From a virus, in the IMG/VR virus record IMGVR_UViG_3300043773_000773, positions 1 to 61,604 of that record: DNA of 61,604 nt; one strand, given 5' to 3'. The translations under genes and the position numbers were made by a program. Shown one piece after another: positions 1 to 61,604 of the stretch. The notes under the pieces were generated by a model, which did not search any database, was not told where the DNA came from, and was given only the letters and a program-made list of their open reading frames with translations. How positions within the stretch are numbered: the first letter of the stretch is position 1; each line of letters opens with the position of its first letter.

Positions 1-207
1 CTCGCCGTACCGCATCGCGGCCTGGGCATCGAAGGCGTCGGCCCGCCCCAGGTCGAACCACGCAGGATAGTGGCGAAGGATGCGTCGGGCTTCCTCGCGG
101 ATGTCGCGGCGGATGCCCTTGTAGCCGCCCAAGTGGTAGCTACTCAGCCTCTGGAGGAACGTCCTCGCGTAGATCACGGCCCTGGTTCTCTCGTCTGGCA
201 TGGTCAT
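1..207 (-). CDS. BPSL0761-like small protein, variant A, truncated by window start
   Basis: This reading frame starts at an ATG at 207 (a second ATG lies 6 bases further in) and runs off the left end without a stop. It encodes the same protein as the complete 101-residue gene at 60559-60864: an N-terminal D-E-R-T-R-A-V segment and a central R-E-E-A-R-R-I-L-R-H-Y-P segment. A short stretch around residues 15-30 differs. The R-T-R-A...A-R-R-x-L-R-H-Y-P layout recalls the BPSL0761 family of unknown function. It is one of two strain versions of the locus at the ends of the contig. Confidence 0.6.
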   Translation of the reverse strand, partial: MTMPDERTRAVIYARTFLQRLSSYHLGGYKGIRRDIREEARRILRHYPAWFDLGRADAFDAQAAMRYGE

Positions 208-259
208 GTGTAAGAAACCTTGGCGTGTCTTTCTTCCGCTTTATCGCAGCTTACGAGCC

Positions 260-274
260 TATACCGCCGGTATA
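260..274. promoter_or_regulatory. Perfect palindrome TATACCG-C-CGGTATA, candidate operator
   Basis: This 7-bp inverted repeat with a one-base centre lies about 55 bases upstream of the BPSL0761-like start at 207. The identical palindrome is kept at 60917-60931 upstream of the other version of that gene, although the bases around it have diverged. Conservation amid divergence suggests a protein-binding site, probably an operator overlapping a minus-strand promoter. Confidence 0.5.
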
Positions 275-629
275 TCGGCGGCTGCCGAATCAAAGGGGCG
301 GTCTGCCCTGAGCAGGGCAGCCCGCTCCTCCCTGAGTCCAGCGATCTCCAGGCGTTGCTCCCTCACCTCGCGCCGCCCGTTTTCTGTATCTTTTTCGGTA
401 CGTCTCGGGATTCGCGAATCGCGAACGCCTTACCTAGTCGAAGTAGTGCCACCCCGCGCTGCCTAAGAGCATGAAGCCCGGAGAAACGCGGCGCGTAACC
501 TTTCAGCAGACCGCAGGGTGGCAACAAAGACCGACGAAAGTGTGCTGCTCGCCGGGTTCCCCAGTCCGCAGCATCGCCGGTTTGCTGGCCTCATTGTACC
601 GCGTCGTCAACGGAGCGCAACGCTCGCCG

Positions 630-638
630 TGACGCTAC
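630..638 (-). repeat. TGACGCTAC motif, inverted copy
   Basis: This 9-bp word is the reverse complement of the GTAGCGTCA word found at 60353, 60529 and 61092. It also occurs at the matching place in the other haplotype at 61471-61479. It lies just downstream of the 672-977 gene. Confidence 0.4.
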
Positions 639-671
639 ATCACTCGGCTGAACACTGTGGGTGTAGAGCTG

Positions 672-977
672 TCAGCGAAGCAGACCCTTCAGGCCAGCCG
701 CGACATCCGGGCCGAGCAACTCCAGCACCCTCGCATCGACCTGCGCCTGCGTGTAGTCGCCAGCAGCGTCGTACTTCTCGCCTTCCCAGAGAACCAGCGA
801 AGCCCGGTCAAACGGAAACTGGAGGCTCGCCATGCAGGACTTCCGCATGGGGTTGTCGGTCACGGTGACATCCAGATGAGGCACGGTGAGCGGAGCGATG
901 TGCCGCACCTCGCCGGTCTTGGGGCGGGTGTACGAGTCAGGCTGCACGGTGACAGGGGGATTGAGTTGCATGGTCAC
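672..977 (-). CDS. Unknown 101-residue protein downstream of the tail fibre
   Basis: This is the last gene of the late operon and encodes a protein of about 100 residues with no family I recognise. The annotated start is a GTG whose next base completes the stop of the fibre gene (GTGA overlap). An ATG six bases further in, with GGAG ten bases upstream, is an alternative. The N-terminal half is rich in Thr, Val and Pro; the C-terminal half looks helical. Its position beside the fibre suggests a fibre chaperone, assembly or virion accessory protein, by inference only. The 3' part is repeated at 61498-61604. Confidence 0.7.
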   Translation of the reverse strand: MTMQLNPPVTVQPDSYTRPKTGEVRHIAPLTVPHLDVTVTDNPMRKSCMASLQFPFDRASLVLWEGEKYDAAGDYTQAQVDARVLELLGPDVAAGLKGLLR

Positions 978-2443
978 ACTACTCCAAGGATGGATGATCC
1001 GTTGATGCCGCGAGATGGATTGAACGCAAGCGTCGGAGGGTTTGGCTGGTACGCACCTGAACTCGCGTAATAGAACCCACCGCGATTCTGGGCGTTGTCA
1101 TTGAACGTGATCGTGTAGCCTGGACTCGGCCAGTCCTGCATATACGGCGACTGATTGTACGAGTCGTCATTGAACACAAGCGGGCCGTAGAACGCAGGAA
1201 TATAGGAAGACGAAGCATAAACCGCCGAACTAGCCCAGTTCGACGACTGATCGTTGAACGTCGCCGTGCCGCCGATCTTTGACCAGTATTCATTCTTCGA
1301 CGAGTCGTTGAACGTCGCCGTGCCGTTCACTTCGGCTCGTGTATTCGGAAGGTTGTACTGCGAACTGTTCACTCCGTTCGCAGAATATCCGTTGAACGTC
1401 GCGTTGCCGTACACAACGCCCGAATAGTTCCATGCGTTGTTGAACGTCGCGTTACCCTGTACGTTGCCATACAGGGTGTTGTCCGAATAGTGTCCGTTGG
1501 AAGAGCCGTCATTGAAGACGCCAGTTTGCACGCTTCCGGCGTTGTACGGCCCACCGTCGCCGAACGTCGCCGTGCCTTGCACTGAACCATATGGGCTGTT
1601 GTACGCACCAAACGAAAACGTCGCGTTGCCTTCGACGATGCCGTTGTTGTATGCCCCGACAAAAGTCGCGTCACCTGTGATTCGCCTACCGTAAGGCTGA
1701 TTCCCGGCACCACTCAGGAACGTCGCGTTGCCGTTGATCTGCGAGAGGTTATTCGCCCCGTTCTGGAACGTCGCGTTGCCAACAACTGTTCCCTCGCCAA
1801 TCGTATAGTCGTTCGACGCATTCGCACCGTCGAACGTCACGTTGCCCGTAATGGTGCCGTAATTGTACGCGGCAGAGGTTGAGCCGTTGAACGTCGCCGT
1901 GCCGGTCACAGTGATGGCGATAGACCAGTTCCCGCCACTCATCGTGAAGTCCACCACCGTCGGCTCGCTGCCGCTGGTGTTTTGCGAGAGCGACCCTGTC
2001 ACCACTACGCTGTCGCTGCTCGTCGGCAGGCTCGTCGCCGGGATTGTGCAAGCCTCGTCCGTCCACCAGTTCCCATCGGAGCCGCCGGTCATGTACGAGG
2101 ACGATGCGGCGACATCAGGGCTGCAAGACAAAAGGAGGTTCCCCGCTGCGCCAGCAGCGTTTGCGACCAAGTTGAACGTCGCGCCGTCAATCGTCGCGGT
2201 CACAGCGACATTGGCCTCAATAACCGACTTCAGATTGGCGAGCGACTCCGCTAGGTCAGCCCCAATAGGAACGGCGACATAGCTCGTGGAACTGTCGCTA
2301 TCAAACTCAAAGGCAGTGCTTCCGATAACGATAGTGGTGCCGTCGCTGGGCTGGCCGGAGAAAGTGAAATAGCCGGTCGCAGCCGCAAGGACATTCGCCC
2401 AGTTCCCGTCACCCGTCGCGTTGTTGTAGTACAGCGTTGCCAT
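974..2443 (-). CDS. Repetitive tail fibre/spike protein with G-x-A-T-F repeats
   Basis: The 489-residue protein has an N-terminal part of about 150 residues. It is followed by a dozen or more imperfect repeats built on G-[NTD]-[AV]-T-F-[ND], each trailing an Asn/Gly/Ser/Tyr-rich turn. Regular short strands with Asn/Gly turns are typical of parallel beta-solenoids, which phages use as receptor-binding fibres or spikes. It is almost free of charged residues in the repeat region. Its place at the end of the late operon, after the small N-R-L-L-R-P protein and a 149-residue probable attachment protein, fits a tail fibre. No enzymatic motif is visible. Confidence 0.7.
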   Translation of the reverse strand: MATLYYNNATGDGNWANVLAAATGYFTFSGQPSDGTTIVIGSTAFEFDSDSSTSYVAVPIGADLAESLANLKSVIEANVAVTATIDGATFNLVANAAGAAGNLLLSCSPDVAASSSYMTGGSDGNWWTDEACTIPATSLPTSSDSVVVTGSLSQNTSGSEPTVVDFTMSGGNWSIAITVTGTATFNGSTSAAYNYGTITGNVTFDGANASNDYTIGEGTVVGNATFQNGANNLSQINGNATFLSGAGNQPYGRRITGDATFVGAYNNGIVEGNATFSFGAYNSPYGSVQGTATFGDGGPYNAGSVQTGVFNDGSSNGHYSDNTLYGNVQGNATFNNAWNYSGVVYGNATFNGYSANGVNSSQYNLPNTRAEVNGTATFNDSSKNEYWSKIGGTATFNDQSSNWASSAVYASSSYIPAFYGPLVFNDDSYNQSPYMQDWPSPGYTITFNDNAQNRGGFYYASSGAYQPNPPTLAFNPSRGINGSSILGVV

Positions 2444-2447
2444 CTAT

Positions 2448-2897
2448 TTAGTATCCCGGTACGAAGGCGACCACATCCCACTTGTCCCGCCCCGCGTGAT
2501 ACGTCGCGGCGAGGATGTCCGTCTTGCCTGCCGTCGTGCTGAACGGCAGCGGCGAGGTCGCAGACGCAGGCAGATTGAATGCCGAGTCCAGCGTCACCGA
2601 CCGGCCACCAGTGCCGTCCTGCGTGATCCGCCACCGGAGAGTCTTGCCATCCACCGGGTTCGTCGGATTGGCGAGCGTGCAGTTGTCGGTTAGCGTGATG
2701 TCGAAGATGTCGCCAGACGCGGCGTCCGTGCTGAGCGTGGCGGCGTAGGCGATAGCAACAACGTGCGGGTTCCGCAGCAGTGAGGCCGACACCTTCTTGG
2801 TGACAGGCGAGCCAGTGGGGTCGTCAACAATAACGAACAGGTCATCGGGCGTGACGGCCGAAGCCGCAGACAGTTCGCTGATCTTCACCTCTGTCAT
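2448..2897 (-). CDS. Tail-associated protein, 149 residues, beta-rich
   Basis: The protein begins with a K-I-S-E-L-S-A-A-S segment followed by D-D-L-F-V-I-V-D-D, a layout common at the N terminus of phage fibre and head-tail proteins. The rest is beta-rich: a segment resembling G-K-x-L-R-W-R-I and a C-terminal W-D-V-V-A-F that closes many fibre-associated domains. Its ATG overlaps the stop of the preceding 44-residue gene (TAATG), implying translational coupling. It probably joins the fibre to the tail or is itself a small fibre. Function is inferred from position and sequence style. Confidence 0.65.
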   Translation of the reverse strand: MTEVKISELSAASAVTPDDLFVIVDDPTGSPVTKKVSASLLRNPHVVAIAYAATLSTDAASGDIFDITLTDNCTLANPTNPVDGKTLRWRITQDGTGGRSVTLDSAFNLPASATSPLPFSTTAGKTDILAATYHAGRDKWDVVAFVPGY

Positions 2898-3031
2898 TAG
2901 TTCTGCTCCGTTCTGATCTTGTCGCCCGATTCAGTGGCGATGGCCGCACCGGACTCAGTCAAAAGCACAGGAGCCGAAGGCGCGGCGATCGGCTTTTTCG
3001 ACGGCCTGAGAAGCCTGGGGTTCATTGGCAT
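2897..3031 (-). CDS. Short 44-residue N-R-L-L-R-P protein
   Basis: An ATG at 3031 opens a 44-residue frame that starts M-P-M-N-P-R-L-L-R-P and ends ...I-R-T-E-Q-N. Its TAA stop overlaps the ATG of the next gene. The N-P-R-L-L-R-P start resembles the beginning of fibre-like proteins I associate with planctomycete prophages, but without the large domain that usually follows. It may be a small virion peptide or a remnant. The ribosome binding site is weak. Confidence 0.55.
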   Translation of the reverse strand: MPMNPRLLRPSKKPIAAPSAPVLLTESGAAIATESGDKIRTEQN

Positions 3032-3072
3032 AGTGCGCTACTCGCTATGGCTTTACAGTGGTAGACGTAAGG

Positions 3073-3336
3073 TCAGTTCACGCCGCGCCCGGAGTCCGTC
3101 CCGGTCGCCGTGACCTTCGGCTGCAAGGCATACAGGAGTTGCGTCTGCTCCCGAATCGCAGCAGTAATCTCCCTCTGTGTCTTCGACATCTCAATCAAGA
3201 ACTCTTGGTGTGACTCGACCATCGGCAGCACAAGGTCTGTCCGGACGAACCACAGCACCGCTGTCGCCAGGATCAGCCCAAACCCGTACCGCTCCACCAT
3301 GCGGAGCGCCGTCTCGTATACCTCTACGCTGCTCAC
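3073..3336 (-). CDS. Single-span membrane protein with coiled coil, holin/spanin-like candidate
   Basis: I choose the GTG at 3336 because it overlaps the stop of the preceding gene (GTGA) and has a purine-rich site just upstream, giving 87 residues. One hydrophobic segment (about residues 20-42) is followed by a charged helical region with E-M-S-K-T-Q-R-E-I coiled-coil character. The size, single span and company of other small membrane proteins suit a lysis role such as a type III holin or spanin, but no family is recognised. Confidence 0.6.
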   Translation of the reverse strand: MSSVEVYETALRMVERYGFGLILATAVLWFVRTDLVLPMVESHQEFLIEMSKTQREITAAIREQTQLLYALQPKVTATGTDSGRGVN

Positions 3337-3677
3337 GGCTCGCCTCTCATTGCGCACTGCCACCCAGCCAGCTTCACCCGATTGGCCGGTCTGGATAGCC
3401 ACCATTCCAGCACGAGTCGGATCACGGCTGACAGGGCAGACGCCAGCAGCAGTGACCAGACAAACCCATAGCGCTCTCGACGGGCGCGAACACGCTCAGC
3501 AATTCCGCCAAGCACCTTGCGCTCCATCGGCGTGTCGTGGACGCACTCCATGAGCGGAGAGATGGGCCACTCGGCTATAGCATCATCTACCAGCCCGCCG
3601 AGCCCGTCTTGTCCCAGCATGCGAGCGCGCACTGGCATGCGGCTCCTGACGTAGTCTTTGAGTTCTTCAGTGGACAT
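3333..3677 (-). CDS. Membrane protein of 114 residues, possible lysis accessory
   Basis: A helical, charged N-terminal two thirds is followed by one hydrophobic stretch (about residues 72-94, W-S-L-L-L-A-S-A-L type) and a short basic tail. The start has a good GGAGG site and lies 11 bases inside the end of the Cys-rich gene. It sits in a tightly overlapping string of small membrane or exported proteins next to a cysteine peptidase. I do not recognise a family. Confidence 0.6.
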   Translation of the reverse strand: MSTEELKDYVRSRMPVRARMLGQDGLGGLVDDAIAEWPISPLMECVHDTPMERKVLGGIAERVRARRERYGFVWSLLLASALSAVIRLVLEWWLSRPANRVKLAGWQCAMRGEP

Positions 3678-3909
3678 GGCACTTGCCTCCAGCGCATGTA
3701 CCCGAAAGGGTCATCTTCGGGCGGTTCTTGGCGCACGGACAGGTTGCCGGACACGGGCACGGGAACCGAAGCAGCCTGTCTCCAGACCACACCATGCCAG
3801 TGCCGCCGCACTCGCCGCAGCACTTCTGCGGAGCGGGGGCTGGCGTCGGCGCGCCATGCGGATGGGCGAACGCGAACCACACGGCGACGGTCGCAACGGA
3901 CAGCTTCAC
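3667..3909 (-). CDS. Exported Cys-rich 80-residue protein
   Basis: Translation most likely begins at the GTG at 3909, which overlaps the peptidase stop (GTGA) and follows a strong AAGGAGG. The N terminus is a short hydrophobic, signal-like segment ending near A-H-P-H-G-A-P. The mature part carries C-C-x-x-C-G-G-T-G, then C-P-C-P...C-P-C and a final C-x-x-x-x-C. The C-x-x-C-G-G-T-G element resembles a DnaJ-type zinc knuckle. It could be a lipoprotein-like or metal-binding lysis accessory; no function is known to me. Confidence 0.6.
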   Translation of the reverse strand: MKLSVATVAVWFAFAHPHGAPTPAPAPQKCCGECGGTGMVWSGDRLLRFPCPCPATCPCAKNRPKMTLSGTCAGGKCHVH

Positions 3910-4841
3910 CCAAGCACCTCCTTCGCGCCCCAGTCCTTGAGCTTGCGACGAGGGAAGCCGTCGACATTGCTGACGGCCCACGTTCCGTTGTGGGCGATGA
4001 TGCGCTGCGCCACATCCTGCGTGACCCAGAACGACCCCTCTGGCTGGCCGTGAACCTTAGGGCCGGTTATCCACGAGTAGCCCCAGCTATTCTGGATGCA
4101 GAAGCGGCAGTCGCCGGGACGAGTATCGTCAACCGCGATCCACGCCATCGCGTGGCCCCACGACCCAGAAGGCACGGCCACGCCCTCGTCCGAGCGAACA
4201 TGCTTGAAGCCAACGCTCGAGCACGCCAGCACGCCATACCCATTCGCCAGCGCATCACGCGCCTGCTGCCACGACTGAATCAAGCTGATCGTGCCGACGC
4301 GGTGCTTCGCCGCAGCCGCAGTGACGTTCTCCGGCACGCCACGACCGCCCCACCTGATGCCGATGTTCGCGCTGTACTTCGTCAGGTCGACGCCTAGATC
4401 GTCGTACTTCTTCCGCAGCATGCAGCCGCCGGTGCGATGCGCCCACCGCACGATCTCCGAACACACTGCGCCCTGCCCGGAGTGGCCGCGCGCGCCGTAC
4501 AGCGGCTCGGTGGCCGTGCGGTCCACCCAGTCCTCTGTCGTATGCAGGTCGGGGTCGTTCGCCCTCGCAAGGTCGACGGCATTGCGAACTGCATGGGACA
4601 CGCAGTCGCCTGTGGTCTGCGCCTCGTCGTAAGGCTTCCTGCCGGTCGCCTCCTCGAACGCCACGACCGCTTTGAACGGGAGGCTGAGCTTGCCAGCGCC
4701 CGAGCTATGCAGGGTGTTGCCGAAGAACGGCATCGGCAGGCTGGCGACAAGACGGGCCGTGTCCTCCGGGTCACAGATGGAACCCGCGAAGCCCTCTTCG
4801 TAGAGCCGGACAATCTCTTCTGGGGAGTACGTTTCGCTCAT
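3906..4841 (-). CDS. Papain-like (C1-type) cysteine peptidase
   Basis: The 311-residue protein has the order of a papain-fold peptidase: G-D-C-V-S-H-A with nucleophile Cys80, G-H-A-M-A-W with His230, and Q-N-S-W-G-Y-S-W with Asn251. Gln75, five residues before the Cys, may form the oxyanion hole. There is no signal peptide and no prodomain of the classical type. Neighbours are small membrane and exported proteins. It could therefore be a lysis peptidase acting on a protein-rich envelope, or a virion maturation protease; capsid genes are far away, which favours the former. The family call is firm, the role is inferred. Confidence 0.8.
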   Translation of the reverse strand: MSETYSPEEIVRLYEEGFAGSICDPEDTARLVASLPMPFFGNTLHSSGAGKLSLPFKAVVAFEEATGRKPYDEAQTTGDCVSHAVRNAVDLARANDPDLHTTEDWVDRTATEPLYGARGHSGQGAVCSEIVRWAHRTGGCMLRKKYDDLGVDLTKYSANIGIRWGGRGVPENVTAAAAKHRVGTISLIQSWQQARDALANGYGVLACSSVGFKHVRSDEGVAVPSGSWGHAMAWIAVDDTRPGDCRFCIQNSWGYSWITGPKVHGQPEGSFWVTQDVAQRIIAHNGTWAVSNVDGFPRRKLKDWGAKEVLG

Positions 4842-4851
4842 GACTCCCCGC

Positions 4852-5274
4852 CTACCTCACGGCAGCGAACGCCTTCGACGCCGCAGCCCGACTCTCTGTA
4901 GTCAGCGGCACATCGGTGTCGCCAATCGCCTTGAGCAGATAGGCGTCCAGGCGGTCGCCAAGACCTGCGTACTTGCCTGCCAGCCCGGTGTTGGCAAACG
5001 CCGTCGCCAGAGCCTGCCGGTGCCGGTTGCAAAGCTCGAACGTAGTCTTGCAGAGCGGAGTAGCCTGCAACCCATCACGAACTACGATGTCTGCCATCGC
5101 AGCGTAGAAGTCGCGAATCAGTGAGGCATCGGCAGGAGTCACGCCAGCCAGAATCCCAGACGGATCGACCGCCGGAGCAACGGCCGGTCGACCGGCTCGC
5201 TCCAAGTAGACAACGCCGCAGGCCAGCGACACGGCCAGCCCGGCGGCGATCACGGCTTTGCGCACGATGCCCAT
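4852..5274 (-). CDS. Membrane-anchored or exported helical protein, 140 residues
   Basis: I start at the ATG at 5274, preceded by AAGGGG. The N terminus (residues 1-23) is an uncleaved or cleaved signal segment containing A-A-G-L-A-V-S-L-A-C-G-V. The L-A-C-G could be a lipobox, which would make it a lipoprotein. The rest is helical, with two Cys in a C-K-T-T-F-E-L-C element. It lies between a membrane protein and the papain-like peptidase in an overlapping cluster. Function unknown. Confidence 0.6.
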   Translation of the reverse strand: MGIVRKAVIAAGLAVSLACGVVYLERAGRPAVAPAVDPSGILAGVTPADASLIRDFYAAMADIVVRDGLQATPLCKTTFELCNRHRQALATAFANTGLAGKYAGLGDRLDAYLLKAIGDTDVPLTTESRAAASKAFAAVR

Positions 5275-5275
5275 G

Positions 5276-5521
5276 CTATCGCCCCTTCTTCGCAGGCTCC
5301 CGCTCTGCCACCAGCGCCGCAATCAGCGACCTCGATGCCGACGCAACCGCATGCTCGCCAGCCACCTCCGCGTCGGAGGCCAGCCCAAACAGGCGATTCA
5401 CCCAGTCGGCCCTCGTCTTGGCAGACAGGCCCGACGGGATCGCCGCTGCCGGAATGTACGGCCACGCAAAGGCAACGCCAGCCGATCCAATCGCGACAAG
5501 GGCCAGGACAGCAATCGTCAT
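5276..5521 (-). CDS. Small membrane protein of 81 residues
   Basis: The N-terminal 30 residues are strongly hydrophobic (A-V-L-A-L-V-A-I-G-S-A-G-V-A-F-A-W), followed by a helical soluble part. The start overlaps the end of the 5518-5790 gene by four bases (ATGA). Part of the candidate lysis or cell-envelope cluster at 3.1-5.8 kb. Confidence 0.6.
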   Translation of the reverse strand: MTIAVLALVAIGSAGVAFAWPYIPAAAIPSGLSAKTRADWVNRLFGLASDAEVAGEHAVASASRSLIAALVAEREPAKKGR

Positions 5522-5790
5522 TCGTCAATCTCCGAGAAAGAGATTGCCGTCACCAGCGTCACGATGTACTGGAAAAGCTCCTGGCCCTGCGAGCTAAGCA
5601 GCACGGCCTCCAGCCGCTCCAGCAACTCATCGTCGATTGGGGTCTGGGTTTTGGTAGCGACAAACCGCATGAGTTTGAGCGCCCCGTCGACCCTCTCTTT
5701 CGCCGTGCTGGCGGCGGAAATCTCGGACAGCAGCGACAATGCTGGCGCCCACTCGACCAGTTGCTTTACCTTTTGCGCGACGGTTGCCAT
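5518..5790 (-). CDS. Helical 90-residue protein, first gene of the putative lysis cluster
   Basis: The ATG at 5790 has a good AGGAGG nine bases upstream. The product is helical with a mildly hydrophobic C terminus and no recognised family. It overlaps the 3' end of the 179-residue gene by 164 bases in another frame. One copy of the GGRCATRAAT motif lies 38 bases upstream at 5829-5841, so a transcript may begin here. Confidence 0.6.
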   Translation of the reverse strand: MATVAQKVKQLVEWAPALSLLSEISAASTAKERVDGALKLMRFVATKTQTPIDDELLERLEAVLLSSQGQELFQYIVTLVTAISFSEIDE

Positions 5791-6166
5791 GCTGCCTCGC
5801 CTCCTGCCGACGGACCCAGTCCACCAACAGATTTATGTCCCGCTCCGGGCGACACAGAGACAGCAGCTTCTGCCGCACTAGGTGAGGGTCGCGGCCCAAA
5901 TCCAGGCAGGTCTGGGCGAATGAGAAGTCGCCTCCCGTTCCCTCGAACACCCACCTGTACGCGGCCACCTGCCTCCGGAGGATTTCCCACTCCTTCCGGT
6001 TCGACGGACACATCTGCGCCACCCCCAATCGGCGGTGCCGGGCGCACAACTCCCGCAGGTGATAGTGCGTTCTAACGAGAACCTCTGCACAAAACCTCCT
6101 CCAGCCAGCTTCGCACTCCTCGATGATGTTCTCGTCGTCGTAGTCCATTACGGCGACGGCGATCAT
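5627..6166 (-). CDS. Unknown 179-residue protein
   Basis: Begins at an ATG that overlaps the stop of the DUF5664 gene (TAATG). Residues 1-120 are helical and charged, with E-E-C-E-A-G-W-R-R-F-C and C-P-S-N-R-K-E-W-E elements. The last 55 residues are Arg/Gly-rich and overlap the following gene out of frame, so the biologically important part is probably the first two thirds. The Cys/His pattern (C-A-R-H, C-P, C-L-D) might bind metal. No family recognised. Confidence 0.55.
   Translation of the reverse strand: MIAVAVMDYDDENIIEECEAGWRRFCAEVLVRTHYHLRELCARHRRLGVAQMCPSNRKEWEILRRQVAAYRWVFEGTGGDFSFAQTCLDLGRDPHLVRQKLLSLCRPERDINLLVDWVRRQEARQHGNRRAKGKATGRVGASIVAAVRDFRRQHGEREGRRGAQTHAVCRYQNPDPNRR
5829..5841 (-). 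promoter_or_regulatory. Candidate late promoter element GGRCATRAAT, copy 6
   Basis: The minus strand reads GGGACATAAATCT. It is one of six similar elements that precede late gene blocks; this one lies 38 bases upstream of the 5790 start, inside the preceding coding frame. Confidence 0.4.
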
Positions 6167-6525
6167 TATTGTCTCGGTGCCTCGTAAAAGCCGGACCTAA
6201 GGGTTCCCTCGTTGAGTTCCGGCCAGACCTCAAGAGAGTGGATCGCCGCCATGACGTTCCACGCAGCGTGTCCAAGATGATCCTCAGCGCGGTCGCCCCC
6301 GAGAAACAGGTACAGGTGGCGGATCGCGTGGTTCAGCATGTCGTTCGCAGGCATGCCCTTCTCCCAGTTGTAGTCGCCGTACTTGGCCGCACCTTCGGCG
6401 CACGCCGCCGCCACAGCCGCCAGTCCGATCGGGGTAATCAGGTCGTAGCGCGTTGCCTCCGCATCGCTCGACCGCACAGCGCCACTCGAATACTTCACGG
6501 CTTTTTCCTCAGTGAACTTAATCAT
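6166..6525 (-). CDS. DUF5664 nucleotide pyrophosphohydrolase-like protein (dATP/dGTP diphosphohydrolase type)
   Basis: The start at 6525 overlaps the stop of the HD gene (ATGA). The sequence shows the hallmark run R-Y-D-L-I-T-P-I-G-L, then E-G-A-A-K-Y-G-D-Y-N-W-E-K-G-M-P, L-N-H-A-I-R-H-L, and G-D-R-A-E-D-H-L-G-H-A-A-W-N of the DUF5664 family. That family is related to all-alpha MazG-like NTP pyrophosphohydrolases and is annotated as dATP/dGTP diphosphohydrolase. Length (119 aa) is typical. With the HD phosphohydrolase directly upstream it probably adjusts the deoxynucleotide pool during infection. The substrate cannot be read from sequence. Confidence 0.8.
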   Translation of the reverse strand: MIKFTEEKAVKYSSGAVRSSDAEATRYDLITPIGLAAVAAACAEGAAKYGDYNWEKGMPANDMLNHAIRHLYLFLGGDRAEDHLGHAAWNVMAAIHSLEVWPELNEGTLRSGFYEAPRQ

Positions 6526-7037
6526 CACTCCAACTCCTTGTAGCGGTTCAGGAACAACATCTTTGCTTGGTGCCAACGCAGCGCACTGACAGGTCCGCTC
6601 ATCGGCTGTACGTCAATCCCCCAGTCGTGATCGCATGGGATGAGGTCGCGCTTCTCTGCCATGAGCGCGCGGTTGTCTGCCAGCTTCACCTCGTCGGGGA
6701 TGGGCCAGCAGAGATAGAAGGCTTTGGCGATCTCCTGCTGCACGTGCTGCTCAAGCTCCTTGTACTCCGGCAGCATCGCCTTCAGGGGCCGGGCAACATC
6801 CCCCAGATACGCCTCGCTTGCGTCGTGCAGCAAGCCCCACATCGCATGCTCGGGGCGCACGAGACGGCTCACCATGACGCTGTGCTGCGCCACCGAATAC
6901 GGCACCTTGCTGTGGCCGGTGAAGCGATTGACGATCGAAAGGGAGTGGGCTATGTCGTCGATCGACACATCTCTCGCTGCGAACCCACGAAGGTCGATCA
7001 TCCTTCCGGAGAACGTCTGCATGGTGGTGTCGTTCAT
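6525..7037 (-). CDS. HD-domain phosphohydrolase (YfbR-like nucleotidase/dNTP hydrolase)
   Basis: The 170-residue protein has the HD pattern His52 (Q-H-S), His71-Asp72 (L-L-H-D-A-S-E-A-Y-L-G-D) and a late Asp in L-A-D-N-R-A. This pattern is seen in small phage HD hydrolases related to YfbR 5'-nucleotidases. It opens with a good AGGAGG site and is translationally coupled to the DUF5664 gene. The DatZ dATP hydrolases of Z-genome phages belong to the same superfamily, but no PurZ is present here. Role: removing or balancing nucleotides. Confidence 0.8.
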   Translation of the reverse strand: MNDTTMQTFSGRMIDLRGFAARDVSIDDIAHSLSIVNRFTGHSKVPYSVAQHSVMVSRLVRPEHAMWGLLHDASEAYLGDVARPLKAMLPEYKELEQHVQQEIAKAFYLCWPIPDEVKLADNRALMAEKRDLIPCDHDWGIDVQPMSGPVSALRWHQAKMLFLNRYKELE

Positions 7038-7077
7038 CGCTCGTCCTCCTTGAGTTTCGCTATCGTGAAGGAGCCCA

Positions 7078-7545
7078 TCAAGAATGCGCCTTCCAAATCC
7101 GCCGCGCCATATCGCCCATCGGCCGCAGCGCAGTTCGTTGGATGTAGTGGTTCACGATCCCGTAGCCGAAGTCCTTTGTCGGCGCCGCCATGAGCCTCTG
7201 CCGCCACTCCCATCCGACAAGAGACGCAGCGCCGTCTTCGCCGTACTCGGCTAGGACGTAGATGTCGGCTGGCATCTTCTTCCCGGCCTCGTGAATCAGG
7301 TTGCCAGCATTGCGCGCCGTCTTTACGTCAACCGTGTATAGCAACGGCACGACGAAGTCGATTCCCTTGTCACCGCCGGGACGCTCCGAGAAGTCGGGGC
7401 ACTGGCCGCAGAACATCCCGAACGCCACCTCGCCGGCAAGGCCGACATTCTCGTAGCCGTCGGATAGGGGACGCGACGAGGCGTGGCCCGCGTGAATCGC
7501 AGCACGCCGCTCGGCGATGTTCACGATGAGGGCGTTGTGGGTCAT
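7078..7545 (-). CDS. PD-(D/E)XK nuclease-like protein
   Basis: I start at the ATG at 7545, behind AAGGAGG. The sequence shows the fold's signature: a helix with L-A-G-E-V-A (Glu near residue 39), then G-I-D-F-V-V (Asp near 63), then Y-T-V-D-V-K-T (Asp and Lys near 73 and 75). A predicted small nuclease of 155 residues. It sits next to another PD-(D/E)XK-like gene at 7548-8012 and may result from duplication, though similarity is low. It could act in recombination, host DNA degradation or packaging. Confidence 0.65.
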   Translation of the reverse strand: MTHNALIVNIAERRAAIHAGHASSRPLSDGYENVGLAGEVAFGMFCGQCPDFSERPGGDKGIDFVVPLLYTVDVKTARNAGNLIHEAGKKMPADIYVLAEYGEDGAASLVGWEWRQRLMAAPTKDFGYGIVNHYIQRTALRPMGDMARRIWKAHS

Positions 7546-7547
7546 CA

Positions 7548-8012
7548 CTATTCCTCCTTGAGGTTCGCTATGTCGAGCAGCCGATCCTTCGGGACGAAGA
7601 ACGCTGCCCCATAACTGCCGTAGTTCTGTCGGTACTCGGGCCGCTTGGCGTCCTTGCCTCGCACCCAGCCATGTACGCGGAAGTCGTTTGGCCCGCCAGT
7701 CACCAGCACGAACGCATCGTCGTCTCTATCGCTGTCGCGCACGATGAGGTCGTAGCCATGACGGGACCGCGTCCGTATCTGAATGCTCTCGCCTATGTCG
7801 CCGCCAGCCTTGAAGGTGTTCACGCTGCCGTTCCAGTAGCGGTTAGTGGCCTTCGCGAACGCACACTCGCCAAGCGCACCCAGAATGTGAATGCTCCACT
7901 CGTCGTTGATCGGGAGCCTGTTCTGGCATCCCTTGCGCAGCGCCTCGACATTGCGAGACACGCCGACGAGGGCGGCCCGGCTCACCTCGAACCACTCCAG
8001 CGCTACGTTCAT
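7548..8012 (-). CDS. PD-(D/E)XK-like protein with Q-I-R in place of the catalytic Lys
   Basis: The ATG at 8012 overlaps the stop of the metallopeptidase-like gene. The signature is L-G-E-C-A-F (Glu49), G-G-D-I-G (Asp72) and S-I-Q-I-R-T (Gln78, Arg80). The usual x-K is replaced by R, so activity is uncertain. The C-terminal half has W-V-R-G-K-D-A-K and a conserved-looking Y-G-A-A-F-F-V-P-K-D. The family resembles phage proteins annotated only as hypothetical. It could be a nuclease or a DNA-binding derivative. Confidence 0.55.
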   Translation of the reverse strand: MNVALEWFEVSRAALVGVSRNVEALRKGCQNRLPINDEWSIHILGALGECAFAKATNRYWNGSVNTFKAGGDIGESIQIRTRSRHGYDLIVRDSDRDDDAFVLVTGGPNDFRVHGWVRGKDAKRPEYRQNYGSYGAAFFVPKDRLLDIANLKEE

Positions 8013-8302
8013 GCTTCCTCCATCCGCCGGTATCCCAGCGCCCACAGGATGCGACTTAGCTCCGTCCCCTGCTGCGCGACATGCTCCTCGCTCAGCGTCG
8101 GGTTTGCGGCATGCAGATACTCATGAATCTCCGTATCGAGCCTTGCCCTGCCGGTAAGGCGCTCGTCAATCAGAACTTTCTTCTCCAAGTTAGGGCTGCG
8201 GTTGTCGGGCCACTGCGCCCAGCCAATGGCCCTTCCCTTGAGGCGGGCGTATCGCCACAGCCACCGGACGCCGTTGATGCGAAACGAGTGGTTCTCTGGC
8301 AT
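8009..8302 (-). CDS. Small HExxH metallopeptidase-like protein
   Basis: The start at 8302 overlaps the upstream stop (ATGA) and yields 97 residues. The key element is T-E-I-H-E-Y-L-H-A-A with His60, Glu61 and His64 as a zincin motif. Acidic residues in L-S-E-E-H-V after it could supply the third ligand. The W-R-Y-A-R-L-K-G-R-A-x-G segment near the start is a short strand region. Proteins of this size and motif are found in phages and related to ImmA/SprT-like minimal proteases. Target unknown; zinc binding is inferred. Confidence 0.6.
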   Translation of the reverse strand: MPENHSFRINGVRWLWRYARLKGRAIGWAQWPDNRSPNLEKKVLIDERLTGRARLDTEIHEYLHAANPTLSEEHVAQQGTELSRILWALGYRRMEEA

Positions 8303-9000
8303 CACATCGCTCCTTGCGCCTGCTGGACGAACCGCTTGATGTCTTCGAGCCTGAAGGTCACGAGCCAGTCGCTGTCGTTCTTGCGGTGCAATACCACTGG
8401 GGCCAGCTCGCCGCACTGCTCCTTCGACTTCTCCATCACTGCCGTCAGATTCAGCGCCTGAACACGCTTCACTTCGAGCCAGAGGTGCGGCGTGCCAGGG
8501 CTGATGAGGTCGCTGGCGGACTCTGTTCCCGAGTGCTGCTGGCTCCTTCTGGCGTGGGCGTTCGGCATGTGCCGGTTCCACTCGGCCGCAGCCTCCAGTT
8601 CCCCGCGCTTTCCCTTCTGTCGTGAGTTGATCGCCATCTTGGTTAGCTCCGGTGGGACTCCGTTCTTCCGCCGCCACATGAACACACGAAACGGGTAGCG
8701 CTGTGGGCCGTAGCCGAGATGCCTCTTGTGACGTAGCGAAGCCAGGAACTCAGGGTCGTAAAAGGCGTCGTCCACTTCGCGCTTGGCCGTGAGGCACATG
8801 CCCTTCGTGAGGTCGTGCTTGCCACCGAAGTGAAGCCCGTCGTGGCACCACCGACAGAGCCGCAACAGGTTCCGCCTGTCGTGCGAGCGCCCAGCGCCCT
8901 GCTGCAAGTGGTGGATGTGCAGGTCCGAGCGCGACCAGCACACGGCGCAGAACTGGTATTCCTGCGCGAAGGCCGATAGTTCCTGGCGCCCATCGCTCAC
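8302..9000 (-). CDS. Fused HNH nuclease and PD-(D/E)XK nuclease
   Basis: Residues 1-60 form an HNH module: Cys18/Cys21, the His30-His31 pair (L-H-I-H-H-L), Asn44 and Cys49/Cys52 with His53 and His57. After a linker, residues from about 113 read M-A-I-N-S-R-Q-K-G-K-R-G-E-L-E, then a conserved R-R-S-Q-Q-H-S-G, S-A-S-D-L-I, L-E-V-K-R-V. The catalytic Asp and E-x-K place this half in the phage PD-(D/E)XK resolvase-like family, usually a free-standing protein. An internal ATG at the second domain has GGAG upstream, so both a fusion and a separate short product may be made. Confidence 0.75.
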   Translation of the reverse strand: MSDGRQELSAFAQEYQFCAVCWSRSDLHIHHLQQGAGRSHDRRNLLRLCRWCHDGLHFGGKHDLTKGMCLTAKREVDDAFYDPEFLASLRHKRHLGYGPQRYPFRVFMWRRKNGVPPELTKMAINSRQKGKRGELEAAAEWNRHMPNAHARRSQQHSGTESASDLISPGTPHLWLEVKRVQALNLTAVMEKSKEQCGELAPVVLHRKNDSDWLVTFRLEDIKRFVQQAQGAM

Positions 9001-9242
9001 GACTCCCCTCTCGACACGTGGTCAATGGCGCGGCGGATCGCAGTGTCGAACGCCTCGACCTGCTCCGCAGTCTCGAAGTCGATGACGTACCGAAACATCC
9101 GCTCGCCAGTAGTCATGTTCGTCACCGCTTCGCGGCGGTGCCTTCTGAACGCAACGACGGACGCCACCGACCGGGCGCACTCGGCAAGCTCATGCTCGTC
9201 CTTGAGCAGCGACCCCAGCGCCTTTGCAATGAACGATCCCAT
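8997..9242 (-). CDS. Unknown 81-residue protein
   Basis: I prefer the ATG at 9242, behind AAGGAG, over an ATG nine codons upstream without a site. The first half is helical with many His and Arg residues; the second contains M-F-R-Y-V-I-D-F and an amphipathic helix. Stop and start overlap the HNH gene (ATGA). No family recognised. Confidence 0.5.
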   Translation of the reverse strand: MGSFIAKALGSLLKDEHELAECARSVASVVAFRRHRREAVTNMTTGERMFRYVIDFETAEQVEAFDTAIRRAIDHVSRGES

Positions 9243-9258
9243 CGCCCTCTCCTTTTCC

Positions 9259-9528
9259 TCACCCGCCATGTGTCTTGAGCCAGCTAGCGGCCACCGCGAA
9301 CCAGAACGAGAGCAACGTCAGGTCTTCCGAAGATGTGATTGACACCGTCCCGTCCGTGTCGATCACGACAGCGGACTGGTGATCCTGCCTGTACCACTCC
9401 CTGTCGGACTCCTCCTCGTCGCCGACCACCCGGCGCAGCGTCTCGACGCCCTCGCTTGGGCGGCACAGGGCGGCAAGGCGCCTGCCGGTTGGGTCGGTGT
9501 ATCGAAGAAGCACAAGGTCGCGTGGCAT
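9259..9528 (-). CDS. Unknown acidic 89-residue protein
   Basis: The frame is open further upstream to 9711 but that extension looks non-coding. The ATG at 9528 gives a compact product starting M-P-R-D-L-V-L-L-R-Y-T-D-P-T-G, with a D-E-E-E-S-D-R-E patch and a beta-rich end. No ribosome binding site is seen at either start, so the N terminus is uncertain. Function unknown. Confidence 0.45.
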   Translation of the reverse strand: MPRDLVLLRYTDPTGRRLAALCRPSEGVETLRRVVGDEEESDREWYRQDHQSAVVIDTDGTVSITSSEDLTLLSFWFAVAASWLKTHGG

Positions 9529-9791
9529 GGTTTGTCTGGTGTGTGTCCGTACCGCATCCGTGCTGAGGAAGGCCCGACGCCCTGTCTCAGCTACCCCACG
9601 AGGGGTTGCGACTCCAGCCTTATATGGCCCTTCCTCAGCTAACCACCGGGACGTTGCGTTGCTCGCAGGATCAAGTACCTGCCCGTTGCCCGGATTTCGC
9701 GCTGGAGTCACACCGCCGCCCGATCAAGTTCAAGGCGGTTTGTTTAGGCTCGACCGTTTTGATTTCTGAAACGCTGACCGGCACGAGAAGA
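9529..9791. other. Intergenic stretch, possible minus-strand leader
   Basis: No gene is called here. On the minus strand a CATATAAG run near 9624 could be a -10 element, but no clear -35 partner is visible. It is the longest gap inside the leftward replication block and separates the PD-(D/E)XK gene at 9792 from the gene ending at 9259. Confidence 0.3.
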
Positions 9792-10193
9792 TCAACAGCG
9801 TTGTGGCTTGATGTCGTGCAGCACGCCCATGTCCGACCACTTGCCAGCCTCGCTCCAGTTGAGCCAGACGCGGCCTGCGGTCGCAGACACGGGAACGCAC
9901 ATGACGACGTTTGTTCGGATGTTGACGGCGACAAAGGCGTCAACGTGGCGAGGGCTGTAGCGAGCGACCTTCGAGCTGCCCCTGCCGATGCGGATGCGGC
10001 GCTTGTTGGAAGCGCGGGATGCGCTCGCCTTGACTTGGATGCGCCAGTGACGGCGATCCGCGAAGGCCAGCAGGTCGTAGCCGTCGTCGACAATTGGAAC
10101 CGCAACGTGGTAGCCAGCCCGCAAGAGCCGCTCCACCGCGATCGCCACGCCGATTTCTGCAATAACCTTCCCATCAAGCACTCCATTGCTCAT
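9792..10193 (-). CDS. PD-(D/E)XK endonuclease, intron-endonuclease-like
   Basis: The ATG at 10193 follows TAGGAGG and gives 133 residues. The order Glu13 in the first helix, G-Y-x-V...Y-D-L-L (Asp40), then W-R-I-Q-V-K (Gln53, Lys55) matches the group I intron-associated PD-(D/E)XK and archaeal resolvase-like fold. It lies just downstream of the SF2 helicase in the same operon, so a Holliday-junction resolvase or flap nuclease role is plausible. The assignment of fold is fairly safe, that of substrate is not. Confidence 0.7.
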   Translation of the reverse strand: MSNGVLDGKVIAEIGVAIAVERLLRAGYHVAVPIVDDGYDLLAFADRRHWRIQVKASASRASNKRRIRIGRGSSKVARYSPRHVDAFVAVNIRTNVVMCVPVSATAGRVWLNWSEAGKWSDMGVLHDIKPQRC

Positions 10194-10201
10194 GCAGCCT
10201 C

Positions 10202-11755
10202 CTAGCTGGCGGCGTGCTGTCCCTTCTGCCGCCGCCCAAGCTCCGTCCGCACGGCCGTCTTGAATGGCGAGTCCTTCTTGGTCGACTCCATGACCCAAGA
10301 CAGGTAGCCCTCCGGGATGGACTCCAGCGGCTGGCCCTTGTACTTGCCGTACAGCATCCGCCAGCCACGACGCTTCGGGCCTTCCGGCTCGGAGAACAGG
10401 TCGCGGGTGCTGTGATCGAACGTGACTCCGACAACGAGACGCTTCCGCTTCTCGATCATCTCTGCGGCCTTAGCCTCAAGCTCGGCAAGCTCGAAGGCGT
10501 CCGCTTCCTTGATCGCATCGACTGCGGCGGTACCCTCCATCGACAGCTTGTTCCGCATCATCTCCCTGCGGGACGCAGCCTTGCGGCTCTTGGCGTCGAG
10601 AACGTCAAGCGCCGACAGAAGCTGGTGGCTGCGACTTGAATCAGTGATGTCGAAGAGGTTGAACGTCGGCTTGGGCGAGGTGCGAATTGCCTCAAGCCGC
10701 TCGTCACGGCTCATTTCGGGGTGGATGATGTTGCGCCACGCCCGAGTGCCACGCCCGAGACGCTGCTCATAGCGCGATAGGCTCTTGGTCGGAGCCGCCA
10801 TGTAGATATTCATCAACTCTGGGTGGTCCCAGCCGTACCCCAAGATGCCGACGTTCACGATGATCTTGGATTCGCCCGACACGAAGGCGTCCATGTTGGC
10901 CTTCCGCTCGACCGGGTTCTGCATGCCGTAGACGAGGCTAGGCGAAGCGCCGTACCGCTGGAGAATCTCGACCAGAAGCTTCGCCTGACGCACGTTCGAG
11001 GCGTACACGACAGACGGCATCTGCTTGAACGTGGAAAGCACGAGGCTCGAGACTTCTTGGGCGAAGTGTTCCGCCGCCAGCACCGCAGCAAGCTGCGTCT
11101 TGTTCCACTCGCCAGACACCTCGTCCACCATCGTGAGGTCGAACGACTTCGCCTCCGACAGGAAGCACGTTGGGCCGACGAGATAGCCGTCGTTGATGCC
11201 CTCCATCAGCGAGTACACAACCTGCGGGCGGGGCCAGTACCGGAGCGCCTTTCCCTTGCCCTTGTATGGCGTTGCCGAGAAGCCGACGATCGTGGCTCCG
11301 CGATCCTCGTACCACCTCAGCATCTCCTCCATGCGTGGAGTCATGCCTACGTGGCACTCATCGACCAGCACCAGCGACACTCGCTCGTAGGCGCGGGCCT
11401 TGTACCGACCATTGGAGAGCAGGCTGTCGCGAGAGCCGACGATGACACGGCTGCGCAGCCCCTCGATGCTCTCGGCGAAGTTCCCGCCCTGCTCGATGTC
11501 GCAGGACTCGCCAAGCCGAAGCTCCAGGCGGTCGCGGTTCTGACGCATCAGGTCGACCAGCGGCACGATCGACAGCGGGTAGCGGGCAATGCGGCACAGT
11601 TCCGCAATGATCTCCGTCTTGCCGCTGCCTACTGGCTGGCACACAACGACGCGCTTCTCGCCTCGCTTGGCGGCTGCGCACACGCCCTCGATGGCACTGC
11701 GCTGGTAGTCACGAAGGGCCGCACGGACGGCCGAGCGAATCTGCTGACGGCTCAT
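10202..11755 (-). CDS. SF2 DEAD/DEAH-type DNA helicase with C-terminal DUF3820-like domain
   Basis: The 517-residue protein shows motif I P-V-G-S-G-K-T-E (41-48), motif II V-D-E-C-H (131-135), motif III S-A-T-P (160-163) and motif VI Q-R-L-G-R-G-T-R (331-338). These are the marks of a UvsW/RecG-like SF2 helicase. The last 50 residues carry G-K-Y-K-G-Q-P-L...I-P-E-G-Y-L-S-W, which matches the small DUF3820 module often found alone in phages. Its ATG overlaps the stop of the upstream gene. It probably remodels replication or recombination intermediates beside the ERF and RecE-like proteins. Confidence 0.85.
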   Translation of the reverse strand: MSRQQIRSAVRAALRDYQRSAIEGVCAAAKRGEKRVVVCQPVGSGKTEIIAELCRIARYPLSIVPLVDLMRQNRDRLELRLGESCDIEQGGNFAESIEGLRSRVIVGSRDSLLSNGRYKARAYERVSLVLVDECHVGMTPRMEEMLRWYEDRGATIVGFSATPYKGKGKALRYWPRPQVVYSLMEGINDGYLVGPTCFLSEAKSFDLTMVDEVSGEWNKTQLAAVLAAEHFAQEVSSLVLSTFKQMPSVVYASNVRQAKLLVEILQRYGASPSLVYGMQNPVERKANMDAFVSGESKIIVNVGILGYGWDHPELMNIYMAAPTKSLSRYEQRLGRGTRAWRNIIHPEMSRDERLEAIRTSPKPTFNLFDITDSSRSHQLLSALDVLDAKSRKAASRREMMRNKLSMEGTAAVDAIKEADAFELAELEAKAAEMIEKRKRLVVGVTFDHSTRDLFSEPEGPKRRGWRMLYGKYKGQPLESIPEGYLSWVMESTKKDSPFKTAVRTELGRRQKGQHAAS

Positions 11756-12024
11756 TTCCGCCCCCCCTTAGCCTTGCGGCGCTTGGGCTTTGCCTGCTTC
11801 GGCTTGGCGGCAGGCTCCTGCTCGGGAGTGGCTTCCTGCGGCTGCGGAGCGATCGACCCGAGAAACGCATTCGCGTTCTGGGCGACACGCCGCATCACCT
11901 CCAACTCGACAAGGAGTTGCGGGAGTACGGCCTTGCAGAAATGAACCGCCGTCTGGGCCTCCAGCACATCCTGCTGCGCCATGAGGGCCACGACTCGGGT
12001 GTAGTCAATCAGCTTCTCGTCCAT
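11752..12024 (-). CDS. Unknown 90-residue protein with basic tail
   Basis: A helical N-terminal part (residues 1-55) is followed by a Pro/Ala/Glu stretch and a Lys/Arg-rich tail (K-P-K-Q-A-K-P-K-R-R-K-A-K-G-G-R-K) typical of nucleic acid binding. It lies between the ERF gene and the helicase. A terminator-like hairpin ends only five bases before its ATG and no ribosome binding site is seen, so its expression is probably low or controlled by that hairpin. Confidence 0.55.
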   Translation of the reverse strand: MDEKLIDYTRVVALMAQQDVLEAQTAVHFCKAVLPQLLVELEVMRRVAQNANAFLGSIAPQPQEATPEQEPAAKPKQAKPKRRKAKGGRK

Positions 12025-12027
12025 GAT

Positions 12028-12059
12028 TTAAAAGCCGGATGGATGGGACGGCATCCGGC
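12028..12059 (-). terminator. Rho-independent terminator or attenuator after the ERF gene
   Basis: The arms GCCGGATG (12034-12041) and CATCCGGC (12052-12059) pair perfectly over a 10-base loop. On the minus strand the stem is followed by TTTTAAA. It separates the ERF/exonuclease pair from the helicase genes. Confidence 0.65.
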
Positions 12060-12097
12060 GTGCCGCTGAGGAGGCTCCCCAACCTGAGTGTGCGGAA

Positions 12098-12790
12098 CTA
12101 GGACGCCATCGCCGGTTGCTTCTTCTCTGCTTCCGGCTTCTTCTTCGCGAGCTTCGTCGCTGCATCGCCGCCAACCAGACGAAGCCGGGTTGCGGCTGCG
12201 TCTGAAAGCTGGCTGCTCGACACGCCACGAGCCACCTGATCCATCACGGCCGCGATCGTCTCGGCGTCCTGGGCGGCGCGAATCTTCGCCGCCAGAGCCT
12301 TCTCAATGCGGGCCTCGTCGTTGACGGCGGCGCTCGCAGCAGACTTCTCTGCCTGCTCGCCGTCGTCGTCGTCATCTGCTGCGATCCCGGCGATGGCGCA
12401 GAGCGCGATCCGCTTCAGGTAGGTCGCCGTCTTGGCAAGCTCCTGCGGCGGGATGCGTCCCGGCATCGGCAGGTAGGACCGCTCGAACTGCCCGCTGGAG
12501 TGACGCACCGTCGTGACGAGGTGGATCGTGCCGTCCTCGCCGTACGGATGGAACGTCTGGCTCACCGACAGGCCGTTCGTGGAGTACGCCGTGCGGATGC
12601 AGTCGAAGCACGACGCGAGGTCGGCGTAGTCAGGAACCGGCTTGCCGTCCTTGCCCTTCTTGGCGAAGTGCGACACCTTGTTCCGGACGACGTTCTGCAA
12701 CTGGCCGAACGCCTTTGCCATAGCGTCGGAAAGCTCGCTCACGTTTTCGCTGCATGCGTTCCACACAGACATGTCAATCACCTTGCTCAT
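12098..12790 (-). CDS. erf: ERF-family single-strand annealing protein
   Basis: The 230-residue protein contains the ERF core: D-Y-A-D-L-A-S-C-F-D-C-I-R, then T-N-G-L-S-V-S-Q, a V-R-H-S-S-G-Q-F-E element and P-Q-E-L-A-K-T-A-T-Y-L-K-R-I-A-L. The end is Lys/Ala/Glu-rich. ERF proteins anneal single strands during phage recombination and genome circularisation. Its ATG overlaps nothing but is followed four bases later in the same operon by the RecE-like exonuclease stop (ATGA overlap at 12787-12790), the usual exonuclease-plus-annealase pair. Confidence 0.85.
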   Translation of the reverse strand: MSKVIDMSVWNACSENVSELSDAMAKAFGQLQNVVRNKVSHFAKKGKDGKPVPDYADLASCFDCIRTAYSTNGLSVSQTFHPYGEDGTIHLVTTVRHSSGQFERSYLPMPGRIPPQELAKTATYLKRIALCAIAGIAADDDDDGEQAEKSAASAAVNDEARIEKALAAKIRAAQDAETIAAVMDQVARGVSSSQLSDAAATRLRLVGGDAATKLAKKKPEAEKKQPAMAS

Positions 12791-13767
12791 CTCATCCTCC
12801 CCAGGACATGCGCCGGAAACTGAAGTTCAACAACCTCGCCGTGCGTATCCGGCAACCACCAGTCGAGGCTTTCACGAAGACGAAGATCAGCCAGCGCCCG
12901 ATCCATGAGCCGCTGCCCTTCGGCAACGACGGCGTCTGGCAGCGTCACGACTTGGCAGTCGTGCGGCAGTGATGTGCTGATGACGATGAAGCGGAGGGGC
13001 GCTGGCTCCATGCCGCACGCCTCCATCCCCCTGCGATACCACGCATCTTGCAGGTGGTACTTGAAGTCAACGACGGACTTCCAGAACCCGGAGAGGATGT
13101 CTGCCTCTCGCGTGGTCTTGAGGTCGAGCGCCAAGCCGTCCGAAGTGATCGCGTCGAAGCGGCACTTGAGTCGGTCGCCATTGGCTTCCTCCCAGTACAC
13201 GCCCAACTCGTGATCCGCGATGCGGGAGATGAGTTCTGCTGCGGCTGGGTGGTTCTTGATCGCAGCCACCTCCGCGACGATCTGCGCCCGCTCCTTCGGG
13301 GAGACAATGACCGAACCGGCCGGAGCCTCGTTTTTGGCCCATTTCTCTGCGTCTTTGCCAACAAGCCCGGTGGCTGTTAGGGTTTCTGACGGAGGAACGA
13401 CCAGCGATTCAAGGAAGTCGTCGCCCAGTTCCAGCCATGAGTGAAGCAGCGTGCCGTGATCGGTGGCGCTGCTTGAGAACGGTGGCAGGGTCTTGGCTAT
13501 GTACCGCTGGTAGTACAGGACAGGAGAGTCAAGGAGCGTTTTGGCTCGACTGCACGACCTGTGCGTCTCGTTAGCGTGATAGTCGGCGTTCGCTTCTCCA
13601 CGCCGAATATCGACCCCTACATATTCAGCGTACGAACCAAAGCTAGTGTTCGTACATGCTGGTTGTAGGGGCGAAGGCGAAGCGATTGTGCCGGTCGAAT
13701 CGGCCCGACCAACGGTGCCGCTTCCATTTGCACCCTCGCGGCCCACCGTAGCTGGGGAAAAAAACAT
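12787..13767 (-). CDS. RecE/YqaJ-type 5'-3' exonuclease
   Basis: From about residue 60 the protein has the PD-(D/E)XK exonuclease pattern: H-G-T-L-L-H-S-W-L-E early, then G-L-A-L-D-L-K-T-T with catalytic Asp and Lys, and Y-H-L-Q-D-A-W-Y with the motif Gln and Tyr of RecE-like nucleases. It pairs with the ERF protein for double-strand break recombination. The only in-frame ATG (13767) shares the CATG palindrome with the divergent integrase ATG and adds about 50 low-complexity residues. A non-standard start nearer 13600 is possible. Confidence 0.75.
   Translation of the reverse strand: MFFSPATVGREGANGSGTVGRADSTGTIASPSPLQPACTNTSFGSYAEYVGVDIRRGEANADYHANETHRSCSRAKTLLDSPVLYYQRYIAKTLPPFSSSATDHGTLLHSWLELGDDFLESLVVPPSETLTATGLVGKDAEKWAKNEAPAGSVIVSPKERAQIVAEVAAIKNHPAAAELISRIADHELGVYWEEANGDRLKCRFDAITSDGLALDLKTTREADILSGFWKSVVDFKYHLQDAWYRRGMEACGMEPAPLRFIVISTSLPHDCQVVTLPDAVVAEGQRLMDRALADLRLRESLDWWLPDTHGEVVELQFPAHVLGRMR
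13630..13655. promoter_or_regulatory. 8-bp inverted repeat between exonuclease core and integrase
   Basis: GTACGAAC (13630-13637) and GTTCGTAC (13648-13655) are perfect inverted arms around 10 bases. The site lies in the N-terminal extension of the exonuclease frame, about 110 bases upstream of the integrase ATG. It could be an operator, an integrase arm or core site, or a regulatory hairpin. Confidence 0.4.
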
Positions 13768-14584
13768 GACTTTGAATCTACCTGTGATCGTGGAGCGCTA
13801 TCTGAACGGACGATGCGTGAGCAATGGCTACACCAACAACCTCAGGGCCGTCGCCCGGTCCTGCGGAACGATGTCAGTCGATGCCATAAATGCGTACTTG
13901 AAGCGCCGCATGGATGCCATCAAGCCAGTCACCGTTGCTACCGAGAGAGCCATGTTGGTTGGTATCTGGAGGTGGGCTTACGAAACCGGAGTAGTTAACG
14001 AGATGCCACGAGGAATCGTCAAGATCAAACCGGCGCGTAAGCCAACTAAGGCGTGGACTATAGAGCAGTGCTGTACGGGTGTCAATGGGACGTTCTCGCT
14101 GAGGGCGATCGTGCGACGGAAGAAAGTCCCGGTCGGCCTGTTCCTGCGCTGCTGGATGCTGCTGGGGTACGAGACTGGTGCGAGGATGGGGGATTTGTGG
14201 GAGATGCGGGGGGATGACATCGAGGACGGTGCGGCCCGCTGGTCGCAGCACAAGACCGGCGATCCGCATGTCAAGACGCTGTCGCCCAAGTGCATCGAGG
14301 CCGTGCAGCAGATGCTGGCGCTATCGCCGGACGGGAGGATTCTGGGCTGGGTGATGAGCGCAAACGCGGCGCGAGTGCGTATGCGGAAGTACCTGCGCAG
14401 CGTCGGCCTGAGCGGCACATCCAAGTGGCTGCGGCGATCTGGCGCCACCCACATCGAGATTGAGCATCCCGGAAAGGGCCGCCTGCACTTAGGGCATCGC
14501 ACCGTCGGGCTGGCCGAGAAGTCCTATATCGACTGGTCGCAGGTGCGCAGGGACATCCCCTGCACTCCCGTGCTACTCGAATAG
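13766..14584 (+). CDS. int: Tyrosine recombinase/integrase
   Basis: The ATG at 13766 follows a GGGG site and gives 272 residues. The catalytic domain has T-G-A-R-M-G-D-L (Arg140), a Lys in H-K-T-G (163), R-R-S-G-A-T-H (Arg224), L-G-H-R (His244) and K-S-Y-I-D (Tyr254), in the normal order and spacing. The N-terminal half looks like a short SAM-like core-binding domain. It is the only plus-strand gene inside the leftward region. Its 3' end overlaps the convergent virion gene by 12 bases. It implies integration or dimer resolution. Confidence 0.85.
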   Translation: MTLNLPVIVERYLNGRCVSNGYTNNLRAVARSCGTMSVDAINAYLKRRMDAIKPVTVATERAMLVGIWRWAYETGVVNEMPRGIVKIKPARKPTKAWTIEQCCTGVNGTFSLRAIVRRKKVPVGLFLRCWMLLGYETGARMGDLWEMRGDDIEDGAARWSQHKTGDPHVKTLSPKCIEAVQQMLALSPDGRILGWVMSANAARVRMRKYLRSVGLSGTSKWLRRSGATHIEIEHPGKGRLHLGHRTVGLAEKSYIDWSQVRRDIPCTPVLLE

Positions 14585-17500
14585 CTCCAGTGCGCCAGTG
14601 TTCGTGTCCCGCTTCTTCTTGCGCGACTTCTTGGCGGGCTTACGGGCCTCCCGGTTCTCGCGAGTCAGGGCGCGGGCAACGGCCTGACGCTCCAGCGCCC
14701 ACTGCGGAACGTGTGGAACCATCGCCTCCGGGATGTACTCCATCTTGTACTCGCGGGTGTACGGGTCGATGCTCGCTTCCGCGTCCCTGGCTGCGGCACG
14801 GCGAACGTCTTCTGCGGTGGTCTTGCGGACCTTCAGGCCAGAGGTGGCGTTGAGTAGCGTGCGGGGAACGCGAGTCGAAAGCGGCTCGCCGCCAGCGTCG
14901 TCCAGCAGGGTTCGCAGGGCGTAGAGCGGACGGCCCACGAACGGCGCCATCTCGATCGGCTTCTCGATGATGGCCGGGATGTCGATGTCGCGGTTGCCGG
15001 TGATGGACCGGGCCAGCGCGTCGAGCGTGGAGGTGGATTCGCCGATCGGGCGATCCGTGAACAGGTCTTTCCCAGCCCCAAGCTCTACGGTCGTGCGGAG
15101 CAGCGGGTGCAACTGCATGGCAAACTGGCGAGCAGTTCCGGCGATTGCGCCAGACGGCGTGCCGGGAGTCTCGAACATGTTGATCTGGTCGAAGCCGGGA
15201 GCGTCGAAGTCGTTGATGCTTAACTGCACGCCGGGAGCAGGCACGCCGCCCCACTCCTCCGGGATCGGAACCGAGAACTGCGCCCGCATGCCGGGAGGAA
15301 CGTACGTGTCGTTGCTCTCGTCCTGCACGGCTTCGGTTGCCTGAATGAGCTGCCCATACCGGCCTCCCGGACGCTCGGACAACTGCCGCAGCACCTCACG
15401 AAAAATTCTTGACTGGAAACTGTACCAGGGAAAAAGCCGCTTCAGCACGAGCCTCTCTGTGTCGGAAAGGCTGGCGTAGTTTACGTGCGCCCGCTGCATG
15501 GCCTTCGTCGCAGCGGATGGATCGTAGCCCTGCTTCATCAGCGAGAGGTAGCCGCTAAAGCGGTTGATGCCGTCCGTCAGCGAGTTCATCTGCTCGCCAG
15601 CGCGCATGATCGGATTCATCGTCTCTTGCAGCGGCTTGAGAGACGAGCGCCACGTACGAAAGTCACGGGCAAACTGCCCCCACGAGCGGTCGGCCTGCGG
15701 CGCAAGCTCGCTCAAGATCGAGCGCATGGTCACTGGCGTTGTGCCGGGAAGCATGCCAAGTGCGCCCTTGCCGACTACGCTGCCGCCATGCTCGAAGATG
15801 GTCTGGTTGCCGATCAGTCCGGTGCCTGCGACATCTGCGTAGAACTGCGCTACGCCGTCATCGCCAGCGTAGCGAGTAATGGACGCCAGAAACTGCATGA
15901 AGCGAGGGCTCTGCGGACCCTCCTGCATGAGCGCCCGCGCCGCCCGCACGGCATCGGGGTCGAGCGCCCCCTCAAGCCAGTTGCTGATCGCTCCCGAATA
16001 TAGATCGCGCGTTGCTCGCGCAGGCCACGTGAGGATGGAGCCTTTCCAAGCCTGCGTGATATGGTCGAGGCCGTTGAGCAGCGACTGGCTCGCCTCGCCC
16101 GTCTCGAAGGCGTCACGCGCCCGCAGGAGGCGGTCGACATGTGCCTCAGGGACGCTGATCTCGGAGAGCTTGATGGAGTCTGGATCGACTCCTCCTCGCA
16201 TGGCAGCGATGCGTTTTCGCATTTGCCATCCGGCGCCGCCGTCCGACGCCGCATCGACCACATCCTCGTCGTAGCTCTTGAGCCCCAGCCGATTAAGCGC
16301 CTCCTGCATGGAGATGTGCCGCCCACCAGACGCCGCCGTATCCACGCGGTTGTACGGCATGTCGCGGGCAAACGTGGCAAGCGAATCCTCGAGCGTGCCT
16401 GCCGTCGCCATGCTCTCGCTGCGGTTGCGCATGTACGATCCGATCATCTCGGTCGGATGCTGGCCGAACAGCGGCGACTTCTGTGTCACCTCGTCGGGGA
16501 GCTTGTTGAGGACGCGGGCAAGATGCTCAACGTCCTTGCGGGCGAGCGCTGGCCCGCCCGCCGGGATCATCGGCGTCAGCTTGTCGAGCAGGTACTGCGT
16601 GGCCTGCTCGTCTGTCTTGAGCGTGCGCTTCGGGCCTGACACCATCTTGTCTCGTGACAGGTCGATGATCGTGTCCCGCCCGCCGGGCAGTTGCATGGCG
16701 TCCGTACGCCGCAGCATGTCGCCCGTGAAGGTGTTTAGCACCTCCCCGAGCTTCCGGTTCCGCCTTGCCTCCATCTCAAGGATGGCCTCTGCCCGGCGGG
16801 GCAGGTAGTCGATCCCGTACTTGTCGGTGAGTTCCGCAGACGAAAGGCCCATGCGGCGCGACTCGGCGAGGTAGTCCTGCCGGTTATTCACCCACCAGTC
16901 GGCGTACTCCTTCAGGGCTGGGCGGCTCTCGACAAAGTCGATGTCTTCCTGCTTGCGGACGTTCGGGCCTTCGAGGTAGCGGCCCAGATGGCGGTTGCCT
17001 TGTTCAGTGAAAACGTCCGGATGCTCCTGCTGGAGCTTCGCGATGTGATAGGTGTGAGCTGCCGTCGCGATGCCGCCCGCCTTCTGCTTCGCCTCGAAGT
17101 TCGCGATGTTGGTTAGCTGCACCTCCGGGTCCAGCTTGCCGCCCACCCTCTGATCGAAGGCAGCAGCCATGCCGCGACCGACAGGACTCCAGCGGTAGGC
17201 TTGACCGGCCGTGTCGAGGATGTCTGCGTAGGCGTCTCCAAATCCCTTTCCAAGCAGGTCGCCAGCCGCAAAGGTTTCGCCGAGAGGAGTGGCAAGGCCG
17301 AACGACTTGGCAAGTGGCTGGTTGCGCAGGCGGGCCAGTTCGTCCGGGCCAAGCACGCCAAGCAGCGCCTTCTCTGCCGCCGCTTGAGCCTTCTCGTCTC
17401 CGGCGTATCGGATGGCATCATCGAGCGTGCCAGCGCGCATGGACGTACGAGTGCCGTACAGCGGCCTGCCGACGACGGCGGGGTCGAGTTCGCTAATGTT

Positions 17501-18031
17501 TCGCCCGGTCTTCTCAAGGGCTTCCAGCGTGCGCTTTGCTACGCCAGGAAGCTCCTTCCTGGCGACGGCTCCAGTCGAGATAGCCTTGCGCGTCATGGCA
17601 GACGGAAGGGCGTCGGCAAGGCCAGCCTTTTGCAGCGCCTTGCCAGCAGCAGTCACCGACTTGGCGGGACCGGTGATCCAGCTAAGAGGATCGGTGGCAA
17701 CGTCCGCAACAAGGCCAGCCGTGAAGTTGCCCCAGTTGTCTTCTTCGCCGACAAGTCCGGCCTCTCGGAGAAGGTCGCGACCAGTGACGCGCTCGCCCGT
17801 CTTGCCGACTAGAAAGCCGCGAAGGTAATCGCCGGGAGCAGAAAGCGCATCGCCGACTCGAGACAGCGTGCCGCCCGCTACGGCGCCAAGCTCGCTCAGC
17901 ACGGAGTCGCGCATCTCGGGCGTGACGTTGATCTGCGCCGCAGGCTCGTCGGCGAGGGCAGCTTCGTCAAAGAGCGGTATGTAGCCAGCCGGTCGCCTGC
18001 GCCCCGACGGCGGCGGATCGAAGAGTTCCAT
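14573..18031 (-). CDS. Very large internal virion/ejection-like protein (1152 aa)
   Basis: A long, mostly helical, Arg/Ala/Glu-rich protein with no transmembrane segment and a basic C-terminal tail (K-P-A-K-K-S-R-K-K-K). It is the last of three giant genes that follow the tail genes, the place where podoviruses keep the internal core proteins ejected with the DNA. I see no lysozyme or transglycosylase motif. Residues 770-1000 contain aromatic helices (W-Y-S-F-Q-S-R-I-F) typical of such proteins. Role inferred from position and size. Confidence 0.65.
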   Translation of the reverse strand: MELFDPPPSGRRRPAGYIPLFDEAALADEPAAQINVTPEMRDSVLSELGAVAGGTLSRVGDALSAPGDYLRGFLVGKTGERVTGRDLLREAGLVGEEDNWGNFTAGLVADVATDPLSWITGPAKSVTAAGKALQKAGLADALPSAMTRKAISTGAVARKELPGVAKRTLEALEKTGRNISELDPAVVGRPLYGTRTSMRAGTLDDAIRYAGDEKAQAAAEKALLGVLGPDELARLRNQPLAKSFGLATPLGETFAAGDLLGKGFGDAYADILDTAGQAYRWSPVGRGMAAAFDQRVGGKLDPEVQLTNIANFEAKQKAGGIATAAHTYHIAKLQQEHPDVFTEQGNRHLGRYLEGPNVRKQEDIDFVESRPALKEYADWWVNNRQDYLAESRRMGLSSAELTDKYGIDYLPRRAEAILEMEARRNRKLGEVLNTFTGDMLRRTDAMQLPGGRDTIIDLSRDKMVSGPKRTLKTDEQATQYLLDKLTPMIPAGGPALARKDVEHLARVLNKLPDEVTQKSPLFGQHPTEMIGSYMRNRSESMATAGTLEDSLATFARDMPYNRVDTAASGGRHISMQEALNRLGLKSYDEDVVDAASDGGAGWQMRKRIAAMRGGVDPDSIKLSEISVPEAHVDRLLRARDAFETGEASQSLLNGLDHITQAWKGSILTWPARATRDLYSGAISNWLEGALDPDAVRAARALMQEGPQSPRFMQFLASITRYAGDDGVAQFYADVAGTGLIGNQTIFEHGGSVVGKGALGMLPGTTPVTMRSILSELAPQADRSWGQFARDFRTWRSSLKPLQETMNPIMRAGEQMNSLTDGINRFSGYLSLMKQGYDPSAATKAMQRAHVNYASLSDTERLVLKRLFPWYSFQSRIFREVLRQLSERPGGRYGQLIQATEAVQDESNDTYVPPGMRAQFSVPIPEEWGGVPAPGVQLSINDFDAPGFDQINMFETPGTPSGAIAGTARQFAMQLHPLLRTTVELGAGKDLFTDRPIGESTSTLDALARSITGNRDIDIPAIIEKPIEMAPFVGRPLYALRTLLDDAGGEPLSTRVPRTLLNATSGLKVRKTTAEDVRRAAARDAEASIDPYTREYKMEYIPEAMVPHVPQWALERQAVARALTRENREARKPAKKSRKKKRDTNTGALELFE

Positions 18032-18042
18032 GCACCGCTACC

Positions 18043-20103
18043 TCACTTCTTCGGAGGAGCGAGCGGCGGCGCGCCGCCCCACGCCTGCGGCGAACCGCCA
18101 CCGCCACCGCCACCGCCGCCAAAAAATCCTGCCACCCGGCCTGCCTCGTCTTCTGCCCACTGGCCCCACTCCTGAGCAGATCGCGCGCCTTGCTCGGCAG
18201 GAGTGCCGGCCTCTTCGTCGTACACGGCGCTTGCCTCGTCAACAGTGATCCCCATCGCGGAGGGCGCCCACTCCATAAATGCGGCCTTGCCCTTCTTGAG
18301 CATTCTCTTCATGGCGGATTGCGCAATCGGATGAGCAGGCCGGTTCCTAAGGAAGAAATCCTCCATCATTTGTGGAATGTCGCCTGCGTCAAATCCGGAC
18401 CGCATGTACACCCTGCGCAGCGACTGCGCGGCAGCAACGTCATCCGGCGTTGCTAACACCCCCTGCAACTGCTCGTTGAGCTGCCCCGCCACCGTGTTGT
18501 CTTCTGCGACCCCCTGCGCCCCAAGCTGGGCCTGGATGCCAGCCAGACCAGCAGCAGCATTGCGGTCGTTCATGGCGGCGTCCATCGCGCGGATGGCGAG
18601 CATGGGCTGGCCCATCATGCTGTAGGCCGCAGCCTGCGCCATCGGGTCGCCGTTTTTGACGGCCGCTGCGAGCGTCTGGATCATGAATCCACGAGCGCGC
18701 TCCGGATTCGCCATGTCACGGCTAAGAGCCTGCCCGGCTACGCGGTCGAGGTGGTTGGCCCATGACCTCTCCCCCTGCCGCCGCTGCAAGTCCATCCGCA
18801 GGGCTTCAAGCTCAGGCCCGCCGTTCGGAGACTGCACCGCCGCAGCAAGCCGCTCCCTGTCTTCGTCAGTCATCACGCGCGTGTAGGCGCGAGCCATGCG
18901 GATCGCAACATTGTTCCGCTGGCGTGCCGTCATGTTCGACTGGAACTGCCTGCGGCCCTCCTCCTGCTTGCGCGGGTCCGACACGTACATGTCCTGGCCG
19001 GGCGACATCGGGTTCGGCACGACGGAAAGATACTGGCCGAGCTTGTCGTGCTTCGCCTTTTCGCGCATTACGTCGGCCCGCAGCAAGTCCATGTCGTCGC
19101 CGTACTGGATGGCGTCGATGTGGTACGCCTGCGCGAGCGCCGAGAGGTAGGAGTCGGACTCCGGCCCCTGCTCTGGATCGGCGGCGATCTGCTCGGCGGT
19201 CGCGAGCATCTGCTGGTTCGGGGCGCGACGGTTCCGGGTGCCGTCTACATTCGTGGTGTAGCTGCCGCCATCGGCAGTCATGGGGACTTCTGGGCTTTCG
19301 ACGTTTTCGGACATCGCAGCCCGCTGCTCGGGCGTGTACTGTCGAGCGGCGCGCCCCTCTGGCAGAGGCTTGCCTGCGGCCCGCCTGGAGTCTGCCAGAG
19401 CGGTGTTCGTCTCGGGCGGCAGGTTCGGGTCGCGGCCGAGCGACATGCGTGGCGTAGCCGTCGCGAACCGTCGCATGGCTACCTCGCGATCGGTCGGCTT
19501 TAGCTCGCCGAAGTTGTCGGTCAGGTAGTCCTCGAACGACATCGTGCCGGTATGGCCGCTGCCGTCATACCGCTTTCTGATGGCGGCTTGCTCTTCGGGA
19601 GTCATGCTGCGCAGCGTGGCCTGCGTCGAGACTTGCTCCTCGCCGGGCAGGATGCCGGATGGCGAATCTGCACTCGCCATTGCATCGTCCCATTCTTGCT
19701 GGGACAGGCCGGTGTCATGGCGAAACAAAGTCTCTTCGCGTGGCGGCCGATCCGCGCTCTTCTCTCCGGAGCGGCGAGGCCGCGCCTCCATCGTGATCGG
19801 AAGCCCTATGTCCCCAGCGTTGGCGTACCCCGTGACGTACTTGTACGCCTGCGCAGTAGAGCCAGCGCCTATTTCATTCTCTTGGCTGGCAGTGGCGTTG
19901 TCGACAACTGGCTGGCCGATGGTGGCCCAGTACGTCTTCCAGGAGTCGCCATCGCCCACGCGATCGCCGCCGTCTGGCTTGACGGCAGAGTCTGGGACTG
20001 GTCCGTTGCGAGTCAGGCGAGGCTCGGCCGCATACTGGTTTGGGTTTACGTCGATCCCGGCCTCCTTGAGGCGACGAATCCTGTCTGCTCTCGACTCTTC
20101 CAT
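18043..20103 (-). CDS. Large virion-associated protein (686 aa)
   Basis: Helical and hydrophilic, rich in Ala, Gln, Met and Asp, with a Gly-rich run near the C terminus (eight consecutive Gly region followed by a Pro-rich tail). Second of three giant proteins downstream of the tail genes, coupled to its neighbours with gaps of 3 to 11 bases. The composition suits an internal core or ejection protein. No enzymatic motif is visible. Confidence 0.6.
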   Translation of the reverse strand: MEESRADRIRRLKEAGIDVNPNQYAAEPRLTRNGPVPDSAVKPDGGDRVGDGDSWKTYWATIGQPVVDNATASQENEIGAGSTAQAYKYVTGYANAGDIGLPITMEARPRRSGEKSADRPPREETLFRHDTGLSQQEWDDAMASADSPSGILPGEEQVSTQATLRSMTPEEQAAIRKRYDGSGHTGTMSFEDYLTDNFGELKPTDREVAMRRFATATPRMSLGRDPNLPPETNTALADSRRAAGKPLPEGRAARQYTPEQRAAMSENVESPEVPMTADGGSYTTNVDGTRNRRAPNQQMLATAEQIAADPEQGPESDSYLSALAQAYHIDAIQYGDDMDLLRADVMREKAKHDKLGQYLSVVPNPMSPGQDMYVSDPRKQEEGRRQFQSNMTARQRNNVAIRMARAYTRVMTDEDRERLAAAVQSPNGGPELEALRMDLQRRQGERSWANHLDRVAGQALSRDMANPERARGFMIQTLAAAVKNGDPMAQAAAYSMMGQPMLAIRAMDAAMNDRNAAAGLAGIQAQLGAQGVAEDNTVAGQLNEQLQGVLATPDDVAAAQSLRRVYMRSGFDAGDIPQMMEDFFLRNRPAHPIAQSAMKRMLKKGKAAFMEWAPSAMGITVDEASAVYDEEAGTPAEQGARSAQEWGQWAEDEAGRVAGFFGGGGGGGGGSPQAWGGAPPLAPPKK

Positions 20104-20106
20104 CGC

Positions 20107-23100
20107 CTAGCTCCGGTACGTGTAATTGAACATGGTGTTGTAGGCAGGCATGCCGCTCGGCTTCCGCGAGCCACGCAGCCGCTCAAGCGCACGCTCAATG
20201 GCGTCCTCAGGCGAGGACGGGCCTGCGCCCACGCCAGAGGCGCCGCCAGCGCCCACAGGGATATATGGCGTCCCGCCGCCGCCACCAGAGCCACCGCCTC
20301 CAGGGCCACCTTCGCCAGGGACGTTGATTTGCCCGTCCAGCACCGGCTGGCCCGCGTTGCGGTAGAGGTACGCAAGGGTGCCAGCCCCAACGAGCGCAGC
20401 GCGCTTCCAGGGGAGCCGCCGCTTCTTTGGGGTGGGGGCAGGCCCGTCGCTGCCCTCGCCCCTTGGCTTCGGCCCATCCGGCGGCTCCGAACCGCTGCCG
20501 TCGCCCTTTGGCTTGGCGGGCGTATCGCTGGGCATGTCAACGATGTCTTCGCCGTCCGCGCCAGTCGGGCGGCTAGGCTCCGGGCTCGCGGGCTTTGAGG
20601 GCGCATCGTCTGGGGCGTCGACCACATCGGCATCGTCAGCGGCGTCAACCGCAGCCGAAGTCTCTGCCTCAAGTTCGGCTCGTCGCCTGTTGACTCGCTG
20701 CCTGACTTCCTGCTCGATCTCGTCGTCGCTCAGGCCGGAGTCGCGGTACTCATCACGTACGTCCTGCTCGAACTGCACCAGTTCGTCGTTCTCTTCCTTG
20801 CTCGTCCGGCGCCGACCGCGAGAGCGCGGCTTATCGTCTGGGGCGTCTGCCACTTCGGCCGTGTCGCCAGCAGCCGCTGGCTTAGCAGTCGGATCGTCAG
20901 GGGCGTCGATCACCTCCGGGTCATCAAGCGGGATGTTGGAATTGAGCAGCGCCTGCTCCTCAGGCGACCGGACAGTCTCAGGTGCGGAGAAGTCTCTAGC
21001 ACCGCTCGGCATGGCGGGCTTGACCGCCACCGGAACGCCAGACGAGTCAATCGGCACCGGGAAGCCTTGCTCTTCTGGCGAAGAGATTGGCGAACCAGCG
21101 CCTTCTGGGCGCGTGCGTGGCGTCAGAACGTCGGAGTTGGCCGTCGCCGCGTACCCCCTCCTGCCAACCATCCTCTGGAACGCCTCCAGCTTTTGCTCGT
21201 ACTCTGCAAGCCGCTGCTCGGGCGCAAGCTGCTGAACGGAGCCGCGCTGATTGGGCACGCCGCGACCAAGTCCGCGCATGTCCCGCGCTCCCTCGCGCGG
21301 AATGCTGGCCGGGTCTTGCGCCGTGCCGATGCCACCAGCGGGAGAGGACGCAGGGGCTGGCGTAGCGTTCGTAAAAGGCACCTCTTCGGTCACGACGCGG
21401 CCGTCTTCCTCGATGCGCGTGACAACAGGCTTGCCAGAAGTTCCGAACTCACGCTCCACGAGCGCCTTCCAGCGCTCCTTAGCCATCTGCGTGTTAGCGC
21501 TGTCGGGGTTGTTGAAGTCCGTGCTTTTCGTGAACAGGTCGTCAACAACATCTTCCACCGTGAACCGCTTTTTTGTGCGCGGGTTTGTAAGACTAAGCGG
21601 GTTGCGACCCTTGTACATCGACAGCACGGCGGCTCGCGCGAGGCTCTGCTGCTGCGCCCCGCCGAGTCGGCCCGGCTTGATGGGGGCAGAGGGGTCGCTC
21701 AGGTCGCTGGTGTCGACGGCCCAGTCGGGGTCGATGTCCTCCATCAGGGCGGCGGCCTCTTCGCCGAACATCTCGATGGCTTCTTCCCGCATCATCGCCC
21801 GATCGAACTTAGACATGTCGTCGCTGGCGCGCGAGATGTTATCGGCACCGCGCGGCTGCATGCCTGCGCCAGTCCTGATGATCCTGTCGAATGTCTCTTG
21901 CTGGCCGGGACGATTCAGCCACGAGTCGGTGTTTGCTCGGCGGCCCCGCTCGATGACGAATCCAGGCGGAACCTTGCGCGGGTTTGCCAGCATGGAGGCG
22001 GGAGCGAGCCGCACCTCGCCGGTGCGCTCGTTGATGAGGCGAGGCGGAAATAGCTTGTCCTCGCGGGCGTAGAGGTTGCGCAGCGTCTGCTGTGCGGCAG
22101 CGACATCCGCCTCAGGGTTGGGCGTGCGCCCCATCTGGGCGAGCCGAAGCTCGGCCTGCGCCATATCTATTGCGGCCTTAAGCTCTTCGGCCTGTTCGAT
22201 CGCCTGCTCGTCAAGCGTGCCGAGTTCTCCGGCGCGGTCGCCAGCAGAACGCGACTCGAATGGCGTCCCTCTCCCGTCCCGACCCTTGAACGCAAGGTCG
22301 GCCTTTCGCATCGCCTGCGGGTTATTCGGGTCGAGGCCGAGCATTTCGATGCGCTGGGCGCGAGTCAGCCCGCCTCCGGTCGCATTGGCCGCGACCTGCG
22401 CTGCACGCTCATCAAGAGCCGCCTGCGCATCCGCCCCCTGCGGGGCCGGAACTTCATCGACCGGAGAAATCTCCGGAGAGCGGGCTCCAGGCGGAATGGC
22501 GGTCGGCTGCGCCGGTGGCATGCTGGCCCTAAGCATGCGGACCTGAGCGCCGTCGTAGTCCGGGTTCACGCCGATGATCTGGTTGCGGAACTCTTGCTCT
22601 ACCTGACGCCGGAGCGTAAATCGCTTCACGGCCTCGTCCATCTGCTCACGGGTAAACGCACCGCTCTGCATGGACTCGCGCAGTTGCGCGCTAAGCTGGC
22701 CCTGAAGCTCCGCATTGCCAGTGCGCTTGGCGTTGTCGATCTGCATGAGCAAATCGTCTGCGTCGTTCACTGGGCTGAGCATCAGCGCCATCTGATTCGG
22801 GCTTATGGTCGGCTCCGGCGAGCTGCCATCCAGCATTCGCGAGACAAAGCCACGAGTGGTGGAGGCGTCGGCCGTCGATGGGTTGTCTGCTCCGGCAGGG
22901 TAGAAGCGATGCGTTGGCGTGGTGGCGCCAGAGGCAGACAGACGGCTCAGTACCACCGCACGCTGCTCGGGGTCGAGACTGCCGAATGCCTTTGCGAGCG
23001 CACCCCAGTCGCCATCCGGCATCGACTCTATAAGCAGGCTGCGCGTGATGGCAGCATCCTCGATGGACGGCTGGGCGTCTGCCGAGCGCGGGCGCGGCAC

Positions 23101-23880
23101 GCCAGCGGCCTCGACCGCCTGCGCGGCCGTGTCGATCGCGGCGGCGGAACGCCCCTCCGGGTCGGCGCCAGCCATTGCGGCAAGTCGACTGAGCCTCTCT
23201 TGGGCCTCAGCGGGGTCGCGAGAGATACGCTTTGCCAGTTCCGCCAACTCGTCTCCAGAGAGGGCCGACACCTTCCTGGCGATCCTGAGCACGGAACCAT
23301 GACGCAGCGATTCCTCAGGGGCTTCTGGCGTGACTCCCCAAACTTCCCCAGCGAGCTTGTCTAGCTGGTCGACCTTCTTTTGGTTTGGCCTGAGGTTCTT
23401 CGCGCCGCCCTTTGGAGCCTCGTCCATCTCGACCGCAGAGGCATCAAGGTTGTCGGCAGGCGTGGCTGACGTAGTGGTCAGGTCGCCCTGCGCCGTCATT
23501 CCAAGCACGTTGCCTTCAACGTCAACAACGGTGCCGTCGGCAAATTGGAATCGCGAGCCATCGAGGCGGATTGCCGGAACGCCGTCCGCGTCCTGAAGCC
23601 TTCCGTTTCCAAGATCGTAAGGAATCCGCTGCGGAGTGCCTTCTGGCGCCGGAACCAGAACGGGCGCAGGGGCGGCTACCGGTGGCTCGACTACGGCGGC
23701 GGGCGGAAGAGGGCTGGACTGGCCCCACTGCGTCGGTGCGGCAACGCCGCTCGGGCGAGGGCTGGCCGACTCGGCGGCAAGACGGCTGGCTTCACGCTGC
23801 ATCTGCTTGATGCGGGCAAGCCGGGCGCCGGGAGCCAAGCTGGACGGATTCGGGCTGTACCCCTTGCCGGGAACGCTCAT
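20107..23880 (-). CDS. Giant virion-associated protein (1257 aa) with D-A-P-D-D repeats
   Basis: The start overlaps the stop of the upstream gene (ATGA). The N-terminal 800 residues are helical. Residues of about 1000-1150 hold at least four spaced acidic elements of the form D-[AM]-P-[DS]-D-x-P-x-K-P in a disordered region. One hydrophobic span follows (A-A-L-V-G-A-G-T-L-A-Y-L-Y), then a Gly-rich tail. A membrane-crossing segment in an internal virion protein would fit a DNA-ejection conduit. Position and size support that, sequence alone does not prove it. Confidence 0.6.
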   Translation of the reverse strand: MSVPGKGYSPNPSSLAPGARLARIKQMQREASRLAAESASPRPSGVAAPTQWGQSSPLPPAAVVEPPVAAPAPVLVPAPEGTPQRIPYDLGNGRLQDADGVPAIRLDGSRFQFADGTVVDVEGNVLGMTAQGDLTTTSATPADNLDASAVEMDEAPKGGAKNLRPNQKKVDQLDKLAGEVWGVTPEAPEESLRHGSVLRIARKVSALSGDELAELAKRISRDPAEAQERLSRLAAMAGADPEGRSAAAIDTAAQAVEAAGVPRPRSADAQPSIEDAAITRSLLIESMPDGDWGALAKAFGSLDPEQRAVVLSRLSASGATTPTHRFYPAGADNPSTADASTTRGFVSRMLDGSSPEPTISPNQMALMLSPVNDADDLLMQIDNAKRTGNAELQGQLSAQLRESMQSGAFTREQMDEAVKRFTLRRQVEQEFRNQIIGVNPDYDGAQVRMLRASMPPAQPTAIPPGARSPEISPVDEVPAPQGADAQAALDERAAQVAANATGGGLTRAQRIEMLGLDPNNPQAMRKADLAFKGRDGRGTPFESRSAGDRAGELGTLDEQAIEQAEELKAAIDMAQAELRLAQMGRTPNPEADVAAAQQTLRNLYAREDKLFPPRLINERTGEVRLAPASMLANPRKVPPGFVIERGRRANTDSWLNRPGQQETFDRIIRTGAGMQPRGADNISRASDDMSKFDRAMMREEAIEMFGEEAAALMEDIDPDWAVDTSDLSDPSAPIKPGRLGGAQQQSLARAAVLSMYKGRNPLSLTNPRTKKRFTVEDVVDDLFTKSTDFNNPDSANTQMAKERWKALVEREFGTSGKPVVTRIEEDGRVVTEEVPFTNATPAPASSPAGGIGTAQDPASIPREGARDMRGLGRGVPNQRGSVQQLAPEQRLAEYEQKLEAFQRMVGRRGYAATANSDVLTPRTRPEGAGSPISSPEEQGFPVPIDSSGVPVAVKPAMPSGARDFSAPETVRSPEEQALLNSNIPLDDPEVIDAPDDPTAKPAAAGDTAEVADAPDDKPRSRGRRRTSKEENDELVQFEQDVRDEYRDSGLSDDEIEQEVRQRVNRRRAELEAETSAAVDAADDADVVDAPDDAPSKPASPEPSRPTGADGEDIVDMPSDTPAKPKGDGSGSEPPDGPKPRGEGSDGPAPTPKKRRLPWKRAALVGAGTLAYLYRNAGQPVLDGQINVPGEGGPGGGGSGGGGGTPYIPVGAGGASGVGAGPSSPEDAIERALERLRGSRKPSGMPAYNTMFNYTYRS

Positions 23881-24185
23881 TCCTTGCTCCGCTTCTTAGT
23901 CTTGGCTGGCTTCTCGTCATCGGCATCTGCCTCAGCAGAGGCTTCGGACGCTTCGTCGCCGCTCTCGTCGTCCTCGCCGATGTCGAACGGCATGTCTTCC
24001 TTCGTGACAGGAACCTTCGGGGCCGTGCCGTTCGTCTCTTCGTGCAGGTCGGCCAGCGCCTCACGCTCCTTGTCGGACTCGTCAGACTGCTTGTCGTCGG
24101 CGGGCTTGTTCTTTTTTGAAAGCTGACTGCGGATGTACTCCCGCAGCGCAGGGGCAGACATCGCAAGCAGAACGCGCTCATCCAT
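23877..24185 (-). CDS. Small acidic protein (102 aa)
   Basis: The ATG at 24185 has AGGAG seven bases upstream and is a better start than the longer open frame. The N-terminal 25 residues are helical (A-L-R-E-Y-I-R-S-Q-L), the remainder is strongly acidic (D-D-E-S-G-D-E-A) with a basic end (K-T-K-K-R-S-K-E). It is coupled to the giant protein downstream. It may be a chaperone or scaffold for the internal virion proteins. Confidence 0.55.
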   Translation of the reverse strand: MDERVLLAMSAPALREYIRSQLSKKNKPADDKQSDESDKEREALADLHEETNGTAPKVPVTKEDMPFDIGEDDESGDEASEASAEADADDEKPAKTKKRSKE

Positions 24186-24195
24186 GACGAATCTC

Positions 24196-24732
24196 CTACT
24201 GAAACAGGCCGCCAAGTAGCGGGGTGTAATCCAACTGAATCTGGTCGAGTCCGAACTGGCCGCGACGGCGAGCCTCGCTCTGGTCTTGCAGCCATCCCTG
24301 CCTAGCAAGCCGCTCCATCGCCGACATGTTGCGCAGGCTTTCGAGCATCCCGGCGTTGCTAAGCTGCTCGTTGCGCATGGCGTTGTCGTAGGCAGCTTGG
24401 GTGTTGGCGTTGGCGGCAGCGGCGCCCATTTCCGTCTTGGCGGCGGCGGTGCGGGCGCTTACGTCAGCACCGGCCTGCGCCATGTCTGCACGGTATTGCT
24501 GGCCGCGACCTCTAGATACGCCCGCTCGGTCCATGCCCTGCATCGCCATCTGCCCGGCGCCAGCCGACGAGGCAAGCTGGTTGCTCACAACGTCTTGCAC
24601 CTTGCCGTCGTTGATCATCGGCGGGCGGTAGCCGTACGAGGGCGGCGACTGCTGGCGCGAGGCCGGTGCAGTCAGTCCGCGCAACGGCGACCGCTGCGTC
24701 TTAGGGAGCATCAAGTCGTCGCCAACGGCCAC
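24196..24732 (-). CDS. Virion-module protein of 178 residues
   Basis: Begins with a GTG that overlaps the stop of the preceding gene. A disordered N terminus with P-P-S-Y-G-Y-R-P-P is followed by an Ala/Gln/Met-rich helix region (A-D-M-A-Q-A-G-A-D-V-S-A-R-T). Such Ala/Asn/Gln-rich helices recur in small podovirus internal proteins. Unknown family. Confidence 0.5.
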   Translation of the reverse strand: MAVGDDLMLPKTQRSPLRGLTAPASRQQSPPSYGYRPPMINDGKVQDVVSNQLASSAGAGQMAMQGMDRAGVSRGRGQQYRADMAQAGADVSARTAAAKTEMGAAAANANTQAAYDNAMRNEQLSNAGMLESLRNMSAMERLARQGWLQDQSEARRRGQFGLDQIQLDYTPLLGGLFQ

Positions 24733-25106
24733 TAGAAGTCCCTCGCCAGTCCGTTGAGTAGCGCCTGCTGGAGCGCCGTCTGCCGCCGCTTGTTCAGCGA
24801 GGCATAGTCAAAGGCCATCCCGGTGTTGAACACGTTCTTCCGCGACTGCAAGTCGCCCTTCCGGGTGCGGATTTGGGCGTCGTTCTGGAGCCGGGTCGTC
24901 TTGTTCTGGGCCTCGCGCTGGCGCTGCTGGCTGTCCTCTTGCATCTGCCGCACGCCAGCCTCTTGGTTCTGCTGCTCACGCTCTAGGTTTAGGTCCGCAG
25001 ATGCCGACATGGCCTGACCGTGAGCGAACGCCCCAGCGTCACCCTTCTTGCTCAGGCCAGAAAGGAGGCGACCGCCCGGATTGAAGCCGACCGACTGCTG
25101 GTACAT
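24732..25106 (-). CDS. Virion-module protein of 124 residues, Gln/Arg-rich helix
   Basis: The ATG at 25106 forms a TGATG junction with the upstream gene. Residues 30-80 are a long charged helix (R-E-Q-Q-N-Q-E-A, Q-R-Q-R-E-A-Q-N) with coiled-coil character. It belongs to a run of four small coupled genes ahead of the giant virion proteins. Function unknown. Confidence 0.5.
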   Translation of the reverse strand: MYQQSVGFNPGGRLLSGLSKKGDAGAFAHGQAMSASADLNLEREQQNQEAGVRQMQEDSQQRQREAQNKTTRLQNDAQIRTRKGDLQSRKNVFNTGMAFDYASLNKRRQTALQQALLNGLARDF

Positions 25107-25348
25107 CACCCGATCCTTCGAGGTGCGCCGAGCAGGCCGCCGAGCAGGCCCATCTTCTGCCGCTGCGTCTCGGAGTCGTATTGCCGACGAGCCTGCTCCT
25201 GCCGTTGCAAGCCCATCTCGTGCTGCTCCTTGCGGAGGTCGCGACCGTATTCACCGGCCATGTTCTCGGCCTGTGCGATCAGGTCCGGATTGTTCGACTG
25301 GAACATCCGGGCAGTCGTGCCGAACGGCGTGTATCCAAACTGCTTCAC
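25106..25348 (-). CDS. Virion-module protein of 80 residues
   Basis: I choose the GTG at 25348, which follows AGGAG; a TTG eight codons upstream lacks a site. The product is helical with many Gln, Arg and Glu and a Gly/Leu-rich end (G-L-L-G-G-L-L-G-A-P). Unknown function. Confidence 0.45.
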   Translation of the reverse strand: MKQFGYTPFGTTARMFQSNNPDLIAQAENMAGEYGRDLRKEQHEMGLQRQEQARRQYDSETQRQKMGLLGGLLGAPRRIG

Positions 25349-25358
25349 GGCATCTCTC

Positions 25359-25895
25359 CTAAGCTCTGTCAAGGAACGACGGCGGGTCGCCAGTCATCAT
25401 GTGGAGTCCGGGCGTCTTGGGGTCTTTGCGGTCGCCACGCTTCACATCTGCGGCAGTCGGCGGCTTGAATCGTGGCGGCGCGGGCGGGGCGGCAATTCTT
25501 TGTGCGGGAGGAGCGCCGCCACCTGCGCCGCCACCTGCGCCGCCACGATTGCCAGCCATCTGCGCCATCGCCTTGAGGTACTCGAGGTCGGCGTGCTCGC
25601 CGCCAAAGACTTCGCCGTCGGCGTCAGAAGACCCGCTGGAGCGGTAGCTCGACAGGCGAACCGGCTCGATGTTGCCGATCTCGGACAGCAGGCTCTTGAT
25701 GCGCCTGCCAGCCTTCATCGACCCTTCGAGGTCGCCCCTATACAGGGCGCCCTGCTTCTCACCCTCAAGCTCCGACGCGGCGTCCCGGCGCTTGCGGATT
25801 TCATCCAGCCCGCTGTAGTCAAGGCTGTAGTCCTCGCTGCTGCTGGACTGCGATCCGGGAGCCTTGTAGCTGGTGATGTGCGACGGAAAGATCAT
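25359..25895 (-). CDS. Virion-module protein of 178 residues
   Basis: A Ser-rich start (S-S-S-E-D-Y-S) is followed by a charged helix and then a Gly/Ala/Pro-rich segment (A-G-N-R-G-G-A-G-G-G-A-G-G-G). First gene after the GGRCATRAATCC element at 25912-25923 and preceded by GAGAGGG. Probably the first member of the small-gene block leading to the internal virion proteins. No family recognised. Confidence 0.5.
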   Translation of the reverse strand: MIFPSHITSYKAPGSQSSSSEDYSLDYSGLDEIRKRRDAASELEGEKQGALYRGDLEGSMKAGRRIKSLLSEIGNIEPVRLSSYRSSGSSDADGEVFGGEHADLEYLKAMAQMAGNRGGAGGGAGGGAPPAQRIAAPPAPPRFKPPTAADVKRGDRKDPKTPGLHMMTGDPPSFLDRA

Positions 25896-25911
25896 CGGTA
25901 GCCCTCTCGCA

Positions 25912-25923
25912 GGATTTATGTCC
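25912..25923 (-). promoter_or_regulatory. Candidate late promoter element GGACATAAATCC, copy 5
   Basis: The minus strand reads GGACATAAATCC, 16 bases before the ATG at 25895 and separate from its ribosome binding site. One of six similar elements in front of late gene blocks. It resembles the TATAAATA type of phage late promoter. Confidence 0.5.
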
Positions 25924-25932
25924 GCGAAACAG

Positions 25933-26343
25933 CTACCGAGCGGCGGCTTTGCGCGCCCTCCGAATGGCGAGCTTTATGGCCTGTTCGGCGGCAAACCGCA
26001 CAAAAGGCAGCTTTCTGGCCCGTGCCTGCTCCTCCAGCCAGCCCACAATCTCCGGCAGGCGGCGTTCGCACTCATCCGGCCCCCAGTCGTCCATCTGCTG
26101 GGCGCGGGCGTTGCAGGAGCAGTCCGGCGAGGCGCTGACGCCTGCTATAGCGCGCAGCAGTGCCTTTAGCTCAGACCCGGCGCCTCCAGCCATTGGCCGC
26201 GCCGCCGCCGGGTAGGACGGATGAGATTCGTCTACCGTGATCTGGTCGGCATCTACAGACACTATGCACCCGCGAACCTCGTCTAGCGTGTATCCACGCT
26301 GGCGGCATCGAGCCTCGAACTGCTTTCTCGGGCCAGTGATCAT
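25933..26343 (-). CDS. Conserved Cys-containing phage protein near tail genes
   Basis: I start at the ATG at 26343 (ATGA overlap with the tail gene); a GTG six codons upstream is possible. The core reads K-Q-F-E-A-R-C-R-Q-R-G-Y-T-L-D-E-V, then P-D-C-S-C-N-A-R-A-Q-Q-M-D-D-W-G-P-D-E-C-E, then a basic helix. I recall this C-x-C...M-D-x-W-G-P-x-x-C pattern from planctomycete genomes beside tail proteins, where its job is unknown. The clustered Cys may bind metal. It helps point to the likely host group. Confidence 0.65.
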   Translation of the reverse strand: MITGPRKQFEARCRQRGYTLDEVRGCIVSVDADQITVDESHPSYPAAARPMAGGAGSELKALLRAIAGVSASPDCSCNARAQQMDDWGPDECERRLPEIVGWLEEQARARKLPFVRFAAEQAIKLAIRRARKAAAR

Positions 26344-28475
26344 GGGAACTGATTTGGGCACTCGCAGTCTTCCGCAAAGTCAATTTCGTTGAACGTCTCC
26401 GTGACCGTGCCACGCACGGTGACGATGCCTTCGGCTACGTTGGTATGTTCAAAGCCTAGCGCGCCTCGCGGGCATACGATCATGCCCTCGTTGAAGTCGG
26501 ATGTCGTGAAAAAGGATGTGGCGCAGCAGTCCCAAAACCCGCCTACCCCAAACACGACGGGATGCGTCCCTGGAGGCCCGTTGCTCTCCTGCCAATCCCA
26601 GCCAGGATTGCCAAGCGGAAAGTTTGGCGGCGCGCTGACCGGATTGCCGTTCAGGCATGTCATCAGATATGGGTCTGGGTGCGCCGTCCGGACGGCCAAG
26701 TATCCGTCGCCGCCATTGGCAATGGCTATTCCCGTGACGCGCCCAAAGGTGAGCGCATCGTTCGGGTTGGCGCCCACAGCGACAGCAAAAGCAGCGCCGT
26801 CCCCATTGCTTGGAGCTTCTTGCCGAATGTGCGCCGTCACGTTGGCGACGTACGGCGGCAGCGTGGCGTCTTCCTTGTAATACTTTCCGCCGCCAGCGAC
26901 TGTGCATCCAGTGGGCGTACCCGTGTAGTAGTAATAGGCGCCTCCATCCAGCACCTGCACTCTCTCGATTACGCCCGTGTCTTTGTAGAAGCCGCCGCCG
27001 GAGGTAAGAGCGACTGACTCGACAACGCCGGTATCCAGGACGGTTTGTTTATAAAACGCACCGCCGCCAAAATACTCGTCCTTTCCGACTCCTGTGATAG
27101 CGCCATTCTCATCGACGCTCGATATAAACCACCCGTCTATCGCAACTAGGTAGTACGGAGGTACGTTGTCAAACCCAAGTCCGAATTGCGAATACCAGAA
27201 ATACTCTCCGACCTGATAGCCGCTGCCGCCATCCACAACTGTAATCGCGTCCACGCGCCACGTTTCCTCCGGAGCGCCTCCGTTGCTTGCCATCGTCGCA
27301 GACAGCACTGCGCCGCTGCCTGCGGTGGTGCCGTCAAAACCCCACACGTACGGGGTGAGGAGGGGATTCTCCCGCGCCCCAGTGCCGGTCACAATCGTCC
27401 CGCTCGCAGTTGTCACCTGCGTTCCGTTTGTCACCGTAAACGTGACAGGATCGCCGTTGGAATGGCCCGCGCCGCCGTCAATGACACGCACGCCAGACAC
27501 CCTCCAGAGCTTGTCGCCAAGCGTGCCGAAACCAAACGTCGGCTGGTCGAGGTGCGAAACGTGAAACGAGCTAAGGAGGACAGTCAGGGAGGCGCCGCCT
27601 AGAGTCGTGGCCTCGACGGTCGGCTTTGCGCGCACAGTGCGAACGCGGGCGGAAGCAGCCTCCTGCTCCGTGACGCCTGCTGGATAGCTGAACGTAAGTG
27701 GTTCCTTATCGACGTATCCAGCAGTCTCGCCGTCTACAAGAACGGCACTGACAAGCCATGTGGGGTTGCCCTGCCGCAGGTAGCCGTCCACCGTCGCAGC
27801 GGTAGCCACCGTAAACGTAGCGCCGCTGCCAGTCGTGGCTTCCGCAACAAGAGGAGGTTCTGAGCGCGGCTCAGTGTGTACGATGACGTACGCATAGGCG
27901 TCGGCGTGACTGTGCGGCTGCTGAACGCCCGCTCCCAAGCCAATCGACAGCAGCTCTCCGTTGGAGTATCCTTCGCCTCCGGAACATGACACGCTGGCGA
28001 TCGACCACAGCGGTACGCCACAGGCGTCATACGAGGCCGACAGCGTCGGCGTGAACGTGGCGCCGGACCCGCTCCCGCTCAATGTCAGCGTCGGCGCCAC
28101 CCTCCCGAGCTTGGCGTAGCCGCTTCCGGGAGAGTCAATCACGGCGGCGGTGATCGGCCCCATGTCGGTGCTGAGGTGGCCGGTGGGCGCAGTGACAATC
28201 GCTGTCGCGCCCGTGCCGAAGCACGACGACAGCCTCAGCCAGACGAGCCTCCGGGCGCCGGAGGCGCACCGCACAGTGGCGGAACCCTCGTAGCGATGCC
28301 ACACCTCCTGCTGCTGGTTCGTCCAGGCGTCCTGTTCGAGGTACTCGATGTCCCACGTGAACGTGACGCAGTTGATCGTCTGGCATGGAACGGGAGCCGC
28401 TTGTGCGCAGCAACAGTCGGCCGAAGCGAGCACGCCGTCGCTGGCGAGCAGTGCCTGAGAGGAGGCGACAGGCAT
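26340..28475 (-). CDS. Tail protein with G-G-x-G-Y beta repeats (711 aa)
   Basis: The protein is built of recurring units of the form D-G-G-x-G-Y-x-x-G-x-x-x-T-[FV] separated by G-x-G-A-x-x-x-A-T segments; at least eight units are visible. A Cys-containing N terminus and a C-terminal cluster C-E-C-P-N-Q-F-P frame them. The same repeat occurs in the 985-residue protein at 29936-32893, so both probably share a beta-sandwich or beta-helical building block of the tail tip. Its place between the nozzle-like protein and the small virion genes supports a tail appendage. Confidence 0.65.
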   Translation of the reverse strand: MPVASSQALLASDGVLASADCCCAQAAPVPCQTINCVTFTWDIEYLEQDAWTNQQQEVWHRYEGSATVRCASGARRLVWLRLSSCFGTGATAIVTAPTGHLSTDMGPITAAVIDSPGSGYAKLGRVAPTLTLSGSGSGATFTPTLSASYDACGVPLWSIASVSCSGGEGYSNGELLSIGLGAGVQQPHSHADAYAYVIVHTEPRSEPPLVAEATTGSGATFTVATAATVDGYLRQGNPTWLVSAVLVDGETAGYVDKEPLTFSYPAGVTEQEAASARVRTVRAKPTVEATTLGGASLTVLLSSFHVSHLDQPTFGFGTLGDKLWRVSGVRVIDGGAGHSNGDPVTFTVTNGTQVTTASGTIVTGTGARENPLLTPYVWGFDGTTAGSGAVLSATMASNGGAPEETWRVDAITVVDGGSGYQVGEYFWYSQFGLGFDNVPPYYLVAIDGWFISSVDENGAITGVGKDEYFGGGAFYKQTVLDTGVVESVALTSGGGFYKDTGVIERVQVLDGGAYYYYTGTPTGCTVAGGGKYYKEDATLPPYVANVTAHIRQEAPSNGDGAAFAVAVGANPNDALTFGRVTGIAIANGGDGYLAVRTAHPDPYLMTCLNGNPVSAPPNFPLGNPGWDWQESNGPPGTHPVVFGVGGFWDCCATSFFTTSDFNEGMIVCPRGALGFEHTNVAEGIVTVRGTVTETFNEIDFAEDCECPNQFP

Positions 28476-28484
28476 GGAATGCCC

Positions 28485-29939
28485 CTAGTACGACGGGCTG
28501 GGCGCAGGGCAGTTGTCCACTGCGATAACAACGCCGATGTTTCTGTTTCGGCACGCGCCAGTCAGTTCAATGCGCCCTGGTCGCTCGCCAGTCGGCATGC
28601 CAGACTGCAACTGCACGGAGCCTCCGGTGATGCGCTGACCAAGATCAGAACAGCCCACGCCCCCGCTGGCTGACAGGATGTTGCCGAATGCGTCAGGAAA
28701 CGGAAGCGCCCACACGACGCGCTCCGTCCACTCAATCCCGCCGCTGCCGTCGGACTGGAGCGGGCTGTCGGGAAACTCAGGCTCTGCCGCCACAGTTCGC
28801 AGTAATTTCGTAGACACCCAGCGCGTGCAGCCGCCTTGCTGCACAAGCACCTGCGGCGCGTTTTCGTCGCCTCCAGCTATTTGGCCGACGCCTACCTCAA
28901 AGTTTTCTGGCAGCAGCCCCTCTCGCGTGATCTCGGCGCCGTGATGCCCTGACGATTCGCCGCAGCCGATCTCGGACTCCACGACGGCCCAGTCTCCGTT
29001 CGCGTCCTGTGCGATCGCCACGAACTGGCCGGGCCGAATGTAGCGGAACGGGTTCTGGACATCCGGAATCGGGTCGCCCTCAATCGCCACCCCGTGCTGC
29101 TCCCATGTCATCGGGTCTTCAGGGTCGTCAAATGGGCCAGGGACCATCTGGTACTGGCGGAAGGACGCCCGCTCGTCCTTCTCCCACTCGTCAAGGTCGT
29201 CGCGCTTGCCGATGATGATCGGCGCGGTGATGCTGACGCCATCCCCAGCGGCCGGAATCGGCACGAGCCGTCTGGTGGGCTGGCCTATCGTCCATGCGTC
29301 GATTTCCTGATACGTGACGACAAGGCCGCGACCCGGCTGATGCTCGATGCCAGTCACGACCTTCGTGCGGCTGATGTTGACCATCTGGAGCTTCCACACC
29401 GCTTCGGCGTCACGCTCCTCGATCCAGAGCCTGACGCGACCGTCATCGCGACCACCGCACTCGGCGCGTAGCGTCTTTCCGCGCAGCGTGTTGGTGGCCG
29501 GGTCAGCGAACAGGCACGGGCCGTCGTGCCTCACGTTGAGGTCGATCTTGGTCGCATCGCCTATGCCGTTGGCTGAGGTATAGGCGCCGCCAGCCACGCG
29601 AAACGCATCTGGCGACTGCTGCGGAGATACGGTAATGAGAACGTCAGGCTCTGGGACAGGAGCGGCGCGCTCCTCGCCGTCCGGAGTAAGCCGCCTGCGA
29701 TGGTCTGGGTCTTGCCGCTTGAAATCTAATTCCTTGAATACGTGGCGGCGCTTGTCAGCATCCACCATGCGCATGGACTTCGGCGTGCGGTCATGTTCGA
29801 TCACGCCCTCATGGCGCATTGTCTGCGCCGCGTTGCCCAAGATGTTGGCAATCGTTGCGGCCTGCGCGGAAGGCATGCCAGCCGCCTCTAGCGCGCCGCG
29901 AATCTGGCTGTTCTGTAGGCTGAACGAACTCACGCTCAC
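28485..29939 (-). CDS. Tail protein (484 aa)
   Basis: Two GTG codons (29939 and six bases later) follow GAGGGAGG and overlap the stop of the preceding gene; the second has better spacing. The N-terminal 100 residues are helical, with H-R-R-R-L-T-P-D-G-E-E. The rest is beta-rich with several Asp/Trp-rich turns and two C-x-x-C-like pairs near the end. Located between two G-x-G-Y repeat tail proteins, it is likely part of the tail tip or an adhesin base. No family recognised. Confidence 0.55.
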   Translation of the reverse strand: MSVSSFSLQNSQIRGALEAAGMPSAQAATIANILGNAAQTMRHEGVIEHDRTPKSMRMVDADKRRHVFKELDFKRQDPDHRRRLTPDGEERAAPVPEPDVLITVSPQQSPDAFRVAGGAYTSANGIGDATKIDLNVRHDGPCLFADPATNTLRGKTLRAECGGRDDGRVRLWIEERDAEAVWKLQMVNISRTKVVTGIEHQPGRGLVVTYQEIDAWTIGQPTRRLVPIPAAGDGVSITAPIIIGKRDDLDEWEKDERASFRQYQMVPGPFDDPEDPMTWEQHGVAIEGDPIPDVQNPFRYIRPGQFVAIAQDANGDWAVVESEIGCGESSGHHGAEITREGLLPENFEVGVGQIAGGDENAPQVLVQQGGCTRWVSTKLLRTVAAEPEFPDSPLQSDGSGGIEWTERVVWALPFPDAFGNILSASGGVGCSDLGQRITGGSVQLQSGMPTGERPGRIELTGACRNRNIGVVIAVDNCPAPSPSY

Positions 29940-32893
29940 CCTCCCTCTACGTCCAGGCGGTAGAACTCCACAGGGGCGGCGTTCTTGCGTGCGCCCAGCA
30001 TCTCGACGGCCACGTGCCTGTCGGCTGACGCAATGTCATCCATCGTGCGCCCGGCCAGCATGGCTTTGGCAACGCCCGTGTCGTAGCCATAGCGCACGGT
30101 GAGAGCGGCCATGTCCAGGCGGGCGGCGTTGTCAACGGTGTCATACGAGAATCCCACGCCACGCGATCGAGGGGCGACGTTTGGGCGCGGGTGAGGGGCG
30201 TTGTTGTAGTAGGTGCGCAGGGACAACTCACATGCAGACGGCTGCGGCTTGTACAAAAGGCTCACGCCACGCGGGTGCTGCGCCGCCGCCTTCGGATCGT
30301 CGGAGTCGCTCGGATATGCCATGCAGCCGCTCTTGAAGCGGTACGTGGGGTACATCGGGTCGGCCTCGCCCGCCACCGAGAACGTGGCGACGGCCTGCGT
30401 TCCGTTCGGGTCGTCTGGCGGCGATATGGACAGGGAGCCAGGGGCATACCCGAATCCGGGATTGGTGATCCACACAGCGGACAGCGACCCGGACGAATCG
30501 ACAGATGCCTGGAACGTCGCCCCAACGCCGCCGGTCGCCGTCACGACTGGGGGCAGCTTGTATCCCGTGCCGCGATTAGTCAGCACGACGGACTCTACAG
30601 AGCCGTCCCCAACGTCGACCGCCCCCTCGTCAAGAAGGAATGCACCGTGCGGCGTGGCGTACGCGCAGCGAAAGTCTCCGCTGGCGAGTCGCACGTGGGC
30701 AGCGCTGCGCACCTGCGTTGGGTACGACTCGATCCACCACGCCTTGCTTGCGATGCTGTAGCAAAGAGCCTTTGTGGCGTACCCGTCCTGCTCCTCCCGC
30801 GAGTCGTCACCCTTGAACGCCACAAAGGCGCGCAGCGTGCTGGCGGCGTGATCGACAACAACGAAGGGCCAGTCCGATTTGCTGAAGTCGATCCGGTCGT
30901 TGAAGATGTCGTCTATGGCGTCCGACAGTGGCTCAACGCCTCCTGACGGCGCCAGCGCATACACGCCGTACTGATCCATGACATAGCACACGCCATTGTG
31001 GATGTCCCAGCAGCGCTGGTTGAGCGCACCCCTGTAGGCGATCGGCGCAACCTGCGCATCGAGAACGGGCTGCTTGGAAAACGACAGGGAGTAGGCGTGC
31101 CGCGACTGCATTAGCAGGAGTGTCGGGCCAAACGGAATCAACGCCCGCAGGCTGTCCGCTTGGGCTGCATTCTGCTGGATGACAAGCTCGTTGGACTCCG
31201 GCACGCTCTCTGGCTCATCCACTTCAGAGAACAAGACGGTGTTCGGCTGGGCGCCTCCAGTGTCGACGCCGTACCAGAACCGGTCTTGGAACCTGACGAC
31301 CACTGCCTTGTCTGACGGAGGCGGCGTGAACCGATTGGCGTTGATCTCGCCGTTCGGCAGCACGATCGGCATGGCGGCGTATCCGGCGCGGTCTGGGTCG
31401 CGCAACTCTTCGTCTGTCAGCGAGTCCACGAACGACGCCGCAGAGGTCGATGTGACTCGGTATAGCGTCGTGGCCTGATTGCTGCTGGTGCGCCACAACT
31501 CCACAAGTGCGGCGCGACCGGTGACGGCTGGCACGGACCATGTCATGCTCCGCGCGCCCTCTCCTGCGTCGACCTCTCGCACCGGACTCAGGCTGCTCGG
31601 GATCGGTCCCCCGCTGCCCTCTGGCGTGGCGTCAACGAATCGGGTGTAGCACTGATACTTTCCGCGCAAGTGCGGGCGAGCGACCACAAACGCCTCTGCG
31701 CCTCCGGAGACGGCCGTGACCGTCGGAGGGAGCCGGTAGCCGCCACCGCTGTTCTCAAGCTTGACGGAGGCGATCGCGCCTCCGGCGACTGTGCATGTCG
31801 CATACGCGCCAAAGCCGGTGTCGCTGGCGATCGAAATGGCCGGTGCGACGACGTATCCGCTGCCGCCAGACAGAATATCCAGCTTGGCGAGGGAATGGCC
31901 GCGAGACATCGTGTTCTTGGGGTTGCTGGCGGCGTACCCCTCGATGACGACCTGCGCCTCCTCGCCGTAGATCGAATCTATCGTGACCCTGATGTCTTCT
32001 GTTGCGCCATAGCCTGCCCCCCACATGTGTGGCTCTGCCGACTCAAGCTCGGTGGCGCCATACCACAGGCTGGCGCCGTTGCCGAGCGGCCCAGCGCACG
32101 TGTTGTACCACACTGCGCCATCCCAGCGCAGTCGCAGGACGGCGCCTGTACCAGCCGTCACGCCAGAAACCGTATAGGTGATGCTCTGCGTGAAGAACTC
32201 GGCCGGTGGGTTGCACGGGTCGATGGTGCCAAGCGCGCCGCGCTTGCGGACGTAGGCCGAGCCTGCCTCTACGGTGAACGTCCCGTTGCCGTCAATCGGA
32301 AGGTCGATATTGACGCAGTTGGTTGCCGCGAAGCGGGCGACATCGCCAGAAGGGCAGTTCAGCACTGGGTTCGTGCCAGCAGGCTGTTCGACAATCTCCC
32401 ACTGCGTGATGCCGGTGTATGGGCTCCCGCGCTTCGGGTCCGGGTCTGCTGGTCCGGCGAGGGTGGCCTTGATGTTGGCGCCAGAACCGTGCGTGGCGCT
32501 TAGTGTCGCGGAGGGGGGCTCCGGGTAGCCCTTCCCGCCATCCTGCACGGCAATCTCGTACACGCCACCCTGGCTGAGGTACGCCAGAGTCTTGGCCTCG
32601 CGGCCTCCGTTGGCAACAGCGGCCGCACCGCCAGACAGCGTCACGACGGGCGGCTTGTTGTAGCACGCGCCCGGCTTGGAAACGTCAACCCGCGCCACGT
32701 AATACAGCGGCAGCGAGTTGAGAGCAATCGTTGGGGCGGCGACCGGCTTGTTCATGCCTGCGTCAACGGCCGCGCCAACGCCAGACCAGCGCGCGGGGCG
32801 AACGCCGCCGCCCTGCACGAGGATGACCTCGCCGTACCTGCCCTGCGCGGCGGTGATCGGCTTTGAGCCGTTGAATCGCGTCGTGACGGTCAT
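29936..32893 (-). CDS. Large tail-tube/nozzle-like protein with inserted G-x-G-Y repeats (985 aa)
   Basis: The start follows a helical T-T-R-F-N-G-S-K-P-I segment. The middle holds the repeat units x-x-G-G-x-G-Y-x-x-P-P-x-V-x-x-S-G-G several times, and the region around residues 410-620 has the fibronectin/propeller-like sequence V-E-L-W-R-T...T-L-Y-R-V. The C-terminal part includes A-Y-S-L-S-F-S-K-Q-P and a long beta-rich domain. Size and gene order (portal, adaptor, this protein) match the nozzle or tail tubular protein B of podoviruses. The repeats appear to be extra domains inserted in it. Confidence 0.6.
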   Translation of the reverse strand: MTVTTRFNGSKPITAAQGRYGEVILVQGGGVRPARWSGVGAAVDAGMNKPVAAPTIALNSLPLYYVARVDVSKPGACYNKPPVVTLSGGAAAVANGGREAKTLAYLSQGGVYEIAVQDGGKGYPEPPSATLSATHGSGANIKATLAGPADPDPKRGSPYTGITQWEIVEQPAGTNPVLNCPSGDVARFAATNCVNIDLPIDGNGTFTVEAGSAYVRKRGALGTIDPCNPPAEFFTQSITYTVSGVTAGTGAVLRLRWDGAVWYNTCAGPLGNGASLWYGATELESAEPHMWGAGYGATEDIRVTIDSIYGEEAQVVIEGYAASNPKNTMSRGHSLAKLDILSGGSGYVVAPAISIASDTGFGAYATCTVAGGAIASVKLENSGGGYRLPPTVTAVSGGAEAFVVARPHLRGKYQCYTRFVDATPEGSGGPIPSSLSPVREVDAGEGARSMTWSVPAVTGRAALVELWRTSSNQATTLYRVTSTSAASFVDSLTDEELRDPDRAGYAAMPIVLPNGEINANRFTPPPSDKAVVVRFQDRFWYGVDTGGAQPNTVLFSEVDEPESVPESNELVIQQNAAQADSLRALIPFGPTLLLMQSRHAYSLSFSKQPVLDAQVAPIAYRGALNQRCWDIHNGVCYVMDQYGVYALAPSGGVEPLSDAIDDIFNDRIDFSKSDWPFVVVDHAASTLRAFVAFKGDDSREEQDGYATKALCYSIASKAWWIESYPTQVRSAAHVRLASGDFRCAYATPHGAFLLDEGAVDVGDGSVESVVLTNRGTGYKLPPVVTATGGVGATFQASVDSSGSLSAVWITNPGFGYAPGSLSISPPDDPNGTQAVATFSVAGEADPMYPTYRFKSGCMAYPSDSDDPKAAAQHPRGVSLLYKPQPSACELSLRTYYNNAPHPRPNVAPRSRGVGFSYDTVDNAARLDMAALTVRYGYDTGVAKAMLAGRTMDDIASADRHVAVEMLGARKNAAPVEFYRLDVEGG

Positions 32894-32910
32894 GGCGGCA
32901 CTGCCCTCTT

Positions 32911-33282
32911 CTAGTCAGACGAGGCGCCAGAGCGTCCGTCCCTGTATCGCATGGTGTAGGACGTAGCCACCTGTCCAAGTGGCGCAGACAAAGTCGGCTC
33001 TGATGGCGCTGGTAGCTCGGTGCCGCGATCAGGCGCGCCGTGAGCGGTAACTGCGCCGCTGTCGCTCATGCAGAGCAAGATCGGCAGGCCAGCAACATCG
33101 ACGGACACGATGTCGGCGAGGCTCGATACGGGCGGGGACACAGAGACTGGCCTCATGCCCCCGCGCACGCGAAGTACGCCCGGAACATTCACGCCGACGT
33201 TGACTTGCTCGACGGCGGCGCCAATCGGAACGACAAACGGGCTGGCGTTGGTGACGAGCCCGCCCCACGAATCTGCTCGCAT
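32911..33282 (-). CDS. Small virion protein (123 aa)
   Basis: Beta-rich, Val/Pro/Ser-rich, with V-N-V-G-V-N-V-P-G-V-L-R-V-R-G-G-M near residue 35 and a short charged tail. Lies three bases after the adaptor gene and 17 bases before the nozzle-like gene. Probably a tail completion or tube accessory protein. Family not recognised. Confidence 0.5.
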   Translation of the reverse strand: MRADSWGGLVTNASPFVVPIGAAVEQVNVGVNVPGVLRVRGGMRPVSVSPPVSSLADIVSVDVAGLPILLCMSDSGAVTAHGAPDRGTELPAPSEPTLSAPLGQVATSYTMRYRDGRSGASSD

Positions 33283-33285
33283 CGG

Positions 33286-34206
33286 TCAGCCCCCAGTGTC
33301 AGGACCGCTCGGCGAGTAGTACCCCAGTGCCTGCGGCGTTCCGAATGACACGGCGTCGATGTCCGGGTAGCGGCCAACGCCAGACCTGCGCCCAGACATC
33401 GGCGCAATCGTGTCTGCTTCAAACGCCATGCGCAGGTCGCGGTTGTAGACGGCGAGCGCGCCCTCCACGTTCTTCCCGGCCATCTTCGCCAGCCAGACCT
33501 CAGCGCCAGACAGCACGGCACTGAACATCGACGGCGACACATCGAGATAGTCGCTCACGACAGTCTTCGCGTCCTCTGGAGGCGTGCCGATAAGGCTGTT
33601 CGCCAGCCCGAGAATCTCCTCTGCCGTATACGGGTTGATGCCCGCCATTCCCTCAGGGTGCGTGGTCGCCGTTCCGTACCGCACGACAGCGCCGGGAGCG
33701 GTTTCGTCCGTGAGCGATCCGTCTCGGCATACGTCCTCGAAGCCCATGTACTTCAGGGGCTGTGGCAACCGCCGATACGTGATGTAGTACGTCTCGGTCG
33801 GGTCGATGGTGGCGCTGGTTCCAGCCACAAGAAGCTGCCAGCGGTCTGGCTTGGCCTCCGACTTCACTACCGTCCAGAACACCGGATGCCCTGACGCAAC
33901 CATCCCGGACTCAAGCCTCCTGTACTCATTGGGCGTGACGTACACCGCACGGTTGGTGCGATCGGGGAGGATCAGGCCATCTACGTTCTTGACGTTGGCC
34001 GGGAGCAAGAAAGCCTTGTTGTCGCTCCCTCCGATAGCTGCCGGAAGAGTGGCTTCCGTCGAGAGCCAGTTCCAGTCGCGAGCGTGCATCACATCACGGT
34101 AGGCGTGATGGGCCGCAGCGCGCAGAAGCCGATGCTCCGAGTCCTGCGCCCCGCCGCCGACGGAGTTCATCAGGTACTCAATGATGTCTTGCGCTGCGTA
34201 GTACAT
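33286..34206 (-). CDS. Head-to-tail adaptor-like protein (306 aa)
   Basis: Starts behind a strong GGAGG. The N terminus reads I-I-E-Y-L-M-N-S-V, followed by H-R-L-L-R-A-A-A-H-H-A-Y-R-D-V-M-H-A-R-D-W-N-W-L, the helical layout of podoviral gp4/tail-tube-A-like adaptors. The middle is beta-rich with an E-T-Y-Y-I-T-Y-R-R-L segment common in these proteins. The gene order (portal, two small proteins, this, nozzle-like) supports it. Confidence is moderate since the family is diverse. Confidence 0.65.
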   Translation of the reverse strand: MYYAAQDIIEYLMNSVGGGAQDSEHRLLRAAAHHAYRDVMHARDWNWLSTEATLPAAIGGSDNKAFLLPANVKNVDGLILPDRTNRAVYVTPNEYRRLESGMVASGHPVFWTVVKSEAKPDRWQLLVAGTSATIDPTETYYITYRRLPQPLKYMGFEDVCRDGSLTDETAPGAVVRYGTATTHPEGMAGINPYTAEEILGLANSLIGTPPEDAKTVVSDYLDVSPSMFSAVLSGAEVWLAKMAGKNVEGALAVYNRDLRMAFEADTIAPMSGRRSGVGRYPDIDAVSFGTPQALGYYSPSGPDTGG

Positions 34207-34230
34207 GCCACCTCCATCCTGCCGTCAGGA

Positions 34231-34563
34231 CTAGCCCTTCACGCTAATCCGGATGGAAGCCGTGCCTGCGTTCGTGACCGCCACGATGTACGGCGCAGCG
34301 AACGCCTCGTCAGGGATGGCGTACGCCCGACTCGCCACAATAGCCGTTGTCACGGCACCGCTGCTGTTGTGGAGCGGCTGCGGGGTGGCTTCTGGGTTGA
34401 AGGCAACGTGCCACGCCAGCGTCGTGGCGCCGCCAGCCACCGAGTCCACGATGAAGACGCCGCCACCGGCCGCTCCGAAAGGAACCTTTGGGCTGGTGCT
34501 GGCAGATGCCGTGACCGTGATCTGACTGGTGACGGAGTTCAGCCGCTCGATCTTATTGGACAT
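34231..34563 (-). CDS. Small beta-rich virion protein (110 aa)
   Basis: The ATG overlaps the stop of the preceding gene (TAATG) and has AAGGAAG upstream. The sequence is Thr/Ala/Val-rich with almost no charge, like a small beta-sandwich head or tail decoration protein. It lies between the 183-residue unknown and the adaptor. Confidence 0.5.
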   Translation of the reverse strand: MSNKIERLNSVTSQITVTASASTSPKVPFGAAGGGVFIVDSVAGGATTLAWHVAFNPEATPQPLHNSSGAVTTAIVASRAYAIPDEAFAAPYIVAVTNAGTASIRISVKG

Positions 34564-35114
34564 TACTTCTTCCTTTTCCAGTGGGGAACGATGCGGTCCT
34601 TCACCTTTTCGACCGCTTCCCCACGCTTGAGCTTGGGGTTTGCCTTCATCTCCTCGCGAACATGCTCGCGGAGGATGCGGGGGTTGATGTCGACTTCCTT
34701 CGGCGGCCCCTTCTGCGGAGGCACGTAGTCGACAATGCCGTGAACCTCGAGGTCGCGCTTCTTGGCGACACGCAGAACATCACCGGCCGAGTCGACCCAC
34801 GCTTCCGGGTCGAGGTGCGCCCGCTTGTCGGCAAGCCCGCCCATGTAGAAGCGGCCGGAGGTGTTGATGCCAGCCGCCTGCGCCTGCTGGACGAGCAGGG
34901 CCGCCTGCTTCTTGGGCATCCCGTTCAGCCACTCGCCAGCGTATCGGCCCTGCATGAACGCCCGGTCGGTGCCGCGAGTTCCAGGCGGCGCGCGCAGAGC
35001 GCACATCTCGGCAAAGCGGGGGTTCTGGCCGTCCTGCACCATGCGGACGTAGTGCGACCGCACCTCCGAAGAGGCTCTGGCGATGTCCGGCGGAAGCTCG
35101 ATCGTGTCGCTCAT
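34563..35114 (-). CDS. Conserved structural-module protein (183 aa)
   Basis: ATG codons at 35123 and 35114 are both possible; the second begins the conserved-looking D-T-I-E-L-P-P segment. The core reads A-P-P-G-T-R-G-T-D-R-A-F-M-Q-G-R, then a helical region G-M-P-K-K-Q-A-A-L-L-V-Q-Q, and a basic C terminus. Similar proteins occur next to portals in phages but have no assigned role. A degenerate GGRCATRAATCC element adjoins its start. Confidence 0.55.
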   Translation of the reverse strand: MSDTIELPPDIARASSEVRSHYVRMVQDGQNPRFAEMCALRAPPGTRGTDRAFMQGRYAGEWLNGMPKKQAALLVQQAQAAGINTSGRFYMGGLADKRAHLDPEAWVDSAGDVLRVAKKRDLEVHGIVDYVPPQKGPPKEVDINPRILREHVREEMKANPKLKRGEAVEKVKDRIVPHWKRKK

Positions 35115-35124
35115 GGCACCCATA

Positions 35125-35136
35125 GGTTTGTGTCCC
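35125..35136 (-). promoter_or_regulatory. Candidate late promoter element, copy 4 (degenerate)
   Basis: The minus strand reads GGGACACAAACC between the portal stop and the next start. It differs from the GGRCATRAATCC consensus at two positions and is the weakest of the six elements. Confidence 0.35.
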
Positions 35137-35137
35137 G

Positions 35138-37168
35138 TCAGCCCTGCATTTCTGGCGGCACCTGCGGAACGTCGGTCGGTGGTGCATCTGGCGGCGGTCC
35201 AGCCTCAGGAGGCACCCCACCCGCCCCCTCCGCACCAGCAGGCGGTCCCGGAGGCGTCCCTTCCGGCGGCTGCGGCGCAGGAGGGGGCGGGATCAGATAC
35301 GGCTTGGCGTCAATATCGAGGCTGTCGGCCCAGTCGGTAATGAGCGCGTTGAGCGGGTCCACAACGCCCATCGGCACCAGCCCTTGCAGAATCGGACCCA
35401 GCGTCTGGAGGGCCGCCTGCATCTGCTCGACGCGGGTTGCCTTGTTGGGCTTCCTGGCAGACCCCGCCTCGATCCGGTACTCGAACTCTCGTGCCAGGAT
35501 CGCCGGGTCCAGCGGCTTGACATGCTGCGCCCATGCCGCAGCGCCAAGCGGGCCGATGATCGGCTCCACATCCGTCGGCTCCAAGAGCCAGCGGGCCGCA
35601 AACGCCTCCCTGCGAGCCAGCAGGCTCATGGCGTCTTCGAGCCGGTTTGCCATGTCGTCCGGCCTGACGCTCAGTTGCTCGGCCTTCACGGTCGCCTCTG
35701 TGGCGCTCCGTATCTGGCTGGAGGTCATGGCGTAGGCGAGTTCGGTGAGTCCGACACGCTTGTCGAACATCGCCGTCACAGCCTCCAGAATCTTCCACAA
35801 CTCCGGCGACACCTCCGGAAGCTGGAACACCGAGATGAGGTCGTTCACGCTGCGGCCAAGAGTCTCGCTGATCTCCACGACCTTGAAGCCCTTCTCGGAC
35901 CCAGACAGGATTTGATCCTTGATGTCTTGGTCGGCGGCCTTGCTCACGCCAAGCAGCGTCTCGCAACTCACGGCCACGCGCTGGGCGATGAACGACAGCG
36001 CAAAGTTGATGAACCGAAGCTCGCCGATGCCCGGCTTGATGTGCGAAATCGGCCAGATGTATCCCGGCTTGCGGTGGAAGTCGAGCGGCACGAACGGCCA
36101 GCCATTGGCCTCTGTCCAGAACGGGATCGGCCACTGCACCGAGCGGAACAGGTCTGGCGGAACGCCAGCCGACTCGTCGACCGGAGCCTCTAACATCGAC
36201 GGCGGCATGTTGAGCGGGAAGTCCACGCCCTCGCACACCACGACGTAGCAGTTCTCGCCAAGCCCGTCGAAGGCGCCGACAAGGTCTTTCGGCATGTCCT
36301 TCAGCCGGTCGCCAAGCCCCGTCTTGCTCCAGACCTTCCAGTACGTGACAAGCTCGTTGCTCTTGCCAACGCGGCGGCCCTTGTACTGGGCGTCATCGTC
36401 GCCGAACACCTGATGGTCGGCGTCGGCGTCGATTGGCTTGACGCCCTCCAAGTGGCCCTTGAGTTGGTCGCGGTCCAAGCCGTACTGGCGAGCCACAACG
36501 TCGATCGGGTGCGTGCAGCGCCGGGCGCACCACGTGATGTCCTCGATCTCGGTGGCGTCCGGGTCCATCGTGAAGTTGTCGACGCTGTCGGCAAACGACC
36601 CCACGAGAGCCATGTTGGTGCCGGGAAGCTGGACAAGCTCCGTCCACCACACGCCCATGCCCTTGATGATCGCCTCGTCCACGACCCGGCGGCTGTGCGT
36701 CTTGAGGTCAAGCTCGTTCGGCGTGTAGTTGAGGTATCGCTCCATCAACAGCGCCGCAACTTTCCTCACCTCCGACAGTTGCATCGTCTGCTGCGCGGCC
36801 TGCTGGTACGCCATCATGCTGGCGTCGTCCATCACGCCTACAACCTCCGGCGTCACAAACGGGTACCTCGCGGGCGTCACGTTCCGAACCGGATTGCGGT
36901 GGTAGATCACGCTGCCGAACAGCTTGACGGCCTCGAACACGCGGTTGCACTGCATGCGAAACGCCGGAGGCGCGATCGTGCGGTTGTAGCCGTACTCGTG
37001 CTTGGCGTACGTGTCTTTCCAGAACCAGTTGTGAGGACCGTCAAAGAACGACATCGCCTCCTGCGCATCCTGCGTGAAGGGGCGCTTGTGCTTCAGAGAC
37101 AGTTCGATCTTCTTGATCCAGCCCTGCGCAATGGCGCGCAGGGCGTCCTCACCCGTTCTTGGTTCCAC
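35138..37168 (-). CDS. Portal protein
   Basis: I start at the GTG at 37168 behind AAGGAAG; a TTG nine codons upstream also fits. The 676-residue protein is mostly helical with an N-terminal F-F-D-G-P-H-N-W-F-W-K, a central W-P-I-P-F-W...F-Y-P element and a helical region with E-L-A-Y-A-M-T-S-S-Q-I-R-S-A-T-E-A typical of portal stems and wings. A Pro-rich tail closes it. Position directly after large terminase and a 119-residue gene, and length, fit a podoviral portal. No catalytic motif is expected. Confidence 0.75.
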   Translation of the reverse strand: MEPRTGEDALRAIAQGWIKKIELSLKHKRPFTQDAQEAMSFFDGPHNWFWKDTYAKHEYGYNRTIAPPAFRMQCNRVFEAVKLFGSVIYHRNPVRNVTPARYPFVTPEVVGVMDDASMMAYQQAAQQTMQLSEVRKVAALLMERYLNYTPNELDLKTHSRRVVDEAIIKGMGVWWTELVQLPGTNMALVGSFADSVDNFTMDPDATEIEDITWCARRCTHPIDVVARQYGLDRDQLKGHLEGVKPIDADADHQVFGDDDAQYKGRRVGKSNELVTYWKVWSKTGLGDRLKDMPKDLVGAFDGLGENCYVVVCEGVDFPLNMPPSMLEAPVDESAGVPPDLFRSVQWPIPFWTEANGWPFVPLDFHRKPGYIWPISHIKPGIGELRFINFALSFIAQRVAVSCETLLGVSKAADQDIKDQILSGSEKGFKVVEISETLGRSVNDLISVFQLPEVSPELWKILEAVTAMFDKRVGLTELAYAMTSSQIRSATEATVKAEQLSVRPDDMANRLEDAMSLLARREAFAARWLLEPTDVEPIIGPLGAAAWAQHVKPLDPAILAREFEYRIEAGSARKPNKATRVEQMQAALQTLGPILQGLVPMGVVDPLNALITDWADSLDIDAKPYLIPPPPAPQPPEGTPPGPPAGAEGAGGVPPEAGPPPDAPPTDVPQVPPEMQG

Positions 37169-37508
37169 CGTTTTGCTTCCTTGCAAGGGCAACCTGTTCC
37201 GTCAGGCTGGCGATCTGAGACATCAACCCGTCGAGCTTCTTGGACTGGGCGGTCTGCGGCGAATACTCCCAGCATCCCCACTGCCGCCAATCGGCGTTCT
37301 CTTGCAGTCCGGGATCGTCGCGGTGCCGCACGGACGGCTTCTCCTGAAAGCCCGCATACGGGCTGAACGTCAGGATGCACACCGTGCTCACGCCCGGGCG
37401 CTGCACGATCCAGCCCAGCACGGGCTCCGCGCAGGTGAGCGGGTCGTGATACCAGTACACGCTGTCGCCAATCCGAACTGGCGGCTGGCTAAAGGATTCG
37501 GCTTCCAT
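37149..37508 (-). CDS. Conserved small phage protein between terminase and portal (119 aa)
   Basis: The start has GGAGCAAAG upstream and overlaps the end of the terminase gene. The first 90 residues are beta-rich with G-D-S-V-Y-W-Y-H-D-P and W-G-C-W-E-Y-S-P elements; the last 30 form a helix (S-Q-I-A-S-L-T-E-Q-V-A-L-A). The helix could bind terminase or portal. No known function. Confidence 0.6.
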   Translation of the reverse strand: MEAESFSQPPVRIGDSVYWYHDPLTCAEPVLGWIVQRPGVSTVCILTFSPYAGFQEKPSVRHRDDPGLQENADWRQWGCWEYSPQTAQSKKLDGLMSQIASLTEQVALARKQNGGTKNG

Positions 37509-39195
37509 ACTTTGCTCCTGACTGCGGGCCTAAGAAGATGAAGTCGTCGGCTTCTGCGGCCATGCGCTTTTTGCGCCTCCGCATCCAGTCGACGTACCAG
37601 GGGTCGGGACCGGCATCCACCTTAGGCTTGTGGTATCGAGGTCGATAGGCACACAAATACTCGAGGCACTGGCAGGCGTGGACTTCGCCCCGCGTATTGG
37701 GCTGGTCGGTCACGACGTACGCCCCAGCCACCAGTTGGGTCTTGTGCTTGTAGCGCCGCAATTCCCGCTCAAGGTCGGGGCAGGCGCTGCGCAGCACACG
37801 CAGCGTCGGCCTCCCTTCTGGGCGGATGTGGAGATAGTTCCGCACTGCCGACATGCGGGCCTGAACGTCGTCGCACCCGGCAATAAAGCTGTGGCCGGTG
37901 GTCTGGCTGGAGACCCCCTGCTTCTTGAGTTCCTCCGTGTACAGTTCGACCGGGAGCCTGCCAGAGCCGATTTCGCGGAGGCGCCCGCCGTGCATGTCGA
38001 TGAGGAAAGCGTAGAAGTTCTGCCCGACGCACTTCTCCCTCATCTTCTCGCCGAAGATGATGGCATTGCAGTTCCGGATGTAGAGCTGGTCGTAGATCAG
38101 GAGCATCGACTCGTCTGGCGGCACGGCTGCGAAAAGCACGGAGGTGACTGCGTGTCCAGGGTCGATGGCGGCGTACCGGCACCAGTCCGAAGGCACCACG
38201 AGATTCTCTAGCTCCGTCCTCTCGTAGCCGTGAACGTGCATGGCGAACGTGGGGTAGCAGAGGATCGAGTCGCTGATGAACTCGCCCTCGCTGCGCATCC
38301 GCAGCACATCCTCGCCAAGCGCCGACCACGCCTCGATACGCTTGCGCTTTTCCCCGTCGTCGATGTGAGGGTTGTCAAGAAAGCGCAGCACGAACTTAAC
38401 GATCGAGGGATTCTCGGCGCCATCCTCCGCGAGCTTGTCGGCGCGCTCCGCAAGCGACTGGAGGGAGTCGTTCTTCGAGTGCGGCATGGCCGACCATGCG
38501 AAGACGCCCTTGCGGTCGGAGAGGCGGGCCTGCATTTCAGGAACCCACGCATCGCCGTTGTTAACGTCCTCGTCGATGTGGACGCGGTTGGCCTGCCAGC
38601 CCTGCGGCGGCTCGCCTTCAGACGAGAAGAAATAAATCTGCCAGCCGTTCGTCAGCGTGCAGGACTGGATGTACCGGGCAGACTTCAGAATCCACGACTT
38701 CTTCGCCACCATGCGCGGCGGGATCAGCGGGGGCGCAGGCTTGGCGTCCTTCTCGCGCGCTGCGTCTGTCACGGGGTTGTACGCGCGCCACTCGCCTGTC
38801 TGCTCGTCCTTGATGATCTTGAACGCCCCAGCCATGAACAGCATGGGGTAGACGACAAGGCCGATGTGCTTCCAGTCCTTGCCGACGATGGCGAGGATGC
38901 CGTCCTTTTCCGGGTACTTGCCGTGCGGGTCTTTGCCGCACACAGCCCGAGCGTCCTCTACGAACGTGCAAAGCGACTTGCCGGAGCGATTGCCGCCCAG
39001 AACCAGAATCTCACTCGCCTTGCACTCGTGGACTTCCTCCTGCTTCGGGGTGGGCATGTAGAGCTTCAGCGCCTCGATCCGGCGGCTCGCCAGTTCCGCC
39101 TGCATCTCCTTCAACTCGCCCTGCTGGAACGCCCCCAATCGCTTGACGGACGGCAGCGGCGAAATCTGCGGGGGTTTCCGGCGCGACTTGGACAT
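37489..39195 (-). CDS. terL: Terminase large subunit
   Basis: The 568-residue protein shows the ATPase Walker A G-G-N-R-S-G-K-S (67-74) and Walker B V-H-I-D-E-D (205-210). The nuclease domain has Y-A-A-I-D-P-G-H (Asp345) and F-L-I-D-M-H-G (Asp400) as likely metal ligands. It translocates and cuts DNA during packaging. The ATG is preceded by GGGAGGATTCCTCA and lies 185 bases inside the upstream gene, an unusually long overlap. Its type among headful or cos terminases cannot be set from this alone. Confidence 0.9.
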   Translation of the reverse strand: MSKSRRKPPQISPLPSVKRLGAFQQGELKEMQAELASRRIEALKLYMPTPKQEEVHECKASEILVLGGNRSGKSLCTFVEDARAVCGKDPHGKYPEKDGILAIVGKDWKHIGLVVYPMLFMAGAFKIIKDEQTGEWRAYNPVTDAAREKDAKPAPPLIPPRMVAKKSWILKSARYIQSCTLTNGWQIYFFSSEGEPPQGWQANRVHIDEDVNNGDAWVPEMQARLSDRKGVFAWSAMPHSKNDSLQSLAERADKLAEDGAENPSIVKFVLRFLDNPHIDDGEKRKRIEAWSALGEDVLRMRSEGEFISDSILCYPTFAMHVHGYERTELENLVVPSDWCRYAAIDPGHAVTSVLFAAVPPDESMLLIYDQLYIRNCNAIIFGEKMREKCVGQNFYAFLIDMHGGRLREIGSGRLPVELYTEELKKQGVSSQTTGHSFIAGCDDVQARMSAVRNYLHIRPEGRPTLRVLRSACPDLERELRRYKHKTQLVAGAYVVTDQPNTRGEVHACQCLEYLCAYRPRYHKPKVDAGPDPWYVDWMRRRKKRMAAEADDFIFLGPQSGAKYGSRIL

Positions 39196-39688
39196 TGAGG
39201 AATCCTCCCTGAATGCTCATGGCAATGCGGCTCAGCCGCTGATCGAGTTCGCTCTCAAGCTCCTCGTCGCTCCACTGGGTGAGCGGCTTCTTGGCGCCCC
39301 CCAATTCGGTGTTCTTCGTGACGAGACGAACGATGCCTTCGAGTAGCTTGGTGCGATGGGAGCCGCCGGGAGGGGCGTCGAAATACTGCTTCACCATCAT
39401 GGCGGCGAACCCGCTGGAGCCTCCGAAGTAGTCCATCAGCCGTTCCAGCAGTTCGCTGGAGTGCGGGATGTTCTCCCCTCCCCTGCCAGCAGCCTTCGTG
39501 AACGCGCTCAGGGCGCCGTCCTCGATGGCCTTCATGTCTGCGGCCTTCTGCTTGCGCTTCTTGCCCCTGTTCACCTTCGCCCGGCAGGCGAGGCAGCGTG
39601 CGTCCCACGTGCCGTCCTTCTTGACGCGGAAGTGGTCCCGCGTGTGCGGGAACTGCTGGCCGCAATCGGTGCAGGTCTTGTCGGCCAT
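39011..39688 (-). CDS. Zinc-knuckle protein, probable terminase small subunit
   Basis: The N terminus has C-x-x-C-G (residues 5-9) and C-L-A-C (residues 32-35), a four-Cys zinc knuckle for DNA binding. A helical middle follows with L-L-E-R-L-M-D-Y-F-G-G and W-S-D-E-E-L-E-S-E-L. The last 60 residues overlap the start of terL out of frame. Location immediately before terL suggests the small terminase, although a typical HTH is not obvious. A different DNA-binding role is possible. Confidence 0.55.
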   Translation of the reverse strand: MADKTCTDCGQQFPHTRDHFRVKKDGTWDARCLACRAKVNRGKKRKQKAADMKAIEDGALSAFTKAAGRGGENIPHSSELLERLMDYFGGSSGFAAMMVKQYFDAPPGGSHRTKLLEGIVRLVTKNTELGGAKKPLTQWSDEELESELDQRLSRIAMSIQGGFLNVQVAPETPADFAAAVRQAIGGVPAGRVEGDAGGTGEPPDRGAEALHAHPEAGGSPRVQGE

Positions 39689-39689
39689 G

Positions 39690-39956
39690 TCAGCAGTTCC
39701 ATGCCCGCAGGGACTTGTTGATGCGGCTGTCTGGGTCGCTGGCCGTCTCCTTGCTCGTCAGCTTCTTCTTCATGCCCTCCATCCGGGCGCAGAAGGAGTC
39801 ACGCCGGGAGCCACCCTCTGGCTGTGGCGGCTTGAGGTTGGCGTTGTTCGCGCGGTTGTAGGCCGCGCGCCCAGCGGCATTGAGTCCACCGTCAGGGTCT
39901 TGCCCCTCCTTGCGGGTCCACACCTCAGAGCGCAGCTTGCGGATGCGATCACTCAT
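39690..39956 (-). CDS. Conserved phage protein with F-C-A-R-M and K-x-L-T-S motifs (88 aa)
   Basis: The sequence contains G-G-L-N-A-A-G-R-A-A-Y-N-R, L-K-P-P-Q-P, S-F-C-A-R-M-E-G-M-K-K-K-L-T-S and D-P-D-S-R-I-N-K-S-L-R-A-W-N-C. This set is widespread in phages as a short protein near terminase. Basic and small, it may bind DNA or help packaging; no function is established to my knowledge. It overlaps the next gene upstream by four bases. Confidence 0.7.
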   Translation of the reverse strand: MSDRIRKLRSEVWTRKEGQDPDGGLNAAGRAAYNRANNANLKPPQPEGGSRRDSFCARMEGMKKKLTSKETASDPDSRINKSLRAWNC

Positions 39957-40162
39957 CGGTCTGCCTGGGGGACGGACGTAATCATCGGCGCCATGCCAGT
40001 GCGCGGCGGCGGCACGTTGCCAGCCCCCACTTCGCGCTTGGCCTTGAAGCCCTCAAGCTCCGGGAAGTCGAGCAGGCCCGCCTTGTGAAGCTGCGCCATG
40101 ATCGACTGGCGGTCGCCGTCATGGAACTGCGTCATGGCATCAGGATCGCCGGGCATCGCCAT
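39953..40162 (-). CDS. Unknown 69-residue protein
   Basis: The ATG at 40162, with GGGAG upstream, is preferred over the longer open frame, whose extension overlaps the decoration gene. The helix around H-D-G-D-R-Q-S-I-M-A-Q-L-H-K-A-G-L-L is the only marked element; Pro-rich ends. Part of the head module. Confidence 0.5.
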   Translation of the reverse strand: MAMPGDPDAMTQFHDGDRQSIMAQLHKAGLLDFPELEGFKAKREVGAGNVPPPRTGMAPMITSVPQADR

Positions 40163-40250
40163 TGAAGAAACTCCCGAAGTGCAAAAAGAAGGCCGCAGGG
40201 GGGCGTCCCGTCCCTCCTGCGGCCAGTCGTCGCGACGATGATGACAAGAA

Positions 40251-40787
40251 TCAGAAGCCAGCCGCCGTGCGGACGAGAATCCGACCGGAGGTCGTGGCGC
40301 TCGTGTCGATGGCGTAGCCGAGCAGGGCGTTGGCGCCTTGCGCAGCAGCCGAACCAGCCGTAGCCGAAGGGCCGTAGGCCGCACCGGCAGACACGCTGGT
40401 CGCGGTCTTCGTCACCGTCGAGGGACCACGAACCACGAGCCAGAACACCTCGTTGTTCGGCACGCCAGCAGCGGGGAGGTACTCGTCCACCACGCCCATG
40501 AGGACCGTAGCGGCAACGGCACCGCCGTCCACCTCCGTCAGGATCGCCGAGTCCTTGAACTTGGCAACCGCGCCGGGAAGCAGAGCGGAACCGCTCGTGT
40601 TCTTCACCGCGATGCACTCGACCGTCCGATTGCTCTTGATCGCGCCCGTCTTCGGGTCTTCGTCGCGAAACACCTTGCGGGTGCCCACGACGGTCGATCC
40701 GTCGCCATTCTCGGCCTCGTACATCGTCACGGTGATGCCAAGCGTCTGGCCTCGACCGAAACCGGGATCAGCAGTCAACGTACTCAT
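40251..40787 (-). CDS. Capsid decoration/stabilising-like protein (178 aa)
   Basis: Beta-rich, Ala/Gly/Thr-rich protein directly downstream of the major capsid gene. It contains V-K-N-T-S-G-S-A-L-L-P-G-A-V and a V-D-E-Y-L-P-A-A-G-V-P-N-N-E-V-F-W-L-V-V-R-G-P element, common in phage head decoration and head-fibre proteins. Strong AAGGAG site. The assignment rests on position and composition. Confidence 0.6.
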   Translation of the reverse strand: MSTLTADPGFGRGQTLGITVTMYEAENGDGSTVVGTRKVFRDEDPKTGAIKSNRTVECIAVKNTSGSALLPGAVAKFKDSAILTEVDGGAVAATVLMGVVDEYLPAAGVPNNEVFWLVVRGPSTVTKTATSVSAGAAYGPSATAGSAAAQGANALLGYAIDTSATTSGRILVRTAAGF

Positions 40788-40817
40788 CTGCTAGGGAACT
40801 CCTTCTTGGGCTCTGGG

Positions 40818-41936
40818 TCAGGCGAGGGCAGCGAACTTCACAAAGTTGCGCGGAGACTTCATCTTGATGTTGGCGAGGACCGACACGGCGTAGCGGTAGC
40901 TGGAGAGTTCCTCGTTGTAGAACGGTCCCTCAGCCTCCATAAGCTGCCCGGTCATCACCTTCATCTCCATGTTGCCGATCGAGAGGGCATAGCCCACACC
41001 CGACGGCACGGCGTAGTCCGACGCGGTTTCGATGCCGTCGATTTCGACCACATCGCCGAAGCCGTAGGACTTCAGGCCGTTCGTCTTCGACACGATCGCC
41101 CGCTCGCGAGCATCCAGCCGGTTCAGGAACTGGATGTACATCTCGCGATCGAGCAGGATCATGTCGATCTGGTTCTCGCGAGTGTCATTCCGCTTCGCGT
41201 GGTTGACCGACGCGCGGATCGCCTCGATGCACTGATCCTTCCACGTGGCAGTTGCGCCGCCGAACGCGGTGCTGGTGTAGTTGCACACCAGCGGCGACCA
41301 GAAGTCGTACTCGGGGTCGACCGGCACTCGCGGCCACGAGCCCGTCGCGAGCTGCGAGCCAGCGTACTGGCCGAGACCCGTCTTCAGACCGGCGTATTCG
41401 TCAGCCGGGAAGCCGAACGGATCAGCCGCATTGGCCGTCCGCTGCGCGCCCGTCCCCACGTTCACCGTGCCGTTGACGGCGAACATCGACTCCAGGCCCA
41501 TCCAGCGATTGTCGTTGCCGCTGGCGTAGCCGTCGATGAACACTTCCTTGCTGAGGTGCGACTCCATCGACTCCCGGAGGCGGTTCGCCATTTTCCCGGC
41601 AACGTCGATGAGTTGGGCCTGACCGCGATTCTCAAGCATCTCACGCTTGCTGATCTGGTCGGTCACGCTGTACCCCCGATACGGGAGGTAGGCGCGCTGC
41701 CAGAGCGCATGGCGTGCGAAAACGCGAGGCGACTCACCCGTGTAAGACGACACGGGGATGTCGCGGTAGCGGACCTGCCAGTCGAAACCACGACCTCCCT
41801 GATTCATGGCGACGTTGCCGTTCGCCTGAAGTGCAGCGAAGACCTTGTACTTGCGGAAGGTGGTCTGCTCCTCTTCCTTCAAATGCAGGGTCAGGGTAGT
41901 GCCGATAGACCGTGCCCAATCTACGCTCGACGCCAT
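40818..41936 (-). CDS. Major capsid protein
   Basis: The 372-residue protein has the length and pattern of an HK97-fold capsid protein: an N-terminal arm, R-D-I-P-V-S-S-Y, W-Q-R-A-Y-L-P-Y-R-G-Y around residue 85, a long spine helix and a beta-rich C-terminal P-domain ending S-P-R-N-F-V-K-F-A-A-L. It lies between a scaffold-like gene and a decoration-like gene. Codon use is strongly biased to GC-ending codons, as in highly expressed genes. The exact capsid family is not determined here. Confidence 0.8.
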   Translation of the reverse strand: MASSVDWARSIGTTLTLHLKEEEQTTFRKYKVFAALQANGNVAMNQGGRGFDWQVRYRDIPVSSYTGESPRVFARHALWQRAYLPYRGYSVTDQISKREMLENRGQAQLIDVAGKMANRLRESMESHLSKEVFIDGYASGNDNRWMGLESMFAVNGTVNVGTGAQRTANAADPFGFPADEYAGLKTGLGQYAGSQLATGSWPRVPVDPEYDFWSPLVCNYTSTAFGGATATWKDQCIEAIRASVNHAKRNDTRENQIDMILLDREMYIQFLNRLDARERAIVSKTNGLKSYGFGDVVEIDGIETASDYAVPSGVGYALSIGNMEMKVMTGQLMEAEGPFYNEELSSYRYAVSVLANIKMKSPRNFVKFAALA

Positions 41937-41949
41937 TTCGTTTTACCTT

Positions 41950-43086
41950 TCAAGAGATGCCGTCGCGCTGAAGCTGCTTCGCGAGACGTTGCTCAAAAGT
42001 CATCGGTGCCTGTGGTGCGCGAGGGTCGCTGGTTCCCGTACTCCGACTCGGATTACGAGAGGCTTCCCTCCTAAGGAACTCTATGTCTTTCTGAGCCTGA
42101 CTTGGGGCATCGGGTGATGCAGAAACCGGCGCAGAAACCGGCACCGCAGGGGGCGCGGCGAGCGCGGTTTGCTGCGGTAATCCAGCCTCAAACGCGCTGC
42201 GCTGCGCAGTCTGCGCCTGCATCGCACGCAGCCTGTTGTGCAGGTCTAATTCCACTTTCATCGTGGCGTATTCCCAGCGCGCTTCAGCGCTCTGGATGCC
42301 AAGCGAGGCGGCCTCGTTGATGTAGCCCTCGATGGCTTGGCCCTCCTCAGTGGGCGTCTTGCCATCGGCCTCGTAGAGCCAGTCGCGATTCTCCTGCTCC
42401 AGCGACGAGACGTACTGCTGGGCGTGCGCCTCCTCGAACTGGGCCTGGACGATCTGCTGAGCCTGCTGCTGGGCGATTTCCTGAATCATCGGCCCGATCG
42501 CCTCCTCAGGGTTGGTGAGGAACTTCTGGGCGAAGTCAGCCTTGTACTTCTGGTACTCGTACAGAGAGTGCTTGGCGTCGAGCGGAGCCTCCGGCGAGAT
42601 GACTTCCCGGCCGTTCTCGTCCCGGACGAGGTACTGCTTGTACGATTCGCGGACTTCGGGCGGATTCCACCACTTTTTCACCGCCTCCGCAGCAGATGCT
42701 CTCTCTACGTTGGCGGGCTGCTGCTGGGAGGAGAGCCATCGCTGGAAGGATTCTCGATGCTGCTGGAATTGCTCGAAGGGCTCTCGCTGCTGGAGGTACT
42801 GCTGGGCGTATGGGATGTACTGCTGGTATTGGGCAAGAGCTTGAGTTGCTGCTTTCTCGCGCTCCATCGAAGAGTAGAGGCGGCGTGCAATCGCAGTGTC
42901 GTCCTGCCCCTGGAAGTCAGGGAGAGTGCGGAAGGCATCCCACACCGTCTGCTGAGGCGGTGCAGAAGCCGCCGCAGGTGAAGTTTCCGTCGGCGTGGAT
43001 GCACTGGCGCTCTCCGGCGCAGAGGTGTACTCGGGCGTGCTGTCTACGACTTCGCTCTCGACGACCGCAGATTCTTCCATCGACAT
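41950..43086 (-). CDS. Scaffolding-like protein (378 aa)
   Basis: Acidic, Gln/Ala/Glu-rich and mostly helical with long coiled-coil stretches (A-L-A-Q-Y-Q-Q-Y-I-P, A-Q-Q-Q-A-Q-Q-I-V-Q-A-Q). A disordered Pro/Ser/Val N terminus and a Pro-rich linker precede a C-terminal helix (F-E-Q-R-L-A-K-Q-L-Q-R-D). It sits immediately upstream of the capsid gene, the classic place for a scaffold. The GGRCATRAATCC element lies 15 bases before its ATG. No protease domain is visible. Confidence 0.65.
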   Translation of the reverse strand: MSMEESAVVESEVVDSTPEYTSAPESASASTPTETSPAAASAPPQQTVWDAFRTLPDFQGQDDTAIARRLYSSMEREKAATQALAQYQQYIPYAQQYLQQREPFEQFQQHRESFQRWLSSQQQPANVERASAAEAVKKWWNPPEVRESYKQYLVRDENGREVISPEAPLDAKHSLYEYQKYKADFAQKFLTNPEEAIGPMIQEIAQQQAQQIVQAQFEEAHAQQYVSSLEQENRDWLYEADGKTPTEEGQAIEGYINEAASLGIQSAEARWEYATMKVELDLHNRLRAMQAQTAQRSAFEAGLPQQTALAAPPAVPVSAPVSASPDAPSQAQKDIEFLRREASRNPSRSTGTSDPRAPQAPMTFEQRLAKQLQRDGIS

Positions 43087-43101
43087 GGGTAGATTCCCTG
43101 T

Positions 43102-43114
43102 GGATTCATGGCCT
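43102..43114 (-). promoter_or_regulatory. Candidate late promoter element GGCCATGAATCC, copy 3
   Basis: The minus strand reads AGGCCATGAATCC, 15 bases before the scaffold ATG at 43086, followed by a separate AGGGAA site. It would drive scaffold, capsid and decoration genes. Confidence 0.5.
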
Positions 43115-43134
43115 GGACGGGCTGCGGGGCAGCG

Positions 43135-44481
43135 TCAGCGGACCCAAGGGCTTACGAGCCCGTCCTTCTGCAACCGTGACCATGCCGCATCGTCGGCGCT
43201 CTTGATAGCCCCGTCATTGGCGAGCCTGTCGTGAATCGCCTTGCGTGCCTTCCGCGCAGCGTCAATCTCGCTGTCGGTGCGCGCCTTTCCATCTGCCGCG
43301 CCGCCGGTTGCCTGCACGACCGCTTGGTTGATTCCCTGCTCGACGGCTTGGTCCCTGCCGACGGCCCCCGCTGCACCACGCCCAGCCCCAGCCGCAACTG
43401 CGCCTCTCGTTGCGACACGACCACTCGCGGCCGCTGTCTTTGCAGCCGTCTGTGCGCCAGCGAGACCCGCCCGCACGGCGTCATCGGCCAGCCCAACGAA
43501 AGGCATCAGGACGCTCGGATCGGCTGAACTGAATAGCGCATCGAGGGTGGTGGACACGACCTTCGGAGGCGCAAACTCGAACCCGAAGTTCTTCTTCGAC
43601 CACTGCCTCCAGCGCTGGTCCGGATTGGGAAGCTCGGCTTGGCGTAGCTCCTCGCGCAGTTCCGCCACCCGCCTGCCGACATCGGCCTGCGTGGCCCCAG
43701 GCGGCAAATCCCCGATCATCGAGGGCGCCAGCGGTCGATAGCGGTTTAGCGCAAGCCTCTTTCCGGCAGCAGCTTCCCACGACTCGCTCCCGGTCGCGGT
43801 CTCTCCGCTACCCTGCATGCGCATGTAATCGGGGAGAACTTCCGAGAAGTTCGCGTAGTTGCCGAGCGGTACGTCGGGGTTCGAGACGGCGTTCCCGACG
43901 AGGTTTCCGGCGCCGCCCGTGCTCTGGAAGTTGCCGCTCGTGGCCGACTCTCGCCACAGCGGAGTCATGTTGCTGCTGTCCCAGTAGCCCAGCGCCTCGC
44001 CAAGCTTCACGGCGCGGTCGCTCTCTGCCCGCCAGCCCAACTGGCCTCGCGTGGGGGCGGCGTCCGATGCGAGCTTGCCTTCCAGAAAGTCCGCGTCACG
44101 CACGAACCCTTGGTGGAGGCGCGCCGTCTGCGGGTCCATCAGGTAGACGGACTTGTCCCACCGCTCCTTAACTTCTTCTGGGGACTTGCCCTTTCTGGCG
44201 TACGCCTCTCGCGCGGCCGCCCGCCCCTCAGGATTCGCCCACATCGAGGTGGATTGCCCGGATTCGCTCATCAGCCCAGCCACCTGAGCATTGGCCGAGA
44301 TGTACGCCATCGCCTTGTCGAGCGGCACATCGGGCTTGATGCCGTGCCGGGCATAGATGTCTTTGACGATCGCCTCTGCGCGAAGCTGCTGCGGGTCGCG
44401 CTTGGCTGGGGCAGGCTCCAGCGCAGGCTCCGGGTAGGCGGTGAGCGATTTCAGTTCGTCGTCGGTGAGTGATCCAGCCAT
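43135..44481 (-). CDS. Unknown 448-residue protein upstream of the scaffold gene
   Basis: I start at the ATG at 44481, which has GAGGAAA upstream; the longer open frame has no site. The middle of the protein is rich in Asp/Glu/Arg helices, and the last third is Ala/Gly/Arg-rich (A-A-G-A-G-R-G-A-A-G-A-V-G). It resembles nothing I can name. It lies two bases after the kinase-like gene and may be a minor capsid or ejection protein. Confidence 0.5.
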   Translation of the reverse strand: MAGSLTDDELKSLTAYPEPALEPAPAKRDPQQLRAEAIVKDIYARHGIKPDVPLDKAMAYISANAQVAGLMSESGQSTSMWANPEGRAAAREAYARKGKSPEEVKERWDKSVYLMDPQTARLHQGFVRDADFLEGKLASDAAPTRGQLGWRAESDRAVKLGEALGYWDSSNMTPLWRESATSGNFQSTGGAGNLVGNAVSNPDVPLGNYANFSEVLPDYMRMQGSGETATGSESWEAAAGKRLALNRYRPLAPSMIGDLPPGATQADVGRRVAELREELRQAELPNPDQRWRQWSKKNFGFEFAPPKVVSTTLDALFSSADPSVLMPFVGLADDAVRAGLAGAQTAAKTAAASGRVATRGAVAAGAGRGAAGAVGRDQAVEQGINQAVVQATGGAADGKARTDSEIDAARKARKAIHDRLANDGAIKSADDAAWSRLQKDGLVSPWVR

Positions 44482-44483
44482 TG

Positions 44484-45272
44484 CTATTTCCTCGCTGGGG
44501 TGACGAGGCTGTCGAAAAGCCGACGCATGCCGACCGCTTCGTCTACAGCAGCCTCCGTTGGCGCAATGCCGACGCCTGGATGGAAGTCTTTGGGCCACCA
44601 CACGCCGCGCCGGATCGGCCAGTCAACGCTTCCTCCGGCCGCCTTGATCGTGCCGTCGATCGCGACTGGCTGGCCGTCAAGGAATCCCATGTTGTCTGGG
44701 GCGGCATCGCCCCAGTCCCAGCCCTGGTACCCAAGCAAGCCCTCAAGGTTTTCGACATCCTGCGGGCTCGCCCGGTCACGCCCGGTTGGAAGCGACACAT
44801 CGGCCTTTCGCTGTAGCTCGACGCGGAATGGGCCTATTTTTGCCGTCGACTGATATGGCAATACGCCCTGAACGCCTTCCGGCAGCGTTCTTGGCGACCC
44901 CATGCCGAGCTTGACGACCCTGTCGCCAGCATCAAGCACAACGCTCTCAAATCCCCCAGAGAGCGGACGGACATCTTTGACTCCTGCACCGCCAAGATGC
45001 GAGGAAATCCCAGCAAGAATATCTCGCGACTTTGGATGATTGAGTATGTCTTGCGCGTGCGGGTCTGGTACGTCCCACTTGGCCCCGTACTGGGTCATGG
45101 CGCGCTTTGATTCCCTTAGCGCCTGCGCAAGCTCAGCGATGTTAGTGGCCCGAAGCGACCCAGCGGAAGGCGCCGCTGGTATTCCGCTCGCCATCCGCGC
45201 CTTCTGCGCCGCCAGAGCCCTCGCCATCTGGGCTATCGACGGCGCTGAAATGCTCTTTCCCGGTACGGCCAT
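44484..45272 (-). CDS. Protein-kinase-fold-like protein in the head module
   Basis: Residues 100-210 look like a reduced kinase/aminoglycoside phosphotransferase fold. A glycine-containing loop (L-S-G-G-F-E-S) leads to V-V-K-L (Lys121), then W-G-D-A-A-P-D-N, equivalent to H-x-D-x-x-x-x-N (Asp189, Asn194), and V-A-I-D-G (Asp206) as the metal-binding Asp. The N-terminal 100 residues are helical. The His of H-G-D is Trp here. The gene carries a GGRCATRAATCC element 15 bases upstream. It could be injected and act on host targets, or be a degenerate fold. Confidence 0.55.
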   Translation of the reverse strand: MAVPGKSISAPSIAQMARALAAQKARMASGIPAAPSAGSLRATNIAELAQALRESKRAMTQYGAKWDVPDPHAQDILNHPKSRDILAGISSHLGGAGVKDVRPLSGGFESVVLDAGDRVVKLGMGSPRTLPEGVQGVLPYQSTAKIGPFRVELQRKADVSLPTGRDRASPQDVENLEGLLGYQGWDWGDAAPDNMGFLDGQPVAIDGTIKAAGGSVDWPIRRGVWWPKDFHPGVGIAPTEAAVDEAVGMRRLFDSLVTPARK

Positions 45273-45287
45273 AGAATCTCCCTCACG

Positions 45288-45300
45288 GGATTCATGGCCT
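45288..45300 (-). promoter_or_regulatory. Candidate late promoter element GGCCATGAATCC, copy 2
   Basis: The minus strand reads AGGCCATGAATCC, 15 bases before the kinase-like ATG at 45272 and upstream of its GAGGGAG site. It is nearly identical to copy 3. Confidence 0.5.
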
Positions 45301-45325
45301 TGCGGGGGCTACCGAGAGCCAGCGG

Positions 45326-45619
45326 CTACTGAACCATCGCCCGCAGATTGCCGTCCTTGTCGCGGGAGAACCCCGATGGGGTGCCGCCCTTGCGGGCAAG
45401 CTCGTGGTCTTCCTTCGTCATGAGGAAGCCCTGCCCGTTCTTTTGGAGATTCTTGCGGGTGTCGAACTTCTCTGGCGCTTTCTTCGTCAGGCCGTCGAGC
45501 ACGCCAGCAGTCTTGTGCGCCAACCCGCCAAGCACCTTCGGGTGCTCTCGCTCAAGCTCTTTAGCCGCAGCCACACCCTCGTCGCGATAGAGCTTCCTGT
45601 AGTTGATGCTATCGGCCAT
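45326..45619 (-). CDS. Unknown 97-residue protein
   Basis: Strong AGGAGG site. The sequence is charged and helical, with K-A-P-E-K-F-D-T-R-K-N-L-Q-K-N-G-Q-G-F-L-M-T-K-E-D-H in the middle. Preceded by a GGRCATRAATCC element at 45639-45652. Function unknown, probably a minor head protein. Confidence 0.5.
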   Translation of the reverse strand: MADSINYRKLYRDEGVAAAKELEREHPKVLGGLAHKTAGVLDGLTKKAPEKFDTRKNLQKNGQGFLMTKEDHELARKGGTPSGFSRDKDGNLRAMVQ

Positions 45620-45638
45620 GCGTCACCTCCTGTGCTTA

Positions 45639-45652
45639 GGAATCTATGTCCC
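45639..45652 (-). promoter_or_regulatory. Candidate late promoter element GGGACATAGATTCC, copy 1
   Basis: The minus strand reads GGGACATAGATTCC immediately after the stop of the small membrane protein and 19 bases before the next ATG. It is the most upstream of the six elements. Confidence 0.45.
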
Positions 45653-45653
45653 T

Positions 45654-45797
45654 CTAGCGGGCCAGCATGTACATTCCAATGGCCGAGAAGGCGTACCCGG
45701 AGTAGGTGATCGCCAGCCACACGTTCCCCCGCATGAACTGCTCCCCAGCGACGTAGGCGTAGGCAGCGCCGGTAAGGATGATGAGCCAGCCACTCAT
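45654..45797 (-). CDS. Two-span small membrane protein (47 aa)
   Basis: An ATG at 45797 opens a 47-residue frame ending in TAG. It has two hydrophobic segments, W-L-I-I-L-T-G-A-A-Y-A-Y-V-A-G and V-W-L-A-I-T-Y-S-G-Y-A-F-S-A-I-G-M-Y-M-L-A, joined by a short charged turn. It is shorter than most holins but has their hairpin layout. Function unknown. Confidence 0.55.
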   Translation of the reverse strand: MSGWLIILTGAAYAYVAGEQFMRGNVWLAITYSGYAFSAIGMYMLAR

Positions 45798-45816
45798 GGC
45801 GGGGCGCTCCTGTGTG

Positions 45817-46059
45817 TCAGTCCGCGTGGCCCTTCGGCGGATGCTTGCGATGCCGCACCTTGCGGGGAGGGCGGCTGCATTCCGCCTTCCAGCGCGCTAT
45901 CCCACGCTCCACGCTGGCCGGGTCAATGCCCTTGTAGGTGCCGTTCCGGATGCACTGCTCGCGGAACTCCCGGTGAATCCTTGACAGCGGGTCTTCTGGC
46001 ATGGGCGGGGTGCCGAGCCACCGGAACGCAGCGTCCCTGCTGCGCCCGGCGACCGGCAA
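45817..46059 (-). CDS. Basic 80-residue protein of unknown function
   Basis: The longest frame would begin with TTG and lacks a ribosome binding site; an ATG at 46002 gives a 61-residue product. The core R-I-H-R-E-F-R-E-Q-C-I-R-N-G-T-Y-K-G-I-D-P and a Lys/Arg/His-rich tail suggest a nucleic-acid binder. It follows the SSB gene by five bases. Confidence 0.45.
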   Translation of the reverse strand: MPVAGRSRDAAFRWLGTPPMPEDPLSRIHREFREQCIRNGTYKGIDPASVERGIARWKAECSRPPRKVRHRKHPPKGHAD

Positions 46060-46064
46060 CTAGA

Positions 46065-46451
46065 TCAGAACGGGATCGCGGCCTCTTCGACCTCCTGCGA
46101 CTCCTCAGACGCCTCCGGCATCTCTGGCATCCCGCCAGCCGCCCGACGGGGCCAGCGAAGGCTCCGGCCCACCTCATTTGCCATTAGACGCAATGAGAAG
46201 CCCTGTGAGCCGTCTTTCTTCTGGAACGTCTCCAGAGCCACCCGGCCCGTCACAACGACCCTGTCGCCCTTCTGGAGCGCCTGAGTGACCATGTCAGCCT
46301 GCTCGTCAAAGCAGGCGACCTCCACCCACGTTGTCGGGCCGTCCTTCTTCTCCGTAGACGCCACCGAGAACGTCGCCATCTGCTTGCCGCTACGGGTCGC
46401 CTTCAACTCCGGTGCGCGGCCCACGTTGCCTGTGATTGTTGCCTCGATCAT
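46065..46451 (-). CDS. ssb: Single-stranded DNA-binding protein
   Basis: The 128-residue protein has an OB-fold SSB core: I-T-G-N-V-G-R-A-P-E-L-K, G-K-Q-M-A-T-F-S-V-A-S, W-V-E-V-A-C-F-D-E-Q-A, then V-V-V-T-G-R-V-A-L-E-T-F. A short acidic tail ends in A-I-P-F, the form that recruits partner proteins. It coats single strands during replication and recombination. It starts the leftward transcription unit and sits opposite the rightward early region, with a near-palindrome in between. Confidence 0.9.
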   Translation of the reverse strand: MIEATITGNVGRAPELKATRSGKQMATFSVASTEKKDGPTTWVEVACFDEQADMVTQALQKGDRVVVTGRVALETFQKKDGSQGFSLRLMANEVGRSLRWPRRAAGGMPEMPEASEESQEVEEAAIPF

Positions 46452-46477
46452 CGAACACCCTTTCTATCGGGAGGGGA

Positions 46478-46498
46478 CTATACAGGCGCCCAGTATAG
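46478..46498. promoter_or_regulatory. Near-palindromic CTATAC...GTATAG site upstream of ssb
   Basis: CTATAC (46478-46483) and GTATAG (46493-46498) are perfect inverted arms around a GC-rich centre that contains GGCGCC. On the minus strand TATACT and TATAGT could each serve as -10 boxes. An operator controlling ssb and perhaps the rightward genes is a natural reading. Confidence 0.4.
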
Positions 46499-46720
46499 CG
46501 GGGTGCGCATGTACAGATACCCCCAGAGAAGAGGGGGGCCAATGAAACTGGGAAAAAATCCAGGAGGGGAACGTAATTAACGTGCGCGGCGAGTGGGGGG
46601 GCTCGGGGCTCCCGCGTTCCATCTATACGCAAACCGCGACCGCTCCACGACTTCCGCTTCACGCTCTCCGTCGAGAGGCGGAAACCAGCCCGGCGAACCC
46701 ACGAGAAACGCGGTCCATCC

Positions 46721-46735
46721 CCGATGCGGAGTCTG
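46721..46735 (+). repeat. 15-bp intergenic tag CCGATGCGGAGTCTG, copy 1
   Basis: First of nine copies of the consensus CCG[AC]TGCGGAGTCTG. It lies 58 bases before the ATG at 46794 and is followed by a hairpin with arms ACGACGA (46751) and TCGTCGT (46765). Confidence 0.7.
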
Positions 46736-46793
46736 CATTGTGTCGGAGCGACGACGACGGTCGATCGTCGTGCTACTGACACGGAGCAACGTC

Positions 46794-47009
46794 ATGAGCA
46801 AACCCTGGCACCGCGAGACTTGGATCACCGTCGTCACGAAACCGGGAAAGCGGAACATCGTGTGCGGCCCATTCGACAGCACGCTCGATGCCTGCGACTT
46901 CGTATCGCTCGACTTCGACTACGAAGGCTTCACCCTTCATCCCTCCTATGAAGCGGCCGTCGCTGACGGCACGAAGATGGCGTTCGTTCCCCCTGCGGAA
47001 TCCGCCTGA
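46794..47009 (+). CDS. Unknown 71-residue early protein
   Basis: I start at the ATG at 46794, which has GGAG seven bases upstream, rather than the much longer open frame. The start M-S-K-P-W-H-R-E-T-W-I-T-V-V-T-K and the middle beta-rich segment look like a small folded protein. It ends ...P-P-A-E-S-A. Downstream comes a tag copy three bases after the stop. No family recognised. Confidence 0.55.
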   Translation: MSKPWHRETWITVVTKPGKRNIVCGPFDSTLDACDFVSLDFDYEGFTLHPSYEAAVADGTKMAFVPPAESA

Positions 47010-47013
47010 TTCC

Positions 47014-47028
47014 CCGATGCGGAGTCTG
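47014..47028 (+). repeat. 15-bp intergenic tag CCGATGCGGAGTCTG, copy 2
   Basis: Begins four bases after the stop of the 46794 gene. A hairpin (CGACGGC...GCTGTCG, with inner GGCA/TGCC) follows at 47034-47059. A degenerate second copy, CCTGCGGAATCCG, lies inside the end of the gene. Confidence 0.7.
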
Positions 47029-47089
47029 TCTTTCGACGGCTGGCACGTTGCCGCTGTCGTGTCCCGTTCCTTCCTTCGAGGATCGTCCC

Positions 47090-47269
47090 ATGTTCTGTGT
47101 CGTTCGCATCACGGCATCCGGCGAGCGTCTGGCCTACACGTTCCCCACCGAACGTAAGGCCCGCTGGTACATCAACGACAACTCCGACGGCATCACGCTG
47201 TTCGTGTTGTACGACCCCGACGGTGATCGTGTGGTCGAGACTCGCTTCCCGGTGCTGATGGTGGCCTGA
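47090..47269 (+). CDS. Unknown 59-residue early protein
   Basis: The ATG at 47090 has GAGGA upstream. The product is beta-rich: F-C-V-V-R-I-T-A-S-G, K-A-R-W-Y-I-N-D-N-S-D-G-I-T-L-F-V-L-Y-D, ending V-L-M-V-A. It is one of the cassette genes bounded by tags. No family recognised. Confidence 0.55.
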   Translation: MFCVVRITASGERLAYTFPTERKARWYINDNSDGITLFVLYDPDGDRVVETRFPVLMVA

Positions 47270-47273
47270 TTTC

Positions 47274-47288
47274 CCGATGCGGAGTCTG
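47274..47288 (+). repeat. 15-bp intergenic tag CCGATGCGGAGTCTG, copy 3
   Basis: Begins five bases after the preceding stop. Two hairpins follow: GCGGGG/CCCCGC at 47296-47321 and CCCGC/GCGGG at 47327-47341. Confidence 0.7.
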
Positions 47289-47376
47289 GATGGTAGCGGG
47301 GCTGGCACTTCGCCTCCCCGCCTCCACCCGCACTTCGCGGGATGGTTCGATTGGTTCCTTTCTTGAGGAGATTGCT

Positions 47377-47778
47377 ATGAACGCCGACATGATGAAGAAG
47401 CTGTTCCTGTCCCTGATCGCCGATGCCGCCTCCAGCCCCGTCAAGGCGAAGGGCAAGGCGAAGGGCAAGCGTAAGGGCAACCCCGAAGCCCTTGCCAAGT
47501 GGCGTGCCGAGCAGAAGGGCAAGGCCGCTCCCGCCAAGAGCAAGGCGAAGGCAAGGCCGAAGGCCGTCGAGGTCGAGGAGGTCGAAGGCGTCGAGTGTGG
47601 TGGCGTGGAGTTCCGCAAGGGCAGCGTCACCAAGCAGGGACGCGAGTACGTGCTGATCTACGTGGGCGGTGCCTTCGCTGGGTCGCTCCGCGTCGATGAC
47701 GGCAACCTGCTCAAGGCCGCTCTCGGTGGCTTGAAGCACCGCGATGCCGTCGATGCCATCGAGCTGGCCTGCGAGTGA
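47377..47778 (+). CDS. Lys/Ala-rich early protein (133 aa)
   Basis: The ATG at 47377 follows GAGGAG. Residues 22-66 are a Lys/Ala/Gly-rich low-complexity arm (K-G-K-A-K-G-K-R-K-G type, like histone H1 tails). A Glu/Val segment and a C-terminal folded part with Y-V-L-I-Y-V-G-G-A-F-A-G-S-L follow. The arm could bind nucleic acid, for instance host DNA. The gene is not followed by a tag but by a perfect hairpin at 47803-47833. Confidence 0.6.
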   Translation: MNADMMKKLFLSLIADAASSPVKAKGKAKGKRKGNPEALAKWRAEQKGKAAPAKSKAKARPKAVEVEEVEGVECGGVEFRKGSVTKQGREYVLIYVGGAFAGSLRVDDGNLLKAALGGLKHRDAVDAIELACE

Positions 47779-47802
47779 TCGCAGCCTGACGGTTCACACA
47801 CC

Positions 47803-47852
47803 ACGCCCCGTTGGCTCACCGCTGACGGGGCGTTCGCCTGCACCGTCGCAGG
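47803..47852 (+). terminator. Two hairpins after the Lys/Ala-rich gene
   Basis: ACGCCCCGT (47803) pairs with ACGGGGCGT (47825), and CCTGC (47837) with GCAGG (47848). The second matches the small hairpins of neighbouring cassettes. No T-run follows, so termination may be partial or the stems may protect RNA ends. Confidence 0.5.
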
Positions 47853-47873
47853 TTTCATGTCAGGAGCATCGTC

Positions 47874-48041
47874 ATGCACGAAATGATCGGCAAGCGTATC
47901 TGCTGGGAGTGGCGGAACACCGTCCGGCACGGCGTCGTCTATTCCGTCATCGGATCGGGCGAGCACGAAATGTATCTGGTCATCGCATCTGATGGCGGCA
48001 GAACGGTTGTCGCGTGCCGCATGGCACATGTCACCGCATAG
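47874..48041 (+). CDS. Unknown 55-residue early protein
   Basis: A short gene with AGGAG seven bases before the ATG. The product starts M-H-E-M-I-G-K-R-I-C-W-E-W and is beta-rich with V-V-Y-S-V-I-G and Y-L-V-I-A-S-D-G-G-R. Its TAG stop is followed one base later by a tag copy. Confidence 0.55.
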   Translation: MHEMIGKRICWEWRNTVRHGVVYSVIGSGEHEMYLVIASDGGRTVVACRMAHVTA

Positions 48042-48042
48042 G

Positions 48043-48057
48043 CCGCTGCGGAGTCTG
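48043..48057 (+). repeat. 15-bp intergenic tag CCGCTGCGGAGTCTG, copy 4
   Basis: Starts two bases after a stop codon. Followed by GGGGCTG/CAGCCCC at 48064-48087 and the small hairpin CCTGC-actc-GCGGG at 48092-48105. Confidence 0.7.
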
Positions 48058-48136
48058 GGATACGGGGCTGTGCTGCCAGCCAGCCCCCAATCCTGCACTC
48101 GCGGGAAGTTGACTTCACCACAGAAAGGAAAGGCCG

Positions 48137-48355
48137 ATGACAGACCCATTCGTGATTCTGGAGAGGTATCGCAACGACATCCGCCACTGGAGCCGCATCC
48201 TCTGCGGCGACATCGTTGGGCCGCACGGCTCTCGGGCGTGGCAGGACGTAGCAGCCATGCTGGCGACAGACCTCCGGAGGTACGCCGACTACCTCGACAA
48301 CTGCCGGGAAGGCCATGTCGCTGGGCCGATTGTGTTCCCGTCTTGGGACGATTGA
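48137..48355 (+). CDS. Unknown 72-residue early protein
   Basis: Good AAAGGAAAGG site. A helical N-terminal half (I-L-E-R-Y-R-N-D-I-R-H-W-S-R-I) and a second helix (M-L-A-T-D-L-R-R-Y-A-D-Y-L) suggest a small helical bundle. Ends V-F-P-S-W-D-D. Flanked by tags. No family recognised. Confidence 0.55.
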   Translation: MTDPFVILERYRNDIRHWSRILCGDIVGPHGSRAWQDVAAMLATDLRRYADYLDNCREGHVAGPIVFPSWDD

Positions 48356-48370
48356 CCGCTGCGGAGTCCG
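48356..48370 (+). repeat. 15-bp intergenic tag CCGCTGCGGAGTCCG, copy 5
   Basis: Directly after a stop, with one difference from the consensus. Three hairpins follow: 48378-48399, 48405-48418 (CCTGC/GCAGG) and 48423-48445 with a T-rich run, a good terminator. Confidence 0.7.
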
Positions 48371-48422
48371 GCTCATAGCGGGGAAGGCTGACGCCCCGCC
48401 TTGACCTGCACTCGCAGGACGC

Positions 48423-48456
48423 ACCCATCGCACTTCGCGGTGGGTGTTTTCGTTTC
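48423..48456 (+). terminator. Rho-independent terminator inside cassette 5
   Basis: ACCCATCGC (48423) pairs with GCGGTGGGT (48437) and is followed by GTTTTCGTTT. It lies between tag copy 5 and the ATG at 48479. Confidence 0.6.
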
Positions 48457-48478
48457 CACGCTTCATAAGGAGCTTTCC

Positions 48479-48703
48479 ATGCCCCGTTCCAACGTGTCGA
48501 TCTTCCAGTCCCCCAAGACCCGCCTGTTCTACCTCGTCAACCTCAAGGGCGATGGTGCCGTGCATGGCGGGTACGACAGCGAGAAGGAGGCCCGCGAAGC
48601 CCGCCGCCTCCTGCCTGCCCACGAGGAGTCCTGCCGCACCGTCGAGCGGCTCATCGCCCCGCAGCCCGGCGTGGAGGACGACATCAACCCTCTCGCCCGG
48701 TGA
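48479..48703 (+). CDS. Unknown 74-residue early protein
   Basis: AAGGAG precedes the ATG at 48479. The product has a beta-hairpin-like start (V-S-I-F-Q-S-P-K-T-R-L-F-Y-L-V-N) and a charged helix (S-E-K-E-A-R-E-A-R-R-L-L-P). Tags on both sides. Confidence 0.55.
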   Translation: MPRSNVSIFQSPKTRLFYLVNLKGDGAVHGGYDSEKEAREARRLLPAHEESCRTVERLIAPQPGVEDDINPLAR

Positions 48704-48707
48704 ATAG

Positions 48708-48722
48708 CCGCTGCGGAGTCTG
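48708..48722 (+). repeat. 15-bp intergenic tag CCGCTGCGGAGTCTG, copy 6
   Basis: Five bases after a stop. Followed by a 12-bp perfect stem GCGAACGGGGCC/GGCCCCGTTCGC (48729-48771), the longest in the array. Confidence 0.75.
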
Positions 48723-48793
48723 ACTTTTGCGAACGGGGCCGGTCGTCATGGTGGCGGCTGGCCCCGTTCGCGTTTCCCATGAGGAGCAATGCG

Positions 48794-49177
48794 ATGAAGC
48801 GGGAGGTGATGGAGAAGTGGGTGCATGCACTACGTCACGGCAACTACGGCCAGACGTACGGCTACCTGCGTGAGGAGTCCGACCCCATCGAAGAGCCTGG
48901 AGAGTACGCCTACTGTGCGTTGGGCGTGCTGTGCGATGTGTACGTCAAGGAGCAGTGTGATGGCGACTGGGGATCGCTGTGTCGCCCGCAGTCATACGGC
49001 GAGACGCCCCCTCCTGCCGTGATCGAGTGGGCCGGTCTTTCGTGCCGCGACCCAGATGTGAACGTGACGGCTCACGGCGAAGAAGAACACTACGAAAGCA
49101 TCAGCGAGATCAACGACGCTGGCGTGGAGTTCAGCAAGCTGGCTTCGCTCATCGAGGAGCAGTGGGAAAAGCTGTGA
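48794..49177 (+). CDS. Conserved small phage protein with C-A-L-G-V-L-C-D motif (127 aa)
   Basis: The ATG at 48794 follows GAGGAG. The sequence reads M-K-R-E-V-M-E-K-W-V-H-A-L-R, then Y-C-A-L-G-V-L-C-D-V, a P-P-P-A-V-I-E-W-A-G-L element and F-S-K-L-A-S-L-I-E-E-Q-W. I recall similar proteins in many phages, always without known role. The C-x-L-G-V-L-C-D core with a downstream acidic tail is the likely functional part. It is the largest of the tagged cassette genes. Confidence 0.65.
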   Translation: MKREVMEKWVHALRHGNYGQTYGYLREESDPIEEPGEYAYCALGVLCDVYVKEQCDGDWGSLCRPQSYGETPPPAVIEWAGLSCRDPDVNVTAHGEEEHYESISEINDAGVEFSKLASLIEEQWEKL

Positions 49178-49181
49178 TTCC

Positions 49182-49196
49182 CCGCTGCGGAGTCTG
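49182..49196 (+). repeat. 15-bp intergenic tag CCGCTGCGGAGTCTG, copy 7
   Basis: Four bases after a stop. Followed by a hairpin CCGGCGGCA/TGCCGTCGG at 49205-49225. Confidence 0.7.
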
Positions 49197-49257
49197 TCTC
49201 TTGACCGGCGGCACGTTGCCGTCGGTGGTTCTGTGTCTCTTTCAATGAGGTGTTCCT

Positions 49258-49428
49258 ATGCGTACCCACAACCCCACCCAGTACCCGCGACTCATGCACT
49301 TCGTGTCGCTCAACGCTGCCGCCAAGCAGCTTGGTGCCGCAACCAAGCGGCAGTTCGTGGCCGACCTCCGCACGCTGTCTCACCGTGAGCGGCGGGATGT
49401 TGCCGACCTCGTGAAGAAGGAGGGCTGA
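49258..49428 (+). CDS. Unknown 56-residue early protein
   Basis: TGAGGTG precedes the ATG. The product is basic and helical (A-A-A-K-Q-L-G-A-A-T-K-R-Q-F-V-A-D-L). Followed by the next gene two bases later with no tag between. Confidence 0.5.
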   Translation: MRTHNPTQYPRLMHFVSLNAAAKQLGAATKRQFVADLRTLSHRERRDVADLVKKEG

Positions 49429-49430
49429 AC

Positions 49431-49625
49431 ATGGAGAAGGAGTTGAACTACATGCGAATGGCGTTCTGGGCGGACGCCGCAGACTCAAACGAACCGCTGC
49501 CTCCGGGCTTGGCTGCGTCAATGGCGAACGACCTCGACGCCATCGCCAGAGACATCGCCCTGTTCTATCTGGAAAACGGCAGGTCGCCACACCTTGAGGA
49601 GGGCGGCGCATGCCATTCGTCATGA
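49431..49625 (+). CDS. Unknown 64-residue early protein
   Basis: Acidic helical protein beginning M-E-K-E-L-N-Y-M-R-M-A-F-W-A-D-A. It overlaps the following gene by 16 bases. No family recognised. Confidence 0.5.
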   Translation: MEKELNYMRMAFWADAADSNEPLPPGLAASMANDLDAIARDIALFYLENGRSPHLEEGGACHSS

Positions 49626-49783
49626 CGTACGGCGGCGGCAGATACACCTCCGTCGCGTGGTACCCGACCCATGCGGAAGCACAGGCAGAGTGCGACCGCA
49701 TCAAGCGTGCCGGTTCATGGAGCGGGATGCCGCCCAAAGTTGAACCGGATTCCCCGCAATCCACCGCTGCGGAGTCTGCGTGA
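49610..49783 (+). CDS. Unknown 57-residue early protein ending in A-A-E-S-A
   Basis: Beta-rich start (F-V-M-T-Y-G-G-G-R-Y-T-S-V-A-W-Y), then a charged helix. The last codons run through tag copy 8, giving T-A-A-E-S-A. The gene at 46794 ends the same way (P-P-A-E-S-A), so part of the tag may be coding in origin. The stop overlaps the next ATG by one base. Confidence 0.5.
   Translation: MPFVMTYGGGRYTSVAWYPTHAEAQAECDRIKRAGSWSGMPPKVEPDSPQSTAAESA
49764..49778 (+). repeat. 15-bp intergenic tag CCGCTGCGGAGTCTG, copy 8, inside a gene end
   Basis: Unlike the others this copy lies within the coding end of the 49610 gene and has no hairpin behind it. Its GGAG lies eight bases before the next ATG (49783), so it can act as a ribosome binding site. 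Confidence 0.6.
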
Positions 49784-49905
49784 TGGGCAACAAGTGGAAC
49801 GACCAGTGGTGGACGCTGGTCAAGGCAGAGAAGCACAAGGAGGAGCGTCGTCTTAGGGCGGCACGCAAGAGAGCCAAGCGTGTCGGCCGCATCAGGCAGC
49901 GGTAA
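49783..49905 (+). CDS. Basic 40-residue peptide
   Basis: Starts M-G-N-K-W-N-D-Q-W-W-T-L-V-K and continues as a highly basic helix (R-R-L-R-A-A-R-K-R-A-K-R). Very likely a nucleic-acid-binding peptide. Tag copy 9 follows the stop. Confidence 0.5.
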   Translation: MGNKWNDQWWTLVKAEKHKEERRLRAARKRAKRVGRIRQR

Positions 49906-49908
49906 TCG

Positions 49909-49923
49909 CCGCTGCGGAGTCTG
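49909..49923 (+). repeat. 15-bp intergenic tag CCGCTGCGGAGTCTG, copy 9
   Basis: Four bases after a stop; last of the array. Followed by a clear terminator at 49935-49970. Confidence 0.7.
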
Positions 49924-49934
49924 GTTCATACGGC

Positions 49935-49970
49935 AAGGCCGTCCCAACGTGGGGCGGCCTTTTCTTTTTC
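49935..49970 (+). terminator. Rho-independent terminator ahead of the amidoligase
   Basis: AAGGCCGTCCC pairs with GGGGCGGCCTT (one G-U), followed by TTTTCTTTTTC. It ends the run of tagged cassettes and begins 53 bases before the amidoligase ATG. Confidence 0.7.
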
Positions 49971-49987
49971 ACTGAGGAGACAGGCAC

Positions 49988-51235
49988 ATGCCTACCGAGA
50001 ACACCAACACGGACGAAGTGGTGCGGGATGAGTACGGGTTCGATGAGAACGGCATCCACACCAACGGCACGGAGTTCAACGACGCCGGGTTCGACCAACA
50101 TCACCTTCACCGCGACACGGACACCGAGTTCGATGAGTCCGGCCGCACCATCAACGGAACGCGGTACAACGTCGATGGCTACGACGTCGAGGGCTACGAC
50201 CGCAACGGCTACGACGAGGATGGGTACGACAGTGACGGCTGGGACCGCGACGGCTACAACACCGAAGGCTACGACGCCGACGGCTATGACTGCGACGGGC
50301 AGGACTCGTGCGGCAATACCCGCTGCGACAACGGCGACTGCGACGACGACTACTGTGACTGCCGCACTCGCGGGTCGGACGAACTGCTCGACTCCGATGC
50401 CTGCGTGCTGGAGGAAACACGCTGGTGCCAGTACCGCTACAAGCGGACGGCCCAACTCGTAGCCTTCGAGTTCGAGTGCATCGCCCACGACTGCGCCAAC
50501 GACGGGGCCGAGCGGCTGATGGTGCCGTTCGATGAGGCGTACGACGAACTGATCGGTCACACCGCAGGCTGCGGCTCGATCGCCAAGCACGACGGTAGCC
50601 TGCCGACCGGCAAGGGCGTCGAGTTCGTCACCGTGCCGATGCTTCTCGACGAACACCGGCGCGTGCTGGCGAAGGCATTTCCCGGCGGTCGGCTCGGCGG
50701 CGGGCATGTCAGTGCGTGGAACCACACCAAGTGCGGCATGCACGTGCATCTCAACCGCCGCAGCATGGGCAACCTCACGCTCGGCAAGCTCCTGTGCTTC
50801 ATGCACCAGAGTTGCAACCGCTCCTTCCACATCGACATCGCTGGCCGTGAGACAACCTACGCCAAGTTCCAGGGGCATCGCTCGTTCGTGAGCAACGGCC
50901 TGCCCGTGAAGGCGGATCACGGCGAGAAGTATTCGGCCCTCAACATCAAGCCGCACACCGTCGAGTTCCGCATCTTCCGCCCGTCCACGCAGCTTCCCAC
51001 GATCCTCAAGAACCTGTGCTACTGCCTTGCGGCGCGTGAGTTCTGCGTGAGCGTGTCTGCCATGCGGTCGAGCATCACGTGGCAGGAGTTCCTCAAGTGG
51101 CTCGGCACCACCGATGCCCGGCTCCGCTACCGCGAGCTTGATTCGTGGCTCCGCAACCGGCAGTCGGACTACGGCATGTACTACCGCGCCCACGCCAAGC
51201 CGCTGCCCAAGCCCAAGCCGCTCGGCGCAGCCTGA
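49988..51235 (+). CDS. Amidoligase with an N-terminal D-x-x-G-Y-D repeat domain
   Basis: The 415-residue protein has two parts. Residues 13-105 contain a run of hexapeptides of the form D-x-x-G-[YFW]-[DN], followed by a Cys/Asp-rich stretch (C-G-N-T-R-C-D...C-D-C). Residues 155-400 match the amidoligase (COOH-NH2 ligase) family: A-F-E-F-E-C, G-V-E-F-V-T, C-G-M-H-V-H-L-N, and late T-V-E-F-R-I-F-R. Such enzymes use ATP to join an amine to a carboxyl group of a metabolite or protein side chain. A glutamine amidotransferase lies directly downstream. The Asp/Glu-rich repeats might be its own substrate in cis. Confidence 0.75.
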   Translation: MPTENTNTDEVVRDEYGFDENGIHTNGTEFNDAGFDQHHLHRDTDTEFDESGRTINGTRYNVDGYDVEGYDRNGYDEDGYDSDGWDRDGYNTEGYDADGYDCDGQDSCGNTRCDNGDCDDDYCDCRTRGSDELLDSDACVLEETRWCQYRYKRTAQLVAFEFECIAHDCANDGAERLMVPFDEAYDELIGHTAGCGSIAKHDGSLPTGKGVEFVTVPMLLDEHRRVLAKAFPGGRLGGGHVSAWNHTKCGMHVHLNRRSMGNLTLGKLLCFMHQSCNRSFHIDIAGRETTYAKFQGHRSFVSNGLPVKADHGEKYSALNIKPHTVEFRIFRPSTQLPTILKNLCYCLAAREFCVSVSAMRSSITWQEFLKWLGTTDARLRYRELDSWLRNRQSDYGMYYRAHAKPLPKPKPLGAA

Positions 51236-51281
51236 TCCTCTCGTCCCTTCATCCTTTCATCTCTCCACAGGAGCAATCCAC

Positions 51282-52196
51282 ATGTGCCTTGCAATCCACA
51301 AGCCCGCCGAGACTCGCCCCGACTGGATCGCCTACGCCAACGGCTACCGCAGCAACCCGCACTCGTGGGGCTTTGCCGCAATCCACGACGGACACCTCGT
51401 TGTCATGCACGGACTCGGCTCGTTCGATGAGTTCCGCCTCGCCTTCGAGCCGTATGCCGACTGCCAAGCCATCATCCACTACCGATGGGCCACGCATGGC
51501 AAGACCGACCTCGACAACTGCCACCCGTTCATGGTCAGCAACAGCCTCGCCATGATCCACAACGGCATCGTCAGCATCGAACGCAACGTGAACAGCGACC
51601 GCTCCGACACGTGGCACTTCAACGAGCTAATCCTCAAGCCCATGCACGAGCGCGACCCGGACTTCTTCCTGCGTGGCGACATGATCTACACGCAGGAGAT
51701 GGCTCACGCCGACAGCAAGTTCGTGTTCCTCCGGGCCGACGGCGACTTCGCCATCTGGAACAGCGGCGAGGGTGAGGTTGCGGCCGACGGCCACTGGTAC
51801 AGCAACTCTTCGCACAAGTCGCTGGCCCGCATCGGCTACGCGACCAGCAAGTACACGGACTCGACTGGCTGGCGCGACATGTCGCCCAGCGCCCGCTCCC
51901 CGCTGACGTACGCCAGCCGCAAGGCAGACGATGCCGACCGGCGGTACGAGCAGGACGACCTCATCGGCGGCTGCTCGCTCGAGGCCAGCGTCGAGCCGGA
52001 GACTGGCGTCACGCTCATCCGCGACCCGTACTACGGCGAGTACGACCCGATCGAGCATGCCGACGACGACGAGGAGCAACTGGCCGACATGATGTGGTCC
52101 GACCTCCGCACCTATGGCATCTCATCCGGGACGCTCAAGGAGGTCTACCACATGTTCGGCAACTGGGGCATCCAGGCTCTGTACGACTGCATGTAA
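51282..52196 (+). CDS. Class II glutamine amidotransferase
   Basis: The ATG at 51282 (CAGGAG upstream) places Cys2 (M-C-L-A-I) as the N-terminal nucleophile after Met removal. The class II motifs follow: G-F-A-A-I, R-W-A-T-H-G-K, N-C-H-P-F, and I-H-N-G-I. The C-terminal half is acidic and unique. These Ntn enzymes release ammonia from glutamine. Next to an amidoligase, this pairing has been predicted elsewhere to supply amino groups for a ligation reaction. The partner and product in this phage are unknown. Confidence 0.8.
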   Translation: MCLAIHKPAETRPDWIAYANGYRSNPHSWGFAAIHDGHLVVMHGLGSFDEFRLAFEPYADCQAIIHYRWATHGKTDLDNCHPFMVSNSLAMIHNGIVSIERNVNSDRSDTWHFNELILKPMHERDPDFFLRGDMIYTQEMAHADSKFVFLRADGDFAIWNSGEGEVAADGHWYSNSSHKSLARIGYATSKYTDSTGWRDMSPSARSPLTYASRKADDADRRYEQDDLIGGCSLEASVEPETGVTLIRDPYYGEYDPIEHADDDEEQLADMMWSDLRTYGISSGTLKEVYHMFGNWGIQALYDCM

Positions 52197-52230
52197 TTCC
52201 CCGCCACACACCCACGCAAGGAGGCGTGAC

Positions 52231-52305
52231 ATGAACCCAGACCAGAGGGAACTGGTGCTGATTCTGATCCGGCTGATTTTGGAACTGCTTACGGCGTCAC
52301 GCTGA
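52231..52305 (+). CDS. Very small hydrophobic peptide (24 aa)
   Basis: A 24-residue frame with AAGGAGG six bases before its ATG. The middle V-L-I-L-I-R-L-I-L-E-L-L is an amphipathic or membrane-binding helix. It may be a leader peptide, a small toxin-like peptide, or an inessential ORF. Confidence 0.4.
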   Translation: MNPDQRELVLILIRLILELLTASR

Positions 52306-52328
52306 CGCCCCAACACAAGGAGAGTGTT

Positions 52329-52739
52329 ATGGCTCGCACGAAGAACAGTCTGCGCAAGGGTTGGGCCGCTGAGTTCATCGCTCGCTGGAAGGAGGCCGCC
52401 GATGCGGGCCTCACCCGGCGTGAGTTCGTTGATCTGTACGACGACTTGACCTACGGCATGGTGGCGACTCGCGTCCACGCCCTAGAGGCACGAGGCATCC
52501 ACCTGCCTGCGCTCCGGCACGGCAACGAGGGCAATCGCCACAACGCCACTGGCCGCAACCAGTGGAGCGGCAAGGCGAGCAAGCGCAAGAGCGGGCAGGC
52601 CAAGCTGATGCCGCCACTGACGGGCGAGGTGGTGGCGGCACCGGCACAACGCAGCGTGGAGGTGTCATCCATGCCGCGCTTCACCATCGAGGAGCGACCG
52701 GGCTCCTCGTATTCCATCACCATCACCATCGGAGGCTGA
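52329..52739 (+). CDS. Possible DNA-binding protein (136 aa)
   Basis: AAGGAGAG precedes the start. Residues 1-65 have a helical, HTH-like profile (F-I-A-R-W-K-E-A-A-D-A-G-L-T-R-R-E-F-V-D-L-Y-D-D-L-T). A Lys/Arg/Asn-rich linker follows and a small beta tail ends it (Y-S-I-T-I-T-I-G-G). A transcription regulator is one possibility. Confidence 0.45.
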   Translation: MARTKNSLRKGWAAEFIARWKEAADAGLTRREFVDLYDDLTYGMVATRVHALEARGIHLPALRHGNEGNRHNATGRNQWSGKASKRKSGQAKLMPPLTGEVVAAPAQRSVEVSSMPRFTIEERPGSSYSITITIGG

Positions 52740-52741
52740 TC

Positions 52742-53053
52742 ATGGCGCGGGTATACGACGACATCGTTCACTTCTTCAAGAAGCGGGACGTAGACATCAT
52801 GGCTCTGCAACCAGAGCGACTGCGCGAATTGTGCGCAGGCGAGGCAGACAGGGTGTACGAGCATCTCGATAAGCGGTCGAGCCCGACGGGCGACCTCATT
52901 GCCGCAGTCATCGAGGCCGAGCAGTACATCGCCAGCATCGAGGAGCAACTCCGGGCGCTGCGGTCGGACAACCGCATCCTGCGGGTGCAGTTGAGGGCGG
53001 CAGAGCGAATCATGGGCGGCACGCCAGGCGTCAACAAGGAGGACTGGGAATGA
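52742..53053 (+). CDS. Coiled-coil protein (103 aa)
   Basis: Highly helical and charged. A C-terminal heptad pattern (I-E-E-Q-L-R-A-L-R-S-D-N-R-I-L-R-V-Q-L) suggests a dimerising coiled coil. Probably a structural or regulatory partner. The start lies two bases after the preceding stop. Confidence 0.5.
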   Translation: MARVYDDIVHFFKKRDVDIMALQPERLRELCAGEADRVYEHLDKRSSPTGDLIAAVIEAEQYIASIEEQLRALRSDNRILRVQLRAAERIMGGTPGVNKEDWE

Positions 53054-53268
53054 CAGCGTTCTGGTTTCACTACAACAAGCCCGCTTCGCAGAAGGCGGGC
53101 CATCCCATCATGACAGTGCATCACAAGGGTGCCTGCCTGTTCGTGCGCAACATCGTGTGTTCTGTCCCGGTGCGTAGCCGGGAGCGGAACACGCAACCCA
53201 GAGTCGTGATGGCTGGCAGCGGCAGCGTCCGCATCGCTGGCGACACGGCGTACATCGAGGAGAACTGA
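53050..53268 (+). CDS. Unknown 72-residue protein
   Basis: Starts ATGA overlapping the coiled-coil gene. Contains H-H-K-G-A-C-L-F-V-R-N and a beta-rich C terminus. No family recognised. Confidence 0.5.
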   Translation: MTAFWFHYNKPASQKAGHPIMTVHHKGACLFVRNIVCSVPVRSRERNTQPRVVMAGSGSVRIAGDTAYIEEN

Positions 53269-53269
53269 C

Positions 53270-53560
53270 ATGCCCTTTGCAGATGCCAAGTATCCGCCGC
53301 GCTTTATCAGCCGCAATTTCGGGCACGGAAAAGAACACCTCCTAACCCTGTCAAACGGCGAGCTACTGCTCGTTCGGGAGGCGGTCGAGGAAATCGCCAT
53401 AGCTCACTACGACGGCGAGTGGGGAGAGCCTACCTACTGGGTGTGTTCAATCAGTAGTAATGGAGTGCTGGCATACAGCCACGCCTCCGACGCATGCGCG
53501 ATGCTCACCGAAGGGTTGGGCTGCGCGGAGGATGCCAAAGCAGAAGGGAGGGGTGAGTGA
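53270..53560 (+). CDS. Unknown 96-residue protein
   Basis: Follows the previous gene by one base. Starts with M-P-F-A-D-A-K-Y-P-P-R-F and has a helix (L-L-V-R-E-A-V-E-E-I-A-I-A) and W-V-C-S-I-S-S. No family recognised. Confidence 0.5.
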   Translation: MPFADAKYPPRFISRNFGHGKEHLLTLSNGELLLVREAVEEIAIAHYDGEWGEPTYWVCSISSNGVLAYSHASDACAMLTEGLGCAEDAKAEGRGE

Positions 53561-53811
53561 TGGGATCGTTCACTGTTCTTGTTTCCAATATCTCCGATTA
53601 CTGGGAGGTGCGTGACGAAGATGGCGATCTGGTTGCCGACTACGTTCCGGCCAGCGACATAGCCAAGCTGTTCGCTGCTGCCCCTGAAATGCTGGAGGCA
53701 CTCAAGTCTGTCGCCAGCAAGCACTCGCATATTGAGACAGCCAATATGCCCGAATGGCTTGACGCTGTTGAAGATGCCATCGCCAAAGCAGAAGGGAGGG
53801 GCGATGCCTAG
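53560..53811 (+). CDS. Small acidic protein with A-A-P-E-M-L-E-A-L helix (83 aa)
   Basis: The ATG at 53560 overlaps the preceding stop (TGATG). An N-terminal beta-hairpin is followed by a helix F-A-A-A-P-E-M-L-E-A-L-K-S-V and a C-terminal helix. This E-M-L-E-A-L type is common in phage accessory proteins without known function. Overlaps the LexA-like start by eight bases. Confidence 0.55.
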   Translation: MGSFTVLVSNISDYWEVRDEDGDLVADYVPASDIAKLFAAAPEMLEALKSVASKHSHIETANMPEWLDAVEDAIAKAEGRGDA

Positions 53812-54160
53812 CGTCACGGACCGGGAGCGTGCGGTCCTGCATCTGATCGCACGCTCCATCGAATCGAGCGGATGCCAGCCGTCGTACCGGGACATAGCCC
53901 AGCACTTCGGATGGGCCAGCCTCAACTCGGTGGCGCAGGTTTCTCGCAGCCTGCGCAAGAAGGGCGTGGTCGCCATTGAAGGCGCCCGCGCATGGTCGTT
54001 TGAGTGGACGAACTACCTCAAGGAGACAAGCAATGACGCTGAAGGAACTGATGGATCGTGTTCTCGCCATGCTTCCCGATGCCATGTTCGACGAGACGGG
54101 CGACGGGGAGGTGATCGTCATGACCGGCAAGCGCGCTCACCCAGAGGAGGACTGGAATGA
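53804..54160 (+). CDS. Winged-helix regulator resembling the LexA DNA-binding domain
   Basis: I start at the ATG at 53804. The first 70 residues read V-T-D-R-E-R-A-V-L-H-L-I-A-R-S-I-E-S-S-G-C-Q-P-S-Y-R-D-I-A-Q, matching the LexA N-terminal winged helix. There is no Ser-Lys peptidase domain, so it would not self-cleave. The last 45 residues overlap the next gene in another frame and look unstructured, so the natural protein may end earlier. It could control the early operon or the lytic/lysogenic choice. Confidence 0.65.
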   Translation: MPSVTDRERAVLHLIARSIESSGCQPSYRDIAQHFGWASLNSVAQVSRSLRKKGVVAIEGARAWSFEWTNYLKETSNDAEGTDGSCSRHASRCHVRRDGRRGGDRHDRQARSPRGGLE

Positions 54161-54197
54161 AGGGTCGCTTCCACTTCAACCTATCCTTGACGACTAG
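54033..54197 (+). CDS. Unknown 54-residue acidic protein
   Basis: AAGGAG precedes the ATG at 54033. The product M-T-L-K-E-L-M-D-R-V-L-A-M-L-P... is acidic and helical. It overlaps the C terminus of the LexA-like frame by 128 bases. Confidence 0.45.
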   Translation: MTLKELMDRVLAMLPDAMFDETGDGEVIVMTGKRAHPEEDWNEGSLPLQPILDD

Positions 54198-54214
54198 GTG
54201 TAGAACTGTACACT
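54187..54214 (+). promoter_or_regulatory. Sigma-70-like promoter overlapping a GTGTA/TACAC operator
   Basis: TTGACG (54187-54192) and TACACT (54209-54214) are spaced by 16 bases. The inverted arms GTGTA and TACAC (54198-54213) lie across the -10 region. An AGGAG follows at 54223. The gene just upstream codes for a LexA-type winged helix, a natural candidate for the repressor. Confidence 0.45.
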
Positions 54215-54234
54215 CACCACACAGGAGAGAGGGG

Positions 54235-54411
54235 ATGCCTTACCCCACCGCAACGATGACTCTCACCCCACGAGAACTCGCACTCGTAATCGACGCCCTG
54301 CATGAGTCGGCAGAGGATCGTCAGGAGTTCGATGAACTCACCCAAGCAGCAGAGTTCACGACGCTGCAACGCAAGTTCGTGAAGGCCCACGACTCACTCA
54401 TCACCCACTAG
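54235..54411 (+). CDS. Unknown 58-residue protein, first gene after a predicted promoter
   Basis: The ATG at 54235 has AGGAGAGAGG upstream. Helical and acidic: L-T-P-R-E-L-A-L-V-I-D-A-L-H-E-S-A-E-D-R. It directly follows the candidate promoter at 54187-54214 and precedes the MoxR/VWA block. Confidence 0.5.
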   Translation: MPYPTATMTLTPRELALVIDALHESAEDRQEFDELTQAAEFTTLQRKFVKAHDSLITH

Positions 54412-54420
54412 GAGATACCC

Positions 54421-55290
54421 ATGTCACGAGACAACATCACGCTCGGCGCTGGTCTTGGCGGCATCTGCCTCATGTCCACCCGCAGGCAGCGGAGGGACAC
54501 GGTCTACGATGCCGCCGTCCTGGCTGGCATCGAGCGGTTCGTACCTCCCACCCCAGCCGCAACCACCACGCTGCGGTCGGCCATGCTGGAGGAGGGCGCT
54601 CGCCTGTACGGCAGGCGGCGCAAGCAGCCCATCACTGTGCGGCAGCTCGATGAGCCGAACTCATTCGAGTGTGTGCGAGTCGTGCCAAGCGTGGCCCGCA
54701 ACGACTACCGCTTCCTGTTCTCGGCAAGCATCGACCCGCAGTGGCAGGTCACGATCCTCGACGCCAGCATGGACGTAAGCCGCAACGTGCTGTGGGATGC
54801 CGTCACCCAGCAAGTCGATGTGATGCGGCTGTACCTACCCGGCCCTGTCATCTCGCAGGTACTTGTCAAGGGGCTGCGCTCGTGGGGTGCGCTGTCGCTG
54901 AAGGACGACGGCGGCGCATGGTTCCTCGACGGCCGCTACCTTGAGAAGTATCGTGACTTCGCCCGCCACGCGCGGGGGGTCGACGGCCCCAAGTTTACGG
55001 TGACGCAGTTCGAGATCGGCTCCGACCCTGACACGGTGGCGCACGTACTCGACTGCCTGCACGAAGAGGTCACGGCTGGCGTGCAGGAGATCATGTCCGA
55101 TGTGATGGCAGCGGAGGGTGGCATGTCCGATCGCTCGATCAACTGCCGCACCGAGCGGGCCAACACGTTCCTCGCAAAGGTGCAGCAGTACGAGAGCCTG
55201 CTCGGCAGGCCGCTGCCCGAACTGACCGATGCTGTCGAGCAGACCAAGCAGGCGCTCGCCGTGAATCGCCTGCTGGCTTCGTCCATCTGA
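54421..55290 (+). CDS. Unknown 289-residue protein at the head of the MoxR/VWA block
   Basis: Preceded by AGGAG. No signal peptide, transmembrane segment or known motif is seen. The middle is beta-rich (Y-R-F-L-F-S-A-S-I-D-P-Q-W-Q-V-T-I-L-D-A), then a conserved-looking G-G-A-W-F-L-D-G-R-Y-L-E, then long helices with Thr/Ala/Glu. Proteins found beside MoxR and VWA genes in other genomes often serve as partners or substrates of that pair. That is the best clue to its role. Confidence 0.5.
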   Translation: MSRDNITLGAGLGGICLMSTRRQRRDTVYDAAVLAGIERFVPPTPAATTTLRSAMLEEGARLYGRRRKQPITVRQLDEPNSFECVRVVPSVARNDYRFLFSASIDPQWQVTILDASMDVSRNVLWDAVTQQVDVMRLYLPGPVISQVLVKGLRSWGALSLKDDGGAWFLDGRYLEKYRDFARHARGVDGPKFTVTQFEIGSDPDTVAHVLDCLHEEVTAGVQEIMSDVMAAEGGMSDRSINCRTERANTFLAKVQQYESLLGRPLPELTDAVEQTKQALAVNRLLASSI

Positions 55291-55312
55291 ACCACCACAC
55301 AAGGAGAATGCA

Positions 55313-55777
55313 ATGGGATACTACGTTCGCACTACCGGCAGCAACTTCTATGTTGCGCAGAGCAAGAAGAACGCAGCGTACGAAGCGCTGTGCGCACTGA
55401 ACCAGAGGGACGACCTCAAAACCGGCGGGTCGTTTGGCGGCAACCTCAGCGGAGACAGCCCGCGCCCTGCTGGCCTCGATCACCACCCGAGCCGGTGGTT
55501 CTCGTGGATGGCGGCTGACTACCCGAGCAAGTGCAAAGACCTGAAGCAGGTGCTTGAGGAAGTCGGCTTCGATGTGGTCGAGGACGAGGCGGGCAACGTC
55601 ACGGGCCTGCACTACGACAGCAAGACCGGGCATGAGTCTCTGTTCCTGTCGGCACTCGCCCCTTTCGTGCGAGACGGCTCGCACATCGACTGGCAGGGCG
55701 AAGAGGGCGAGCACTTTCGGTACGAGTTTTCTGGCGGCCGCATGCTGGAGCGTGACGGACGCATCGTCTGGGCTTGA
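55313..55777 (+). CDS. Conserved protein of the MoxR/VWA block (154 aa)
   Basis: AAGGAG precedes the ATG. The sequence has Y-Y-V-R-T-T-G-S-N-F-Y, then W-F-S-W-M-A-A-D-Y-P-S-K-C-K-D, G-F-D-V-V-E-D-E-A-G-N-V, L-H-Y-D-S-K-T-G-H-E. I recall this family from many phages and bacteria as hypothetical. Its position directly before MoxR suggests a link, by context only. Confidence 0.6.
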   Translation: MGYYVRTTGSNFYVAQSKKNAAYEALCALNQRDDLKTGGSFGGNLSGDSPRPAGLDHHPSRWFSWMAADYPSKCKDLKQVLEEVGFDVVEDEAGNVTGLHYDSKTGHESLFLSALAPFVRDGSHIDWQGEEGEHFRYEFSGGRMLERDGRIVWA

Positions 55778-55806
55778 TACACACTCACACTAGGAGACTA
55801 TTCATC

Positions 55807-56910
55807 ATGGCTCGTGCAACTCTCGGAAACGATCCGGCTTTCATCGCTGCGCAGGTTGTTCCCACGCTCGTGCGTGGCGGCACCGGCGTCGGCAAGTCCT
55901 CCACGTGGGAGGCACTGGCTCGCGCGCTGGAGCGGACGTTCGTTCCGCTGCTTGGCGCTACTCACTTGCCAGAGGACTTCTCTGGCTATCCAACCCCTGA
56001 CCACAAGGCTCGCGTCACACGCATGATGGCTTCGTCGTGGGTGGAGAAGACGCGGGACGGCAACGCCCTCGTTCACGTGGACGAGGTGACGAACGTGGCG
56101 CCCGCCACTCAAGCCGGACTGCTCTCCGTAATCTCGGAGCGGCGAGTGGGCGACGAGGTGATGCCAGAGTCCACGATCGTCGTGGGTTCGTGCAACCCAC
56201 CGGAACTGTGCCCCAACGCAGTGCCGCTGTCGCCCGCCATGCGGGCGCGGTTCTTCCACCACGACTGGGTGGTGGACTACGAACACTGGTTCGAGGGGCT
56301 GCGTGCCGGGTGCAACTGGACAGCGCCCGAGTTCCCCGTCGTGCCGGAGCATTGGGTCGACATGCTCCCGCAGTTCGGCTCGCTGGCTGAGGCATTCCTC
56401 CGCTCGGCACCAGACTGCCGGGAGAAGCTGCCGACCGACGACGAAACCATGTCGTTCCCCAACCCCCGCACGTGGACGTACCTCGTCAAGTGCTTCGCCG
56501 CTGCGCAAGCCTGCGGCTTCGAGCGCAAGCACCCGATGTACCGGGCGCTGGCAATGGGCTGCGTCGGCGAGGCGGCGGGTGGCGAGTTCCTGCGGTACTG
56601 GCACAACCTCGACCTCGCCAACCCGGAGTCCTTCCTGTCTGGCGACGAGAAGTATGAGTACGAGAAGCGACCAGACGCCAACATCTGCCTGCTCACCGGG
56701 CTGGTGCGGTGCCTGCGTGACAACACCAGCAAGGAGCGGTGGCTCAACGCTGCGAAGGTGTTCATCACCATCGGCGAGCAGGAGATTGAGTCGTTCCTCA
56801 TGCAGTTCAAGTCCTTCTGGAACCCCGTCGGCAAGGGTGGCGTGCGGCCCGATGGCTGGTCGCCGCCGAAGGATGTTCTCGCCAAGCTGATGGGCCTCGT
56901 TCAGTCCTGA
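55807..56910 (+). CDS. MoxR-family AAA+ ATPase
   Basis: I start at the ATG at 55807, which gives 367 residues. Walker A is G-G-T-G-V-G-K-S (24-31), Walker B L-V-H-V-D-E (88-93), sensor 1 G-S-C-N (127-130), and an arginine finger R-A-R-F-F (145-150). The sequence between fits MoxR, the group that works with VWA proteins. MoxR ATPases remodel or activate target proteins, often for metal insertion. The next gene encodes the VWA partner. Confidence 0.8.
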   Translation: MARATLGNDPAFIAAQVVPTLVRGGTGVGKSSTWEALARALERTFVPLLGATHLPEDFSGYPTPDHKARVTRMMASSWVEKTRDGNALVHVDEVTNVAPATQAGLLSVISERRVGDEVMPESTIVVGSCNPPELCPNAVPLSPAMRARFFHHDWVVDYEHWFEGLRAGCNWTAPEFPVVPEHWVDMLPQFGSLAEAFLRSAPDCREKLPTDDETMSFPNPRTWTYLVKCFAAAQACGFERKHPMYRALAMGCVGEAAGGEFLRYWHNLDLANPESFLSGDEKYEYEKRPDANICLLTGLVRCLRDNTSKERWLNAAKVFITIGEQEIESFLMQFKSFWNPVGKGGVRPDGWSPPKDVLAKLMGLVQS

Positions 56911-56932
56911 CCACACACACAAGGAGAATCCC

Positions 56933-58402
56933 ATGACGCCACGACAACTGCTTGGGCAGGCGAGGGTACACACCTTCGAGTACCTGCCCTACCTCGCAAG
57001 CTATGTCTATAGCCTGCGCGAACATGAGACGCCCGGCATCGGCACCGCTGCGGTAGACGATGCGGGCAATCTCTACTGGTGCCCGGAGTACATCACTTCG
57101 ATCGGCAAGGAGACGGCCTCCTACGTGATCCTGCACGAGACGCTCCACCTCATCTTCGATCACCACAAGAGGGCGATCGAGATGCTGGGCGAAGACATGA
57201 CGGAGACGGAGCGGTACATCTGCAACATCGCCGCCGACCTCGTGATCGAGCAGACGCTCCACATGATGCGGCACCTGCGACCAGAGGGTGCCGTCTGTCT
57301 TGGCGCAAAGGTTCCCAAGCTCGGGATCAAGCTCGACTTCCCAGAGAACAAGTCGATGCAGGAATACTACCGGCTCATCACCGAGAAGATGAAGTCCAAC
57401 CAACAGCAACAACCGGAGGGCAGCGATGGAGACGATGAGCAGCAACAGGGTTCGGGCGAGTCGCCCGACGGGAGTGGCAGCGGCGATGGCGATCGCAATG
57501 ACAACAACGGCGGACAGGATATGGGAGCAGGTGACGACGGAGGCGGCTCGGGGAACGACGATGACGGCACTGAGGCGGACGGCAAGGAAGATGCGTCTGG
57601 CAACGGAGCGGGGTCGCCTTCGGCTGGGCAGGGCAAGGCACCGCAAGCACCCTGCTCGCCCGGCTCCGGCGGGTCGTGCGCCGACGGGCAACGGCGGCCC
57701 TATGAAGTGGAGAGCGACGGGTCTTGGGAAGCGTACGGCGAAGACATGGCCGCCGCGAAAGCCGAAGAAGCGATCGCAGAGATAGAGGCATCCAAGCCCG
57801 GCACTGTACCCGGCAACATCAAGGAGGCACTCAAGCAGAAGCTGCGGCCCCAGCCAGACCCGTTCGATCAGCTTCGCTCTGCGGTCTGCACAAGCGTGGC
57901 CTCGCCGGTCGGGGGCCGGGAGTTCACCCACCGCAGGCTCTCCCGCAAGCAACCGCCGGGAGACAACGAGCCGCTGCTGCACGGCCGCATCTGCATGCAG
58001 CCGAAGGCAGTCGTCATCGTTGACACCAGCGCATCCATGATGCTCCGGGAAACGAAGGCGAAGGCGCTCTCGGTCATCGGGCAGGGGCTGCGCAAGCTGC
58101 ATCGAGTCAAGGTGTACTGCGCCGACACCCACGTGCGGAGCAACGCCATCGTCTCCACGACCAAGCGGTTCGAGTGGTACGGCGGCGGCGGCACCGACAT
58201 GGCGAGGGCGATCGAGGAGGTGGACCGTACCGAGAAGCCGGACTCCATCATCCTCGTGACCGACGCCGAGACGGACTGGTGCGCAGCCAAGCCACGCGCC
58301 CGCGTGGTCGTGGCCTACACCGGCAAGCCCGACTCGCACTGGCACAACGCCATCCCCAAGTGGTGCCGCACTGTGGTGCTGGAGAAAGGAGGGGCAGCAT
58401 GA
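56933..58402 (+). CDS. Metallopeptidase-like/VWA protein (DUF2201 type), MoxR partner
   Basis: The 489-residue protein has an N-terminal HExxH module (H-E-T-L-H, residues 68-72, with H-H at 77-78), like DUF2201 proteins. A disordered Gln/Gly/Asp-rich linker follows (about residues 155-250). The C-terminal VWA domain has its MIDAS motif D-T-S-A-S (364-368), with G-G-G-T-D near 421 and a T-D-A-E-T-D near 444. It pairs with MoxR 22 bases upstream. The VWA domain probably presents a target to MoxR, while the zincin part may cut it or be degenerate. Confidence 0.8.
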   Translation: MTPRQLLGQARVHTFEYLPYLASYVYSLREHETPGIGTAAVDDAGNLYWCPEYITSIGKETASYVILHETLHLIFDHHKRAIEMLGEDMTETERYICNIAADLVIEQTLHMMRHLRPEGAVCLGAKVPKLGIKLDFPENKSMQEYYRLITEKMKSNQQQQPEGSDGDDEQQQGSGESPDGSGSGDGDRNDNNGGQDMGAGDDGGGSGNDDDGTEADGKEDASGNGAGSPSAGQGKAPQAPCSPGSGGSCADGQRRPYEVESDGSWEAYGEDMAAAKAEEAIAEIEASKPGTVPGNIKEALKQKLRPQPDPFDQLRSAVCTSVASPVGGREFTHRRLSRKQPPGDNEPLLHGRICMQPKAVVIVDTSASMMLRETKAKALSVIGQGLRKLHRVKVYCADTHVRSNAIVSTTKRFEWYGGGGTDMARAIEEVDRTEKPDSIILVTDAETDWCAAKPRARVVVAYTGKPDSHWHNAIPKWCRTVVLEKGGAA

Positions 58403-58899
58403 AGAACGTGACTCTAGAGACGATGCCGCCGCCAGACTACCAGCCGTTCACCCATGACACGTGGGTAGAACAGGCATGGGTTCCGGCGTATCCGCTGTTC
58501 GCCAAGCGGGCGAGGCGATTCGCCATCAGGCTGCGCCGGGAACTGGCCGACATGAGCATGCCCGCCAGACTGATATTGCAAAGCGCCCCAGAGCTTCCGA
58601 TCCACCAGATACGCCTGGCCCCGCAGTCGCTTCAACTGATCGTCATCGCAGACAGCCCTACGCCCGGATACGGAACCGGCCTGTGGGTCTGGGTTGCGAT
58701 GCACAGCAACGAGTCGCGCCGCCACTTCGGCATCGACTACGACTACGGGCTGACCCACTGCCAGTACCTTGCCACGCGATGCGGCGCCAATATCAGCGAC
58801 CCATACTTCAACGACTACATGCGTTGGTGTTGCGCCAGAGACGCCATCAACGGCATCAAGGAGTGGGTCATGTCACATCTCTACATCCCTGGAATCTAG
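58399..58899 (+). CDS. Unknown 166-residue protein coupled to the VWA gene
   Basis: Its ATG overlaps the stop of the VWA gene (ATGA), implying coupled translation. It follows GGAGG. The sequence has W-V-E-Q-A-W-V-P-A-Y-P-L-F and several helices, and a C-terminal R-W-C-C-A-R-D-A-I-N-G-I. A candidate substrate or adaptor of the MoxR/VWA pair. Confidence 0.5.
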   Translation: MKNVTLETMPPPDYQPFTHDTWVEQAWVPAYPLFAKRARRFAIRLRRELADMSMPARLILQSAPELPIHQIRLAPQSLQLIVIADSPTPGYGTGLWVWVAMHSNESRRHFGIDYDYGLTHCQYLATRCGANISDPYFNDYMRWCCARDAINGIKEWVMSHLYIPGI

Positions 58900-58910
58900 G
58901 AACCCTACCC

Positions 58911-59096
58911 ATGTACTCATTTCAGAAGCGCCTCGACATCATGCTCGGCGCCGAAGCGACTCCCTTCATCTGGTTCTGTCGGGCATGCTGGTTTGCATTC
59001 GCCTGCTACACGGCAAGCAACCCAGCCGCCACCTACTACATCGCGCCGCACCTGTGGGTGATCGGCGTTGCCCTGTACTACTTCTACCCCGCCTAA
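58911..59096 (+). CDS. Two-span membrane protein (61 aa)
   Basis: Hydrophobic segments F-I-W-F-C-R-A-C-W-F-A-F-A-C-Y and L-W-V-I-G-V-A-L-Y-Y-F-Y are separated by a short polar loop. It could be a holin-like or superinfection-exclusion protein. It lies between the MoxR/VWA block and the recombinase. Confidence 0.5.
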   Translation: MYSFQKRLDIMLGAEATPFIWFCRACWFAFACYTASNPAATYYIAPHLWVIGVALYYFYPA

Positions 59097-59105
59097 GGAG
59101 AAGCC

Positions 59106-59846
59106 ATGCCTATCGTCTATGCCTACGGTCGCGCCAGTACCGGGCGTCAGACCATCACCGAATCGCACCAGCGGGCCACGTGCGAAGAGCACATCCAGCG
59201 GGCAATCCTCCCCGCCGGGTTCACCTACGGCGGCTGGCTCTATGACTCAGCCACCAGCGGCAGCAAGCCCATGTTCGAGCGGGACGAGGGCCGCAAGCTG
59301 TGGGCACTCGTCCAGCCAGGAGACAAGATCGTGTGGGCCAAGCTCGACCGTGCATTCCGCTCGGTCGTGGACGCAGCCCAGACGATGGCGCTGCTGCACC
59401 GCAAGGATGTGACGTTCTCGTCGCTGGACTTGGGCCTCGACACCAGCACGCCGATCGGTAGGTGCGTGTTCACTATCCTGTCTGCGTTCGCAGAGCTAGA
59501 GCTTGAGTTCATCCGGCAGCGCACCCGCGATAGCCTTCGCGCCAAGCGGGCCGATGGCAAGCCGTACAGCAAGCACGCCCCCATCGGCTGGAAGAAGATC
59601 GGCACCGGCAAGGACTCGTACTACATGCCAGACCCGCTCGAGAGGTCGCAGGTAGCCGAGATGCTGGCCCTGCGGCAGTCTGGCGCCAGCCTGGAGCGCA
59701 TCACCAATCACATGTACAACGTGACGCGCAGCAACGGCAAGCGGTGGAACATCAACTCCATCTCGCAGGCGCTCAGGGCAGCAAAGGCTCGCTTTGCAAA
59801 AGAGTTTGCAGCATCTCCAAAGCGGCGGCGAGCCGTCGCCGTATAG
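59106..59846 (+). CDS. Serine recombinase (resolvase/invertase type)
   Basis: AAGGAG precedes the ATG. The catalytic domain starts Y-A-Y-G-R-A-S-T-G-R-Q, with Ser11 as nucleophile. It continues with the conserved L-D-R-A-F-R-S and the R-x-R motif in F-I-R-Q-R-T-R. A C-terminal part with R-R-R-A-V-A is basic. Total length 246 is short for a large serine integrase and fits resolvases or invertases. The 3' end overlaps the minus-strand sigma gene by 74 bases. With the tyrosine integrase at 13.8 kb the phage has two recombinases. Confidence 0.85.
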   Translation: MPIVYAYGRASTGRQTITESHQRATCEEHIQRAILPAGFTYGGWLYDSATSGSKPMFERDEGRKLWALVQPGDKIVWAKLDRAFRSVVDAAQTMALLHRKDVTFSSLDLGLDTSTPIGRCVFTILSAFAELELEFIRQRTRDSLRAKRADGKPYSKHAPIGWKKIGTGKDSYYMPDPLERSQVAEMLALRQSGASLERITNHMYNVTRSNGKRWNINSISQALRAAKARFAKEFAASPKRRRAVAV

Positions 59847-60294
59847 TGCGCGGGTCGCACTTGGACTGCTCGCCAATCTCCCGCATGCTCATCCCCTTGA
59901 AGAACCGGAGGTGGATCAGCTTGCGGGACTTGGCGGGCAGTCTGGCGATAGCCGTCTGGAGCTTGGTCGACATGCTGTTCGGGGCCACCGCAAGCGCTTC
60001 GGCAAGCTCCAGCGGCACCCTGTCGGGCGAGTCGTACCGGGCGCGGCGGTTGCGGTCTATCTCCTTGAGGAGCGCATTGCGCACCGCCATTGAGAAGTAC
60101 GTCGTGATCTTCGACTGGGCCGGATCATAGGTCACGGCGGCGCGGCAGACGGCGAGGTACGCCACGCTTTCTGCGTCAATGCTAGCGACCTGCTTGCGCA
60201 GCGTGGGATAGCGGCACCGGAAGGCGACGATCGCCTTCGGAACTACCTCCATCGCCTGCTCGGCAAGCTGCCGCTGTTCATCCGTGAGCCGCAT
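59773..60294 (-). CDS. Sigma-70-family RNA polymerase sigma factor (ECF-like)
   Basis: The 173-residue protein has region 2 (residues 35-85: Y-L-A-V-C-R-A-A-V-T-Y-D-P, then T-Y-F-S-M-A-V-R-N-A-L-L-K) and region 4 (residues 115-165: L-P-A-K-S-R-K-L-I-H-L-R-F-F-K-G-M-S-M-R-E-I-G-E-Q). Region 3 is short, as in ECF-type factors. It should direct host RNA polymerase to phage promoters. It points leftward in the origin-like end region. It may recognise the GGRCATRAATCC elements. Confidence 0.8.
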   Translation of the reverse strand: MRLTDEQRQLAEQAMEVVPKAIVAFRCRYPTLRKQVASIDAESVAYLAVCRAAVTYDPAQSKITTYFSMAVRNALLKEIDRNRRARYDSPDRVPLELAEALAVAPNSMSTKLQTAIARLPAKSRKLIHLRFFKGMSMREIGEQSKCDPRTIRRRLAAALEMLQTLLQSEPLLP

Positions 60295-60352
60295 GCCACC
60301 ACTGTGGGCGGCGCCATGCCATGCTGATAGGCAGCGTCTTTACTTTCGCTCA

Positions 60353-60361
60353 GTAGCGTCA
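60353..60361 (-). repeat. GTAGCGTCA word between sigma and next gene, copy 1
   Basis: On the minus strand TGACGCTAC begins at the stop codon of the 50-residue gene (stop at 60359-60361). One of five such words at the ends of the contig. Confidence 0.4.
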
Positions 60362-60511
60362 CTCAGGCTGCAACCGCTGCGACTCGGCCGATTGCAGATC
60401 GCAAAGCATCGTCCGCAGGCGTTCAATCTCGTCGGCGGCATCGGACAGGAGTTGTCCGACCTCTGGCTCCCACGCCACCTCTGACCGCAACCGCTCGCAG
60501 ATGTCGCCCAT
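60359..60511 (-). CDS. Unknown 50-residue protein
   Basis: The ATG at 60511 has AAAGG upstream. The short product M-G-D-I-C-E-R-L-R-S-E-V-A-W-E-P is helical with a Leu-rich C terminus. The longer frame has no start signal. No family recognised. Confidence 0.45.
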   Translation of the reverse strand: MGDICERLRSEVAWEPEVGQLLSDAADEIERLRTMLCDLQSAESQRLQPE

Positions 60512-60528
60512 GACCCTACCTTTTCGCT

Positions 60529-60537
60529 GTAGCGTCA
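60529..60537 (-). repeat. GTAGCGTCA word, copy 2
   Basis: Lies between the 60559-60864 gene and the 50-residue gene. The minus strand around it, TTGACGCTACAGCGAAAAGG, resembles copy 1 (TGACGCTACTGAGCGAAAG). Confidence 0.4.
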
Positions 60538-60558
60538 ACCAACGGTCAAGCAACGTGC

Positions 60559-60864
60559 CTACTTCGGCACCTTCCGTGCCCGAACCTGTCGCTTTGTGAC
60601 ACTTTTCGCCACTGTGTGTGGAGTCGTTTCGCGGAGCCAATCGGCCTGCGTCTCTTCCTCGCCGTACCGCATCGCGGCCTGGGCATCGAAGGCGTCGGCC
60701 CGCCCCAGGTCGAACCACGCAGGATAGTGGCGAAGGATGCGTCGGGCTTCCTCGCGGATGTCGCGGCGGATGCCCTTGATGCCGCCAGCGTATGGCGAGG
60801 CCAGCCTCTGGAGGAACGACTTGGCGTAGATCACCGCTCGCGTCCGTTCGTCTGGCATCGTCAT
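60559..60864 (-). CDS. BPSL0761-like protein, complete (101 aa)
   Basis: Complete version of the gene truncated at the left end. It has the D-E-R-T-R-A-V start, an A-R-R-I-L-R-H-Y-P-A-W-F-D centre and a basic C terminus. The family is common in phages and their hosts and has no known function. The palindrome at 60917-60931 lies just upstream. Confidence 0.65.
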   Translation of the reverse strand: MTMPDERTRAVIYAKSFLQRLASPYAGGIKGIRRDIREEARRILRHYPAWFDLGRADAFDAQAAMRYGEEETQADWLRETTPHTVAKSVTKRQVRARKVPK

Positions 60865-60916
60865 CTGTAAGAAGTCCTGGCGTGTCTTTCTTCCGCTTTA
60901 TCGGAGCGTATCCGCG

Positions 60917-60931
60917 TATACCGCCGGTATA
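60917..60931. promoter_or_regulatory. Palindrome TATACCG-C-CGGTATA, second haplotype
   Basis: Identical to 260-274, at the same place relative to the downstream gene, in diverged surroundings. A TTGGCA upstream on the minus strand lies about 18 bases from GTATAC, so a promoter may overlap it. Confidence 0.5.
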
Positions 60932-61091
60932 TCGGTGGTTGCCAAATCAAAGCCACTGCCCCGTCCCCTCGTCGCCAAGCCGTTGTCGGGCTGCGTTACG
61001 CCTGGGGGCTGCCTCGCCTGCCCCGTCGCGGCACCGTAGGGCGCGGTGCCAGGACGGGCGAGGTTGTGTACGGTGTCTGTACTCAATCTAT

Positions 61092-61100
61092 GTAGCGTCA
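61092..61100 (-). repeat. GTAGCGTCA word, copy 3
   Basis: Overlaps the stop of the 61098-61412 gene: the minus strand reads GAGTGACGCTAC. The same arrangement occurs at 60353. Confidence 0.4.
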
Positions 61101-61412
61101 CTCAATCCCAAGAGCCTTGAACGCCACTCTACGCAGGTCGGCAATGTGATGCTCGGCGGCTCGCATGGCACCGGCTGACCCAGCCCCTTCGGTCGGGCGG
61201 ATGCCAGCGTTCCACAAATCATCCATGAGAACTTGGGCTTGTTCTTTTCGGATCAGCAGTAGCGGCTTCATCTCGGCGCTGGCGGAAATCGTCTCCCACT
61301 GAATAGTCGCCACCTTGGTGTCGCCGTTCTGGAGCCTGCCGAACGCAGCAATCTCAACTCCATGCACCCAAGGTGCCGCCTTCGCCCGAACGTGGTCGTC
61401 GTAGTTCAGCAT
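61098..61412 (-). CDS. Conserved small phage protein (104 aa), absent from the other haplotype
   Basis: The ATG at 61412 has AAAGG upstream. The sequence contains W-E-T-I-S-A-S-A-E-M-K-P-L-L-L-I, A-Q-V-L-M-D-D-L-W-N-A-G-I-R-P-T-E-G, and H-I-A-D-L-R-R-V-A-F. I recall the M-D-D-L-W-x-x-G-I-R-P-x-E-G core from phages of various hosts, without known function. The left-end version of the locus lacks it, so it is dispensable. Confidence 0.6.
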   Translation of the reverse strand: MLNYDDHVRAKAAPWVHGVEIAAFGRLQNGDTKVATIQWETISASAEMKPLLLIRKEQAQVLMDDLWNAGIRPTEGAGSAGAMRAAEHHIADLRRVAFKALGIE

Positions 61413-61470
61413 GGCCGATCCTTTCGGGTGGTCATTCTACCCGACAGGCAAACGAGCGCAACGCTCGCCG

Positions 61471-61479
61471 TGACGCTAC
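61471..61479 (-). repeat. TGACGCTAC motif, copy 5
   Basis: Matches 630-638 in the other haplotype, which carries an extra 15-bp insertion next to it. Confidence 0.4.
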
Positions 61480-61497
61480 ACTGTGGGTGTAGAGCTG

Positions 61498-61604
61498 TCA
61501 GCGAAGCAGACCCTTCAGGCCAGCCGCGACATCCGGGCCGAGCAACTCCAGCACCCTCGCATCGACCTGCGCCTGCGTGTAGTCGCCAGCAGCGTCGTAC
61601 TTCT
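61498..61604 (-). CDS. 3' fragment of the 672-977 gene, truncated by window end
   Basis: Identical to the C-terminal 35 codons of the gene at 672-977; the window ends before its start. It is the second appearance of that gene caused by the overlapping contig ends. Confidence 0.75.
   Translation of the reverse strand, partial: KYDAAGDYTQAQVDARVLELLGPDVAAGLKGLLR

Follow-up and report, generated by a model that had tools for sequence, protein, structure and literature searches.

Array of tagged small genes

The early rightward region of a viral DNA from IMG/VR (record IMGVR_UViG_3300043773_000773; the window is the whole stretch analysed, 61,604 nucleotides) contains a series of small genes punctuated by a 15-bp sequence, CCG[AC]TGCGGAGTCTG, which is called the tag here. 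Eight exact copies and one copy with a single mismatch are found in the 61.6-kb window, 9/9 on the + strand, compared with a mean of about 0.03 copies in Markov-shuffled sequence, so that a chance outcome is rejected. There are no further copies with up to one mismatch on either strand of the window, and the structural (left) arm has no tags. All nine positions listed in the original prediction are correct, the copy at 48356 being the mismatched one, and seven tags are indeed close to stop codons: those at 47014, 47274, 48043, 48356, 48708, 49182 and 49909 begin 0-4 nt 3' of a stop. The distance from tag to start codon is mostly 50-100 nt. The features of the array are listed below (YR, pyrimidine-purine).

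46721..46735, + strand: tag 1, CCGATGCGGAGTCTG, 5' of the array's first gene; a tag is at the equivalent place in related phages
46742..46780, + strand: leader hairpin 1; predicted first base of transcript 46742 (YR step TG, 46741-46742)
46794..47009, + strand: gene 1, 71 aa; C-terminus ..PPAESA*, resembling a decayed in-frame tag at 46990
47014..47028, + strand: tag 2, CCGATGCGGAGTCTG, 4 nt past stop codon
47035..47058, + strand: leader hairpin 2, CA-CGT-TG apex
47090..47269, + strand: gene 2, family F8, 59 aa
47274..47288, + strand: tag 3, CCGATGCGGAGTCTG
47296..47341, + strand: leader hairpins 3, main stem 47296-47321 and CCCGC-ACTTC-GCGGG at 47327-47341
47377..47778, + strand: gene 3, family F3, Lys/Ala-rich; start at 47377 (SD GAGGAG) favoured over 47290
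47874..48041, + strand: small gene, 55 aa, with an upstream hairpin and no tag
48043..48057, + strand: tag 4, CCGCTGCGGAGTCTG
48064..48087, + strand: leader hairpin 4
48137..48355, + strand: gene of family F13, 72 aa
48356..48370, + strand: tag 5, CCGCTGCGGAGTCCG, one mismatch (..TCCG), directly abutting the stop codon
48378..48447, + strand: three leader hairpins of unit 5, at 48378-48399, 48405-48418 (CCTGC-ACTC-GCAGG) and 48421-48447 (terminator-like)
48479..48703, + strand: gene of family F15, 74 aa
48708..48722, + strand: tag 6, CCGCTGCGGAGTCTG
48729..48771, + strand: leader hairpin 6, CA-TGG-TG apex; 12 perfect pairs, about 20 including G-U
48794..49177, + strand: gene of family F16, 127 aa
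49182..49196, + strand: tag 7, CCGCTGCGGAGTCTG
49203..49226, + strand: leader hairpin 7, CA-CGT-TG apex
49258..49428, + strand: gene of family F0, 56 aa, occurring in most examined tag arrays
49764..49778, + strand: tag 8, in-frame C-terminal end of the upstream gene (..TAAESA*), without hairpin; ATG 4 nt downstream
49909..49923, + strand: tag 9, CCGCTGCGGAGTCTG
49935..49961, + strand: leader hairpin 9, terminator-like with TTCTTTTT tail, CA-ACG-TG apex; 5' of the amidoligase-like gene
49988..51235, + strand: gene of unit 9, family F6, distantly amidoligase-like by inspection; unknown-function PHROG

The F6 protein has no Pfam match. At tag 8, the start codon is so close that the GGAG of the tag may itself act as SD. 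Structural genes of the phage are podovirus-like, and include a match to a podovirus-like internal virion protein; INPHARED contains no close relative of this phage.

Leaders, start-like step and related phages

Twenty related IMG/VR contigs have 4-14 tags each, nearly all on one strand, and the predicted non-random, strand-specific punctuation of small early genes thus extends to the family. In 13 arrays, tags occupy 104/119 gaps of at least 45 nt and 12/98 shorter ones; this concentration indicates that tags open most transcription-unit-like blocks, each made of one to several small early genes. Neighbour families are conserved in 39% and 28% of pairs across tags, compared to 61% and 71% at untagged junctions, though tag copies in related phages are non-independent and these percentages, like the others from relatives, overstate the evidence. 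Leaders resemble each other in 49% of cases where the downstream gene alone is in common, in 35% where it is the upstream gene alone, and in 13% where it is neither. Leader 6 stands 5' of other genes in relatives; leader and gene are separated in some relatives, and breaks are not limited to tags.

An inverted repeat had been claimed to follow eight of nine tags; it does, within about 25 nt, with 49764 as the exception. The gap between tag and hairpin is 6 nt (e.g., 46735 to 46742), and the hairpin 5' base is most often at tag positions 20-24. Strong hairpins are found in 69% of 108 distinct leaders from related phages versus 14% of random array windows. The CA-NNN-TG apex occurs in 23/39 leader hairpins versus 22/1355 elsewhere, and two-sided changes preserve pairing at 5/12 and 3/6 pairs. 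Terminator-like T-runs are seen in about 25% of leaders, including those of the amidoligase-like gene, versus 2% of control windows. In our sequence, the 12-bp perfect stem at 48729-48771 and both anticipated T-run hairpins (terminator-like, 48421-48447 and 49935-49961) are present; the second hairpin CCYGC-N-GCRGG, said to be shared by several cassettes, is found in units 47274 and 48356 and is imperfect in 48043. In most units, the hairpin is followed by a pyrimidine-rich stretch, SD and the gene. A hairpin that the tag might make with an upstream arm (GATTCC..GGAGTC) gains no support from the one G005 variant inspected: position 9 is C and T is kept at -3, with no compensation there.

The near-invariant 15-bp core is followed at fixed spacing by T at +17, Y at +20 and R at +21, with a T-rich stretch preceding the step. 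YR at offset 20 is observed in 121/141 distinct contexts (86%), versus 4-35% at neighbouring offsets, and this is where the leader hairpin starts. In distant relatives, the tags are different ones, uniform within a genome, and their geometry is almost the same; there, YR is found in 19/19 copies, 10 or 11 nt after GG, the distance being constant within each genome. The almost unchanged layout under a different tag looks like a reusable start cassette. The first leader begins with GTGTC[GA]G or similar also among relatives bearing other tags. Within a genome, tag variants are homogenised (p < 1/2000; TCCG in lineage L298, CCGATCCGG in lineage L312), as expected with one trans-acting reader per genome. 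Tags of some relatives are dyads, e.g., CCCTTGTTTTCAAGGG; the A-lineage tag has no long dyad and forms at most a weak self-hairpin. By inspection, integron attC and iteron were rejected as identities of this tag, as it has no attC core and no long dyad.

Tag matches in bacterial genomes are single only, as expected by chance. When 392 Planctomycetota genomes, 396 Actinomycetota genomes and 388 genomes from the phylum of a Verrucomicrobiaceae MAG were searched for the capsid, a single match was obtained, in a planctomycete. A distant provirus-like relative sits in a Planctomycetota genome. A wider F5 profile yielded no additional tag lineage, and our analysis found no close cultured member of the tag-bearing group, for which the tag also serves as a marker.

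Putative promoter cassette and its alternatives

We give about even chances to the proposal that a small phage promoter has the tag as its sequence-specific core, within a portable tag-hairpin-RBS cassette placed before gene blocks. Transcription would probably start at the YR step, which lies 20-21 bases from the tag's first base and at the base of the hairpin, so that mRNA would have the hairpin at its 5' end, followed in most units by the pyrimidine-rich stretch, SD and gene; a comparable order, 5' hairpin then SD, is known in the T7 gene 10 leader. The hairpin may stabilise the mRNA, and the tag would be read by a trans-acting factor, perhaps the RNA polymerase of the host together with a specificity protein of host or phage. 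The fixed-distance YR step at the hairpin base, with 10-11 nt spacing kept under a different tag, favours this role; a terminator-like T-run right behind a promoter, in about a quarter of leaders, is odd. The unit would also be a short shared homology, and thus mark points of gene-module exchange.

Of the promoter function suggested originally, the part that invoked a phage sigma factor is not supported: searches for phage RNA polymerase or sigma factor gave no match in the phage, the PF00940 search also matching no control genome. No sigma-70-like site was found in 46400-52300, and there are no such hexamers at the tags; sigma-54, ECF and sigma-70 consensus do not fit the tag (judged by eye and by the sigma-70 site scan). 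Other candidates were rejected as well. The 1152-aa protein, considered as an N4-type virion polymerase, matches no PDB sequence; LPD38 is matched weakly in one homologue, and the structure model is all-helical with low confidence. In F4 and F10 HTH proteins, the recognition helices vary while the tag stays constant. It is a tentative possibility that the phages have a specific start system lacking any recognisable phage RNA polymerase or sigma factor: a lineage-specific factor would read the 15-bp tag, and upon divergence many tag copies would be exchanged together, tag-to-start geometry and triloop apex being kept. If so, it would be a natural experiment in which phages changed the specificity of a regulatory signal at some ten sites simultaneously, and would provide a case, outside T4-like phages, where expression cassettes are gene-exchange boundaries as well.

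Tag and hairpin could instead form an RNA antitermination or pause site of lambda nut or HK022 put type, with polymerase from one upstream early promoter, perhaps a single conserved element 5' of tag 1, passing the inter-unit terminators. Such a scheme would accommodate the tags directly 5' of hairpins, terminator-like ones among them, the conserved apex, suggestive of an RNA-binding partner, the dyad tags of relatives and the YR step, as the elemental pause consensus includes a YR-like part. We consider it unlikely: for a modified polymerase, a single site normally suffices per operon, where here there are nine, a U-tract is absent from most leader hairpins, the tag of this lineage is at most a weak hairpin, order and sequence differ from boxA/boxB, and no N-like or Q-like protein was recognised. 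Rfam gave no match (best E 0.21, to an unrelated sRNA), and neither did N-like protein families. Unlikely, too, is the cutting of polycistronic early mRNA by an endonuclease 5' of each hairpin. RNase III processing of T7 early RNA does leave mRNAs with a protective 5' hairpin, and the fixed spacing of tag and hairpin base, kept where lineages differ in tag, the placement of tags just past stop codons and the paired changes would suit this; known general RNases, however, act without a near-invariant sequence of 15 nt, and tag switching across the genome would demand a dedicated nuclease in each lineage, none of which was found.

Binding of a phage repressor to each tag, blocking elongation as at cluster A mycobacteriophage stoperators, is quite improbable. 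The sites are short, asymmetric, intergenic, numerous, lineage-specific in sequence and in one orientation relative to transcription (compare PMC9283540), and the phage encodes a LexA-like wHTH protein (53804-54160), besides a weakly recognised wHTH protein, and a small serine recombinase (59106-59846). Yet the sites are confined to the early rightward region, the fixed YR step and hairpin would be left unexplained, and neither a repressor whose recognition residues are constant nor a large serine or tyrosine integrase was found. Very improbable is integron-like shuffling of gene cassettes at tags by that recombinase, even though it is conserved in every lineage sampled and gene neighbours turn over faster across tags. 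Some breaks fall between leader and gene, the dyad typical of serine recombinase sites is absent from the A-lineage tag, recombination between direct repeats would remove the array, and the encoded Erf-like annealase and RecE-like exonuclease could act on homologies this short. The recombination seam suggested originally agrees with the neighbour statistics; exchange there is probably a by-product of short homology shared at unit boundaries and not what the tags are for.

Comparison with known systems

Promoters of T7-type single-subunit RNA polymerases have a compact core, a T-rich stretch, a purine start, a 5' hairpin, a U/C-rich stretch and SD. The tag cassette has the same order, with a purine after an AT-rich stretch at a fixed distance from the core as a candidate start; the sequence is unrelated, and no gene for such a polymerase was found in the tag phage.

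The cassette appears to work like the PeSLs of T4, SAS/ESAS of cluster K or stoperators of L5, as an analogy and not an identity. PeSLs (Arbiol 2010 and Comeau 2014, cited through PMC4503421) are early promoter and terminator motifs of T4-like myoviruses, and resemble our units in combining a short regulatory motif with a stem-loop between small variable early genes, where modules shuffle. In the tag phage, however, there is no sigma-70-like sequence in 46400-52300, the tag stands 5' of the hairpin, and the structural genes are podovirus-like, with no T4 relatives; the original view of an unrelated analogue is well taken. L5-type stoperators, to which a phage repressor with HTH and stoperator domains binds, are numerous short asymmetric intergenic sites with orientation tied to transcription (PMC9283540). 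The tags share this layout, whereas they are restricted to one operon, no repressor was identified, and their fixed YR step and hairpin have no stoperator counterpart.

SAS of cluster K is a 13-bp asymmetric repeat in 11-19 copies, with consensus GGGATAGGAGCCC, located 3-7 bp before start codons (PMC3203893, PMC12699233). The tags do not fit this definition in sequence or placement, as they come after stop codons and are mostly 50-100 nt ahead of the start; their hairpin is downstream, variable in sequence and backed by paired changes. What the tags share with SAS/ESAS, part of which have inverted repeats, is the asymmetry, mostly one orientation and restriction to the non-structural half of the genome (PMC3203893, PMC12699233).

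Tag copies and their distribution

All nine copies of the 15-bp tag predicted to punctuate the array of small early genes at 46721-49970 (beginning at 46721, 47014, 47274, 48043, 48356, 48708, 49182, 49764 and 49909) were recovered, eight of them as exact matches and one with a single change, on the + strand only. The possibility that the tag is a chance product was checked in Markov-shuffled window sequence, which contains 0.03 copies when one mismatch is allowed, compared with nine in the window. The reported proximity to stop codons holds for seven copies, which begin 0-4 nt after a stop codon; the copy at 49764 overlaps a gene end in frame, and the copy at 46721 lies upstream of the first gene of the array. 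The hairpins said to follow the tag are found downstream of eight of the nine copies. At 46990-47009 and 49764-49783, in-frame translation of the tag sequence gives the C-terminus AESA*, and in three related phage sequences (G003, G009 and G013) the tag falls within a longer gene, which resembles a fusion of genes across the tag.

The consensus of the tag core is CCG[CA]TGCGGAGTCTG. Counting from the first base of the tag, weaker positions occur at fixed spacing, i.e., T at -3, T at +17, Y at +20 and R at +21; this weighting is coarse because one cluster contributes most copies. The pyrimidine-purine (YR) step is present at its offset in 86% of 141 distinct contexts, compared with 4-35% at other offsets.

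In INPHARED, the array had no relative at the DNA level, nor did the portal, the capsid or the 1152-aa protein have one at the protein level; for the terminase, there were only 22-23% matches, in Arthrobacter phages. Among the matches listed in a scan of IMG/VR, there are many single tag matches and also contigs with many copies. Related phage contigs, where the original prediction had suggested looking for the tag, contain 4-14 copies per record when up to two mismatches are allowed (20 records), almost all of them on a single strand, and a reversed control pattern occurs 0-1 times per strand. Bacterial contigs and six whole genomes have the tag only as single copies, at chance level.

Gene blocks and leader hairpins

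Gaps between genes were counted in 13 arrays using a purpose-made simple gene caller. The tag is present in 104 of the 119 gaps of at least 45 nt and in 12 of the 98 shorter ones; since longer gaps mostly carry tags and shorter ones rarely do, tags open gene blocks, in which one to about ten genes lie tightly packed. When genomes are compared in pairs, the right neighbour belongs to a common family at 39% of tagged versus 61% of untagged junctions, and the left neighbour at 28% versus 71%.

The hairpin of the leader, the stretch that follows the tag, begins at the YR step, and the best hairpin starts at positions 20-24 in 51 of 108 leaders. Strong hairpins are found in 75 of these leaders, compared with 14% of control windows, and terminator-like hairpins in 27, compared with 2% of controls. 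In six genomes, a triloop closed by CA..TG occurs in 23/39 strong hairpins near tags and in 22/1355 elsewhere, a comparison in which the p-value is inflated, as the hairpins descend from common copies. In two leader alignments, changes on both sides preserve the pairs, so a single strand is probably the form in which the leader hairpin acts. The leader of unit 6 (the unit opened by the tag at 48708) stands before different genes in different phages; more generally, leaders are associated more with the downstream gene, albeit not strictly. A three-hairpin leader at 48356-48479, with ACTC/ACTTC loops and a terminator-like last hairpin, recurs before different small genes in relatives and is a possible attenuator.

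Tag replacement and the nature of the system

The variable positions of the tag are more alike within genomes than expected: tags of L298 have ..TCCG nearly throughout, and those of L312 have CCGATCCGG. Other relatives, in which the MoxR-like ATPase is 55-58% identical, have a different tag in the corresponding position.

Replacement tags in related phage sequences
L318: CCCCTTGTTTTCAGGGGTCGGCGAGTT..
L319: CCCTTGTTTTCAAGGGCCGGCGATTACC..; a similar tag in L321
L322: TTTCAGGCACTGGAGAACATC..

Common to all lineages is a GG with YR 10 or 11 nt behind it and then the leader; within each genome the distance is constant, and it is 11 nt in the lineage of the window phage. The arrangement argues for a trans-acting reader and for a geometry that is fixed, as it would be in initiation or cleavage.

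Most features would be accounted for if the tag and its leader made up a promoter-like start cassette, a reading from sequence to which we give about an even chance. A phage sigma factor had been proposed to read the tag, and this proposal found no support, as no sigma factor family was recognised in the window; nor was any RNA polymerase or antiterminator family. A divergent polymerase may nevertheless be present, because the search with PF00940 ran without a positive control. Constant recognition residues are absent from both the wHTH family F4 and the LexA-like family F10.

With no reader recognised and with terminator-like leaders present, three other readings stay alive. Antitermination by the tag and hairpin together is unlikely, and the tag as an RNA-processing signal, to which a geometry suited to cleavage would also be congenial, is somewhat less likely still; a stoperator role is the least probable of the three. 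The tag system is a new variant among dispersed phage regulatory repeats such as PeSL, SAS/ESAS and stoperators. It lacks a tested membership feature of the PeSL of T4-type phages, and likewise one of the SAS of cluster K mycobacteriophages; it may yet belong with stoperators or with lambda-type nut sites.

Host, conserved proteins and neighbouring elements

One Planctomycetota genome contains a provirus-like region (L363, on G401:C14) with distant relatives of the capsid, terminase, portal, 1152-aa protein and serine recombinase. The capsid query had no matches in 396 Actinomycetota genomes or in 388 genomes from the phylum to which a Verrucomicrobiaceae MAG belongs. The host may plausibly be a planctomycete.

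Among the proteins that every sampled lineage retains are SSB, a MoxR-like ATPase, a VWA protein, a DUF6744-like protein, the wHTH protein F4 and a small serine recombinase. The latter (59106-59846, 246 aa) is highly conserved and was seen in every lineage examined. Between SSB and the first tag, at 46549-46615, there is a single-copy element, GGGAAAAAATCCAGGAGGGGAACGT...GGGGGGGCTCGGGG, a candidate origin or main early promoter. Relatives that differ in tag type retain this element, and its orientation relative to the array never changes. An amidoligase-like gene (49988-51235) adjoins a class II glutamine amidotransferase-like gene (51282-52196), and the pair is kept in most related arrays.

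Follow-up and report, generated by a model that had tools for sequence, protein, structure and literature searches.

Many phages, those of the N4 group among them, carry an AAA ATPase paired with a VWA protein of uncharacterised function. The viral DNA analysed here (61,604 nt; 'the window' always means this whole stretch, not the gene cassette within it) carries such a pair amid uncharacterised genes. The reading frames picked out in an earlier note made from the sequence (289 aa, 154 aa, MoxR, VWA, 166 aa and 61 aa) were all found where it had placed them. The genes for the MoxR-type AAA+ ATPase (55807..56910, on the + strand like all features of the window whose coordinates are given below; 367 aa, ATG start, phrog_1297) and for the DUF2201-type metallopeptidase-VWA protein (56933..58402; 489 aa) are, as reported there, 22 bases apart. 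Across 27 related contigs the VWA gene was present in all (57–80% identity) and the MoxR gene in 26 (70–95% identity), and genes kept in this way are true genes and not chance reading frames.

The ATPase matched Pfam AAA_5 (6.3e-09; 36.4 bits, cut-off 22), and its Walker A (GGTGVGKS) and Walker B (VDE) motifs were invariant in an alignment of ten MoxR proteins including that of the window, both as expected of a MoxR-clade AAA+ ATPase; the clade is further defined by a helix-2 insert in the AAA+ core. The VWA protein consists of an N-terminal HExxH domain, an acidic low-complexity linker and a C-terminal VWA domain with a MIDAS, and matched both DUF2201_N (3e-22; 80 bits, cut-off 23.2) and DUF2201 (6.1e-12; 46.2 bits, cut-off 26.4), so that both parts of a DUF2201-type protein, DUF2201_N with HExxH and VWA with MIDAS, are present. 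In the corresponding alignment (ten VWA proteins, window included), HExLH, DTSxS, GGGGT and TDA were invariant, as were the MIDAS residues D364, S366, S368, T421 and D444; loss of ATPase or MIDAS residues in homologues, which had been named beforehand as an observation that would tell against the proposed system, is thus not seen in the aligned relatives. An apparent loss of the N-terminal peptidase in five contigs, where matches start at residue 222, was rejected, since the reading frames of L054 and L056 are complete and carry HEVLH, and the alignment gap therefore corresponds to the linker (two loci examined). A reading frame of Vibrio phage PJN101 (7379-8680), taken at one point for a VWA protein, is not one; it was kept in one alignment and no count was drawn from it.

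The gene that stays with the pair is U289 (54421..55290; 289 aa), upstream of MoxR: it precedes MoxR in 22/22 testable contigs, while the other five of the 27 have their first base within one of the pair's two genes or 75 bases ahead of MoxR. In this tally multiple loci of one contig were merged under hand-assigned labels; L071–L073 lie outside it, L072 and L073 being parts of counted contigs, and L071, checked separately, has the same U289-MoxR-VWA order. The 23 contigs with U289 represent one phage lineage, and their synteny is therefore not independent evidence. A two-scan search of genome contigs with MoxR and a DUF6744 protein as queries returned no relatives.

The suggestion that the flanking unknowns form one system with the pair fared less well. 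U154 (55313..55777; 154 aa, phrog_38862, function unknown) was found in only 4/27 relatives, a search of viral contigs returned no relative of it, and it also occurs in Arthrobacter phages, one of which lacks an AAA_5 gene, which is the kind of independent occurrence that had been said to count against a flanking gene; it is an optional insert, a passenger outside the core. The fast-evolving U166 (58399..58899; 166 aa) starts, as had been described, in an ATGA overlap with the VWA gene in the window, consistent with translational coupling, and was found in 24/27 contigs (29–41% identity) with its C-terminal half conserved in the alignment; its AF2 model was poor (pLDDT 68). The supposed two-span membrane protein is a hydrophobic/aromatic ORF of 61 aa (58911..59096), present in 12/27 contigs, whose hydropathy peaks at 1.12 (Kyte-Doolittle, 19-residue window), and its membrane spans are unsupported. 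A serine recombinase with a resolvase domain (59106..59846; Pfam Resolvase 2.7e-29) follows the cassette, is present in 25/27 contigs and is treated as a neighbour outside the system. U289, MoxR and the metallopeptidase-VWA gene make up the core.

Profile comparison of U289 with DUF6744 (PF20529) by hhalign gave a probability of 97.5% and an E-value of 6.7e-12 over 267 columns, that is, homology over the full length of the profile. The Pfam DUF6744 profile itself matched 6/8 U289 members at E<=1 (best about 4.4e-6 to 4.5e-6), with 13 bits for the window protein and 26.3 bits for the best relative; since the gathering cut-off of 27 bits was not reached, U289 is named a divergent DUF6744 homologue and not a Pfam member. 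When the U289 of a relative was searched against plasmids, a single record was returned, which is annotated DUF6744 (E 0.9), and the same query against phages gave only three weak matches at E<=10; the Gordonia match among these lies on the strand opposite the annotated genes there. The AF2 model of U289 (pLDDT 87.5) resembled an unnamed viral protein (E 4.9e-16) and a Haloarcula tailed-virus protein (E 1.7e-10). Matches to an XisI-like PDB entry (best E 0.045; Z 6.0–6.7) and of residues 202–289 to three-helix bundles (Z up to 9.5) were set aside as weak or overly generic. No paper on DUF6744 was found in the literature searched. The MoxR/VWA pair was already known; what is new is its third gene, a homologue of this family.

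The genomic surroundings of DUF6744 elsewhere bear on what the third gene does. Twelve of 18 listed DUF6744 records were opened (H88–H91, H97 and H100 are not in the count), and in 11 of them, comprising 10/10 plasmids and one of two viruses, DUF6744 is adjoined by an AAA ATPase gene and a VWA gene; in HCTV-5 the closest AAA_5 gene is ~19 kb away from it. Each of these 11 records has a single RavA-type MoxR (PF20030), always at the DUF6744 locus, and all 11 VWA neighbours carry D-x-S-x-S and TDG. The gene order in the Bacillota plasmids and the Moorella phage is that of the window, on the same strand, and DUF6744 is the last gene of the triad in actinobacterial plasmids. The pairs of the plasmids and the Moorella phage resemble RavA/ViaA and have no HExxH, and therefore represent a different pair type from that of the window; DUF6744 thus recurs next to MoxR-VWA pairs of another kind. 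It was absent from the four examined plasmid pairs that are nearest to the window's and have HExxH, and from eleven records of phages that carry MoxR or VWA but do not belong to the window's group. These absences, like the distance in HCTV-5 and the difference in pair type, weigh against the reading preferred below.

These plasmids also weigh on the proposal, made for jumbo phages, that a MoxR-VWA pair folds and trims structural proteins. In passages of PMC7824862, group 2.2 jumbo phages are described with the same architecture of MoxR plus metallopeptidase-vWA and a virion role is proposed, citing the tail chaperone of the archaeal virus ATV, and in phage CBB the pair adjoins structural genes. 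However, the large terminase profile phrog_2 had no credible match in any of the 10 plasmids with DUF6744 triads, although it does match the Moorella phage, HCTV-5 and PJN101, so that virion assembly is improbable as the shared role; a third gene common to phages and plasmids argues in the same direction for this pair type. The window cassette, moreover, lies on the + strand, apart from the genes for terminase, portal and capsid, which are on the − strand, and the pair of the N4-like phage Possum has genes for RNA polymerase, helicase and DNA polymerase in its vicinity. We therefore regard a role in virion assembly as unlikely.

Among the genes close to the plasmid triads are dnaN and genes for primase-like proteins and SNF2/DEAD helicases, in keeping with the reading preferred below, and ribonucleotide reductase genes occur near DUF6744 in the Moorella phage and HCTV-5. 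The latter would fit a machine that activates one phage or plasmid enzyme, such as ribonucleotide reductase, through cofactor or inhibitor handling, for which the rubisco activases and RavA-ViaA, MoxR-VWA pairs that act on enzymes, offer analogues. No common enzyme gene, however, stands beside all the DUF6744 triads opened, and we consider this reading distinctly unlikely.

The earlier note had also likened the locus to MoxR-vWA ternary conflict systems, in which case it would be a threshold-set ATPase system directed against host factors or superinfecting elements. The three-gene layout with a faster-evolving partner (U289 41–79% identical, MoxR 70–95%, in the 27-contig tally) agrees with this, as does the variability of partners in ternary systems described in passages of PMC7159879. 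Against it, the window MoxR did not match bpMoxR (PF20030) at E<=1 and so does not qualify as the beta-propeller type, PADLOC gave no credible match among nine proteins (one weak unrelated match only), and Pfam and PHROG profile matches revealed no effector domain in U289, U154 or U166. No Pfam name for VMAP, iSTAND, FtsH or beta-propeller appeared among the window proteins, a search whose reach is that of Pfam, which may not cover all such domains. Matches of bpMoxR to the plasmid AAA proteins were considered as a link to ternary systems and rejected, since an E. coli RavA control also matches (1.5e-56) and they are therefore not diagnostic. The ternary idea was thus right in form, because a conserved third partner exists in U289, but the locus is not supported as a published conflict system; nothing in this analysis shows defence against superinfection, and a conflict role is the least probable of the readings considered.

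We are evenly divided over the reading we prefer, that DUF6744 serves specifically with the MoxR-VWA remodelling machines of mobile elements, as their adaptor or client, with U289-MoxR-VWA as the core machine here. Under such a scheme the ATPase would form a ring with the VWA protein for its co-chaperone, and the MIDAS would grip an acidic residue, either of U289 itself or of a client that it delivers. This client would be remodelled at the expense of ATP and could be cut by the HExxH domain fused to the VWA. We infer that it is probably a protein of replication, nucleotide metabolism or host takeover and not a virion part. A third gene shared by phages and plasmids offers a handle on this client, and singles out an unstudied family, DUF6744, as the protein to test.

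Among known systems, the jumbo-phage pair reported in 2021 (passages of PMC7824862) is like the window in having adjacent MoxR and VWA genes with the VWA fused to an N-terminal metallopeptidase, whereas the window lineage is ~62 kb and has the DUF6744-like third gene; PF20529 was not found in phages CBB, G or SCTP-2. The N4-like gp24/gp25 are likewise an AAA ATPase and a vWFA protein, given as of unknown function in a table of PMC2784036, and the window MoxR finds Schitoviridae homologues, but at only ~20–25% identity, and Vibrio phage PJN101 and Pectobacterium phage Possum gave no DUF6744 match. E. coli RavA-ViaA also joins a MoxR ATPase to a VWA partner; its AAA_lid_8/LARA and CoxE-type VWA are, however, absent from the window proteins, the MoxR matching neither PF20030 nor AAA_lid_8 and the VWA protein matching DUF2201 and not VWA_CoxE. 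The ternary conflict systems (passages of PMC7159879) share the combination of MoxR, vWA and a third protein, which in the window is DUF6744-like, none of their diagnostic domains having been found. The plasmid and Moorella-phage loci have a homologous third gene adjacent on the same strand, but with a RavA-type MoxR and a VWA without HExxH, whereas the window machine has a peptidase and sits among non-structural genes. With slightly less than even confidence, we suggest that DUF6744 is the dedicated third subunit of a class of phage and large-plasmid MoxR-VWA machines, paired with two MoxR-VWA types, that differs from all four ternary conflict systems in the literature and serves mobile-element replication or host takeover and not virion assembly.

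The cassette lies within a plus-strand block of mainly small genes, away from the structural module (large terminase, portal and major head genes, 35-42 kb, minus strand), in an IMG/VR virus record of 61,604 bases, and the MoxR-VWA region gave no blastn match among 50,697 phage records. Genes were found where the earlier note had placed them: U289 (289 residues, 54421-55290, +), U154 (154 residues, 55313-55777, +), MoxR (55807-56910, +), the metallopeptidase-VWA protein (VWA; 56933-58402, +), U166 (166 residues, 58399-58899, +) and a 61-residue ORF (58911-59096, +). The 22-base gap between MoxR and VWA and the coupling of U166 to VWA (an ATGA overlap) were as claimed, while hydropathy gave no support to the 61-residue product being a membrane protein. 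Above Pfam cut-offs, MoxR matched AAA_5 and VWA matched DUF2201_N and DUF2201. PHROGs matches were phrog_1297 (ATPase), phrog_1314 and phrog_38862 (U154); the phrog_1314 label, 'HNH endonuclease', does not agree with any Pfam domain identified.

Also encoded are a sigma-factor-like protein (59776-60294, -), an Erf-like annealing protein, a helicase and two recombinases, one tyrosine-integrase-like (13757-14581, +) and one serine recombinase (59106-59846, +). Similar genes stand at both record ends (1-207, - and 60559-60864, -), starting MTMPDERTRAVIYA. The protein at 49988-51235 (+) has a weak Amidoligase_2 match (E 0.0038, below cut-off), and its N-terminal part is encoded by arrayed 15-base repeats that give GYDxxGYD-like units; after it comes a gene (51282-52196) resembling class II glutamine amidotransferases. 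A 15-base element, CCGCTGCGGAGTCTG, occurs nine times with at most one mismatch between 46721 and 49923 (+ strand; chance expectation 0.46 per whole window at two mismatches), usually between a stop codon just upstream and the next gene; it was also found in relatives, preceding MoxR in four loci (L015, L022, L024, L072), and may be a promoter or regulator site specific to the phage.

With MoxR, U289 and VWA as queries, scans gave loci on 28 distinct contigs; the tally covers 27 of them, and one (L071) was checked separately. VWA was present in 27/27 (57-80% identity to the window), MoxR in 26 (70-95%, the 95% being a 22-residue fragment), the serine recombinase in 25, U166 in 24 (29-41%), U289 in 22 (41-79%), the 61-residue ORF in 12 and U154 in four. 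Since the five contigs without U289 begin too far downstream to include it, U289-MoxR-VWA was retained in 22/22 testable contigs, and in L071. Spacing was 87-608 bases for U289-MoxR (start positions extrapolated) and 25-1117 for MoxR-VWA (starts likewise extrapolated, and inflated by a linker in five contigs). Loss of ATPase or MIDAS (VWA metal-site) residues in homologues, which the earlier note had named as a refuting outcome, was not seen: catalytic and MIDAS residues were invariant across ten sequences in each alignment (MoxR, VWA). In distant phage pairs HExxH was mostly retained, with residues altered there in RM378 and ZX86. One contig (IMGVR_UViG_3300005528_000063; L002, L018) carried a different MoxR gene at each end, 86% and 76% identical to that of the window, reflecting either duplication or mixed assembly, and a human-gut phage scaffold (L060, 9000-10841) encoded a VWA with an apparent second, N-terminal metallopeptidase-like stretch.

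U166 kept its position and a conserved C-terminal half but is fast evolving. U154, found in nine Arthrobacter phage records, follows a primase/helicase gene in phage Rizwana, whose genome gave no AAA_5 match, and is a passenger. Because every relative of U154 and of the terminase (37492-39195, -) found in a named phage came from an Arthrobacter phage, and MoxR had its nearest relatives on actinobacterial plasmids, the host may be an actinobacterium.

U289 was related to DUF6744 (Pfam PF20529), matched by 6/8 U289 members at E≤1 (best E 4.5e-6; top score 26.3 bits, cut-off 27) and, in an hhalign profile-profile comparison of 18 U289 with 12 DUF6744 proteins, over 267 columns (97.5% probability, E 6.7e-12). 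PF20529 matched two of three whole group records, both below cut-off, and did not match the whole record behind locus L005. The U289 AF2 model (pLDDT 87.5) resembled viral proteins, including one from Haloarcula vallismortis tailed virus 1 (E 1.7e-10), in which a vWA gene is described near an AAA ATPase gene (PMC7911831). Searching 72,556 plasmid records by tblastn with a relative's U289 hit one record alone, at E 0.9: a Brevibacillus marinus plasmid on which the matching gene carries the annotation 'DUF6744 family protein'. On the same strand, an AAA ATPase lies three genes past that gene and a VWA two genes further.

With that protein as query, DUF6744 was present in 15 plasmid and three phage records, and 12 of these 18 neighbourhoods were examined (two viruses and ten plasmids, two each from Brevibacillus, Alicyclobacillus, Nocardia, Rubrobacter and Streptomyces). 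Same-strand AAA ATPase and VWA genes adjoined DUF6744 in 11/12, the exception being Halovirus HCTV-5 (nearest AAA_5 gene ~19 kb away). Each of the 11 records had exactly one RavA-type MoxR match, the DUF6744 neighbour, and the adjoining VWA proteins had D-x-S-x-S and TDG (11/11) and no HExxH (0/11). DUF6744 leads in Bacillota, the Moorella phage and the window, and comes last in actinobacterial plasmids. Genes for dnaN, primase-like proteins and SNF2/DEAD helicases recurred nearby, as did ribonucleotide reductase in two viruses.

A jumbo-phage survey, from which the MoxR and metallopeptidase-VWA pair is already known, proposes virion assembly as its role (PMC7824862). The plasmid triads speak against this as a general role, because phrog_2 large terminase had no credible match in the ten DUF6744 plasmids, a result for one terminase family that would still allow some of them to be phage-plasmids; the same search matched three viruses, and a lone 14-bit plasmid match, spanning six stops, was rejected. 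The N4-like phage Possum has the related pair in the neighbourhood of genes for RNA polymerase, a helicase and DNA polymerase, and N4 gp24/gp25 appear in a published table without a known function (PMC2784036). Given these triads without a credible phrog_2 match, the replication-gene neighbours and the Possum context, we favour reading the cassette as a remodelling machine that would serve replication or takeover; DUF6744 would be its adaptor or client, and the mechanism would follow MoxR-VWA pairs by analogy. The open-licence papers searched contained no mention of DUF6744 or PF20529, nor of MoxR together with Schitoviridae or N4-like; DUF2201 does appear, including in a phage genome paper.

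The nearest plasmid relatives of the window pair were actinobacterial: the group MoxR profile scored 110-140 bits on Streptomyces, Mycobacterium and Rhodococcus plasmids versus 77 for the best phage locus tested. A PF20529 search found no DUF6744 on those plasmids, nor at E≤0.01 in eleven phage records from outside the group that carry MoxR or VWA; on the loci of these eleven, a combined profile had no match with E under 0.2, and the profile of DUF6744 alone had none under 0.016. DUF6744 is thus associated with two different MoxR-VWA types, with many pairs lacking it, and a specificity factor or client therefore suits it better than a core motor part. Among proteins beside DUF6744 that were run against Pfam, all four AAA proteins matched bpMoxR (3e-60 to 1.9e-41) and AAA_lid_8, and three of four VWA neighbours matched VWA_2 or CoxE, the Nocardia one matching no Pfam VWA model. 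The bpMoxR name could suggest beta-propeller conflict systems, a reading set aside since E. coli RavA matches bpMoxR too. Because the models matched by these DUF6744-linked pairs are also matched by RavA and ViaA of E. coli, the pairs are RavA/ViaA-like; the window pair is of the metallopeptidase-VWA type.
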